Positions 1 through 39,113 of a stretch of 39,113 nt of DNA are shown here, piece by piece. Made by a program: the position numbers and the translations under genes. Origin of the DNA: Orenia metallireducens. GTDB lineage: Bacteria; Bacillota; Halanaerobiia; Halobacteroidales; Halobacteroidaceae. The notes under the pieces were generated by a model. That model did no database searches. It saw only the letters and a program-made list of their open reading frames with translations, and was not told where the DNA came from. The stretch's first letter is position 1. Each line of letters begins with the position of its first letter. The stretch spans positions 806,086 to 845,198 of the forward strand of contig NZ_LWDV01000009.1 of the NCBI RefSeq assembly GCF_001693735.1, in the 5' to 3' direction.

Positions 1-13
1 ATAAATTATAACT

Positions 14-770
14 TGTTGAATAATTAATTTGAGTTAAACTTTTAAATTTCAGAAATACCCTTTTAATTTATCTATTCCAAGGAAAAATATTGGTTATAAT
101 GCCATTATCTTCATCAATTAATTTTTTACAACAACTATAAGTATTATCATACACATTGGCTGTAGTGATCTCAAAAGATAATTGAATAGAATCATTTGAA
201 CAAATTAGGTGCAACTTATATCCTTTGTAAAAACCTAATCTAGTTGATGGACCACTTTTAGCTTGTGAGTCATATTGAGAACTTCTTAAATCAGTACTAT
301 CAATAGAACATATTCTAGTATCAGGATTCAATAATAGAACAACCATCTTATATAATTTATCGAAATCTCTATTTTCAATTTTATTAAACCTAATGCAGAA
401 TCTTAAATGATCTGGAACCTTTGCTAAACCAATTATACTACGAGCTATAGGGTGGCTAGATAGTTTCCATTCTAATTCTCTTAAGCAATAGATTTTATTC
501 ATAACCATGTATAATTTAAACTTTATTATCTGTAAATCTGCGTATTTCTTAGGTCTACCACTTCTTGTTTCATCAGAAGATGAAACAGAGTGGTTATAAA
601 TAATACTTAATTTATCACAAAGTTTATTAAATGGGTTTTCTTTTAGTTCATCAAAGGGTATAATCATGTTAGTCGTCCTTTCTGGGATTTGTTTGTTTGC
701 ACTTACATGATACCAGAAACGGGCGACTTTTTCATTTTAACATTTGTGAAATTTGGTTATTCAACAGCCT
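14..770 (-). mobile_element. Internally deleted IS element (IS5/IS1182-like)
   Basis: The ends carry a perfect 10-bp inverted repeat, TGTTGAATAA at 14-23 and its complement at 757-766. The right end can be extended to about 770. Between them lies one transposase reading frame on the minus strand, too short for a full DDE transposase. Both ends survive while the C-terminal part of the gene is gone, which points to an internal deletion. Such an element could still be mobilised in trans by a full-length relative. I assign the family only loosely, from the transposase N-terminus and the TGTTGAA-type ends. Confidence 0.6.
68..667 (-). pseudogene. Truncated IS transposase (DDE type, N-terminal part)
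   Basis: This 199-residue product starts well, with an AAGGA site about 9 nt upstream of the ATG. It shows the N-terminal domain of DUF772-type transposases (GRPKKYADLQIIKFKLY near residue 38, then an HLRFCIRF segment near residue 88). A first catalytic aspartate is likely in CSIDSTDLRS near residue 121. After the TTANVYDNT segment, where the second acidic motif of the catalytic domain would begin, the frame runs into about 20 unrelated residues and stops. The third acidic residue and the usual last 100 or more residues are missing. It is therefore probably inactive, and it sits inside two surviving terminal repeats. Confidence 0.65.
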
Positions 771-825
771 AAAATCATTAAAATTTAACGCGTTGTGCTA
801 GTATGAGAACTGATACAATAGAGAG

Positions 826-1043
826 ATATTATCACACTTTTATAGTTAAAAATTAAGTTCAAAACCTCACACCTCACCCCTTAATCCCCCTACGAGTAAT
901 ACAGTTCAATTACTCTTCGTACACAACCAGTCTCTCCTTAACTAATAAGAGGGTAAACTTTTTCTCTTTTACTTTTCTCCCTTCTCCTAAGAGTAGGAGA
1001 AGGGTTGGGGATGAGGTGTGAAAATTGTCGCAATATACCCATA
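826..1043. repeat. Composite intergenic repeat, copy A
   Basis: This stretch is a near-identical inverted copy of 21619-21839. Its right end reads GTCGCAATATACCCAT and its left end includes CACTTTTATAGTTAAAAATT. The interior contains an outer inverted pair (CTCACACCTCACCCC against GGGGATGAGGTGTG), a perfect hairpin CCCTTCTCCTA-AGAG-TAGGAGAAGGG, and a hairpin of the CGAAG...CGTAGG family at 889-923. No open frame is credible here. It fills most of the gap between the IS remnant and the glgC terminator. Confidence 0.75.
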
Positions 1044-1112
1044 AAAATACACTATTGATATTTAAATTTAATTAACACAACCGGTAAATTTAATATAATT
1101 TAATATAAAATT

Positions 1113-1148
1113 AAAGGAGATATTGCTGATATTAGCAATATCTCCTTT
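1113..1148 (-). terminator. Terminator of the first glgC
   Basis: A perfect 15-bp stem (AAAGGAGATATTGCT and its complement) closes a 6-nt loop. It lies 13 nt after the glgC stop and is followed on the minus strand by a T-rich stretch. Confidence 0.8.
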
Positions 1149-1161
1149 ATAAAAAATTCTA

Positions 1162-2448
1162 TTATTTAACTACGTTTAACATATAAACCTCATCTTTAGT
1201 ATCATGTCTAACAGTACTACCACTTGAAACAATTTCATCTTGAAAATCATCGTGATTCACATAAGATAAAATCCTGCAATTACGTCCAATCTGAGTATTA
1301 GCTGGAATATGAGCCTTTTTAGCTATCACAGTTAAGCCATTTGTTAATAGATCTGATTTCTCTAAATTAGGAGTATAATCATTCCCAAACCCTATATGGC
1401 AATTTTCCCCAACAACTACATCCTTATCAACTATACATTTACATACTATCGAATCTTTTTTAACAATAGTATTGTTGAATATAATAGAATCTCTAACTAC
1501 TGCCCCTTCTTCAATTATCACTCCTGGAGAGATAACAGAGTTCTCTACCACCCCATTAATAATTGAACCATTGGAGATAAGGCTTGCAATTGCTCTACCT
1601 TTACTTCCAAACTTGACAGGTGGTTCCTCTTCAGTCCTTGTATGAATCCGCCAATTCTTATCATATAAATTCAGTTCTGGTAATGGATCTGTTAATGATA
1701 GATTTGTTTCCCAGAAGGATTTAAGAGTACCAACATCCTTCCAATAGCCTTTATATTCATAGGCAAATACATTGTTATTTTCAATCATCTCTGGAATAAT
1801 ATGATGACCAAAATCAGAATTCTCCTGATCACAGAAACTCTCTAATTTCTCAATTAATACATCTGCTGTAAAGACATAAATCCCCATTGAAGCTAAATTA
1901 CTAGGTGGATTTTCAGGCTTCTCTTTAAAATCTACAATCTGCATATTATTATTTGCTTCTAAAATTCCAAACTGATGGGCATCTTCCCAAGCAACCCTCT
2001 GAGTTGCAATAGTTAAATCTGCATTCTTTTCTGTATGAAATGATATCATTTCATCATAATTCATTTTATATACATGATCTCCAGAGAGAACAACTACATA
2101 TTTAGGATTATGCTTTTTAATGAAATTAATATTTTGGTAAACAGCATGTGCAGTACCTTGATACCAACCACCTTTTCTCCCAGTATAAGGCTGTAATATC
2201 GTTACTCCACCCATTCTGCGATCTAAGTCCCATGGTTTTCCTATGCCAATATGATCATTTAATGATAATGGTAAGTATTGTGTTAAAACTCCAATATCAT
2301 AGATTCCAGAATTGACACAATTACTTAAAGCAAAGTCTATTAATCTAAACTTACCTGCAAAAGGTACACTAGGCTTAGCTCTATTTTCTGATAAAATATC
2401 CAACCTTGTTCCTCTACCACCTGCTAATATTAATGCTAATGTCTTCAT
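1162..2448 (-). CDS. glgC: Glucose-1-phosphate adenylyltransferase, paralogue 1
   Basis: Makes ADP-glucose from ATP and glucose-1-phosphate, the committed step of bacterial glycogen synthesis in the cytoplasm. The 428-residue length is normal. The nucleotide-binding GGRGTRL lies at residues 10-16, followed by AKP at 24-26. The catalytic-Asp motif SGDHVYKM is near residue 125 and the sugar-phosphate-binding FKEKP near 175. The last 150 residues have the hexapeptide-like pattern of the left-handed beta-helix domain. All key motifs are intact, so this is not a degenerate GlgD-type subunit. The start is set by GGAGG 7 nt upstream of the ATG. A close paralogue lies upstream on the same strand, 827 bp away, with its own terminator, so the two are probably separate transcription units. 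Confidence 0.93.
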   Translation of the reverse strand: MKTLALILAGGRGTRLDILSENRAKPSVPFAGKFRLIDFALSNCVNSGIYDIGVLTQYLPLSLNDHIGIGKPWDLDRRMGGVTILQPYTGRKGGWYQGTAHAVYQNINFIKKHNPKYVVVLSGDHVYKMNYDEMISFHTEKNADLTIATQRVAWEDAHQFGILEANNNMQIVDFKEKPENPPSNLASMGIYVFTADVLIEKLESFCDQENSDFGHHIIPEMIENNNVFAYEYKGYWKDVGTLKSFWETNLSLTDPLPELNLYDKNWRIHTRTEEEPPVKFGSKGRAIASLISNGSIINGVVENSVISPGVIIEEGAVVRDSIIFNNTIVKKDSIVCKCIVDKDVVVGENCHIGFGNDYTPNLEKSDLLTNGLTVIAKKAHIPANTQIGRNCRILSYVNHDDFQDEIVSSGSTVRHDTKDEVYMLNVVK

Positions 2449-3059
2449 TATATTCCTCCTAATTATTTGTTTATAGATTATTTTCCAAATAACATCTTAT
2501 AATCTTATAAATATATATTAAGTTAATATTTCATATAAGATATTAATAATCTTCTCTTTAAAACTAGCTATAAATTTGCTATATATGAGCTAATACTATA
2601 TAATTTCTACACATTAATTCCTCCTTATATAAGAATTTATTTTTAAATAATATAAAACAAAAAAATAAAGATAAAGTTTAGATAGTCTTTAAACCCATCT
2701 TAAATCTCTACCTCTTTATATATAGCCAAAGCAATTGTATATATCATATATATTCTTCCTAATACATTTTATTCATAATTTATTGATTTTAATTTAAATA
2801 ATTTGTAATTACTTCTTATACTATAAGATAAGTGGAATTAATAATTTTCATATAGAAAATAAAAATAAAAACTTTTTTTGACACTGATTCCCGCTGATGA
2901 AGATCTGATTTAAAATCTTAATAATTTTTATTTTTTAATCCGTTTTTATCTGCGTAAATCTGCGTCTAAACCTTCTTTTTTATATTAACTTTAGTATGAA
3001 GAACTTTAATTCAATCTATATAATACAAAATTGATATAATTTAGAAGATATTGAACATT

Positions 3060-3130
3060 TGAGTAACTAGTCAGAAGTGATGAATAACCAGCAAGAATCT
3101 AATTTGCTAACTGTTACTCATCACTGCTGT
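3060..3130. repeat. GAGTAAC-type inverted-repeat module
   Basis: AGTGATGAATAACCAG near 3074 pairs with CTGTTACTCATCACT near 3110 to form a long hairpin with one mismatch. Similar modules lie at 16322-16396, 19088-19160 and 25012-25090, always between genes. Confidence 0.5.
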
Positions 3131-3200
3131 AATATAACTATTAATCATTAACTTATATTAAAATTTAAATAATACAATGGATTATAATTATATTCTTACA

Positions 3201-3235
3201 CAAAAAAGACCACTTTAACTTTAAAGCAGTCTTTT
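3201..3235 (-). terminator. Terminator of the second glgC
   Basis: On the minus strand AAAAGACTGCTTTA pairs with the matching arm across a short loop, and a run of six T follows. It lies about 40 nt after the stop codon. Confidence 0.75.
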
Positions 3236-3275
3236 CACAATTATCCCTATTAAATTTTTAAAAATCATTCTGCTA

Positions 3276-4568
3276 TTATCCAGTTTCAACTAAGGAGAGT
3301 TCTTCTTCCATTAATGGTTTAACAGTAGTACCACTTGCTATTGTTTTTTCATCTCCAAAGTCCTTTTCCTTAATATAAGGTAAAACTCTACAATTACGAC
3401 CTATTTTAGTCTTACTTGGAATAGCTGCACCTTTACCGATTACTGTTAGTCCTGTTTTATATAGTTTGGGCTTATCTACGTTAGCTGTTAGATCATTGCC
3501 AAACCCTATATGGGACTTCTCACCAACTACAACCCCTTTATCTATAACTGAGCTAAAGACAATTGAATCTGCTTTAATCCTAGTATTATTAAATATTATC
3601 GAATCCCTTACTACTGCACCTTCTTCAATATAGACTCCAGGTGATATTATCGAATTCTCTACAACACCATTAATGATAGACCCACTTGAAATTAAACTCT
3701 GCTTGGCACTACCTTTGGCTCCAAATTTTGCTGGTGGCTGTTCTGTACTTCTAGTATGAATCTTCCAATTATCATCATAAAGATTCAATTCTGGTACAGG
3801 AGCTGCTAAAGATAGATTGGTCTCCCAGAAAGATTGAATAGTTCCTACATCTCTCCAATATCCCTCAAATTCATAAGAAAATGTCTTAGAACTTTCAATT
3901 ATTGGTGGAATAATATGATGTCCAAAATCAGAATTCTCCTGATTACAGTGCTCTTCTAACATATCAATTAGAAGATCTGCATTAAATACATAAATCCCCA
4001 TTGAAGCTAGGTTATTTAATGGCTCCTCTGGTTTTTCTTTAAAGTCCATAATCTCTAAATTATCATCAGTCTCTAAGATTCCAAAGCGATTTGCCTCTTC
4101 CCAAGGTACTCTTTGGGCAGCAATAGTCAGTTCAGCACCCTTGTTACGATGATAATCTATCATCTGACTATAATCCATCTTATAAACATGATCTCCTGAT
4201 AAAATTAGTACATATTTAGGATTATTCTTCTTTATATAATTGATGTTTTGGCAGACTGCATGGGCTGTTCCTTGGTACCAACCATATTTCTTATCCTTTC
4301 CTGTATAAGGTTGTAGTAGACTAATACCACCTATCTTCCTGTCCAAATCCCAAGGTTTACCTATCCCAATATGGTCATGAAGGGACATAGGAAGATATTG
4401 GGTTAGTACACCTACGTTATAAATTCCCGAGTTTACACAGTTACTTAATGCAAAATCAATTAGTCTTAACTTTCCTGCAAAAGGCACACTAGGTTTAGCA
4501 CGATATTCTGTCAAAACATCTAATCGTGTTCCCCTACCGCCAGCTAAAATTAATGCTAAAGTTTCCAC
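3276..4568 (-). CDS. glgC: Glucose-1-phosphate adenylyltransferase, paralogue 2
   Basis: A second full-length ADP-glucose pyrophosphorylase (430 residues), with long identical blocks shared with its neighbour. It keeps [21 protein letters not shown] and DFKEKP, so catalysis is expected. It differs by a two-residue insertion near residue 93 (TGKDKKYGW) and in the C-terminal regulatory domain. The start is a GTG at 4566-4568 behind AGGAG. In many Firmicutes the enzyme pairs GlgC with a catalytically weak GlgD. Here both copies look active, so a mixed tetramer with two effector responses or simple duplication are both possible. No glgA, glgB or glgP is in view. Confidence 0.92.
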
Positions 4569-5174
4569 ACTACCACTCCTAATTAAATTTTTATCGTTAA
4601 TATAACAATTACACCTTTATTTTGATCATAATCTGCTTCTATTATTACTATCTTATCAATATTATATTTAATTTGAATAAAGGTACAGTAAAGCTCTCTT
4701 CTCACCACTGTTTTATTCGATAAATTACCACAAAATCTAATTTATATAAGAAAATACGCTTGTATACCTTCTTTAAAAGCTTCAATATGTAGAAATAATA
4801 TAAACTGAACAATATAATTGACAGTTCAACTATGTTGTTATATGATATTAGTTGACTTATCAACCAAAGATGTGAACTATCCATATATAAAAGGTAGGAT
4901 GTAAATTACTTATCAATATCTGATTATTAAACTAATATAGTTTTATTCGATTAGAGATCTAGTAATTATTAGAATAGACAAGACAGTTCCTTTATTAATA
5001 AGTTTATATCAAACAAAGAAATCTTGAAAAATATATGGTATCTACGTGGCTGATAGAACCTTAAAAACCTAACATAAGAATTAACAACTGATTAATTTCA
5101 AATTTTTAAGGATAATAATAAAGATACGTTACAATTTAAGGTTTAAAATATAAAAATTTAAAGGAGGAATAAAT
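4569..5174. other. Divergent promoter region, no gene seen
   Basis: This 606-bp AT-rich stretch separates the minus-strand glgC from the plus-strand MATE gene, so it must contain both promoters. I see no strong hairpin, riboswitch motif or coding pattern. A 60-codon frame at 4702-4884 lacks a ribosome-binding site and has the skewed composition of chance AT-rich reading. Confidence 0.4.
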
Positions 5175-6551
5175 ATGGAAGAAAATAAATCAGACCGCTT
5201 AGGAACAGAGCCAATAGTACCTTTATTACTTAAATTATCTATACCATCAATTTTAGGGATGGCGATACAAGCATTATATAATGTAGTAGATAGTATCTAT
5301 ATTGGTAGAGTAAGCACTGAAGCTTTATCAGCACTCTCTCTAGCATTTCCAATACAGATGGTGCTAATAGCCATTGCTGTTGGTACTGGAGTGGGAACAA
5401 GCTCTTTAATCTCTAGATTATTAGGTGAAAAGAAGGAGCATCGTGCTAATAATGTAGCTGAACATGTTATCTTTGTTACAATTGTCTATGGAATTATAGC
5501 TGCTTTAGTAGGTTTCTTCTTTACTAAAGAAATTTTTACTATCTTCACCCAAGACCCTATACTACTTGAATTGGGTGTAGAATATACTAAAATTATCTTC
5601 ATCGGCTCTTTAGCAATGTTCTTCCCAATGATAGCTAATAATATCCTCCGTGGCGAAGGAAACACTATCATGCCAATGGTCACATTACTAATTGGTGCAA
5701 TCTTAAATATTATCTTAGATCCTTTCTTTATCTTTGGAATTGGAATATTTCCTGAATTGGGCGTAGCGGGAGCAGCCTATGCAACAGTTATCTCAAGAAT
5801 AATCAGTGGATTATTTATACTCTTTATCCTATTTAGTGATAAGAATCAGATTAAATTAAAATTAGAGGAGTTCCAATTTGATCTAAGTATTATCAAAGGA
5901 ATTTATCAAGTTGGTTTCCCTGCAATGATTATGCAACTATTAGCAAGTGTCATGATTGCAGGGGTTAATATGATTGTAGGGGGTTATAACTTAACAGCTA
6001 TTGCTGTTATGGGGGTCTACTTTAGATTACAGTCCTTTGTCTTTATGCCAGTCTTTGGTTTAAATCAAGGATTTATGCCGATAGTAGGATATAATTATGG
6101 TCATAACAATCCTCAAAGAATGAAAAAGACGATTAAATACTCTATCTTAATCGCTTTCTCTTTTACCACAGCAGGTCTTATAGTATTTCAATTGTTCCCT
6201 AAAGAGTTATTATTATTATTTAATAAAGATCAAGAGTTATTAAGTATTGGAGAGGTTGCATTAAGAAGAATCAGTTTGGCCTTTCCTATAATTGGTCCTG
6301 CTATTATCGGCTCCACTACCTTCCAAGCTATTGGAAAGGGATTTCCAAGTCTACTACTTTCATTCTTAAGGCAGATGATATTACTCTTACCGATTATGTA
6401 TATATTAGGTGAGTTGTTTGGCTTAGATGCACTATGGTTTTCCTTCCCAATCTCTGAATTAATAGCAACAATTCTAATGATATTCTGGTTAAAATCTACT
6501 TTAAAAGAGGTCTTTTCTAGGATGAGAAAGAGAAATTTAGCTATTAATTAA
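5175..6551 (+). CDS. MATE family efflux transporter
   Basis: A 458-residue polytopic membrane protein of normal length for the MATE family, which exports cationic drugs and metabolites in exchange for Na+ or H+. Family-typical stretches are LLKLSIPSILGMAIQALYNV near residue 18, VDSIYIGRV near 38, the NNILRGEGN segment near 155 and FGLNQGFMPIVGYNYG near 295, the last in the second half. Hydrophobicity fits two bundles of six helices. AAAGGAGG lies 8 nt upstream of the ATG. The gene stands alone: it faces away from glgC and ends in its own terminator overlapping the stop codon. The substrate cannot be read from sequence. Confidence 0.93.
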   Translation: MEENKSDRLGTEPIVPLLLKLSIPSILGMAIQALYNVVDSIYIGRVSTEALSALSLAFPIQMVLIAIAVGTGVGTSSLISRLLGEKKEHRANNVAEHVIFVTIVYGIIAALVGFFFTKEIFTIFTQDPILLELGVEYTKIIFIGSLAMFFPMIANNILRGEGNTIMPMVTLLIGAILNIILDPFFIFGIGIFPELGVAGAAYATVISRIISGLFILFILFSDKNQIKLKLEEFQFDLSIIKGIYQVGFPAMIMQLLASVMIAGVNMIVGGYNLTAIAVMGVYFRLQSFVFMPVFGLNQGFMPIVGYNYGHNNPQRMKKTIKYSILIAFSFTTAGLIVFQLFPKELLLLFNKDQELLSIGEVALRRISLAFPIIGPAIIGSTTFQAIGKGFPSLLLSFLRQMILLLPIMYILGELFGLDALWFSFPISELIATILMIFWLKSTLKEVFSRMRKRNLAIN

Positions 6552-6580
6552 AAGAATCCACTCATATGAGTGGATTCTTT
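6551..6580 (+). terminator. Terminator of the MATE gene
   Basis: AAAGAATCCACTCAT pairs perfectly with ATGAGTGGATTCTTT. It begins at the last base of the stop codon. Confidence 0.8.
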
Positions 6581-6691
6581 GTATTTCTAGATATTTAATT
6601 TTAAAATTATATTTATATAGAATTATGATGAATATAATTTATTTTAGAATTAAAATCTTTTTATTCTCCATCCTTCCTACTCTCATAATAC

Positions 6692-8851
6692 TTACCTTTT
6701 AAAACTCTCTGTATAAATGTTAACCTGATCACCATCATTTAAAGGCTCTATTAATTGTGCCTTCTTACCGTTTTTTTCAATAATTAGTTTACCACTTAAA
6801 GAAGTAGGAATCTTATAGTTGATATAATCTAATAGCTGATTCAACCTAATCCCTCCGCTTTGATATTCAATTACATCTCCAGTATTAATTACATCATCTA
6901 ATTGGGCAGGTTTGTTATTCTTTAGCAATTTATAATCTTTAGCAGGAACAGTTATTGGCTTATCATTAAAAATGATACTAAAAGTTGCTAAAGTAGCATC
7001 TTGATCTAATACATCCTCTATCTTCAACCTCTTTTCATTGTTTTCAATAAAGGTTAGCTCATCACCATCATCTATCTCCATATCTAAAGTTGCTGCTTGA
7101 CCATTTAACTCCAAGCGATAATTCTGATATCTATACTCCCGTTCTTCATCATTGAGTATATAGTTAATCCTACTCTTTTTTAGTTGAGCTACAGAGATAT
7201 CCATAATATCCTGTAATACATCTCCTACAGTCTGGACAATTGTATACTCTATCTTGTCACCATCAGCCAATTTACTATTTAAGTTAGCTCTTTTTCCATT
7301 TTTATAATAAATTCCTTCTATAATCTGCTTATCACCATTAATCAATATCTCTCTTTTTGGCAGATCAGCAACTACATCAGCTATTGTACCTTCTCCTGCT
7401 CTACCACTATCACCTAACTGAATCTCTAAGGAATCACCCTGCTTAATCTTACTATCAATACTGCCTTCTTCTCCATTAATAAATACCTTACCAGAAGTGC
7501 CCATAGTACCAGGTATCATCTTCAAGTTACCATTGACTTCTATTCCTAGGGCAAGTCCTGGAGTAGCCTTCAATGCTTTGATATCAAGCTCTGCTGCCAA
7601 TAAGGCATCAGAAACCTTAGGCTCAGTTAAGGTGAATAAATGTAAAGGATCTCCATTTAACTGAATATCTATAAAGTTTGCCCGACTTTTATTAACTTTA
7701 CAGCTCATAGCTATTCCAAAAGGGGTAATAGATTGTGTTCCAGAGATACCTTCAATTCTACCAGTTACCCCTTGAATCTCTTTACCATCTTTGACCCCTA
7801 CACGATTAATCGGTAACTCTAGCTGTTGGGCTAACTTCTCTTTTAATAATGGGGTCAAACTACCACCACCGATACAGATAACAGCCTGTGGCGCTCTGTT
7901 ATTTAACTTTAAGATAGCTTGAGCTATCAATTCAGCCAATTTATCAATCTTAGCCTCTATCATCTTGATAATACTTGCAGTAGAGATAGCAACAGTCTGG
8001 TCTAAAATATCCTTCATCTCTATCTCATCTTGAGAGGTCAACTCCCGTTTAATCCTTTCAGCAGTATGGTAATCTACCATATAATTCTCGCAAATGGCTT
8101 CAGTTATCTCATCACCAGCTACTGGAACCATATCATAACCAATAATAGCTCCATCTCTAGTAATAGCAATATCAGAAGTACCTGCTCCAATATCTACTAA
8201 GGCTAGATTAAAGTTATACATCTGTTGTGGAACAATAATATTAGCAGCAGCTATTGGCTCTAAGGTCAGATGATCCACCTCTAGATCAGCTTGTCTAATT
8301 ACAGTTAATAGAGAATCAACTACTATTCTAGGCAAGAAAGTAGCAATCAAATCAACCTCTATCACCTTTCCACTCTGACTAATTAAACTTCCAACCTTAA
8401 TTCCATCAAGTTTACTTTGTAATAAGGTATAACCAACAAAATGATAGCCACTTGCCTTATCCCTATCTTTACCTGCTGCCAACTTTTTTTGGGCATCCTG
8501 TACAGCAGCAAACTCTAACATCTTGACATCATCTAAATCGACCTCTCTCTTATTCTTAAACTCTATCTTATGGTGACCTGTCAAAGTCTTTAAAGCACGA
8601 CCTGCTGCTGCAATCCCTACCTTCTTTAATTTTATATTGGTCTTCTCCTCTAACCTCCTTTTAATCTCCTTTACTTGCTCTGCTACATCGGTTACATTAT
8701 GGATTTGACCATCTAACATCGACCTACTTTTATGTTCAATAACTTCAGAAGCTATTAACTCCAAACCATTCTCTGTTCCTTCCAGTACAGCTCCAACTAC
8801 CGTTCTCGTCCCTATATCTAAAGCAAAAATTACATCATCTCTCATCTCCAT
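6692..8851 (-). CDS. FtsA-like ATPase with repeated C-terminal modules
   Basis: A 719-residue cytoplasmic protein. Residues 1-390 have the actin/Hsp70-fold ATPase of the FtsA/PilM group: phosphate-1 loop ALDIGTRTVVG at 10-20, phosphate-2 loop LVDIGAGTSDIAI at 218-230 and adenosine motif ICIGGGSLTPL at 325-335. An FtsA-type 1C insert is likely at about 90-190. Ordinary FtsA is about 420 residues. Here residues 435-719 hold about five modules of the form NG..A.L...I.DGD.I (near 440-478, 505-536, 581-601, 628-662 and 691-713), reminiscent of beta-grasp folds. Its SD site lies within the end of the preceding secreted-protein gene, so the two are translationally linked. The family is often annotated as a cell-division protein, but no division genes are nearby and the role is unknown. 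Confidence 0.8.
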   Translation of the reverse strand: MEMRDDVIFALDIGTRTVVGAVLEGTENGLELIASEVIEHKSRSMLDGQIHNVTDVAEQVKEIKRRLEEKTNIKLKKVGIAAAGRALKTLTGHHKIEFKNKREVDLDDVKMLEFAAVQDAQKKLAAGKDRDKASGYHFVGYTLLQSKLDGIKVGSLISQSGKVIEVDLIATFLPRIVVDSLLTVIRQADLEVDHLTLEPIAAANIIVPQQMYNFNLALVDIGAGTSDIAITRDGAIIGYDMVPVAGDEITEAICENYMVDYHTAERIKRELTSQDEIEMKDILDQTVAISTASIIKMIEAKIDKLAELIAQAILKLNNRAPQAVICIGGGSLTPLLKEKLAQQLELPINRVGVKDGKEIQGVTGRIEGISGTQSITPFGIAMSCKVNKSRANFIDIQLNGDPLHLFTLTEPKVSDALLAAELDIKALKATPGLALGIEVNGNLKMIPGTMGTSGKVFINGEEGSIDSKIKQGDSLEIQLGDSGRAGEGTIADVVADLPKREILINGDKQIIEGIYYKNGKRANLNSKLADGDKIEYTIVQTVGDVLQDIMDISVAQLKKSRINYILNDEEREYRYQNYRLELNGQAATLDMEIDDGDELTFIENNEKRLKIEDVLDQDATLATFSIIFNDKPITVPAKDYKLLKNNKPAQLDDVINTGDVIEYQSGGIRLNQLLDYINYKIPTSLSGKLIIEKNGKKAQLIEPLNDGDQVNIYTESFKR

Positions 8852-8854
8852 AGA

Positions 8855-9316
8855 CTAGTCCTCCTTATCCTTCTTAACCTCATAATAGATAACCAACTGT
8901 GGCGTTATTGCAAAATAACTTCCCTCATATTTAAAATTTTTGACCTTATACTTTAGTTTCCACTTCTGTCTAGCTATCTCTCCATTAAAGTTATCGGTGC
9001 TAGCATAGCTACCAATTAGATTATTATTTAATAAAACTTTTTTATCTTGTTGATTAAAAAGATAAAACTTCAAGCCATTATAACGTTGATCACTTAAACT
9101 ACTAAAGGAATCCCACTTAACTTCAATACCTGTAATAACAGCTTTGGTAGGGAGTTTATACTCTGACAAATCCCAATAACCTTCTGTAGACCAACTCTTA
9201 GAATGATATACTATTAAATTAGCAGGCTTAGAATTACCAGCATTCAAACTACCACTAGCAAAAACTGAATTATTTATCAATAATAATAGAAAAATTACTA
9301 AGAGATACCTCTTCAT
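8855..9316 (-). CDS. Small secreted protein of unknown function
   Basis: A 153-residue protein with a clear signal peptide: MKR, then a leucine/isoleucine-rich core to about residue 17, and a likely signal peptidase site after VFA near 18-20. There is no lipobox cysteine. The mature part is about 130 residues, rich in aromatic residues and lysine, and probably beta-stranded. I recognise no family. GGAG lies 7 nt upstream of the ATG. It is the first gene of a two-gene unit and its stop codon is 3 nt from the start of the FtsA-like gene, so the two products probably serve one envelope-related process. Confidence 0.7.
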   Translation of the reverse strand: MKRYLLVIFLLLLINNSVFASGSLNAGNSKPANLIVYHSKSWSTEGYWDLSEYKLPTKAVITGIEVKWDSFSSLSDQRYNGLKFYLFNQQDKKVLLNNNLIGSYASTDNFNGEIARQKWKLKYKVKNFKYEGSYFAITPQLVIYYEVKKDKED

Positions 9317-9971
9317 CTTATCAACTCCAGATCTATTTAAATATATGTAAGTAAAGATAAAAATTTAGTTTAAGCCTAAGATTAATAAAGCAGAGCATCT
9401 ATTTTTTATTCTAGAAACTACTTATTCTCAATCTAGAACTTAATCTCAAAGTTAATTACTGATCTTATTAACTCTTATCAATATTAGGTGTAACTATATA
9501 TTTATTTAAACCTTTCTTGCTAAATTCCTGCTTTGTTCTCTTTGATTATTCTTTAATTAGTCTACAATAAATCATTATAATATTTAAGTAACAATATATA
9601 CTTGTCACTTCATGGGGATATGACGACACCAGTAAAACTAGCCAACTCACTTAGCAACCAAAATACTAACTATTATCATTAAGTAAATATTTTAATTAAA
9701 TTTCGATTAAAATCTAAATTCTAGTTCAATTTTTGCTTCGTTCAAACAGAAATTTTGTTTGGTTTTGTTTTAAAGACCTTAACCGTCAACTATAAACTGT
9801 ACACTGAAGTAAAAAGCGTCCCATCATCTCTAAATTGTATCACTTATATTAGCATAGGATAACAACTATACCTAAAACAAACTATGATTAAACTTTTGCG
9901 TATTTATCCAAAATATATTATAATGATAACATCTTTCAATTACAATTAATCCTAAAATAGGAGTGTGAATT
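9317..9971. other. 655-bp divergent gap with a repeat
   Basis: Contains the diverged repeat described at 9611-9835 and otherwise AT-rich DNA with no credible frame. Promoters for the secreted-protein gene (minus) and the CPBP-like gene (plus) must lie at its two ends. Confidence 0.45.
9611..9835. repeat. Diverged member of the TTAATGGGGATA repeat family
   Basis: The left end reads CATGGGGATATGACGACAC and the right end AAAAAGCGTCCCATCATCTC, matching the family ends loosely. The interior differs from the other copies and includes a short inverted pair around CAAACAGAAATTTTGTTTG (9744-9762). Confidence 0.4.
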
Positions 9972-10796
9972 ATGAATAAAAAAGATCTTGGACCTAAAAT
10001 TCTCGATCTATTATTGTTATTTTTAGTATTTCTTTTCTTTCAATATATTACAATGATTATTTTAAATCTTATCTTATTACCCTTTCAATTATCACAAGAT
10101 AAAATTAATTTAATATATCGTCTACTAATTCCGCCTATCTCTTTTAGCTTAATCTTATATTTTGGCTTTAAACGGAGTAAGTTAAACCCCAAGGGGCTAT
10201 TTATTAATATAGCTTTATCCCCACTTAAAATTATAGCTTTATTTATATTAGGAATTGCCTTAAATATTATCTTATCAGAGTTGAATAATATTCTGCAAAG
10301 CTTCTATCCCTTATCAGAGAGGTTTGTTAAGGAGATTAATAACTATCTCTTTAATAGTTCCCTATCAATCACTATTTTATATAGTATTTCAACAGCCATC
10401 ACAGTTGTTTTAGAGGAGATACTCTTTAGAGGGATTATCTTAAAGACCTTATTAAAGAGATATTCAGTAAGTGTCGCTATATTTTCAACCTCATTATTCG
10501 CCCTATTATTCTCATTTAATCTTCAGAGTATTGTAAGTCTATTTACCTTACATCTATTACTAGGCTGGCTTTATACTAGGACAAGTTCTTTAATCAATCC
10601 TATATTAGGCAGAGTCTTCTATCAGCTTTGTACAATTATAGCACTCTATCTGTTACCTTATAAAATTAAAGGCTATAATAGCAAAGTAAGCAGTGTAGCA
10701 ACTTTTCAGCCTCTCTGGTTCAATCTCTTGGGGGTGGTCTTATTGGTGTTAGGAGTGTTGCTCTTACATATTGAGTTTAAGAAAGCTGAAAATTAA
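9972..10796 (+). CDS. CPBP/CAAX-protease-like membrane protein, probably inactive
   Basis: A 274-residue protein with about eight hydrophobic helices, typical of the CPBP (Abi) intramembrane metalloprotease family. Motif 1 is intact: EEILFR at residues 148-153. Motif 2, normally FxxxH, reads FALLF at 176-180. Motif 3, normally HxxxN, falls at RVFYQ (214-218). Both metal-binding histidines are therefore missing, although the surrounding family pattern (LLGWLYTRTSSL, PIL) is kept. I infer a pseudoprotease or a very divergent member. AGGAG lies 6 nt before the ATG. Nothing in the context points to a substrate. Confidence 0.75.
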   Translation: MNKKDLGPKILDLLLLFLVFLFFQYITMIILNLILLPFQLSQDKINLIYRLLIPPISFSLILYFGFKRSKLNPKGLFINIALSPLKIIALFILGIALNIILSELNNILQSFYPLSERFVKEINNYLFNSSLSITILYSISTAITVVLEEILFRGIILKTLLKRYSVSVAIFSTSLFALLFSFNLQSIVSLFTLHLLLGWLYTRTSSLINPILGRVFYQLCTIIALYLLPYKIKGYNSKVSSVATFQPLWFNLLGVVLLVLGVLLLHIEFKKAEN

Positions 10797-10810
10797 TATA
10801 TTAATTTTCA
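10787..10810. terminator. AT-only palindrome over the stop codon of the CPBP-like gene
   Basis: TGAAAATTAATA is followed directly by its complement. It is a perfect 24-nt palindrome that includes the stop codon and could serve as a weak terminator. Confidence 0.35.
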
Positions 10811-11023
10811 ACTTAATTTTATAGATTAGAGAATATTTAACTTTGGATATAGAGTTATATGGGTATATTGTATCAATTTTTCTCCTAACAGAATGGATTA
10901 TAATAAAAATGAAATTACATAGATTATATATAGTATCATTACTACAATTCAAACATTGACGGAATTCATCTGATGACTGGGAATCGGGAAGGTCTGATCT
11001 TAGAAGTTTTGAAGGGATAATTT

Positions 11024-11053
11024 AGAAGGTCTCAGCCTAGGCTGAGACCTTCT
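11024..11053 (-). terminator. Terminator of the AraC-type regulator
   Basis: A perfect 30-nt palindrome with arm AGAAGGTCTCAGCCT. It begins 8 nt after the stop codon at 11061. It has no long T-run on the minus strand. Confidence 0.7.
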
Positions 11054-11060
11054 ATTAAGA

Positions 11061-11924
11061 TTATTCTTTTATAATTGGAACCCAAACTTCAGATTTATAA
11101 TCAGCATCATTTGGATTACCTGGATAATAAATTTCTAACTCAGAAGTACCTGCATGTTCATAGCCTGTGGAAGGAAACCATTCAGCAAAGATTCGTTTCC
11201 ATACTTCTTGAATAGCATCAGGCATGGGACCAATCGACTCAAACACTGCCCAAGTCGAAGCTGGAATTTCTCTTTCTACTACATCAAAATCTATTTTACT
11301 TTCTGGTTTTTCAATTGCCACCATATAAGTAAACTCATCTTTCTGACTATCACAATCTACACCACATACACCCATAACACCTAAGTCACCCATCTTCTCT
11401 GTTAATTCATCATAAAAGCCACTACTACAGCATTCTTCCCAAAATTCAGGAATAGCTTTAAAGTTCTCTCCATCTACGGTAGATACTCTTATACCCTTTC
11501 CAACAATCTTAAATTCATCTCTCTCAATGATCTTATAGTTCATTCTTTCAGCTCCCTTTAATTGTATTTGAAAGAAAAAGCGTGGGTATGCTTTGAGGGT
11601 TACTTCACAATCTCTTACCTCTGAAGGATTTATCCCATGCAACTTTTTAAATGCTTTGGAAAATGATTCTGGGGTAGAATAGCCATACTTTAAGGCTACA
11701 TCAATTACTTTACTGTCATATGTAGCTAGTTCTTGAGCTGCTAAGGTCAATCTCCTCTTACGAAGATATTCAGCTACCGTTACATCTGTTAATATATGAA
11801 ACATTCTCTGAAAATGAAATTTCGATAGACAAGCCACCTTGGCTACCTCCTCAATATTTACTTCTTCACACAAATGTTCTTCTAAATAATCTAAACTATC
11901 ATTCATTTTTTGTAAGCATTCCAT
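11061..11924 (-). CDS. AraC-family regulator with GyrI-like effector domain
   Basis: A 287-residue transcription regulator. Residues 1-105 are an AraC double helix-turn-helix (FHRMF-like FQRMFHILT near 38 and KYGYSTPESFSKAFKKLHG near 79-97). Residues 125-287 form a GyrI-like/Rob-type small-molecule-binding domain (MNYKIIERDEFKIVGKGIRV near 123, and EIYYPGNPNDADYKSEVWVP at the end). Proteins with this layout usually sense hydrophobic or cationic compounds and switch on efflux or detoxification genes. No target gene lies next to it, although a MATE pump lies 5 kb away. The ATG follows AAGGGGAG. It has its own strong terminator. Confidence 0.9.
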   Translation of the reverse strand: MECLQKMNDSLDYLEEHLCEEVNIEEVAKVACLSKFHFQRMFHILTDVTVAEYLRKRRLTLAAQELATYDSKVIDVALKYGYSTPESFSKAFKKLHGINPSEVRDCEVTLKAYPRFFFQIQLKGAERMNYKIIERDEFKIVGKGIRVSTVDGENFKAIPEFWEECCSSGFYDELTEKMGDLGVMGVCGVDCDSQKDEFTYMVAIEKPESKIDFDVVEREIPASTWAVFESIGPMPDAIQEVWKRIFAEWFPSTGYEHAGTSELEIYYPGNPNDADYKSEVWVPIIKE

Positions 11925-12093
11925 TCTTTCTCTCCCCTTTAGAATAATGATAACATTAATTATTTAGCTTATCCTGTCATTGTATGCTCTTTAAAGACAG
12001 ATTGTAATCTATATAGAATTAATTATAATCACTTATATACTACAATCCCCCTTTGGAATATATACTTTTTATTATATCCTTCTTAGAAAAACA

Positions 12094-12118
12094 AGCTATA
12101 GGATTTACTCCCATAGCT
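12094..12118 (-). terminator. Terminator of the DUF6155 gene
   Basis: On the minus strand AGCTATGGGA pairs with TCCTATAGCT (one G-T pair) around a 5-nt loop, then TTGTTTTTC follows. It lies 22 nt after the stop codon. Confidence 0.75.
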
Positions 12119-12139
12119 CTGTAGATATAGAAAGAATTA

Positions 12140-12673
12140 TCATTCATTAAAGTAACTATAATATATCTCCATCATAGAATCGGCAAATCCCCATCCTATA
12201 CCTGAAGAATTATCCATAGCTTTTTTACATCTCTTTCTAAATTGATTCTCTAAATTATTCTTTACTATGTAATCTAATGTATTATTAAACATATTCTCTA
12301 TATTAATATAAAATCGTTCATCAATATCTCCATAAGTATTAGTAAACTTTACACCCTGCTCTACATAGGTCAACATTAGCTCAGTAATATGTACTGAATC
12401 ATCACTTATCTTTTTAAAATCAGAGATAGCCTTCTTCATCACAGAGTATCTCAACTTACCATCACCCCGAGCGGGAAAGAATTCATCTACAATCACCTTG
12501 CGATAATCCTCTAAAATCTCTTCTAAATATTCAGGCTTAAGCTTTGCTAAATAGTACTCTTTAACATCAGGAAAGGTTTTAAACAACTCCACCAGCTCAT
12601 TAATCATCTCTTTATTCTCCAATGTCTTTAAATAATCCCTTAATTCCTTGACTTTTATCTTGGTCTTAGCCAT
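12140..12673 (-). CDS. DUF6155 family protein
   Basis: A 177-residue, strongly charged and mostly helical cytoplasmic protein. The opening (KVKELRDYLKTLENKEMINE) and the FFPARGDGKLR segment near residue 66 fit DUF6155, a family of unknown function found in Firmicutes and Bacteroidetes. A conserved-looking C-terminus contains SGIGWGFADSM near 157. There is no membrane segment or signal peptide. GGGGGAG precedes the ATG, and the gene is a single-gene unit with its own terminator. No partner is suggested by the neighbours. Confidence 0.65.
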   Translation of the reverse strand: MAKTKIKVKELRDYLKTLENKEMINELVELFKTFPDVKEYYLAKLKPEYLEEILEDYRKVIVDEFFPARGDGKLRYSVMKKAISDFKKISDDSVHITELMLTYVEQGVKFTNTYGDIDERFYINIENMFNNTLDYIVKNNLENQFRKRCKKAMDNSSGIGWGFADSMMEIYYSYFNE

Positions 12674-12935
12674 AATATCTCCCCCTTATAAGTTAATATA
12701 TACCTAAATTATATAGATATACCCTTAGCTTGTCTAGTAATTTTAATTCTTATAAGGATTAACCCCAAATATATTATCCTAATACAATTATCCCCTTTGA
12801 CATTAAGCAATTAATAGTATATACTACAGGTAATGTGAAGTTGATGTTAAACTCATGTTAATGATTAAGAATAAATTTTTATTTATTAGAACTTATAGAC
12901 TTTTTAATATTATCTAAAGTAAGGGGGTCAATTCT

Positions 12936-13874
12936 ATGAAAGAGATTAATACAAAGTATGGAGTCTTAAAAGGTGTTACTTCCTGTGAAGCTTATCCTGA
13001 TGGAGAGATAAAGTCATGTAGATTAAATGAATACAATCTGATAGAAACACCTTATGGTTCCTTAGTTCCACAATATGAAGACTCTGAGGCTAGACGCAAA
13101 TATAAAGACTCTATTTCATTCTATGAAAGTGGTAAGATAAAGGCTATCTCTTTAAACAAAGCAACATCAATTAAGATGAAAAGTGATGTTTATAGTGCAG
13201 AACGTATTTTATTTTATGAAAGTGGAGAGATCAGATGCGTCTTTCCTTTAGATGGAAAAGTTACAGGGTACTGGACTGAAGAAAATGAGTATGAACTGGC
13301 AGAGAAGCTATCCTTTGATTTAAAATCTGGGAAGCTAGATAATAAAGTAATCAACATCCGCTTTTATCAAGATGGAGCAATTAAGAGTGTCACCCTCTGG
13401 CCACAAGAGAGAGCAAGAATCAATGCTTTAGATCAAGAAATAGAGATACATATAGGATTATCCCTATATCCAGATGGCTCATTAGAATCCTGTGAACCAA
13501 TTTTGCCTACACCTATTCCAACTCCTATAGGAACTATTATGGCTTATGATTGTGAGGCACTTGGGATGAATGGCGATAGCAATTCTCTTAATTTTTACCG
13601 ATCTGGGGAGATTAAATCTCTAAAGACATCAACAGATATCATAGAAATCATCGATAGAGATGGTAGGAGAAGAATAATTGAGCCAGGCTCTAAAATTCAC
13701 CCTTTCAATAATGAAATCAAGATGACTGTACCCATTACTATTAAGTTTAAAGAAGATTTGGTCACCTTTACTATCTTTGAAGAAGAGAGTTATAAGATTT
13801 CAGATTATAAGTTCACTGTCAAAAACTCTGAAACGATGGTAAGAAGTCAATGCGCAAGCTGTATAGAGCTTTGA
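12936..13874 (+). CDS. Protein built of FY-SGEIKS-type repeats
   Basis: A 312-residue cytoplasmic protein without signal peptide or membrane helix. It contains at least six copies of a short motif: YPDGEIKSCRL near 20, FYESGKIKAISL near 63, FYESGEIRCVF near 93, FYQDGAIKSVTL near 143, LYPDGSLESCEP near 178 and FYRSGEIKSLKT near 221. The motif resembles MORN/YwqK-type beta-hairpin repeats, in which each unit lays down two strands. A paired cysteine motif (CASC) stands near the C-terminus. The ATG follows AGGGGG. It stands alone, between an AT-rich spacer and a strong terminator. Function unknown; a structural or binding role is likely. Confidence 0.65.
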   Translation: MKEINTKYGVLKGVTSCEAYPDGEIKSCRLNEYNLIETPYGSLVPQYEDSEARRKYKDSISFYESGKIKAISLNKATSIKMKSDVYSAERILFYESGEIRCVFPLDGKVTGYWTEENEYELAEKLSFDLKSGKLDNKVINIRFYQDGAIKSVTLWPQERARINALDQEIEIHIGLSLYPDGSLESCEPILPTPIPTPIGTIMAYDCEALGMNGDSNSLNFYRSGEIKSLKTSTDIIEIIDRDGRRRIIEPGSKIHPFNNEIKMTVPITIKFKEDLVTFTIFEEESYKISDYKFTVKNSETMVRSQCASCIEL

Positions 13875-13945
13875 GATGACTGATGAAAGTTTAGCTTCTA
13901 AAGGTCTTAAAACTAAGCCTTTGCAGTTATACAGGCTTATAATAG

Positions 13946-13980
13946 AAAAACTCCCCCTCTAAATAGAGGGGGAGTTTTTT
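13946..13980 (+). terminator. Rho-independent terminator
   Basis: AAAAACTCCCCCTCT pairs perfectly with AGAGGGGGAGTTTTT around a 4-nt loop and ends in six T. It closes the repeat-protein unit 70 nt after its stop and separates it from the CRISPR array. Confidence 0.92.
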
Positions 13981-14048
13981 GCTTTTAGTTTCAATTTTTG
14001 TGGAGTGGCAGCAGTAACTATCATTAGAAGTAGAGTCTTTCTACCGCT

Positions 14049-14086
14049 CACGAAGAGTTTTTCGTGCTTTTTGAAAAACTCGTAAG
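14049..14086. repeat. CACGAAG...CGTAAG hairpin abutting the CRISPR array
   Basis: CACGAAG at 14049, stem GAGTTTTT, a loop, stem AAAAACTC, then CGTAAG ending at 14086. The very next base begins the surviving part of the truncated CRISPR repeat. The same flanks with other stems occur at 889-923, 21741-21774, 32873-32902 and 32981-33055. Confidence 0.6.
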
Positions 14087-14401
14087 TTATTGGATTGTAG
14101 ATTATAACCTTTTTATGATGAATCTAGTGTCGCTAGAGGTTTAGAGTTTCAATCCTTGTTTTATTGGATTGTAGATTATAACTGATGCTTTGAAAGTTAT
14201 TGAAGATGCTAAATTTAAGTTTCAATCCTTGTTTTATTGGATTGTAGATTATAACTGAAATAGCAAGAGAGAAAGATATAGAAGGCAGAAGGTTTCAATC
14301 CTTGTTTTATTGGATTGTAGATTATAACGCTAATAAGAAAAGGGGCGTTGAGCGAGCCGAAAAAGTTTCAATCCTTGTTTTATTGGATTGTAGATTATAA
14401 C
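14087..14401 (-). CRISPR. Orphan CRISPR array, five repeats and four spacers
   Basis: Four perfect 37-bp repeats lie at 14146-14182, 14219-14255, 14292-14328 and 14365-14401, and a truncated one (22 bp, TTATTGGATTGTAGATTATA plus AC) at 14087-14108. Spacers are 14109-14145 (37 bp), 14183-14218, 14256-14291 and 14329-14364 (36 bp each). On the minus strand each repeat begins GTTATAATC and ends GGATTGAAAC, the usual 3' end of type I or III repeats, so crRNAs should be read from the minus strand. That puts the leader at 14402 and beyond and the decayed repeat at the far (trailer) end, as expected. AATCC and GGATT can pair within the repeat. No cas gene is in the window. Confidence 0.93.
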
Positions 14402-14600
14402 CCGTTTTTTGTCAACTTTCCTATTCTAGCAAGGGTTCAGCAGAGTTTACTGATAGAACAAATCCTACATTTTAGCCTGTATATTCATACATTCAGCTAC
14501 TTTTTAGACAAAATGCCGTTAAATCGCACCTTCAATGATTTCTTATAAATACTGGCTTTATCAAAGTTCGTATATTCATACATCAATAATTTGATGAGAT
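14402..14600 (-). promoter_or_regulatory. Probable CRISPR leader
   Basis: Array orientation places the leader here. The region is non-coding and AT-rich. It carries two exact copies of GTATATTCATACAT at 14479-14492 and 14570-14583, 91 bp apart, and on the minus strand a TTGACAAAAAAC stretch just before the first repeat. Leader function is inferred from repeat orientation only. Confidence 0.45.
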
Positions 14601-14748
14601 TCTACGATAAAAATATCCCCATCTGTCTAATATTTTACCATAATATTCTTGGGAAATCAATAAATATGGAAGATAAGATTTTTAATATCTATTAAAAATT
14701 CTTAGTCATAATTGACCACCTCATAAGTAAACTTGATCCCTCTAATAA

Positions 14749-14772
14749 AAGGGCAGATTTAAATCTGCCCTT
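14749..14772 (-). terminator. Terminator of the ZIP/DUF3298 unit
   Basis: AAGGGCAGATTT followed directly by its complement, a 24-nt palindrome just after the stop codon, with TTTTATTAG following on the minus strand. Confidence 0.75.
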
Positions 14773-14774
14773 CC

Positions 14775-15428
14775 TTACCCAAACATCCTAGCTAAGGGGC
14801 TACCTTCAGCAATAATATCTTCAATCTCATAGATAGATATTGGAAAGTGTAGCAACCCATAAACATAAGGAGCAATCTCATATAATTGAAAATATATCAC
14901 CAAGGATTTGTCAGCTATATAGTAATCTTGGTCTGCTCTAATCCCCTCAAATTCTCCTAACAATGGAATCTCACGCTCTTTAATCTGCTCTCTGATAATC
15001 TCAGATAATCTCTGGCGATAATTACTACCTGCTTTGAATAGTTCACTCAACTGATACTCCTTACCTGTATCAATATCAAAGGTCAAAGATCTAATGAGTG
15101 TTAAGCCATGGGCTCCACCAGAAAAAGCATAGTTAATTAAAGATAAACTAAGGACATTCCTTTGATTTGTCTTAATCTCATAATATCCTGTAACCTCTGT
15201 CAAGGGATTCTCATAATACCCCTGTTCTTTAATCAACTTATCAGTTTCTTTATAAATCTTTTTATTAATCCTATCTTGAACCCCTTTATCCTTCAAGCCC
15301 TTAACCTGAGGATAATAAACTCTTAATTTAGGTCTACTCACCCTGACAGTACTTATATTGACAGGAAGCTTAATATAATTATCCACCTTTATCCATCCCC
15401 TTTTATGATCTTCCTCTATCCTATTCAT
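14775..15428 (-). CDS. DUF4163/DUF3298 (RsiV-like) domain protein
   Basis: A 217-residue protein. The first 120 residues match the DUF4163/PdaC-type pattern (RVYYPQVKGL, then GYYEIKTNQRNVLSLSL), and the region SGGAHGLTLIRSLTFDIDTG near 110 is the hallmark of DUF3298, found in the extracellular part of RsiV, which binds lysozyme, and in deacetylase PdaC. No signal peptide or membrane helix is visible, which is odd for this family. The first ATG has no good SD. A GTG at codon 15 behind AAAAGGGG is an alternative start. It follows the ZIP gene by 24 bp and probably shares its transcript. Confidence 0.7.
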   Translation of the reverse strand: MNRIEEDHKRGWIKVDNYIKLPVNISTVRVSRPKLRVYYPQVKGLKDKGVQDRINKKIYKETDKLIKEQGYYENPLTEVTGYYEIKTNQRNVLSLSLINYAFSGGAHGLTLIRSLTFDIDTGKEYQLSELFKAGSNYRQRLSEIIREQIKEREIPLLGEFEGIRADQDYYIADKSLVIYFQLYEIAPYVYGLLHFPISIYEIEDIIAEGSPLARMFG

Positions 15429-15452
15429 AAAAGGAGTAATTGGTGCTAATTA

Positions 15453-16181
15453 CTACTCTAAATTTATTAAAATTACAGAACTCATCAAACCTAAGGCTGC
15501 TATTAAACCTACCCATACACCACTTTCTTCGTAGGCTTCTGGCATCATAGTTGAAGATACCATGGCTACTATTCCACCAGCAGCAAAGGCACTAATCATG
15601 GCAATGATAGCTGGAGAACTATCCTTTAGAAGGAAAAATCCTACCAAAGAACTTAGCAATGCAAGTACAGAAACCAATACCCATAATAATAATATCCTTG
15701 TTTTAGAATATCCATCCTTCTTTAACCCAATACTGCTGGATAACCCTTCAGGAAAGTTGCTTAAAAAAACAGCTATCACCAATAGATAACTTACATTAGT
15801 AGAATCCACCAAACTAACTCCAATAATCAAAGATTCAGGGATAGCATCCATAATGGTCCCAATAAAGATTGCTAAACCTGAATGACCTTCTGGATTTCCC
15901 TTCGATCGCTTTCTCTGATGCCCCCCTCGTTTAGCTATCAATAGATTAAAGATGGTAAATAATAATGCTCCACCTATAAAAGCAATCGTGGTCAACTTAA
16001 TTCCTCCATCTTCTACTGCTTGAGTGAGCAGTTCAAAAGAGGCTGCTCCAATCAGAACTCCAGTACCAAAGGCCATAATAAATCCAATAATCTTCTTTTC
16101 TATATTAAAAGATAGCCCTACTAATGATCCTAAAAAAACCGCTGAACCTGCTAAACCACCCCATAATGCTGCTCTTAACAT
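15453..16181 (-). CDS. ZIP family metal transporter
   Basis: A 242-residue integral membrane protein with about eight helices. ZIP proteins move zinc, iron or manganese into the cytoplasm. The two signature helices are present in variant form: MDAIPESLIIG near residue 113 and LSNFPEGLSSS near 141, with a related TMMPEAYEES near 212. Where many ZIP proteins have histidine before the PE motifs, this one has Asp and Asn, so metal preference may differ. A charged loop RKRSKGNPEGHSG near 90-103 contains the only obvious histidine cluster. SD AAAGGAAG precedes the ATG. It is the first gene of a two-gene unit with the DUF3298-type gene. Confidence 0.88.
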   Translation of the reverse strand: MLRAALWGGLAGSAVFLGSLVGLSFNIEKKIIGFIMAFGTGVLIGAASFELLTQAVEDGGIKLTTIAFIGGALLFTIFNLLIAKRGGHQRKRSKGNPEGHSGLAIFIGTIMDAIPESLIIGVSLVDSTNVSYLLVIAVFLSNFPEGLSSSIGLKKDGYSKTRILLLWVLVSVLALLSSLVGFFLLKDSSPAIIAMISAFAAGGIVAMVSSTMMPEAYEESGVWVGLIAALGLMSSVILINLE

Positions 16182-16321
16182 CTTCTATCTTCCTTTGTGT
16201 TTAAAGATTTTAGTATTATTTTTTAATATCCCTCAACTTTAATTTTTTTATTATCATAAAAGATTTTACCAGTACAGCTTAATTAGAGTAGAGTAATTGA
16301 TATTCAGACACTTTAGTAATA

Positions 16322-16396
16322 AATCTGAAGTCACGAGTAACCAGCAAAGAACTTGACTTATCACCTGTTACTCATCACTAGTTACTAGCCACTGTC
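16322..16396. repeat. GAGTAAC-type inverted-repeat module
   Basis: CACGAGTAACCAGC on the left and CTGTTACTCATCACTAGTTA on the right form an imperfect hairpin like that at 3060-3130. Confidence 0.5.
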
Positions 16397-16410
16397 CTAC
16401 AATAAATATA

Positions 16411-16446
16411 AAAAGAGAGCCATAGCGGCAGCTACAACTCTCTTTT
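16411..16446 (-). terminator. Terminator of the tre unit
   Basis: AAAAGAGAG pairs with CTCTCTTTT across a loop that contains a smaller AGC/GCT stem. It lies about 80 nt after the treR stop codon. Confidence 0.7.
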
Positions 16447-16525
16447 AAAGTTAATTCAAATTAAAGGATGTCTATTCTTATTAATAAAATTAAATCATTT
16501 TATTTGTTAATCTAATAAAAGTATA

Positions 16526-17239
16526 TCAATGACTTCTTCTTGCGAAATCTACAAATCTAAACTTATCAGGTCTATGCCTAGATTCAGTATACTGAAAGAG
16601 TGTAGCATCATCTAAATAGACATAACTTTTGACTACTACAACTACATTATAGCCATCTAAGTCTAGATTTTCCTTATCTTCTTTGGTCGGTTCTTCTACA
16701 GATATCAACTTTTTAGCAAAGCTGATCTTTAAATCCAGCTCCCCTTCGATATATTCATAGATTGAATCTTCACATATCTCTTTAGTTAATAAGGGAACTG
16801 CATCTCTTTTAAGATAATCCTTATCTAAGATTATCTTCTGCCCACCTATCTCTCTAACCCTAATTAACTTCCAGACCTCATCATCTTCTGACAAATGTAA
16901 TTGTTCCATTAAAAACTTATCACCCTGCATCACATCAAGCTCCAGCAGGATAGTATTAGAGTCTTGCCCTAACTTCTGGGATAACTCTTTAAAGCTGACT
17001 ACACCTGAAATAGGAAAATCAAATTTATTGATATCCAATACAATCGAGCCTTTTCCTTGAACCTTCTGTATATAACCATTTTGCGCTAATAAGTTCAATG
17101 CCTTTCTGACTGTTCCTCTAGATAAATCATACTCTTGACTCAACTGATTTTCAGAAGGTAATTGGCTTTTAGGTCTTATCTCTCCTGTCTCTATCTTTTT
17201 AGCAAGTTCATTATATATCTTTAGATATTTATTATTCAT
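16526..17239 (-). CDS. treR: Trehalose operon repressor TreR (GntR family)
   Basis: GntR-family repressor expected to leave its operator when trehalose-6-phosphate binds. The N-terminal winged helix-turn-helix spans residues 1-65 (SQLPSENQLSQEYDLSRGTV), followed by a UTRA ligand domain (ISGVVSFKELS near 73 to the C-terminal RHRPDKFRFVDFARRSH). These are typical TreR landmarks. I chose the ATG at 17239 because GGGTGAT lies upstream. The frame also offers an ATG at 17257, 4 nt after the treA stop, without an SD but possibly coupled. It is the last gene of treP-treA-treR, and its likely operators lie at the treP promoter, giving autoregulation. Confidence 0.93.
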   Translation of the reverse strand: MNNKYLKIYNELAKKIETGEIRPKSQLPSENQLSQEYDLSRGTVRKALNLLAQNGYIQKVQGKGSIVLDINKFDFPISGVVSFKELSQKLGQDSNTILLELDVMQGDKFLMEQLHLSEDDEVWKLIRVREIGGQKIILDKDYLKRDAVPLLTKEICEDSIYEYIEGELDLKISFAKKLISVEEPTKEDKENLDLDGYNVVVVVKSYVYLDDATLFQYTESRHRPDKFRFVDFARRSH

Positions 17240-17261
17240 AATCATCACCCAGAACATTCTA

Positions 17262-18968
17262 TCATTTTAAAGATGATTTAGCAAGGTAATAGGCGATAGA
17301 TTCATAAGGTCTTAGGCTGATTTTCTGAATATCTTGAGAAGAATCATCATAATTTGAGATTAAGATTTTGTTATTATAATCAATTAAATCTGACAATTCA
17401 GCAGGCAATTCAAACTCTGTTTCTTTGCCATAGAAGTTATTAATAACCAATAGTTTCTCATCTTCATAGCTTCTAACATAAGCAAAGATATCCGGATTGT
17501 CTTCTAAAATTAATTGATAATCACCATAAGTGATAATATCCAACTCTTTTCTCAAGCTAATCAGCCTTTGATAATGATAGAAGATTGAATTCTGGTCTGC
17601 AATAGCATCTTTAGCATTAATCTCTCGATAATTATCTGCTACACCAATCCAAGGGGTACCTGTAGTAAAACCAGCATTTTCAGCTGAACTCCACTGAACT
17701 GGGGTTCTAGAGTTATCCCTTGATTTAGCCTTAATAGCAGCCATTATCTCCTCTTCAGATCTCCCTTCTGATTTAAGAATCCGATAAGCATTTAGAGACT
17801 CTACATCACGATAGTCACTGATATCTGTAAAGTTTGGATTAGTCATCCCAAACTCTTCCCCTTGATAAATATAAGGTGTCCCTTGCATTAGATGAATTGT
17901 AGTAGCTAGCATCTTAGCAGACTCACCATGATACTTTCCATCATCACCGAATCTACTTACAACCCGTGGCTGGTCATGGTTACACCAAAATAATGCATTC
18001 CACCCTCCACCTTGATTCATTCCTACTTGCCAATCTGATAAAATTTTCTTTAGTTCAATAAAATCAAAGTCTGCAACAGTCCACTTCTCCCCATTAGGAT
18101 AATCCACTTTCAAGTGATGAAAACTGAAGGTCATATTCAGCTCCTTGCGTTCAGGATTAGTATATTTGACACAATTTTCGATATCTGTTGAGGACATCTC
18201 ACCTACTGTCATCATCTCATAATTAGAGAAGACCTCTTGATTCATCTCTTGTAAATACTCATGGACTCGTGGACCATCTGTATAGAACTTCCTGCCATCA
18301 CCAGGTGCTACTGACCCATCATCATCAGGGAAGTCTTGATTCTTAGAGATTAAATTAATAACATCTAATCTAAAACCATCTACACCCTTCTCTAACCAAA
18401 AATCCATCATTTGATATAACTGCTCTCTCACCTCTTTATTCTCCCAGTTCAAATCAGCCTGAGTTACATCAAAGAGGTGTAGATAATATTCTTCTGTAGC
18501 TTCATCATACTTCCAAGCAGAACCACCAAATTTAGACTTCCAATTATTTGGCTCTCTACCATCTTGAGACTCCTTCCAAATATAAAAATCTCGATAGGGA
18601 TTATCCTTAGATTTAGCAGACTCCTTAAACCACCTATGCTCTGTAGAGGTATGATTGATTACAATATCCATAATCACTTTAATATCTCGCTGGTGAGCCT
18701 CTGCTAATAACCTCTCAAAGTCTTCCATAGTTCCATATTCTTTATGGATGCTATAATAATCACTGATATCATAACCATTATCATTCTGTGGAGATTTATA
18801 AATAGGGGTTAACCAGATTACATCAACACCTAATTTATTCAAGTAATCAAGCTTATTTATAATTCCTTGTAAATCCCCTACACCATTTCCTGTAGTATCA
18901 TTAAAACTTTTAGGGTAAATTTGATAGACAACCGATTTTCTCCACCATTCAATATTATTACTCTTCAT
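17262..18968 (-). CDS. treA: Trehalose-6-phosphate hydrolase
   Basis: Cytoplasmic GH13 enzyme that splits trehalose-6-phosphate into glucose and glucose-6-phosphate. The 568-residue product starts WWRKSVVYQIYPKSF. Catalytic residues are Asp202 (GFRLDVINLI), Glu257 (TVGEMSS) and Asp332 (NHDQPR). I chose the ATG at 18968 because AGAGGTGG lies upstream. The longer frame to 19004 starts inside a hairpin and lacks an SD. It is the middle gene of the treP-treA-treR unit, with treP delivering its substrate. The gene is also called treC in enteric bacteria. Confidence 0.95.
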   Translation of the reverse strand: MKSNNIEWWRKSVVYQIYPKSFNDTTGNGVGDLQGIINKLDYLNKLGVDVIWLTPIYKSPQNDNGYDISDYYSIHKEYGTMEDFERLLAEAHQRDIKVIMDIVINHTSTEHRWFKESAKSKDNPYRDFYIWKESQDGREPNNWKSKFGGSAWKYDEATEEYYLHLFDVTQADLNWENKEVREQLYQMMDFWLEKGVDGFRLDVINLISKNQDFPDDDGSVAPGDGRKFYTDGPRVHEYLQEMNQEVFSNYEMMTVGEMSSTDIENCVKYTNPERKELNMTFSFHHLKVDYPNGEKWTVADFDFIELKKILSDWQVGMNQGGGWNALFWCNHDQPRVVSRFGDDGKYHGESAKMLATTIHLMQGTPYIYQGEEFGMTNPNFTDISDYRDVESLNAYRILKSEGRSEEEIMAAIKAKSRDNSRTPVQWSSAENAGFTTGTPWIGVADNYREINAKDAIADQNSIFYHYQRLISLRKELDIITYGDYQLILEDNPDIFAYVRSYEDEKLLVINNFYGKETEFELPAELSDLIDYNNKILISNYDDSSQDIQKISLRPYESIAYYLAKSSLK

Positions 18969-18993
18969 AATATACCACCACCTCTTATAAAAG

Positions 18994-19026
18994 AAGCTCT
19001 CCATTAACTTAATAACAGGAGAGCTT
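18994..19026. terminator. Hairpin between treP and treA
   Basis: AAGCTCTCC at 18994 pairs with GGAGAGCTT ending at 19026 around a 15-nt loop. On the plus strand a long T-rich run follows, and on the minus strand CTTTTA. For the tre transcript it could be a partial terminator or mRNA-processing site just before the treA SD. Confidence 0.45.
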
Positions 19027-19069
19027 TTGTTTTTTATTTTTATTATTAAAGAATAGATAATGTTGTTAC

Positions 19070-19200
19070 TTAATGGGGATATCCAGACAGTAACGAGTGA
19101 CTAGTAACAGGTGACAAGCTAAGTTTTTTACTAATTACCCGTCACTAGTTACTAAAGTATCGTATTATCTCTATATAACCCCATATCAAAACCTTACTCT
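19070..19200. repeat. TTAATGGGGATA-family repeat inside the tre unit
   Basis: The left end is TTAATGGGGATATCCAGACA and the right end AGTATCGTATTATCTCTAT, followed by the family's downstream block (AACCCCATATCAAAA). The interior is a GAGTAAC-type inverted pair (AGTGACTAGTAAC at 19095; GTCACTAGTTACT at 19141). It lies between two cotranscribed genes, so it should be present in the mRNA. Confidence 0.55.
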
Positions 19201-19219
19201 AAATTTAGATAGACCACAT

Positions 19220-20644
19220 TTATACTCTCTTTCTTCCTACAGCAATCTTATTTTTAGCAAAGAAGATTGTTAAGATAAATGGGATAACTATCGCAATTAA
19301 CATTGCTACAGCAAACATCAATATATACTGAGGCTGAATAGATAAGATACCTGGCAACCCTCCAACTCCAATTGAGTTAGCCATAACACCTGAACTTACT
19401 GAAACCAACCCAGCAATCGCTGAACCAATCATAGCCGCCAAAAATGGGAAGATATACTTTAAGTTGATACCAAACATAGCTGGCTCAGTTACTCCTAGAT
19501 AACAAGAGATAGCTGCTGGAATAGAGACCTGCTTCTCCTCTTCATCATCTTTATTTAAATAGATTATTGCTAGTACTGCAGAACCTTGAGCAATATTAGA
19601 TAAGGCAATCATTGGCCATAGGTTAGTTCCCCCAAATTCACTCATCAACTGTAAGTCAATAGCATTTGTCATATGATGTAAACCTGTTATTACTAATGGT
19701 GCATAGGCAAAACCAAATACTGCTGCAAATAACCATCCAAAAGCTGAGGTTAGTCCTGCATACACAACATTTGAAATATATGAACCGATTGTCCAGCCAA
19801 TTGGACCTAAGACAACATGAGCCAATAAGACAGTTGGTACTAAGGCAAAGAAGGGAATCACAATCATTGAAACATATTCTGGGACAAACTTACGTAACCA
19901 ATTCTCTAAGGTAGCCAAAGTAAACCCTGCTAAAATTGCTGGAATAACCTGTGCTTGATAACCAATCATCTTAATCTGTGTAAAGCCAAAGTCCCACACT
20001 GGAGCCTCTGCACCACCAGCTACTGCATATGCATTTAATAGCTGTGGAGAAACTAATGTAACACCGAGTATAATTCCCAATATCTCCGTTGCTCCCATCT
20101 TCTTAGAGATAGACCAAGTAATTCCTACAGGTAAGAAGAAGAAGATAGCCTCACCAATCAACCATAAGAAGTGATGGACTCCAGCCCAAAATTGAGAGAC
20201 ATCTGTTAAAGTTTTAGTCCCTTCTTCTAATAATTTAATATCTCCAATTACGTTACGGAAGCCTAAAATCAAACCACCAACTACTAAAGCTGGAATTAAT
20301 GGTGTAAATATCTCAGCCAAATGCGAAATCATTCTCTGTAACCAATTTAAATTCTGTCTTGAAGTCTTCTTAGCTGCATCCTTACTTACACCAGATACAC
20401 CTGAAACCTTTACAAATTCATTGTAAAAATCTGATACTTCATTACCAATAATAACTTGAAATTGTCCAGCTTGGGTAAAGGTTCCTTTTACACAACCGAT
20501 CTTTTCAATCTTTTCCATATCTGCTTTCTTTGTATCATTTAATACAAAACGCATCCTTGTTACACAATGTGATACCGCTGAAATGTTTTCCTTACCACCG
20601 ATATACTCTAATAATTCCTCTGCTTGCTTTGTAAATTTAGCCAT
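19220..20644 (-). CDS. treP: Trehalose PTS permease, EIIBC
   Basis: Imports trehalose and phosphorylates it to trehalose-6-phosphate. The 474-residue product has an N-terminal EIIB domain (residues 1-85) with phosphorylation Cys27 in AVSHCVTRMRFVL, then an EIIC domain with about ten helices (LTPLIPALVVGGLILGFRNV near 130; FAYAPLVITGLHHMTNAIDL near 315, the substrate-site region; IPAAISCYLGVTEPAMFGIN near 385). No EIIA domain is attached, so a glucose-type EIIA encoded elsewhere must supply phosphate. I chose the ATG at 20644, behind AGGGGGG. The longer frame has no SD. It is the first gene of the tre unit, with a strong operator-embedded promoter about 290 nt upstream. Confidence 0.94.
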   Translation of the reverse strand: MAKFTKQAEELLEYIGGKENISAVSHCVTRMRFVLNDTKKADMEKIEKIGCVKGTFTQAGQFQVIIGNEVSDFYNEFVKVSGVSGVSKDAAKKTSRQNLNWLQRMISHLAEIFTPLIPALVVGGLILGFRNVIGDIKLLEEGTKTLTDVSQFWAGVHHFLWLIGEAIFFFLPVGITWSISKKMGATEILGIILGVTLVSPQLLNAYAVAGGAEAPVWDFGFTQIKMIGYQAQVIPAILAGFTLATLENWLRKFVPEYVSMIVIPFFALVPTVLLAHVVLGPIGWTIGSYISNVVYAGLTSAFGWLFAAVFGFAYAPLVITGLHHMTNAIDLQLMSEFGGTNLWPMIALSNIAQGSAVLAIIYLNKDDEEEKQVSIPAAISCYLGVTEPAMFGINLKYIFPFLAAMIGSAIAGLVSVSSGVMANSIGVGGLPGILSIQPQYILMFAVAMLIAIVIPFILTIFFAKNKIAVGRKRV

Positions 20645-20909
20645 TTGTAACCCCCCTATATTTTTTATACAGACCATTTTAGAATTTAAAGAAGAACTAG
20701 TTTTAAATAAGAAAGAATAGATAGCTGATTGACTTATATAGATAAATGACCACTCTTATTAAAATTATAGAGTTATGGTGGTTATTAGTTATATCTTTGC
20801 TATTATTAAGAAAAACTAATTATAATCATGAATTCAAAATATAGCCTGTAATAAGCAAATCTTTTTATATAGGTTATAATCTTATAATTGCATACACACA
20901 TCAGTTACA

Positions 20910-20925
20910 ACTTGTATATACAACT
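20910..20925. promoter_or_regulatory. TreR-like operator 1 (downstream of +1)
   Basis: ACTTGTATATACAACT contains the symmetrical core TTGTATATACAA, the form known for TreR operators in Bacillus. Its centre is 36 bp from operator 2 and about 15 nt downstream of the predicted treP transcription start. Confidence 0.8.
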
Positions 20926-20939
20926 TACTTTCTAAAATT

Positions 20940-20968
20940 ATTATAACTTGTATACACAAGTTTGTCAA
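20940..20968 (-). promoter_or_regulatory. treP promoter, consensus sigma-A
   Basis: On the minus strand TTGACA (20963-20968), a spacer of exactly 17 bp, and TATAAT (20940-20945). Both hexamers match the consensus perfectly. The transcription start should be near 20933. Confidence 0.9.
20945..20962. promoter_or_regulatory. TreR-like operator 2 (fills the promoter spacer)
   Basis: AACTTGTATACACAAGTT is an 18-bp near-perfect palindrome lying almost exactly in the 17-bp spacer of the treP promoter. Binding of a repressor here would directly block RNA polymerase. Confidence 0.85.
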
Positions 20969-21110
20969 GAAAAAAATTATTCCTTCTATATATAAAATCT
21001 GCTAATAAATCACCACTTGCTCATTTATTCAATTAAAAATTACCAAGTACTAAACTCACTAAATTCCCATATTATATATTAATCAAAACCTAGCAAAGGA
21101 GTAGAATAGT

Positions 21111-21557
21111 ATGATAAGATTAAATCCTGATAAGTTATCAGTTGAATTTGGCGATAAAATAGCTAGAACTCACCCTATTATACCTAGAAGATATACCTTA
21201 ACCCATTCTGATATTACTGCTGAATTATTTTTGACCATTGCTCAAAAATATGCTTATGATAAGATTAACCCAAACAGAGATGAGGTCTTAGCAGAATGGC
21301 GATTAGATGAACACGGTCATTATCTGTATATCAGTGTCTTAGTTGATGGGGAATTTGGATTAATTAAAGCATTTATTAGAAATAGAATCTTCATTCAAGA
21401 GTTACCCCTAGCTTTAGAGGCTATAGTCTATGGCGATCAGGAGTTTTTTAAAGCTCACCCTATTTTAAATAACTCACCTATTTATGTAAAATTCATCTCT
21501 AGCTATCCTGCCTTCAATCGGACTGAATATTGGGGGAAAGTCTCTGCTTATAAGTAG
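21111..21557 (+). CDS. Stay-green (SGR) family protein
   Basis: A 148-residue protein with the hallmarks of the Staygreen family: LNPDKLSVEF at the start, PIIPRRYTLTHSDITAELFL near 23-42, YAYDKIN near 48 and EWRLDEHGHYLYISVLVDGE near 61-80. Plant SGR removes magnesium from chlorophyll a. Some bacterial homologues have been reported to have Mg-dechelating activity, but most live in organisms without chlorophyll and their natural substrate is unknown. There is no signal peptide. AAAGGAG precedes the ATG. It is a single gene divergent from treP, and no tetrapyrrole gene lies nearby. Confidence 0.85.
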   Translation: MIRLNPDKLSVEFGDKIARTHPIIPRRYTLTHSDITAELFLTIAQKYAYDKINPNRDEVLAEWRLDEHGHYLYISVLVDGEFGLIKAFIRNRIFIQELPLALEAIVYGDQEFFKAHPILNNSPIYVKFISSYPAFNRTEYWGKVSAYK

Positions 21558-21618
21558 CTAAAATAAGCTATTGATTTATTTTACTAATTATATTACTTAA
21601 TCTTGAAATAGTGAAACT

Positions 21619-21839
21619 TAATGGGGCTATTGCGACAGTTTTCACACCTCATCCCCAACCCTTCTCCTACTCTTAGGAGAAGGGAGAAAAGTAAAAGAGA
21701 AAGAGCTTCCCCTCTCATTAGTTAAGGAGAGACTGGTTGTGTACGAAGAGTAATTGAACTGTATTACTCGTAGGGGGATTAAGGGGTGAGGTGTGAGGTT
21801 TTGAACTTAATTTTTAACTATAAAAGTGTCGCATTATCA
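21619..21839. repeat. Composite intergenic repeat, copy B
   Basis: Near-identical, inverted copy of 826-1043. The ends are TTAATGGGGCTATTGCGACA and AAAGTGTCGCATTATC. The interior holds the TTCTCCTA/TAGGAGAA hairpin, the CGAAGAGTAAT...ATTACTCGTAGG hairpin at 21741-21774, and an outer CACACCTC/GAGGTGTG pair. A block resembling AACGTCATATCTAAATTT follows, shared with copies at 28170 and 19175. Confidence 0.8.
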
Positions 21840-21903
21840 TTATATAACGTCATATCTAAATTTTACTCTAAAGTTTGATAACCATATTAATTTTTAATAA
21901 TAT

Positions 21904-22701
21904 CTATCGACAATATATAAACTCTTCCTTTCCTTCAGACCCACCCCAATAGGCTACAAAGTTATATGGCTGCTGATATTCAAAAAGACAGTAATATTTT
22001 GTTCTCCAAATCATTCCTAGAAATCCTGACAGTTTCATTTCAAAGATATAGAATTTATCTATTCCCCCAATAACCTCTAATAAGCCTTTAGGAAGATCAT
22101 ATTCTGATGAGATACCTTGGAGTTTGTTGGATTGTATCAGATTAAAATTCATCTTCACAGTTTTTCCTCGTTCATTAGCCAGCATATCCATTTGAAAATT
22201 ATCTCTCTTTCCCATCAATAAATATGCCTGCAAATAAAGAAAGATATTATCTGCATCAATTGTCTCATTATCATAATTAACTATAAATTTATCCTGCTCT
22301 TTTTCTTCTTTATACAGTGATACAATCATCTGCTTCTTTCCTCTATCAAACTTTGACACTCGCTCTTCATAGCCATGTAATTTCAACAGTTCTTGGTATT
22401 TACTATTAAATCTCATCTCAGTTCTGATAGGCATTAAAGAACTATCCAAACTAGATATTCTCTTAGACAATGGTGTCTGAGCAATATAAGAAATCTCTTT
22501 TAACTCTTTATCTACATCTACCTTATACCTAAATTCAACAGGCTCTTCATTAGTAGGACCTATATACTCTCCCTCCTTCTCAATATGACTTGGAAATAAT
22601 TCAATTACTCCTTCAAATTTATTAAATTCTTCTGCTGAACTACTAAGACTTAGCAAAAATATCAGTGCAATAAGTGATAAAATAGATATCTTACATTTCA
22701 T
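21904..22701 (-). CDS. Exported protein of unknown function
   Basis: A 265-residue protein with a clear signal peptide: MKCK, a hydrophobic core of about 15 residues and a likely cleavage site after SSA near residue 23. The early cysteine (residue 3) is before the core, so this is not a typical lipoprotein. The mature part is charged and probably beta-rich, with a FEGVIELFP opening and a C-terminus rich in aromatic residues (FLGMIWRTKYYCLFEYQQP). I recognise no family. AAGGGGAG precedes the ATG. It stands alone downstream of repeat copy B, with no terminator that I can see. Confidence 0.65.
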   Translation of the reverse strand: MKCKISILSLIALIFLLSLSSSAEEFNKFEGVIELFPSHIEKEGEYIGPTNEEPVEFRYKVDVDKELKEISYIAQTPLSKRISSLDSSLMPIRTEMRFNSKYQELLKLHGYEERVSKFDRGKKQMIVSLYKEEKEQDKFIVNYDNETIDADNIFLYLQAYLLMGKRDNFQMDMLANERGKTVKMNFNLIQSNKLQGISSEYDLPKGLLEVIGGIDKFYIFEMKLSGFLGMIWRTKYYCLFEYQQPYNFVAYWGGSEGKEEFIYCR

Positions 22702-22945
22702 TAAAGTTGCTCCCCTTTCTACTTAGAAACAGTTTTGATTTATTGAGGTAATCTGGTCTAATTATAATGTATAATACTATTGTTAAGAACGAGTTATGAT
22801 TAGGTTAAAGGAAGTTTAAAAATTTATAGATTAGCTATAACCTCTTATATTTTTACACCTATTTTAACTTTTTGGACTGAGATATTAGTTGATACAATAT
22901 TAACCCGTATACTATAATCCAACTAGCGCAATCAATTATAAAAAG

Positions 22946-22983
22946 AAAAGAGAGATTAGCTTAATTAAGCTAATCTCTCTTTT
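22946..22983 (-). terminator. Terminator of htpG
   Basis: A perfect palindrome with arm AAAAGAGAGATTAGCTTAA, 17 nt after the stop codon, followed on the minus strand by CTTTTTATAA. Confidence 0.9.
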
Positions 22984-23000
22984 GAAATAATCAAATGATA

Positions 23001-24902
23001 TTAATAAGCTTTTGCCATCAAATTACTGATCTTATTAGCAAACTCTACAGGATTATCTGGATTAAAGCCTTCCACTAAAGATGATAGTGAGTAGAGTAAT
23101 TCACTATACTCCTTTAAAGTCTCACTCTCCGCATCCTGCTCATATAAGCGCTCTATAGTGGAAAAAACTTGATGGTCTGGATTGATTTCTAGAATTCTGC
23201 GGGCTTTACCAAAATTCTGATTCATTCCTTGTAAGATTCTTTCCATCGACATACTCATACCTGCTTCATCACTGACCAAACAAACTGCACTTGATTTCAA
23301 GCGTTTACTCAATCTTACATCATCGACTTTGTTCTTTAAGTGCCCTTTAATTACTTCTAGTAACTCTTGCTTTACTTCATTTTTCTCTTCTTTTTGCTCA
23401 TCATCTAACTCTAAATCACCACGGAGTACAGACTTGAATTTAACTTCTTGGTACTCCCCTAAGATATCAATTACAAATTCATCGATTGGATCTAAGCAAT
23501 AGATTACCTCTAAGCCTTTATCCTGTAATAGCTCCATCTGTGGTAGATTCTCTACCTTCTCTCTACTCTCACCAGTGACATAGTAGATTACCTCTTGATT
23601 TTCAGAGATTCTATCAATATACTCTGCTAAAGTAGTCATCCCGTCTTTAGAATGAGAAGATTCAAAGATTAATAAATTCTCTAGCTTATCCTTGTTGCTG
23701 TAATCTGTATAGATACCACCTTTGATGGCTCTACCAAATTCTTTCCAGAAGCTTTCATACTTCTCTCTATCTTTTTTGAGCATAGACTTTAGAGTTCTTA
23801 AGATCGTCTTCTCTAAATTTTTACCGATTACCTTTAGCTGTTTGCTATGCTGTAATATCTCACGGGAGATGTTTAAAGAGAAGTCTGGTGAATCGACCAA
23901 TCCTCGCACAAACTTCAAATATTCTGGTAATATTTCTTGGCAGTCATCCATGATAAAAACACTCTTAGAATAAAGCTTAATACCTTTATCAAAATCTGCT
24001 GTATAGAAATCATATGGTGCTTTAGCAGGAATATATAATAATGCATTAAATTTGACTACTCCCTCAACCTGTTTATGTATAACCTCTAATGGTTCATTCC
24101 AATCTTTAGATAAATTCTTGTAAAATTGATTATACTCTTTATCACTAACCTCATCCTTATTTCTATTCCATAATGGAGTCATTGTATTTAGAGTTTTAGT
24201 CTCTACTTCAACACTCTTCTCTCCATCTTCATTCTCTTGTTCATGATAAAAGTCCATCTTAATTGGATATTTGACATAATTAGAGTACTTCTCTACTAAA
24301 TTTTTAATATTATTTCTATTAGTAAAATCATTCTCAAAATCATTAGAATCACTAAACTCTTCTCTCAAAGTCAAAGTGATCTTAGTACCTCTTTGCTCTT
24401 TATCAGTATATTCTACTGTATAAGTTCCATCACCTTCAGACTCCCACTTTACCCCACGCTCTTCATAAGGTGCACGGGTAATTAAAGTAACTTTCTTGGC
24501 AACCATAAAGGCAGAATAAAACCCTACTCCAAACTGACCAATTAAGCTTACATCTTCTTTATTATCCTTTAATTGCTCAATAAACTTCTTAGTTCCTGAC
24601 TGAGCAATGGTTCCAATATTATTAATAACCTCATCATAGGTCATTCCAATTCCATTATCAGAGATAGTCAAAGTATTATTATCTCCATCTACCTCAATTA
24701 AGATTTCAAAATCACTATCCCCCTCTAAGACCTCTAAATCAGTCAAAGATTTAAATTTAACCTTGTCAATTGCATCTGATGCATTGGCAATCAACTCTCT
24801 TAGAAAGATCTCTTGATTGGTATAAATAGAATTGATCATTAAATCTAATAACTGCTTAGTCTCAGCTTGAAACTCCCTAGTCTCTGTCTTATTCGCAGTC
24901 AT
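23001..24902 (-). CDS. htpG: Molecular chaperone HtpG (Hsp90)
   Basis: Cytoplasmic ATP-dependent chaperone. The 633-residue product is normal for bacterial Hsp90. The GHKL ATPase domain shows the helix-1 signature IYTNQEIFLRELIANASDAI near 30, the DNGIGMTYDEV lid motif near 81-91, GQFGVGFYSAFMVA near 121-134 and GTKITL near 178. The middle domain has NISREIL near residue 345, with the catalytic arginine. The C-terminal dimerisation domain is complete but lacks the eukaryotic MEEVD tail. The ATG at 24902 lies 9 nt after GGAGG. An earlier in-frame TTG overlaps the SD. I saw no CIRCE element upstream. Confidence 0.97.
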   Translation of the reverse strand: MTANKTETREFQAETKQLLDLMINSIYTNQEIFLRELIANASDAIDKVKFKSLTDLEVLEGDSDFEILIEVDGDNNTLTISDNGIGMTYDEVINNIGTIAQSGTKKFIEQLKDNKEDVSLIGQFGVGFYSAFMVAKKVTLITRAPYEERGVKWESEGDGTYTVEYTDKEQRGTKITLTLREEFSDSNDFENDFTNRNNIKNLVEKYSNYVKYPIKMDFYHEQENEDGEKSVEVETKTLNTMTPLWNRNKDEVSDKEYNQFYKNLSKDWNEPLEVIHKQVEGVVKFNALLYIPAKAPYDFYTADFDKGIKLYSKSVFIMDDCQEILPEYLKFVRGLVDSPDFSLNISREILQHSKQLKVIGKNLEKTILRTLKSMLKKDREKYESFWKEFGRAIKGGIYTDYSNKDKLENLLIFESSHSKDGMTTLAEYIDRISENQEVIYYVTGESREKVENLPQMELLQDKGLEVIYCLDPIDEFVIDILGEYQEVKFKSVLRGDLELDDEQKEEKNEVKQELLEVIKGHLKNKVDDVRLSKRLKSSAVCLVSDEAGMSMSMERILQGMNQNFGKARRILEINPDHQVFSTIERLYEQDAESETLKEYSELLYSLSSLVEGFNPDNPVEFANKISNLMAKAY

Positions 24903-25011
24903 CGCAATCAACCTCCATTTTTACTTTGATTTTTCACAGATATTATTTTAGCATTTTGTATTTATATTGTCAATTTATCTATGGGTAAATAATACAATTA
25001 AATATACATAG

Positions 25012-25090
25012 TGACAAGTAATCGGTAAAGAGTAAACTCACTTCTCATACTACTTAATCATCACTCTTTACTGTCTTAATATTCATCACT
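25012..25090. repeat. GAGTAAC-type inverted-repeat module
   Basis: GACAAGTAATCGGTAAAGAG on the left faces CATCACTCTTTACTGTC on the right, giving an imperfect hairpin in the htpG upstream region. Confidence 0.4.
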
Positions 25091-25104
25091 AAATAAAAAT
25101 CAGA

Positions 25105-25797
25105 TTATTTCCCAGATAATACTATCTTCAATTCATTTAGCTCACTAATCTCATAAGTAGGCTTTAAATCCGTTAAATTCTCTTGATTATGGGGATTAAA
25201 CCAACAAGTATCGATTCCAAAGTTTATTCCACCTTGTATATCTGAGCTGAGACTATCACCTACTATCAGTACATTACTCTTATCTTGATGACCAATCTCT
25301 TTAAAGGTGTGCTCGAAAATTTTAGGATTTGGTTTGGCAACACCTATCTCCTCTGAAATAATCAAATGGTCAAAGTAATCTTTTAATGGAGAAGCCTTTA
25401 ATCTCCCTTTCTGGACTGTTGCTAAACCATTGGTGACAATTGCTAATTTATAATCCTTATGTAAGTATTTAATCAACTTTAAAGCTCCTTTAAGTAGAAA
25501 ATAACCCTCAGCTAAGAATTCTAAATACTTTTCACTCAAATCTTGCTCCTCTATTTTCAACTCTAGCTCTTCTGCTAACCTCCTAAATCTCTCTATCTTC
25601 AACTCATCTGGTGTAACTAACTCCTGTTCAAGCTCCTCCCACAACTTCTTGTTAATTAACTGATACTGCTTTAGATGATATTCCTTCTGATATTCAACCT
25701 CAAAATAATTCATTAATTGCTCTAGAGCATGTTCCTCTGCTTTGTCAAAATCGAATAAAGTTCTATCTGCATCAAAAAGTATAACTTCGTATTTCAT
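25105..25797 (-). CDS. HAD-type nucleotidase, YjjG family
   Basis: A 230-residue haloacid-dehalogenase hydrolase. Motif I is FDADRTLFDFD near residue 8, the exact variant typical of the YjjG family, where Asp8 is the nucleophile. Motif II is IVTNG near 120, the motif III lysine is in VAKPNPKIFEHTF near 153, and motif IV is VGDSLSSDIQGG near 179. The region between motifs I and II is the helical C1 cap. YjjG-type enzymes remove phosphate from non-canonical pyrimidine nucleotides and keep them out of DNA. GGGGGAT precedes the ATG. It is a single gene. Confidence 0.88.
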   Translation of the reverse strand: MKYEVILFDADRTLFDFDKAEEHALEQLMNYFEVEYQKEYHLKQYQLINKKLWEELEQELVTPDELKIERFRRLAEELELKIEEQDLSEKYLEFLAEGYFLLKGALKLIKYLHKDYKLAIVTNGLATVQKGRLKASPLKDYFDHLIISEEIGVAKPNPKIFEHTFKEIGHQDKSNVLIVGDSLSSDIQGGINFGIDTCWFNPHNQENLTDLKPTYEISELNELKIVLSGK

Positions 25798-25917
25798 ATC
25801 TTATCCCCCTTATTTTTATAAAAGTAGCCTTAATGAGCAAAAGTAGCCTCTTAACTAACCACTTGTATCTTGATTATAGCAAAATATAGTAGAATTCTCT
25901 ATTATAAATATCAAACT

Positions 25918-26047
25918 ATTACCGCCTAAAGACAGTGGTTTAGACCACGCGCATGGAAAATAAAGCAGAGGTTTTTGAGCAAAACTTAAAACTAAGATAT
26001 TGCTAGAAAAATAAAAAAGAAAAGACGTCACAATATCCCCATTAAAT
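25918..26047. repeat. Partial member of the TTAATGGGGATA family
   Basis: GACGTCACAATATCCCCATT at 26024-26043, then AAAT, is the complement of the family's left end. The interior includes a GTGGTTTAGACCAC hairpin near 25932. The other end is not clear. Confidence 0.35.
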
Positions 26048-26086
26048 CTAACTTCAATTAAGTTAATCTAATTTATCCAAATAAAT

Positions 26087-26701
26087 TTAACCCCTTAATG
26101 ATATATAATCTCTTATAAAATTAATCATTTCTCTCTCAGCTCTTGTAGCCGAATTAGAGCAATATTTATCTGAATATAGGTCACTAAAACCATGCTTACC
26201 TTGGAATTGCTGAATTATAACATTTCTTTTATCCTTTAGTATCTCAATTAAATCTACTGGATTAAATGAAACTTCACTTTCTGGAAAGAATAAAAGGGTT
26301 GGACACTTAGGTATGACCTCTGTATAATCTCTAATCCTTGAACCATAATAGCCTATTATCATATCACAGAGACCTTCCTCATCACTACATAACCAAGCTA
26401 TCGTTGCCCCTATACTAAATCCAAGCACTATAATAAACTCATACTCATCTCTAATTTGATATAATAATTCTTTAACCTTCTCTACTCCCACTGCAAAACC
26501 GATATTCTCTTTAAAATTCTGATAAGCCTCTGCTTCATCACAATAGCTATAAGAACCATCTCTCTCTAATAGATTTGGACAGATAACGTCAACTTGATAC
26601 TCAGATAATCTCTTAGCGATATCCTCCATATGTTGATTGATACCATAAATCTCATGAAGCAGGACAACACAGGTCTCTGATTGATTATAATAGCTTAACA
26701 T
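26087..26701 (-). CDS. Dienelactone-hydrolase-like alpha/beta hydrolase
   Basis: A 204-residue cytoplasmic protein. The opening strand ends in VVLLHEIYGIN (residues 12-22), with the glutamate after histidine that is typical of dienelactone hydrolases. The nucleophile elbow GFSIGA has Ser96, where classic DLH has cysteine. The likely base is His170 in QGKHGFSD. The acid residue, usually Asp in a GxxDxxxP turn, falls in FPESEVSFNP near 139-148, where no Asp is present and a Glu must substitute. The substrate is unknown. AAGGAGAG precedes the ATG. The gene follows the TrmH-MarR fusion by 32 bp on the same strand and may share its transcript. Confidence 0.78.
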   Translation of the reverse strand: MLSYYNQSETCVVLLHEIYGINQHMEDIAKRLSEYQVDVICPNLLERDGSYSYCDEAEAYQNFKENIGFAVGVEKVKELLYQIRDEYEFIIVLGFSIGATIAWLCSDEEGLCDMIIGYYGSRIRDYTEVIPKCPTLLFFPESEVSFNPVDLIEILKDKRNVIIQQFQGKHGFSDLYSDKYCSNSATRAEREMINFIRDYISLRG

Positions 26702-26733
26702 CCAATCTCTCCTTAGCTTTAATAAGTACTAGT

Positions 26734-27933
26734 TTATACTTGATATTTCATTATTTGAATACAGTTCTGTTGAATCTTTTCTAAATAACCCTTTAAATTC
26801 TCTTTCTCTTCTTCTGTAAAATCCTTTAAGATTAAATTCTCTGTCTTTTCATGAATAGGCCACAGCTTTGCCAGTAACTCTTCTCCTTCTTTAGTTATTT
26901 CCAACTCTTCATACTCTTTTTTAATTAAACCTTGCTCATATAAAGGACTAATAAACTCTGCCAATCTATCACCAGAATATCCAAATTGCTCTTCAATCTG
27001 CTCTTTATTCATCTGTGACTCCCTTTTTAGTACCATCAAGAATATAACCTGATCTCCACTAAATTCACTTATCTCTTTTAGCTTAATATCAAATGCGCTT
27101 CTAAGCAATTGTGAGGTGACATTTACCTCTCTTCCCAAACTAGATATAATCTTTTCTGCTAACATTGTTAAAGCCTCCTTTAATCTCAATTCATAAATAC
27201 TGATCCCTGTAGCAACACCTACATTAAGGGATTCAACCCCTGTATACATTGGGATCTGAACAATATGATCAGCCTCCTTTAAAACCTCATCAGAAACACC
27301 TGAAGTTTCATTCCCTACCACTAAGGCTATTGGTTTCTTATCCAAAGCAACTGTTGATTGTAAAGACTTACCATAGGGACTAGTTGCGATTATCTGATAA
27401 CCCTTCTTTTTAAGATAAGAGACTGCTTGCTTAGGTGTATTATACCTTCTAAAGTTTACCTTAAAGGATGTTCCACGAGAAGCATCGATAGTTTTAGGAA
27501 TATAAGGATCAAAATCTTCATTAGTCGTTATAAAATCATTAATCCCATAAGCTTTACCAGTCCTAATGATAGTTCCTATATTCCCATGGTCCTTAACATC
27601 ATCCAATAATAGAACAAATTCTTCACTTAAATCTCTATTAGCAATACCTTCAGCTACTCCCACAGCTGAAATTAGATAATTAGTTTCAGTAATCTTCTTT
27701 AAAATTCCATCAGAACTTTGATAGATTGGAGCTGAAAAGCATTTATAATCTTCTGCACTTTCATCTTCACTAATGAAGATACTCCTTATTTTCAAACCAG
27801 CATCTTTAGCCCATTGCAGCTGCTCTAATCCATGCAACTGTATCTTATTTTTTAAAATTCTATTCTTACTTCTAGCTAATTCTCGGGCTTCTTGAACTAC
27901 AGGATTCTTTAATTTTCTAATTTTTTCTACCAT
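26734..27933 (-). CDS. TrmH/SpoU RNA methyltransferase fused to a MarR-like domain
   Basis: A 399-residue protein. Residues 1-95 fit the substrate-binding domain of 23S rRNA 2'-O-methyltransferases (KNRILKNKIQLHGLEQLQWA). Residues 105-252 are the SPOUT knot domain: DHGNIGTIIRTGKAYGIND at 115-133, VVGNETSGVSDEVL at 205-218 and IPMYTGVESLNVGVATGISI at 227-246. Residues 256-399 resemble a MarR winged helix (FLMVLKRESQMNKEQIEEQF near 298, then a wing and dimerising helices). Ordinary TrmH/RlmB proteins end near residue 260. I chose the ATG at 27933 behind GGAGG. An in-frame GTG overlaps that SD. It could be an rRNA or tRNA methylase that also binds nucleic acid or senses a ligand. Confidence 0.85.
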   Translation of the reverse strand: MVEKIRKLKNPVVQEARELARSKNRILKNKIQLHGLEQLQWAKDAGLKIRSIFISEDESAEDYKCFSAPIYQSSDGILKKITETNYLISAVGVAEGIANRDLSEEFVLLLDDVKDHGNIGTIIRTGKAYGINDFITTNEDFDPYIPKTIDASRGTSFKVNFRRYNTPKQAVSYLKKKGYQIIATSPYGKSLQSTVALDKKPIALVVGNETSGVSDEVLKEADHIVQIPMYTGVESLNVGVATGISIYELRLKEALTMLAEKIISSLGREVNVTSQLLRSAFDIKLKEISEFSGDQVIFLMVLKRESQMNKEQIEEQFGYSGDRLAEFISPLYEQGLIKKEYEELEITKEGEELLAKLWPIHEKTENLILKDFTEEEKENLKGYLEKIQQNCIQIMKYQV

Positions 27934-28224
27934 ATTTCTTACCTCCACAAACTTTGAAATTCGTTATTTATCTACTATAGATATGTGATTTAATGGGGAT
28001 ACAACCTCACCCCTAGCCCCTCTCCTTAACTAATGAGAAGGGGGATACTTTTTATTTCTGTTCCTTCTCCTCAGAGGAGGAGAGACCGTTCCTGTACGAC
28101 GGGTTGATAAACCCAGAGGGGCTAGGGTAAGGTGTGAAGTCTGAAAAAGTGTCGCAATATCTATCTATAACGTCATATTTAAATTTGATTCTAAAATTGC
28201 AAACCTATTTAAAAAGATATTTAA
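27934..28224. repeat. TTAATGGGGATA-family repeat, copy C
   Basis: The core is 27990-28162. The ends are TTAATGGGGATACAACCTCA and AAAGTGTCGCAATATC, followed by AACGTCATATTTAAATTTG. The interior holds CCTCACCCCTAGCCCCTCTC against GGGGCTAGGGTAAGG, TCTCCTC/GAGGAGA, and a GGGTT/AACCC hairpin at 28094-28120. It fills the gap upstream of the TrmH fusion. Confidence 0.65.
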
Positions 28225-28665
28225 CTATAAGTATTTAGACTCAATTATCTCTACTGCATCCAACACATATTTAAGGCACTTTTCTTTAAATCCTTCTTGC
28301 TCAACTACCTCTTTCATCGCCTCTTCATCATTGAAGTTAACACCTAGCAATTCTAAACAATTGATTGTACCGTTTACTTCTTCAAAATCAGCTGCAAATT
28401 TTTGTATTAATCCATAAGTTTTTGCCTTAGATTCAGTATCATCTTCTTGATACCTGCCATTTAGGTACCCTAGCACCATAAAGGCGCCTGTGACAGCACC
28501 ACAAGTATTTTGCATCCTGCCCATTCCGCCACCAAAACCACTAGATATTTTTAACAAATCTTCCTCTTTTAATCCTAAATCCTGAAAAAAAGCTACTAAT
28601 ACCGACTGTGAACAATTAAAACCCTTTAAAAACTTATCTTTAGCAATCCCTTTTCTATCTCTCAT
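28225..28665 (-). CDS. C_GCAxxG_C_C family protein
   Basis: A 146-residue cytoplasmic protein of the C_GCAxxG_C_C family, typical of anaerobes and thought to bind a metal or redox centre. The four cysteines are present: Cys18 in FNCSQSV, Cys55 in the signature NTCGAVTGA, Cys103 in NCLELLG and Cys130 in EKCLKYV. A GFGGGMGRM stretch precedes the signature. I chose the ATG at 28665 behind AGGAGA, as the longer frame begins with a GTG directly at the SD. It stands alone and has no redox partner nearby. Confidence 0.88.
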   Translation of the reverse strand: MRDRKGIAKDKFLKGFNCSQSVLVAFFQDLGLKEEDLLKISSGFGGGMGRMQNTCGAVTGAFMVLGYLNGRYQEDDTESKAKTYGLIQKFAADFEEVNGTINCLELLGVNFNDEEAMKEVVEQEGFKEKCLKYVLDAVEIIESKYL

Positions 28666-28930
28666 ATATACCACTTCTCCTCTTATTCTCTCTTCAAGTT
28701 AATATTATCTAGCTTTATAATTTTAAACTACTTTATAAAATCAATCTCATTGATATTTATTTTGGATATATTACATAATTAACCATAAAATTTAATCCAC
28801 CTTCAATAAATTAGCAAATGTTGTACCTTTTAACTCTACAAATAAAAAATTATACTTAATGCTTCTCAATTAAATACTTACTTTCGTAATTCTCTATTTT
28901 TAGGATTATATAATAATTATTAAACCTATC

Positions 28931-31093
28931 TTAGTCTAATACATCTATCAATACTTCAACAACTTTAGGGTCAAACTTAACTCCAGCCTCTTTCTTTAAT
29001 TCAGTGATAGCATCTTCTTTACTAAGACTATCTCTATTAATTAGCATATCGTAAAAAGCAATAGTATGAATAATTTTAGAACTTGCAGGTATCTCTTCTT
29101 TACTCTTCCCACTAGGGTATCCACTACCATCCCAACTTTCATGGTGGTATAGGATTAATTCAGAGATAGAGTTTAAGCATTTAAAATTTTTAGCTATATT
29201 GTATCCAGCCTCTGTATGATTTTTTAGTAATTTTATCTCTTCAATAGTCAATTTATCCCCTTTATTTAATATCTCTAAAGGAATTGTTAATTTTCCTATA
29301 TCATGAAACTCAGCCAATAAAACTAACTTATAAAGTGAATGTTGGTTTAAATTTAGCTTATTACCTACCTTAATAGCCAACTCTCTTAATCGCGATACAT
29401 GATAAATTGATTCATAGCCATCATTGAACAGTCTATCTATCATAGAGGTAAGTAAAGGATTTAGAAAATTATCCTTATTTCTCTCTTTATCAATATACAT
29501 TCTACCTTCAGCCTCTTTAAATATCTCTTCTATTTCATCTTCTAAATTTACTTTAGTTGCACTACCTACTGCTATATTAAGAGGAATCGGCTCTAAGCCA
29601 ATTTTTGTACAATTTTCTTTAATTCGTTCGATAAATTTCTCAGCAGTCTCAACATCTGTTTTTGGCAGAAGAATACAGAATTCATCTCCTCCTAACCTAG
29701 CCACTATGTCATCTTTACGTGTAGATTGCTTTAGTACGTTAGCGATCTCCTGTAATAATCTATCTCCCTCTTTGTGTCCAAAAACATCATTGGTCAATTT
29801 TAGACCATTGACATCTCCAATAATTATACTTAAAGGTAAATAATTCAAATTATCTAATTGAAGCAATTTCTGCTCATAATAAGCCCGATTATAGACCCCT
29901 GTTAATTCATCATGGGAGCTAATATACCTTATCTCTTGCTCAATCTCTTTTTGTTCAGTAATATCATAAGCAGAACAGACTACATACTCTACCTCTCCAT
30001 CACTATTTAATTTAGGTGTTTTGGTAATCAATAATAACCTATACTCACCTTCACTATTCTTAATCCACTCTTCTTTACTTATCTCTTTCTTCTCCACAAA
30101 AACCTTTCGATTATATTCTATACACATTTCTGCAGTCTCTTGGTCAAAGATAGAGTAAAGGTTAGCATTATTTATCTCATCTTTTCTCTTTCCCAAAAAA
30201 TCAGCATGAGCCTTATTGACAGCACCATAGGTCTTCTCATCTATTAAATACCAAACATGTATTTTAATATTTTCAAGTAAGATATGCTGCTCTAGAGTCT
30301 TCTTCTTTAAAGCCAACTCCATTTCTTTTCCTTTATTAAAATCAAAATTTAAACCATTTAGTATATTATTAAATAAATTATTATATCTCATCTTAGCTTC
30401 TTCTAACTCTCTATTTCTAGCCCTTAATTTTAATATGAATAATAATAATGATACAATTAACAGAGTAACTAAGCTGATAATTATATTTAATAATAGTGAA
30501 TTTTCTTTATAAGAATTATATAAAGTAGCCATTCTTAGTGAGAAAAAACCAGATGTATTATTAACTTCTTTAGGTGTGGGTCTAATAAAAAAAGACCACT
30601 TATTAGAATTAGTGGTTCTTCTACCAAAAGAAATATCTCTACGTTGTTCTAAAAAAACAATCTTATCTATCATAGTCTCTTTATCATTTTCTGTAATTAT
30701 TATGGCTTCTCCAGATTTAGATAGAGAAAAATTCAAATGCAGGGGACCCTTTTCAGGCATGCTATCAGCCCATAAAAGTAGAAAATCCTTTGGTGGAATA
30801 GTAGTTTCGTCTGGATTTTTATGAGAAATTTGATATTTTAGTGGATTATCTAATTTATCAGATATATACATTCCTCCTAAATCAACATAACTACTACTAT
30901 TATTAAAGATTTCTATCCAATCACTAGATTCTCCACTTTCATCCAAAATAGTTTCCCCATTTGAAGCTAAAAATTCATTAATTATCAAACCTGACTTTAA
31001 ATCTTGAGCTATTACCAAAGTACTTACCTCTAATATTATAAGACTTAGTATTATTAATCTAATTTTAACCTTTGTTAACTCAACAGTCTTCAT
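28931..31093 (-). CDS. Lamin-tail/PAS/GGDEF/HD-GYP signalling protein
   Basis: A 720-residue inner-membrane protein for cyclic-di-GMP turnover. Residues 10-29 are a signal peptide or first helix. Residues 35-170 are an exported lamin-tail domain (GLIINEFLASNG, SSDWIEIFNNSSSYVDLGGM). A membrane helix spans 199-222 and a coiled linker 223-270. A PAS domain spans about 272-380, ending in DITEQK. The GGDEF domain (about 390-540) has GGDEF at 468-472 and an inhibitory RxxD at 459-462. The HD-GYP domain (550-720) has HDIGK at 597-601 and HHESWDGSGYPSG at 650-662. All catalytic motifs are intact, so it may both make and degrade c-di-GMP. I chose the ATG at 31093 behind AAGGAG, as the 46 extra upstream codons have no SD. 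Confidence 0.92.
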   Translation of the reverse strand: MKTVELTKVKIRLIILSLIILEVSTLVIAQDLKSGLIINEFLASNGETILDESGESSDWIEIFNNSSSYVDLGGMYISDKLDNPLKYQISHKNPDETTIPPKDFLLLWADSMPEKGPLHLNFSLSKSGEAIIITENDKETMIDKIVFLEQRRDISFGRRTTNSNKWSFFIRPTPKEVNNTSGFFSLRMATLYNSYKENSLLLNIIISLVTLLIVSLLLFILKLRARNRELEEAKMRYNNLFNNILNGLNFDFNKGKEMELALKKKTLEQHILLENIKIHVWYLIDEKTYGAVNKAHADFLGKRKDEINNANLYSIFDQETAEMCIEYNRKVFVEKKEISKEEWIKNSEGEYRLLLITKTPKLNSDGEVEYVVCSAYDITEQKEIEQEIRYISSHDELTGVYNRAYYEQKLLQLDNLNYLPLSIIIGDVNGLKLTNDVFGHKEGDRLLQEIANVLKQSTRKDDIVARLGGDEFCILLPKTDVETAEKFIERIKENCTKIGLEPIPLNIAVGSATKVNLEDEIEEIFKEAEGRMYIDKERNKDNFLNPLLTSMIDRLFNDGYESIYHVSRLRELAIKVGNKLNLNQHSLYKLVLLAEFHDIGKLTIPLEILNKGDKLTIEEIKLLKNHTEAGYNIAKNFKCLNSISELILYHHESWDGSGYPSGKSKEEIPASSKIIHTIAFYDMLINRDSLSKEDAITELKKEAGVKFDPKVVEVLIDVLD

Positions 31094-31856
31094 CACTTCT
31101 CTCCTTCCACAAAAATATATTATGGAAAAATTACTGAAAGTATCGTACAATCGGTTATTATCTAAGAAAGATGTCGAAAAACAATACGATAAATATTTAA
31201 ATAGCACTAAGTCATTAGTGTACAGTAACAAAAATCATTTACTCTTTATCTGTCATTTCTGGTTATCTTAATACCATAATAATCTATATACTATCTATAT
31301 TAAAATTGAACTAGCACAACAAATTATATCTTAGATTTCTCTCAAAAATAACATATTTAAAATTTATTAATAATAGTATATTACCAATAATAGTACTAGT
31401 TTATTAGCCTGTCAATATTAATAAAATTTCATTACTTTTATCTTTTTTCATCATCCTCTTTTTACTATTCAAATTATAAAAATTGATTCACACTAAAAGA
31501 ATTAACCTATTTAACAATTATAACTAAAATTAATAATTTATTGATCAATAAATTATTAATTTTTTATCCTTCTTAATATATTTAGATTCTAGTATAAAGA
31601 TTCCCCCTTTAAAACTATGATAAAATAATAAAGTAGCAAATTATCATCTAGTATGAGTACTCTAAGCATATATTGTAACCTAATTAAATCTATAAACATA
31701 CTATCATAAAGGTTAAGAAGTTAAGTCCAATTTATATTATTTAATCTAGATAATTTTAAAATCTCTGCTATAATTTAGAGTAGCAATCTAATTTGGCTAA
31801 TATAAACCTTGCATAAACTCTCTAAACCTTCTCATATACTCTTTCTAATTATAATA
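31094..31856. other. 763-bp AT-rich gap, no gene seen
   Basis: Upstream region of the GGDEF/HD-GYP gene. It includes a perfect 38-nt AT-rich palindrome at 31526-31563. I see no coding pattern, riboswitch or family repeat elsewhere in it. Confidence 0.45.
31526..31565. terminator. 38-nt perfect palindrome with T-run
   Basis: The arm AAAATTAATAATTTATTGA is followed directly by its complement, and the plus strand continues with further T. It could terminate transcription in either direction. It lies 290 nt downstream of the QueG-like gene. Confidence 0.4.
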
Positions 31857-32630
31857 TCATCTTACTTCTCTAGCTGCTGGATTAATAAAAGAACAAGGTA
31901 AGTTAACAGAACACTTACCACAGACATCTGTCAAGTCTAAATCAGTATGTAACCTATTATTCTCTAGCAATATTTCATAACATTTATGCCTATCAAAAGA
32001 ATCAATTTTTAACGCACCATTAACACAGTTCTGTACACACCTTTTACAAAGTCCTTTGCTCTTATAAAGGCAATATTCCTGATCACTTCTTCTTGTAGCC
32101 TCTATCTTTAAGTCAGTTATTATACTGCCAACTCTACCACAACATCCTCTATCTGTAATTAACATATTATTTAAGCCAAACTTACCTAAGCCTGCAATAT
32201 AAGCCACATGCCTATGAGACCAATTACTCATTAAACTCTCCTCATCAAAATTATGGGTTGCAGGTATAATCTTTGATTGATAATTTAAACTTGCAAGATT
32301 CTGATTAATATAATCATTCAGATTAGATATAAGTTCATTTGTCTCTATATAAGCTATAGCCCATTCTCTTGAACTATAATTTCCTTCTATATTTGAATTT
32401 ACAACCGATTGACTAAAAGGGATAAAGTAGGAAATTATCGTTTGAGCGCCCTCCAAAAAATCTTGAGGTATAGAATGGGTTGGACTTACAACCTCTTTAA
32501 GCTCCATAAACATCTTATCATCTGCATCAGCAAACTGAACTATTGGTTCCTCCCAGCCAGTCTTTACTTCTTTTTTAGTTGAATATTCTTGGATATATTC
32601 CTTAATTAAAGTTCTTATCTTCTCCTTCAA
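31857..32630 (-). CDS. QueG-like iron-sulphur protein
   Basis: A 257-residue protein with the layout of short epoxyqueuosine-reductase relatives. The first 150 residues fit the DUF1730-like region (HVAYIAGLGKFGLNNMLITD at 141-160). Two 4Fe-4S clusters are indicated by Cys187, Cys195, Cys198, Cys202 (CLYKSKGLCKRCVQNC) and Cys217, Cys237, Cys240, Cys246. True QueG is about 100 residues longer and carries HEAT-like repeats and a B12 site, so this may be a related reductase and not the queuosine enzyme. The start is a TTG at 32630, 7 nt after GGAGGG. The ATG 20 codons upstream has no SD. It is a single gene. Confidence 0.75.
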   Translation of the reverse strand: MKEKIRTLIKEYIQEYSTKKEVKTGWEEPIVQFADADDKMFMELKEVVSPTHSIPQDFLEGAQTIISYFIPFSQSVVNSNIEGNYSSREWAIAYIETNELISNLNDYINQNLASLNYQSKIIPATHNFDEESLMSNWSHRHVAYIAGLGKFGLNNMLITDRGCCGRVGSIITDLKIEATRRSDQEYCLYKSKGLCKRCVQNCVNGALKIDSFDRHKCYEILLENNRLHTDLDLTDVCGKCSVNLPCSFINPAAREVR

Positions 32631-32689
32631 TTTAAATCCCTCCGCTAAATAATAAAATTTTATTCTGATAGAACAAGTAATACTTGCCA

Positions 32690-33180
32690 CACTTCTAAAA
32701 TTGAGAATGGAGAATTGAGAATTGAAAATTAATGTTTGAGCGAAGCAAAAATTGAATTAAAACTTAGAGGCAATTAAAATCTTAACTAGAAAATCTAATA
32801 TTAATAATAATTAAAGACTTTAATTGCTGAGAGAGTGGGCTCTGCTACGGAGAGTCTTGATCGGGTTCTCACCACGAAGGGTTTGCTTTTTAAATCCGTA
32901 GGTTAGACTCGTAGGGATATTTTTTTCTAGACCGGATTGGTTTTGCACGAAAGGAAATTGTATTGTATTCCCTGTAGGATCACGAAGGGTTTTTGTATTG
33001 GGCTGTACTTGCCACGCAGGGGTTGCTTTATAACCCCGAAGGTAAAACCCATAGGTTTGGTTACTTTTAGGGTGCCCTGAAAGAAGTACCCTTGGGATAA
33101 AAGCTGATAAACTTTCCCGAAAAATGTTGTAATAATTTTGCTCACTTTTAAAGTGAAAAGTGTCGCAACATACCCATAAT
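32690..33180. repeat. Nested hairpin composite repeat
   Basis: A dense cluster of hairpins with recurring flanks: CACGAAG GGTTT...AAATC CGTAGG at 32873-32902, a similar one at 32946-32978, and an outer hairpin at 32981-33055 (GGGTTTT/AAAACCC) that encloses another at 33013-33042 (GGGGTT/AACCCC). The right end, AAAGTGTCGCAACATACCCA near 33158, is that of the TTAATGGGGATA family. The left part has a GAGAATGGAGAATTGAGAAT stretch at 32703-32722. A 72-codon frame over this region is a by-product of the hairpins. Confidence 0.6.
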
Positions 33181-33295
33181 CAGATACTATATAAATTCAA
33201 CCACCAAAACTTAAAATCACCCAAATGTCTATTCTATAAACTAGATAGTAGTGATTATTATTATAACAGATTTTAATATATTATCTGAAATTCTT

Positions 33296-33988
33296 TTATG
33301 CTAATGCAAACTCAACAGCCTTTTTAGCATGTAACATCATGGTATTAAATATAGGAATAATACTATCTTCTTCTTTTATTAATAATGGAATCTCTGTACA
33401 GCCTAAAATTACTCCCTCTGCACCATTATTTTTAAGGTTAGTTATTATCTCTTTAAACTTATCTCTAGATTCATTTTTTATAAATCCAGATACTAACTCT
33501 TTAAAGATTACATTATGAATAATCTCTCTTTCTTCTTCAGCAGGTATAATCACATCTATTCCATACTTCTCTTTTAACCTCTTCTTATAGAAATCTTGCT
33601 CCATGGTAAACTTAGTCCCTAAAAGACCAACTCTATTCATCTGCTTAGCTTTAATCTCATCTGCAGTAGCATCTGCAATGTGTAATAAGGGAATTTTAAT
33701 ATTCTCCTGAACATCTTTAGCCATTTTATGCATTGTGTTGGTACATATTAGTACCAAGTCAGCCCCTACTTTCTCTAATTTTTGTGCAATTTCAACCATC
33801 TTATTAGTTAGTACTTCCCATTCTCCCTGATGCTGCAACTTATCAATTTCAGCAAAATCTACTGAATACATAATACTTTTACACGAATGGGGTTCTCCCA
33901 ATCTCTCTTTAACAATTTTGTTTATAATCCGATAATATTCAAGTGAAGACTCCCAACTCATTCCACCAATCAACCCTATCGTCTTCAT
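33296..33988 (-). CDS. Aspartate/glutamate racemase family protein
   Basis: A 230-residue cytoplasmic enzyme of the aspartate/glutamate racemase superfamily, which interconverts L- and D-amino acids without a cofactor. The pair of catalytic cysteines is present: Cys82 in LICTNTMHK and Cys197 in ILGCTEIPLL. The opening IGLIGGMSWESSLEYYRIIN is typical of the RacX/YgeA branch, which acts on various amino acids in Bacillus and E. coli. GGAGGGG precedes the ATG. It follows the broken glycosyltransferase by 60 bp on the same strand. D-amino acids could feed wall remodelling, but substrate is not readable here. Confidence 0.9.
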   Translation of the reverse strand: MKTIGLIGGMSWESSLEYYRIINKIVKERLGEPHSCKSIMYSVDFAEIDKLQHQGEWEVLTNKMVEIAQKLEKVGADLVLICTNTMHKMAKDVQENIKIPLLHIADATADEIKAKQMNRVGLLGTKFTMEQDFYKKRLKEKYGIDVIIPAEEEREIIHNVIFKELVSGFIKNESRDKFKEIITNLKNNGAEGVILGCTEIPLLIKEEDSIIPIFNTMMLHAKKAVEFALA

Positions 33989-34048
33989 TAGCTTCCCCTC
34001 CGCTTTTTAATATATTAAAATATATTTTATATCATCCTAGTAGACAAA

Positions 34049-35310
34049 TCAAATATCTATTTTAGAATGAATAAATTGGATTGCCTTCTCCACACCATTC
34101 TCTAAACGGACTTGACTTCCGATATAATCAGCTTTCTCAATTAATTCTTGATTATTAATAACCTCTTCTATTGCTCTGCTTAATCTATCAACAGATAGAT
34201 CTCTCTCAAATAATGGTTCAGCAGCCACCCCAATTGAATGCATTAATCTTGCCCAATATGGCTGATCACCAGAGAAAGGGCAGATCACCATTGGTTTTCC
34301 TGCTCTTAAAGTAGCTGCTGTTGTTCCTGCTCCTCCATGATGAATTACAGCAGAACATTTAGGAAATAACCAGTTATGGGGATATAATCGAGTACAAATA
34401 TATCTGAAGAAAGATTTTTAAACTTCAATCCACTCCAGCCTGTCAATATAATAGCACGTTCTTTTGTCTTCTTTAAAGCCTCTAACAGAATTTCTTTAAA
34501 TTTTTTAGGCTCTTTTAAAGTTAAGCTACTAAAACTGATACAAAGGGGGGGCTGCCCCTCCTTTAGAAATTCCAACAATTCCTTTGGCGCTTCCCATTTA
34601 TTCCCCTCTTCTAAAAACCAATATCCAGAGATACAGACATTACAACTATCCCAATCAGCAGGTGGTCTTATAACTTTTGGGCTACAACAATAGATAATAG
34701 GTATTGGTTTCCCATTTAAAATCACATCATTGCGGAAAATTGATTTCCTTGGAAGATTTAGTTCTTCTTTTCGCCATTGATTTACAATCCCATGGAAGGG
34801 TATAGTAGTGAACCTGTTGATGGCATAAGTAAATTTATTCAACAAACCTAAATTAAGGGGGATTTCAAAGGGGAATATAGGATTAGAGAATTCAGCTGTC
34901 GGGGTTAACGCTGGAATAGGAAAAGCAATCATCGCAGGAATCTCTAACTTCTCTACAATATCATAAGCCCCAAAAGCCTTCGGATGATATATGATCAATT
35001 CAGCATCTTTACTTGCACTCCATAAATCTTTTAAACTCTGCTTAATTAAAGGAAAGACGAGACTTTTCATATTTCTGATAATCTCAATTGGATTTCCACT
35101 CAACATCTTCTTGCCTTCTTCTGATTGTATAAGCTCTTGATAATCTACTCGAATAGGATAGAAAGGAATTTTATATTTTCTTACTAAATTTTCAAAATTC
35201 TTTGCTGTACAAAGTGTTACATCATGCCCCTTATCCTGCAGCCCAATAGCTAAGGGAATATAAGGTTGTACATCTCCTCTAGTTCCCAGTGTGAGAATTT
35301 TTATCTTCAT
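34049..35310 (-). pseudogene. Frameshifted MGT-type glycosyltransferase
   Basis: Two frames together make one complete GT1-family glycosyltransferase of about 420 residues, similar to UDP-glucose:sterol-type and macrolide-type enzymes. The first frame (35310 to 34345) starts MKIKILTLGTRGDVQPYIPL and runs into the C-terminal domain as far as DYIP. The second continues HNWLFPKCSAVIHHGGAGTT, the donor-binding signature, to 34049. The join lies at the four-G run 34378-34381: one more base there restores DYIPHNW and an uninterrupted frame. This is a single-base loss in a homopolymer, so it is either a recent inactivation, a phase-variable site or a sequencing error. SD AAAGGGAAGG precedes the ATG. 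The likely substrate is a lipid or polyketide. Confidence 0.85.
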
Positions 35311-35422
35311 ATTACTACCTTCCCTTTATCTTGATTATAGATTTTTTAATTTCAACAGACTATAGAATCATTCCTTATATATAATGTAACAAATTAAAGA
35401 TGATAATTCATATTTAAATTCC

Positions 35423-35763
35423 TTATTCAACCTCTTCATTTAAAAGAACCATATGAATATGATCCTCCCACTTCCCATTTATCGTTAAATATTTTTTGGC
35501 TAGCCCTTCATTATAAAATCCTAATTTTTGAACAACTCTTAAGGAAGGATTGTTCTTTGGCATAATATTTGCTTCTATCCTATGCAACTTAAACTCTTCA
35601 AATAAAAAGTTAATCGCTTCTTCTAATGCCTCTGTCATATATCCATTATTTACTTCTTCCTTATCTAAATGATAGCCTAAATAACAAGATTGAAAACACC
35701 CTCTTACTATATTATCCAGCTCATCACTATCTGTTAGAAATAGAGCTACCCTCTTGCTTTTCT
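35423..35763 (-). pseudogene. N-terminally truncated GNAT acetyltransferase (RimJ-like)
   Basis: The frame is open from just after a TAG at about 35763 to 35423 and reads like the last two thirds of a RimJ/RimL-type N-acetyltransferase. It has SCYLGYHLDKEE, GYMTEALEEAINFLF, the acetyl-CoA-site region HRIEANIMPKNNPSLRV and LGFYNEGLAKKYLTINGKWE. The first 80 or so residues are absent, there is no start codon or SD at its beginning, and a few residues seem lost between DSDEL and NIVRG compared with the family. Only an internal ATG at 35638 would allow a 71-residue product. It directly follows the dapF-like stop codon, so it is probably a remnant left by a deletion. Confidence 0.75.
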
Positions 35764-35772
35764 AAAATTAGT

Positions 35773-36627
35773 TTACTCTCTAATTTTTGACCACATATCA
35801 CTCGTAAAATCACCTTTTGCCACACTTGATACTTCACCAGTCATATAAACACCTCCATCTTCCTTAATCTCTACTTCTATTTCTCCACCAGGCATATGAA
35901 CTGTTATATCTTTATCAACTAAACCTAATTTATAAGCAGCATTTGCAGCAGCACAACTACTACTTCCTGATGCCATTGTATAACCTGCACCTCTCTCATA
36001 TATCTCTACCTGTATATTATTCCTATCAATAACCTTTAAAAGTTGCATATTTATTCTATTAGGAAAGACATCATGGTTTTCTACATAAGGACCTAAATCT
36101 AATGCTAATTCTTTTGTAACCTCCTCCATTGGAATAACACAATGAGGATTTCCTATTGAAAGGCAGGTTACTTCAAAATCTTCTCCATTTATCTCTAAAT
36201 TTTCATTAACTACATCACGAATTTCTCCTTTTACAGGAATTAAATCACTTTGAAATGTTACTGTACCCATATCGACTTTTATTAAATTTGCAGTATCATC
36301 TAATACTTCAACTAAGACTTCTCCTCCTAATGTTTGAAGCTTAAATTCTTTAGTTTCTACATAATTTTGATCTACTAAGTACTTAGAAAATATTCTAATT
36401 CCATTTCCACTTTTCTCCGCTTCACTCCCATCTGGATTTAAAATCTTTAATTTAATCTTATCATCCTCAAATATTGGTCCAAATAAAATCCCATCAGAAC
36501 CTATCCCAAAATTTCTGTGGCAAATAAGTTTTATCGCCTCTTCATTTAAATCAATTTCAATTTTATTTGGATCGATAACTATATAATCATTTCCTAAAGC
36601 ATGATACTTATAAAAATCATCAATCAT
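35773..36627 (-). CDS. dapF: DapF-family epimerase homologue lacking both catalytic cysteines
   Basis: A 284-residue protein with the two-lobed DapF fold pattern (FYKYHALGNDYIVID at 5-19, NFGIGSDGILFG at 39-50, GNPHCV at 159-164). DapF converts LL- to meso-diaminopimelate for lysine and peptidoglycan synthesis, using one cysteine in CGNG and one in ACGTGA. Here these motifs read KSGNG, with Ser73, and ASGSSS, with Ser220. The usual GET before the second motif reads GYT. Either serines serve as acid and base, or the reaction differs. I chose the ATG at 36627 behind AAAGGAGAT. The symbol marks the family only. A standard dapF elsewhere in the genome would suggest a new role. Confidence 0.75.
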   Translation of the reverse strand: MIDDFYKYHALGNDYIVIDPNKIEIDLNEEAIKLICHRNFGIGSDGILFGPIFEDDKIKLKILNPDGSEAEKSGNGIRIFSKYLVDQNYVETKEFKLQTLGGEVLVEVLDDTANLIKVDMGTVTFQSDLIPVKGEIRDVVNENLEINGEDFEVTCLSIGNPHCVIPMEEVTKELALDLGPYVENHDVFPNRINMQLLKVIDRNNIQVEIYERGAGYTMASGSSSCAAANAAYKLGLVDKDITVHMPGGEIEVEIKEDGGVYMTGEVSSVAKGDFTSDMWSKIRE

Positions 36628-36860
36628 AATATCTATCTCCTTTATATTATTTTTATTTATCACTTATAAAATAAAAGGTATACATTTATTTATATATAAC
36701 AAATATTCACAATATATGTTTATAATGCTGAATATAATAACTAGAAAACCAATTTATTGATTTTCTATATTAAAATTTCATTTATACCATTATAATAATA
36801 TATTTACGCTATATATTCAAATATGAATATTAAATATAATTCAAAAATATATCTTACAAT

Positions 36861-36892
36861 AAAAGAACCGCTACTCAAAAAGAAGCGGTCTA
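36861..36892 (-). terminator. Terminator of the 25-residue gene
   Basis: On the minus strand GACCGCT pairs with AGCGGTT, and TCTTTTATT follows. It starts about 20 nt after the small gene's stop codon. Confidence 0.7.
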
Positions 36893-36911
36893 AATTTAGT
36901 CAATATTAATT

Positions 36912-36989
36912 TTATTTACTCTTGCGTTTTTTTCTCTTGCTCTTCTTCCTTCTACCACAACTAGATGCAGGACAAGATTTCCTCTTCAT
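36912..36989 (-). CDS. 25-residue Lys/Arg-rich microprotein with two cysteines
   Basis: A complete tiny gene: a near-perfect SD (AAGGAGG) 7 nt before the ATG, 25 codons, TAA, then a terminator 20 nt later, with a possible promoter 45 nt upstream. The product begins MKRKSCPASSCGRRKK and continues with a run of Lys, Arg and Ser. About 14 of 25 residues are Lys or Arg, and cysteines stand at 6 and 11. It has no hydrophobic stretch, so it is not a membrane toxin. The composition suggests binding to RNA, DNA or the ribosome, and the cysteine pair could bind metal. I recognise no family. The tight signals make a chance frame unlikely. Confidence 0.7.
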   Translation of the reverse strand: MKRKSCPASSCGRRKKSKRKKRKSK

Positions 36990-37323
36990 CTACATACCTC
37001 CTTAAATTTAATAGCTGGAACTGATTTCTATATATTATATGTCCCATAGTTAAATCGTGACCAAATAATAAAGCACCCCTAAAAATAAGGATGCTTTATT
37101 ATTTGAGGTCCAAGTCTAAAGTAAAGTCTGTGGTATTTTTATGTTTTTGATTTTAACCTGTTAATCATCGCTCATTACTCTTACTACGGGTTCTTTGAAT
37201 TCTTTGTGATGGAAAAATACCAAACGAATTTTTCCTATCCACTGTTATCTAACTTAACTTGAATTTAAATTTCAATCTAAAGTTGGGTGAATATATTTAC
37301 TTATATCAGTAGTTATCTAGAAT
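36990..37323. other. Gap between the microprotein gene and malQ
   Basis: Contains a possible promoter for the microprotein gene (TATAAT on the minus strand at 37034-37039, with a weak TTGGTC 19 bp upstream), the long hairpin at 37063-37104, and a repeat-like stretch at about 37180-37240. No other coding frame is seen. Confidence 0.45.
37063..37104. terminator. Long AT-rich hairpin downstream of malQ
   Basis: AAATAATAAAGCA pairs perfectly with TGCTTTATTATTT, and the stem continues with CC/GG. It lies 220 nt after malQ and would also end any read-through toward the microprotein gene. Confidence 0.6.
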
Positions 37324-38823
37324 CTACCTATTATTTCTTTCTGTCATCTCTTTTAAAGCTAACATTCTATCTTCAGTCAACATCTCTGGACGATACTTCC
37401 AATCCCAGTTACCTCCTAATACTCCAGGAGTATTAAAACGGGCTTCACTGCCTAATTCTAATACATCCTGTAAAGTTACTAAAGAGATTACCGCTCTAGA
37501 TGACCAAGCTAATTCTATTAAATCCCATACGATAGAGTCATGTCTGTAGTCAAGATGCTTATCTAAGTAATCCTCTAACATCTTTCTATCAGCTTTACTA
37601 GCATCCTCTTTATACCAGCCTAAAGTAGTATTATTATCATGGGTTCCTGTATAAACTACACAATTATCAGTTGTATATTGATCTGGAGTGATATTATTAC
37701 CTTCTTCAGCATCAAAAGCAAATTGTAAAATCTCCATACCTGGAAAATCAAAAGTATCCTTTAATTCCTTTACATCTTTGGTTATCAAACCCAAATCTTC
37801 AACAATAATTGGTAATTCACCAAGTTCATCTTTGATAGTCTTAAATAACTCTATACCTGGTGCCTTCTCCCATTCACCATTAATAGCCGTCTTTTCACCA
37901 TAAGGAACAGCCCAATAAGCTGCAAAGCCTCTAAAGTGATCTATTCTAACAATATCAGCCACCTCTAGTAATGCTTCAATTCTCTTAACCCACCATTGAT
38001 AGTTACTCTCTCTTAACTTATCCCAATTATATAGTGGATTACCCCATAACTGTCCAGTCTCACTAAAGTAATCTGGTGGTACTCCTGCTACTTTAGTTGG
38101 CTTCATATCTTCATCAAAATAGAAGACTTCTGGATTAGCCCAAGCATCTGCACTATCCATTGCTACAAAGATAGGTATATCTCCAACTATTTGGATGTTC
38201 TTATTATTAGCATATTCTCTAACATCTGTCCATTGCTTAAAGAATAGATACTGAATAAAAGATCTAAATTCTATCTCTTCAGCCAACTCCTTTTTATATT
38301 TAGCTACTGCTGCTTCTTCTCTTAGTTTAATATCCTCATCCCATTCATTCCATGGTCTCTCATTAAAAGTTGATTTGACAGCTCTAAATAGTGCATAATC
38401 ATCTAACCATTCTGCATTCTGCTCACAGAAAGCTCTAAAGTCATCTTTATCTCCTATAGAGCTAAATTTACCAAAAGCCTTCTTAAATAAAGGCATTTTA
38501 AAGTCAATTACCTTCCCATATTCTACTATATCCTTATCAAATTCGATATCTACTTCCAAATCTTCTTCATTTAATAATCCATCTTCAACTAATCTTTCTA
38601 AACTAATTAGCATAGGATTTCCTGCAAAAGCAGAGAAGCATTGATAAGGAGAGTCACCATACCCTGTGGGTCCTAAAGGACAAATCTGCCATAACTTCTG
38701 TCCAGCTCCAGCCAAAAAATCTATAAATTGATAGGCTTCATCACCTAAAGAACCTATACCATATCTACCTGCTAACGAGGTAGGGTGTAAGAAAACTCCA
38801 CTCATTCTTTCAAATTTCATCAT
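37324..38823 (-). CDS. malQ: 4-alpha-glucanotransferase (amylomaltase)
   Basis: GH77 enzyme that transfers alpha-1,4-glucan segments between maltodextrins and releases glucose, in the cytoplasm. The 499-residue length is typical. Landmarks are FLHPTSLAGRYGIGSLGDEA near 11-30, QICPLGPTGYGDSPYQ near 46, VPPDYFSETGQLWGNPLYNW near 250, the nucleophile region DIVRIDHFRGF near 290, the acid IVEDLGLI near 340, and YTGTHDNNTTLGWY near 395. GGAGGG precedes two consecutive ATG codons, and either could start. With the glgC pair at the far end of the window this fits a cell that stores and reuses glycogen, but malQ is not in an operon with them. Confidence 0.95.
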   Translation of the reverse strand: MMKFERMSGVFLHPTSLAGRYGIGSLGDEAYQFIDFLAGAGQKLWQICPLGPTGYGDSPYQCFSAFAGNPMLISLERLVEDGLLNEEDLEVDIEFDKDIVEYGKVIDFKMPLFKKAFGKFSSIGDKDDFRAFCEQNAEWLDDYALFRAVKSTFNERPWNEWDEDIKLREEAAVAKYKKELAEEIEFRSFIQYLFFKQWTDVREYANNKNIQIVGDIPIFVAMDSADAWANPEVFYFDEDMKPTKVAGVPPDYFSETGQLWGNPLYNWDKLRESNYQWWVKRIEALLEVADIVRIDHFRGFAAYWAVPYGEKTAINGEWEKAPGIELFKTIKDELGELPIIVEDLGLITKDVKELKDTFDFPGMEILQFAFDAEEGNNITPDQYTTDNCVVYTGTHDNNTTLGWYKEDASKADRKMLEDYLDKHLDYRHDSIVWDLIELAWSSRAVISLVTLQDVLELGSEARFNTPGVLGGNWDWKYRPEMLTEDRMLALKEMTERNNR

Positions 38824-38892
38824 TAATTCCCTCCTTGACCTTATAATTATATCTTACTGAAGGTATTGTTAATATTTACCGGATAAATTTAA

Positions 38893-39081
38893 TTAAACTA
38901 CCACAATCTCCTTCAATTCTTTAGTAGCTACCCCCTGGTAAAATGGGATTAACAAAGATTCTATACCCGACTCAAAGCCTACTTGAGCATTTAACTTTGG
39001 TCAAATTTGTACATGACGGTGGCAACTACCCTTATTATTTAGAACTAAAGGTGCTTTAGGTAAAATTATATTATAGATAGA
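38893..39081 (-). pseudogene. Decayed coding remnant with an in-frame TGA
   Basis: On the minus strand a frame from about 39081 reads through IILPKAPLVLNNKGSCHRHV to Q-I, meets TGA at 39001-39003, and resumes as PKLNAQVGFESGIESLLIPF and a charged tail before TAA at 38893. If the TGA were TGG, the two parts would form one smooth protein-like sequence. The HRHVQI motif recalls histidine-triad/GalT-like nucleotidyl transferases, but I cannot confirm a family. The start would lie near or beyond the window edge, and a stop precedes the segment, so this looks like a degenerate gene end. Confidence 0.35.
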
Positions 39082-39113
39082 TTATTAATCCCTATTTCAA
39101 ACCTCCTAACCAT

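Follow-up and report, generated by a model that had tools for sequence, protein, structure and literature searches.

Serine Residues Occupy Both Catalytic Cysteine Positions in a DapF-like Protein of Orenia metallireducens and in an Apparently Undescribed Sister Branch of DapF

Introduction

The stretch of Orenia metallireducens DNA analyzed here (39,113 bp of contig NZ_LWDV01000009.1; hereinafter, the window) contains a gene whose product resembles DapF, an enzyme of lysine and cell-wall synthesis, but carries serine at the positions of both catalytic cysteines, which raises the question of what reaction such a protein could catalyze and by what means. It has long been asked how, in the absence of a cofactor, a weak base can abstract an alpha-proton of very low acidity, and the accepted answer depends centrally on the pair of thiolates; if a natural Ser/Ser protein indeed does the job of DapF, it would test that answer directly. 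In addition, DapF has been studied as an antibacterial target, and the serine form would presumably be insensitive to inhibitors that alkylate the active-site thiols. Annotation pipelines call proteins of this form ordinary DapF, and therefore the difference is hidden in databases.

Results

The gene is located on the (-) strand at positions 35773..36627 of the window, with an ATG at 36627 and a stop codon ending at 35773, and its intact ORF is translated without interruption into a protein of 284 aa. The start codon at 36627 was preferred over that of a longer ORF beginning with GTG (36663) because a Shine–Dalgarno sequence, AAGGAG (36637..36642, (-) strand), is present just 5' of the ATG, within the upstream sequence ATATAAAGGAGATAGATATT directly preceding it. 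According to the sequence and the alignments, Ser73 (codon AGT, 36409..36411, (-) strand; motif EKSGNG, context AEKSGNGIRI) and Ser220 (codon TCA, 35968..35970, (-) strand; motif ASGSSS, context ERGAGYTMASGSSS) occupy the positions of the DapF catalytic cysteines of the N- and C-lobes, respectively. The codons of two candidate helper residues, Lys72 (36412..36414, (-) strand) and Tyr216 (35980..35982, (-) strand), were identified by residue comparison between the serine group and the cysteine enzymes.

The protein matched the DapF equivalog TIGR00652 over its whole length with a score of 251.1 bits (cut-off 114.65), and both of its PF01678 domains scored above the cut-off, while the scores against the CntK equivalog NF033599 (26.7 bits, cut-off 300) and the bifunctional DapF/glutamate racemase NF038284 (55.7 bits, cut-off 350) missed theirs. 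The AlphaFold2 model was confident (pLDDT 92.6) and had the two-lobed DapF fold; in structure comparison, it matched DapF structures over the full length with Z of about 28–36. Thus, the preliminary description of the gene as a DapF homologue with both catalytic cysteines changed to serine is borne out by the reading frame, the two residues and the profile score. Since the pair of cysteines that defines DapF was looked for and is missing, Ser73 and Ser220 standing in its place, the name of an ordinary DapF is not appropriate for the serine form. A second, cysteine-containing dapF, which the preliminary description had suggested looking for, was found on the same contig of the 3.47 Mb genome (G000:C9:336685-337515); it encodes a canonical Cys/Cys DapF that is 39% identical to the Ser/Ser protein. 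The same contig also carries a second MurE-family protein without the DNPR motif (L121, G000:C9:527585-528958).

Several other genes of the window should be mentioned. Directly 3' of the serine-form gene, at about 35426-35761 on the (-) strand, there is a pseudogene-like remnant which, judged by eye, resembles an N-terminally truncated acetyltransferase. It is followed at 34049-35310 (-) by a relative of rifamycin/macrolide-type glycosyltransferases, apparently split into ORFs 34345-35310 and 34049-34291. Two adjacent similar genes, 1162-2448 and 3276-4568 (-), resemble those of glucose-1-phosphate adenylyltransferase and probably arose by tandem duplication.

Nine relatives of the protein were found at 50–88% identity, all with SGNG and ASG[ST]SS, in Orenia, Sporomusa, two cyanobacteria, a spirochaete, three Opitutae/Puniceicoccaceae and a Desulfobacterales bacterium. 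The relative from Orenia metallireducens was 88% identical and had the same serine residues, and the proteins from other phyla were 50–67% identical; the nearest cysteine proteins were only about 40% identical, far from the few percent of divergence at which the preliminary description would have seen isolated decay or a sequence error. Altogether, 55 Ser/Ser members including that of the window, as well as one diverged plasmid copy (56 in total), were read, and all had serine at both sites; they span Bacillota, Halanaerobiia, Cyanobacteriota, Spirochaetota, Verrucomicrobiota and Desulfobacterales. Cysteine was present at both sites in 58/58 canonical proteins read, and no mixed Ser/Cys protein occurred among the 56 Ser/Ser and 58 Cys/Cys proteins read with a recognizable motif pair. 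Judging from these sequences, the strict pairing of Ser73 and Ser220 is not a matter of chance.

In a maximum-likelihood tree constructed after removal of the two catalytic columns (101 rows, with one protein present twice), a branch with SH-aLRT 100 separated every Ser/Ser protein from the Cys/Cys proteins, so that the split between the two groups was complete; the placement of the long-branch members L045 and L046 is less certain. Between the two Orenia genes, dN was 0.061 and dS was 0.401 (dN/dS about 0.15). Ser73 was encoded by AGY codons in 39/55 members and by TCN codons in 16/55, and Ser220 by TCN in 48/55 and AGY in 7/55; the use of both serine codon families at both sites means that the codons have varied but the residue has been retained. 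The proposal that the paired change marks a distinct subfamily rather than decay, to be checked by whether relatives with SGNG and ASGSSS form a clade, is therefore upheld by the tree, the substitution rates and the codons. No description of a natural Ser/Ser DapF was found in the open-access literature searched, although a report elsewhere is possible, and a search of the same kind on the proline racemase superfamily likewise gave no relevant report. On the sequences compared, the Ser/Ser proteins constitute a widespread, apparently undescribed sister branch of DapF.

In the plasmid and phage collections, all relatives had less than 40% identity; those from plasmids included the diverged Ser/Ser copy L045 of Agrobacterium vitis plasmid pRvVAT039a, with motifs RSGNG and SSGSG. 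This copy lies in a run of genes (2412-6858) with those for an iron-response regulator, a fatty acid desaturase, an iron-containing redox enzyme and a 2OG-Fe dioxygenase, possibly a biosynthetic cluster. Among viral contigs, the first scan gave no relatives, and an alignment scan gave one diverged Ser/Ser locus, L046. In some Spirochaetota (e.g., G577, G581 and G540), DapF-like segments lie within open frames of about 1300–1500 aa, suggesting fusion to other enzymes.

In crystal structures of Anabaena DapF, DAP is contacted by N13, N66, N77, N164, N197, E215, R216 and T226 (PMC12039745), which align with N13, N64, N75, N160, N193, E211, R212 and S222 of the window protein. Seven of these positions were invariant in 55/55 serine proteins, and the eighth, S222, was Ser in 53/55 and Thr in 2/55; the preservation of all eight DAP contacts argues against a quite different substrate. 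Fixed or nearly fixed changes in the serine group were Phe15 to Tyr, Met72 to Lys, Cys79 to Ile, Glu195 to Gln, hydrophobic 216 to Tyr or His, and Gly223-Ala224 to Ser-Ser. Position 72 was Lys in 53/55 serine proteins (the others being one Gln and one Thr) and Met in 58/58 cysteine enzymes read. No basic residue is noted close to the two catalytic thiols in the published DapF structures (PMC12039745), and the near-invariant lysine beside Ser73 is therefore a real difference; however, as it is not absolute, it is unlikely to be the sole base. The preliminary description also listed GYT in place of GET as a departure from the motif, which does not hold, since position 216 is variable in cysteine enzymes (I/V/L/A/E/M, with E in only 4/58); what deserves attention is that the serine group fixes Tyr (52/55), rarely His (3/55), at this position. 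A relocated catalytic cysteine was considered and rejected: Cys36 and Cys163 are kept in the serine group but largely in cysteine enzymes too, and hence are not new.

An unrelated enzyme would predict that canonical DapF is kept equally often, and the co-occurrence of the two forms in genomes thus tests that reading. The serine form was the sole DapF-family protein found in 41 genomes, and a PF01678 search (E ≤ 0.01) of 35 serine-only genomes gave no second protein above the family cut-off. In 113 sampled genomes of one Verrucomicrobiota class, 29 had the serine form and 0/29 of these had canonical DapF, while a canonical-scoring DapF was present in 80/84 genomes without the serine form (Fisher p = 5e-23, ignoring shared ancestry); all 29 serine proteins were read, and of the 80 canonical-scoring proteins, one was read (CGNG) and the others were assigned by score. 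This exclusivity may reflect one or a few ancestral replacements. The serine form was found in four of 244 cyanobacteria (alone in G239 and G395), in 12 of 247 Spirochaetota (five alone, seven together with a cysteine DapF) and in three of 59 Halanaerobiia (alone in one, a Halanaerobiaceae genome); it was also the sole DapF in one MAG each of Gloeobacterales and Desulfobacterales. Both forms were present in Orenia (two genomes), Sporomusa, Dulcicalothrix and one more cyanobacterium, as well as in the seven spirochaetes. By p-values that take no account of shared ancestry, the serine-only association was very strong in Verrucomicrobiota and was also seen in Cyanobacteriota; no statistical avoidance between the two forms was seen in Spirochaetota and Halanaerobiia. 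It should be noted that canonical DapF may also be lost without the serine form, because no DapF-family match was obtained at the threshold used in four Verrucomicrobiota genomes and in twelve genomes from a single genus of Halanaerobiaceae. In that genus (code g15), this applied to 12/12 sampled genomes.

Of the 32 serine-only genomes tested, 28 had a MurE carrying DNPR, the motif of the meso-DAP type, and no MurE match was obtained in the four serine-only Verrucomicrobiota G054, G105, G119 and G147. These four form one small clade in the tree of the serine form, and DapL was found in three of them; perhaps they have no DAP wall and use DAP for lysine only. DapL, which makes LL-DAP, was present in 16/29 Verrucomicrobiota with the serine form and in the Desulfobacterales MAG, and matches to DAP dehydrogenase, which provides a bypass, in only 3/35 serine-only genomes. 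Twelve genomes had the whole chain, namely, DapL, the serine form only, MurE with DNPR and no dehydrogenase match; in two of them (G117 and G153), the contig bearing the matches approximately equals the genome in length. Where LL-DAP is supplied by DapL and a meso-DAP-type MurE is present without a DAP dehydrogenase, something must epimerize DAP; judging from gene content, in the whole-chain genomes this would have to be the serine form, unless an unknown enzyme does so. For the 41 serine-only genomes, it is thus implied that the serine form takes the DAP epimerase step; Orenia has a cysteine DapF as well.

No conserved gene neighborhood was found across the first ten serine-form loci. The recognizable neighbors were scattered and included lysA, leuA (three times), aroA (twice) and carB; in Dulcicalothrix, the serine-form gene lies about 50 bp 3' of lysA (TIGR01048, 464 bits) in the same direction.

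Discussion

On the sequences and gene content, the serine group most likely still epimerizes LL-DAP to meso-DAP, or acts on a very close bis-amino acid, with the pair of thiols replaced by two serines. From the retained binding residues and the sole occurrence of this form in many genomes needing meso-DAP, we infer the DAP epimerase activity, and the serine form very probably works like DapF. It also appears rather probable that a thiol-free, cofactor-independent Ser/Ser (plus Lys/Tyr) DAP epimerase has replaced the cysteine enzyme in several bacterial lineages, in which case the two-thiol mechanism would not be required. Orenia probably obtained the serine form by horizontal transfer, as a second epimerase in addition to the cysteine enzyme.

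A Cys-to-Ser change is a standard means of hindering catalysis in DapF-type enzymes (PMC12039745), and the HisR single mutants C67S and C209S are greatly slowed (PMC11602996). Since single mutants of this related racemase lose most of their activity, a plain Cys-to-Ser substitution would not be enough. The proposed mechanism still uses two bases for a 1,1-proton transfer at the alpha-carbon: Ser73, at the N-terminus of helix 2, and Ser220, at that of helix 4, would serve as donor and acceptor. Because the hydroxyl of serine is much less acidic than the thiol of cysteine, activation by newly fixed adjacent residues is proposed: Lys72 may act beside Ser73, and Tyr/His216 with Ser223/Ser224 near Ser220. 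Alternatively, Lys72, Tyr/His216 and Ser223/Ser224 might themselves be the bases. Of the suggestion in the preliminary description that the subfamily has another substrate or mechanism, the part concerning the mechanism is plausible and probably needed, whereas another substrate is disfavored by the eight retained contacts and by the serine form being the sole DapF beside a meso-DAP-type MurE.

The strongest alternative, unlikely in our estimation, is that the DapF frame here serves another substrate (e.g., a lanthionine-like compound, another bis-amino acid or, in secondary metabolism, a D-amino acid), the protein being a racemase, epimerase, dehydratase or eliminase with chemistry which a serine pair would suit. 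In hydroxyproline dehydratases, which have the same fold, replacement of a catalytic cysteine goes with changed chemistry, and the retention of canonical DapF in Orenia, Sporomusa, Dulcicalothrix and seven spirochaetes, as well as the cluster-like setting of the diverged A. vitis plasmid copy, would fit such a role, which no conserved neighborhood fixes. However, all DAP-contact positions are kept, among them the distal pair E211/R212, the score against the histidine racemase model is weak, the recognizable neighbors are often primary amino-acid genes, and in the 41 genomes where the serine form is alone, a meso-DAP-type MurE accompanies it in nearly all of those tested.

It is improbable that the protein is a catalytically dead relative of DapF serving as a DAP-binding sensor or regulatory partner. 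Retained binding residues with both catalytic residues changed are a pseudoenzyme-like pattern, and E. coli DapF is known to moonlight as a partner of RppH (PMC4227774); nevertheless, both sites are strictly Ser, never Ala, Gly or mixed, with both AGY and TCN codons in use, new conserved polar residues surround the site, and many genomes needing meso-DAP have no other DapF-family protein. Isolated decay or a sequencing error in one Orenia genome, which the decayed appearance of the adjacent acetyltransferase-like and glycosyltransferase genes might suggest, has a negligible probability, being already refuted by the cross-phylum conservation of the serines, including their presence in the 88%-identical Orenia protein, and contradicted by the excess of dS over dN.

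With DAP epimerization by the serine form as the preferred reading, the dozens of serine-only genomes may rely on a variant of a textbook cysteine enzyme that works without thiols.

Comparison with Known Systems

Proline racemase, hydroxyproline epimerase and trans-3-hydroxyproline dehydratase share the two-lobed fold with the window protein (Z 22–26), but have only 10–15% identity and different substrates. To our knowledge, the known natural changes in these families affect one residue of the catalytic pair. The histidine racemases HisR and CntK have the same fold, with 19% identity in the structural alignment and a weak profile score; they are Cys/Cys enzymes with a cofactor-independent two-base mechanism (PMC11602996). 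The top structural match, tied with DapF, was the O-ureidoserine racemase DcsC (7vdy; Z 36.5, 28% identity in the structural alignment). DcsC is a cysteine enzyme of an antibiotic pathway. The closest known system is DapF itself (TIGR00652; Anabaena 9mro, Arabidopsis 3ejx and Haemophilus 1gqz), with which the window protein shares the full-length fold (Z 34–36, 33–38% identity), the eight substrate contacts, the length and the profile score, whereas the catalytic pair is Cys/Cys there and Ser/Ser here, and Met72, Cys79, Phe15, Glu195, Gly223/Ala224 and the hydrophobic residue 216 of DapF are changed. The laboratory DapF mutants C73S (2q9h) and C217S (2q9j) have the same changes at the same positions, and their structures align with the model; however, these are single, man-made substitutions in an otherwise unchanged enzyme, whereas in the natural group both residues are changed together with additional fixed residues nearby.
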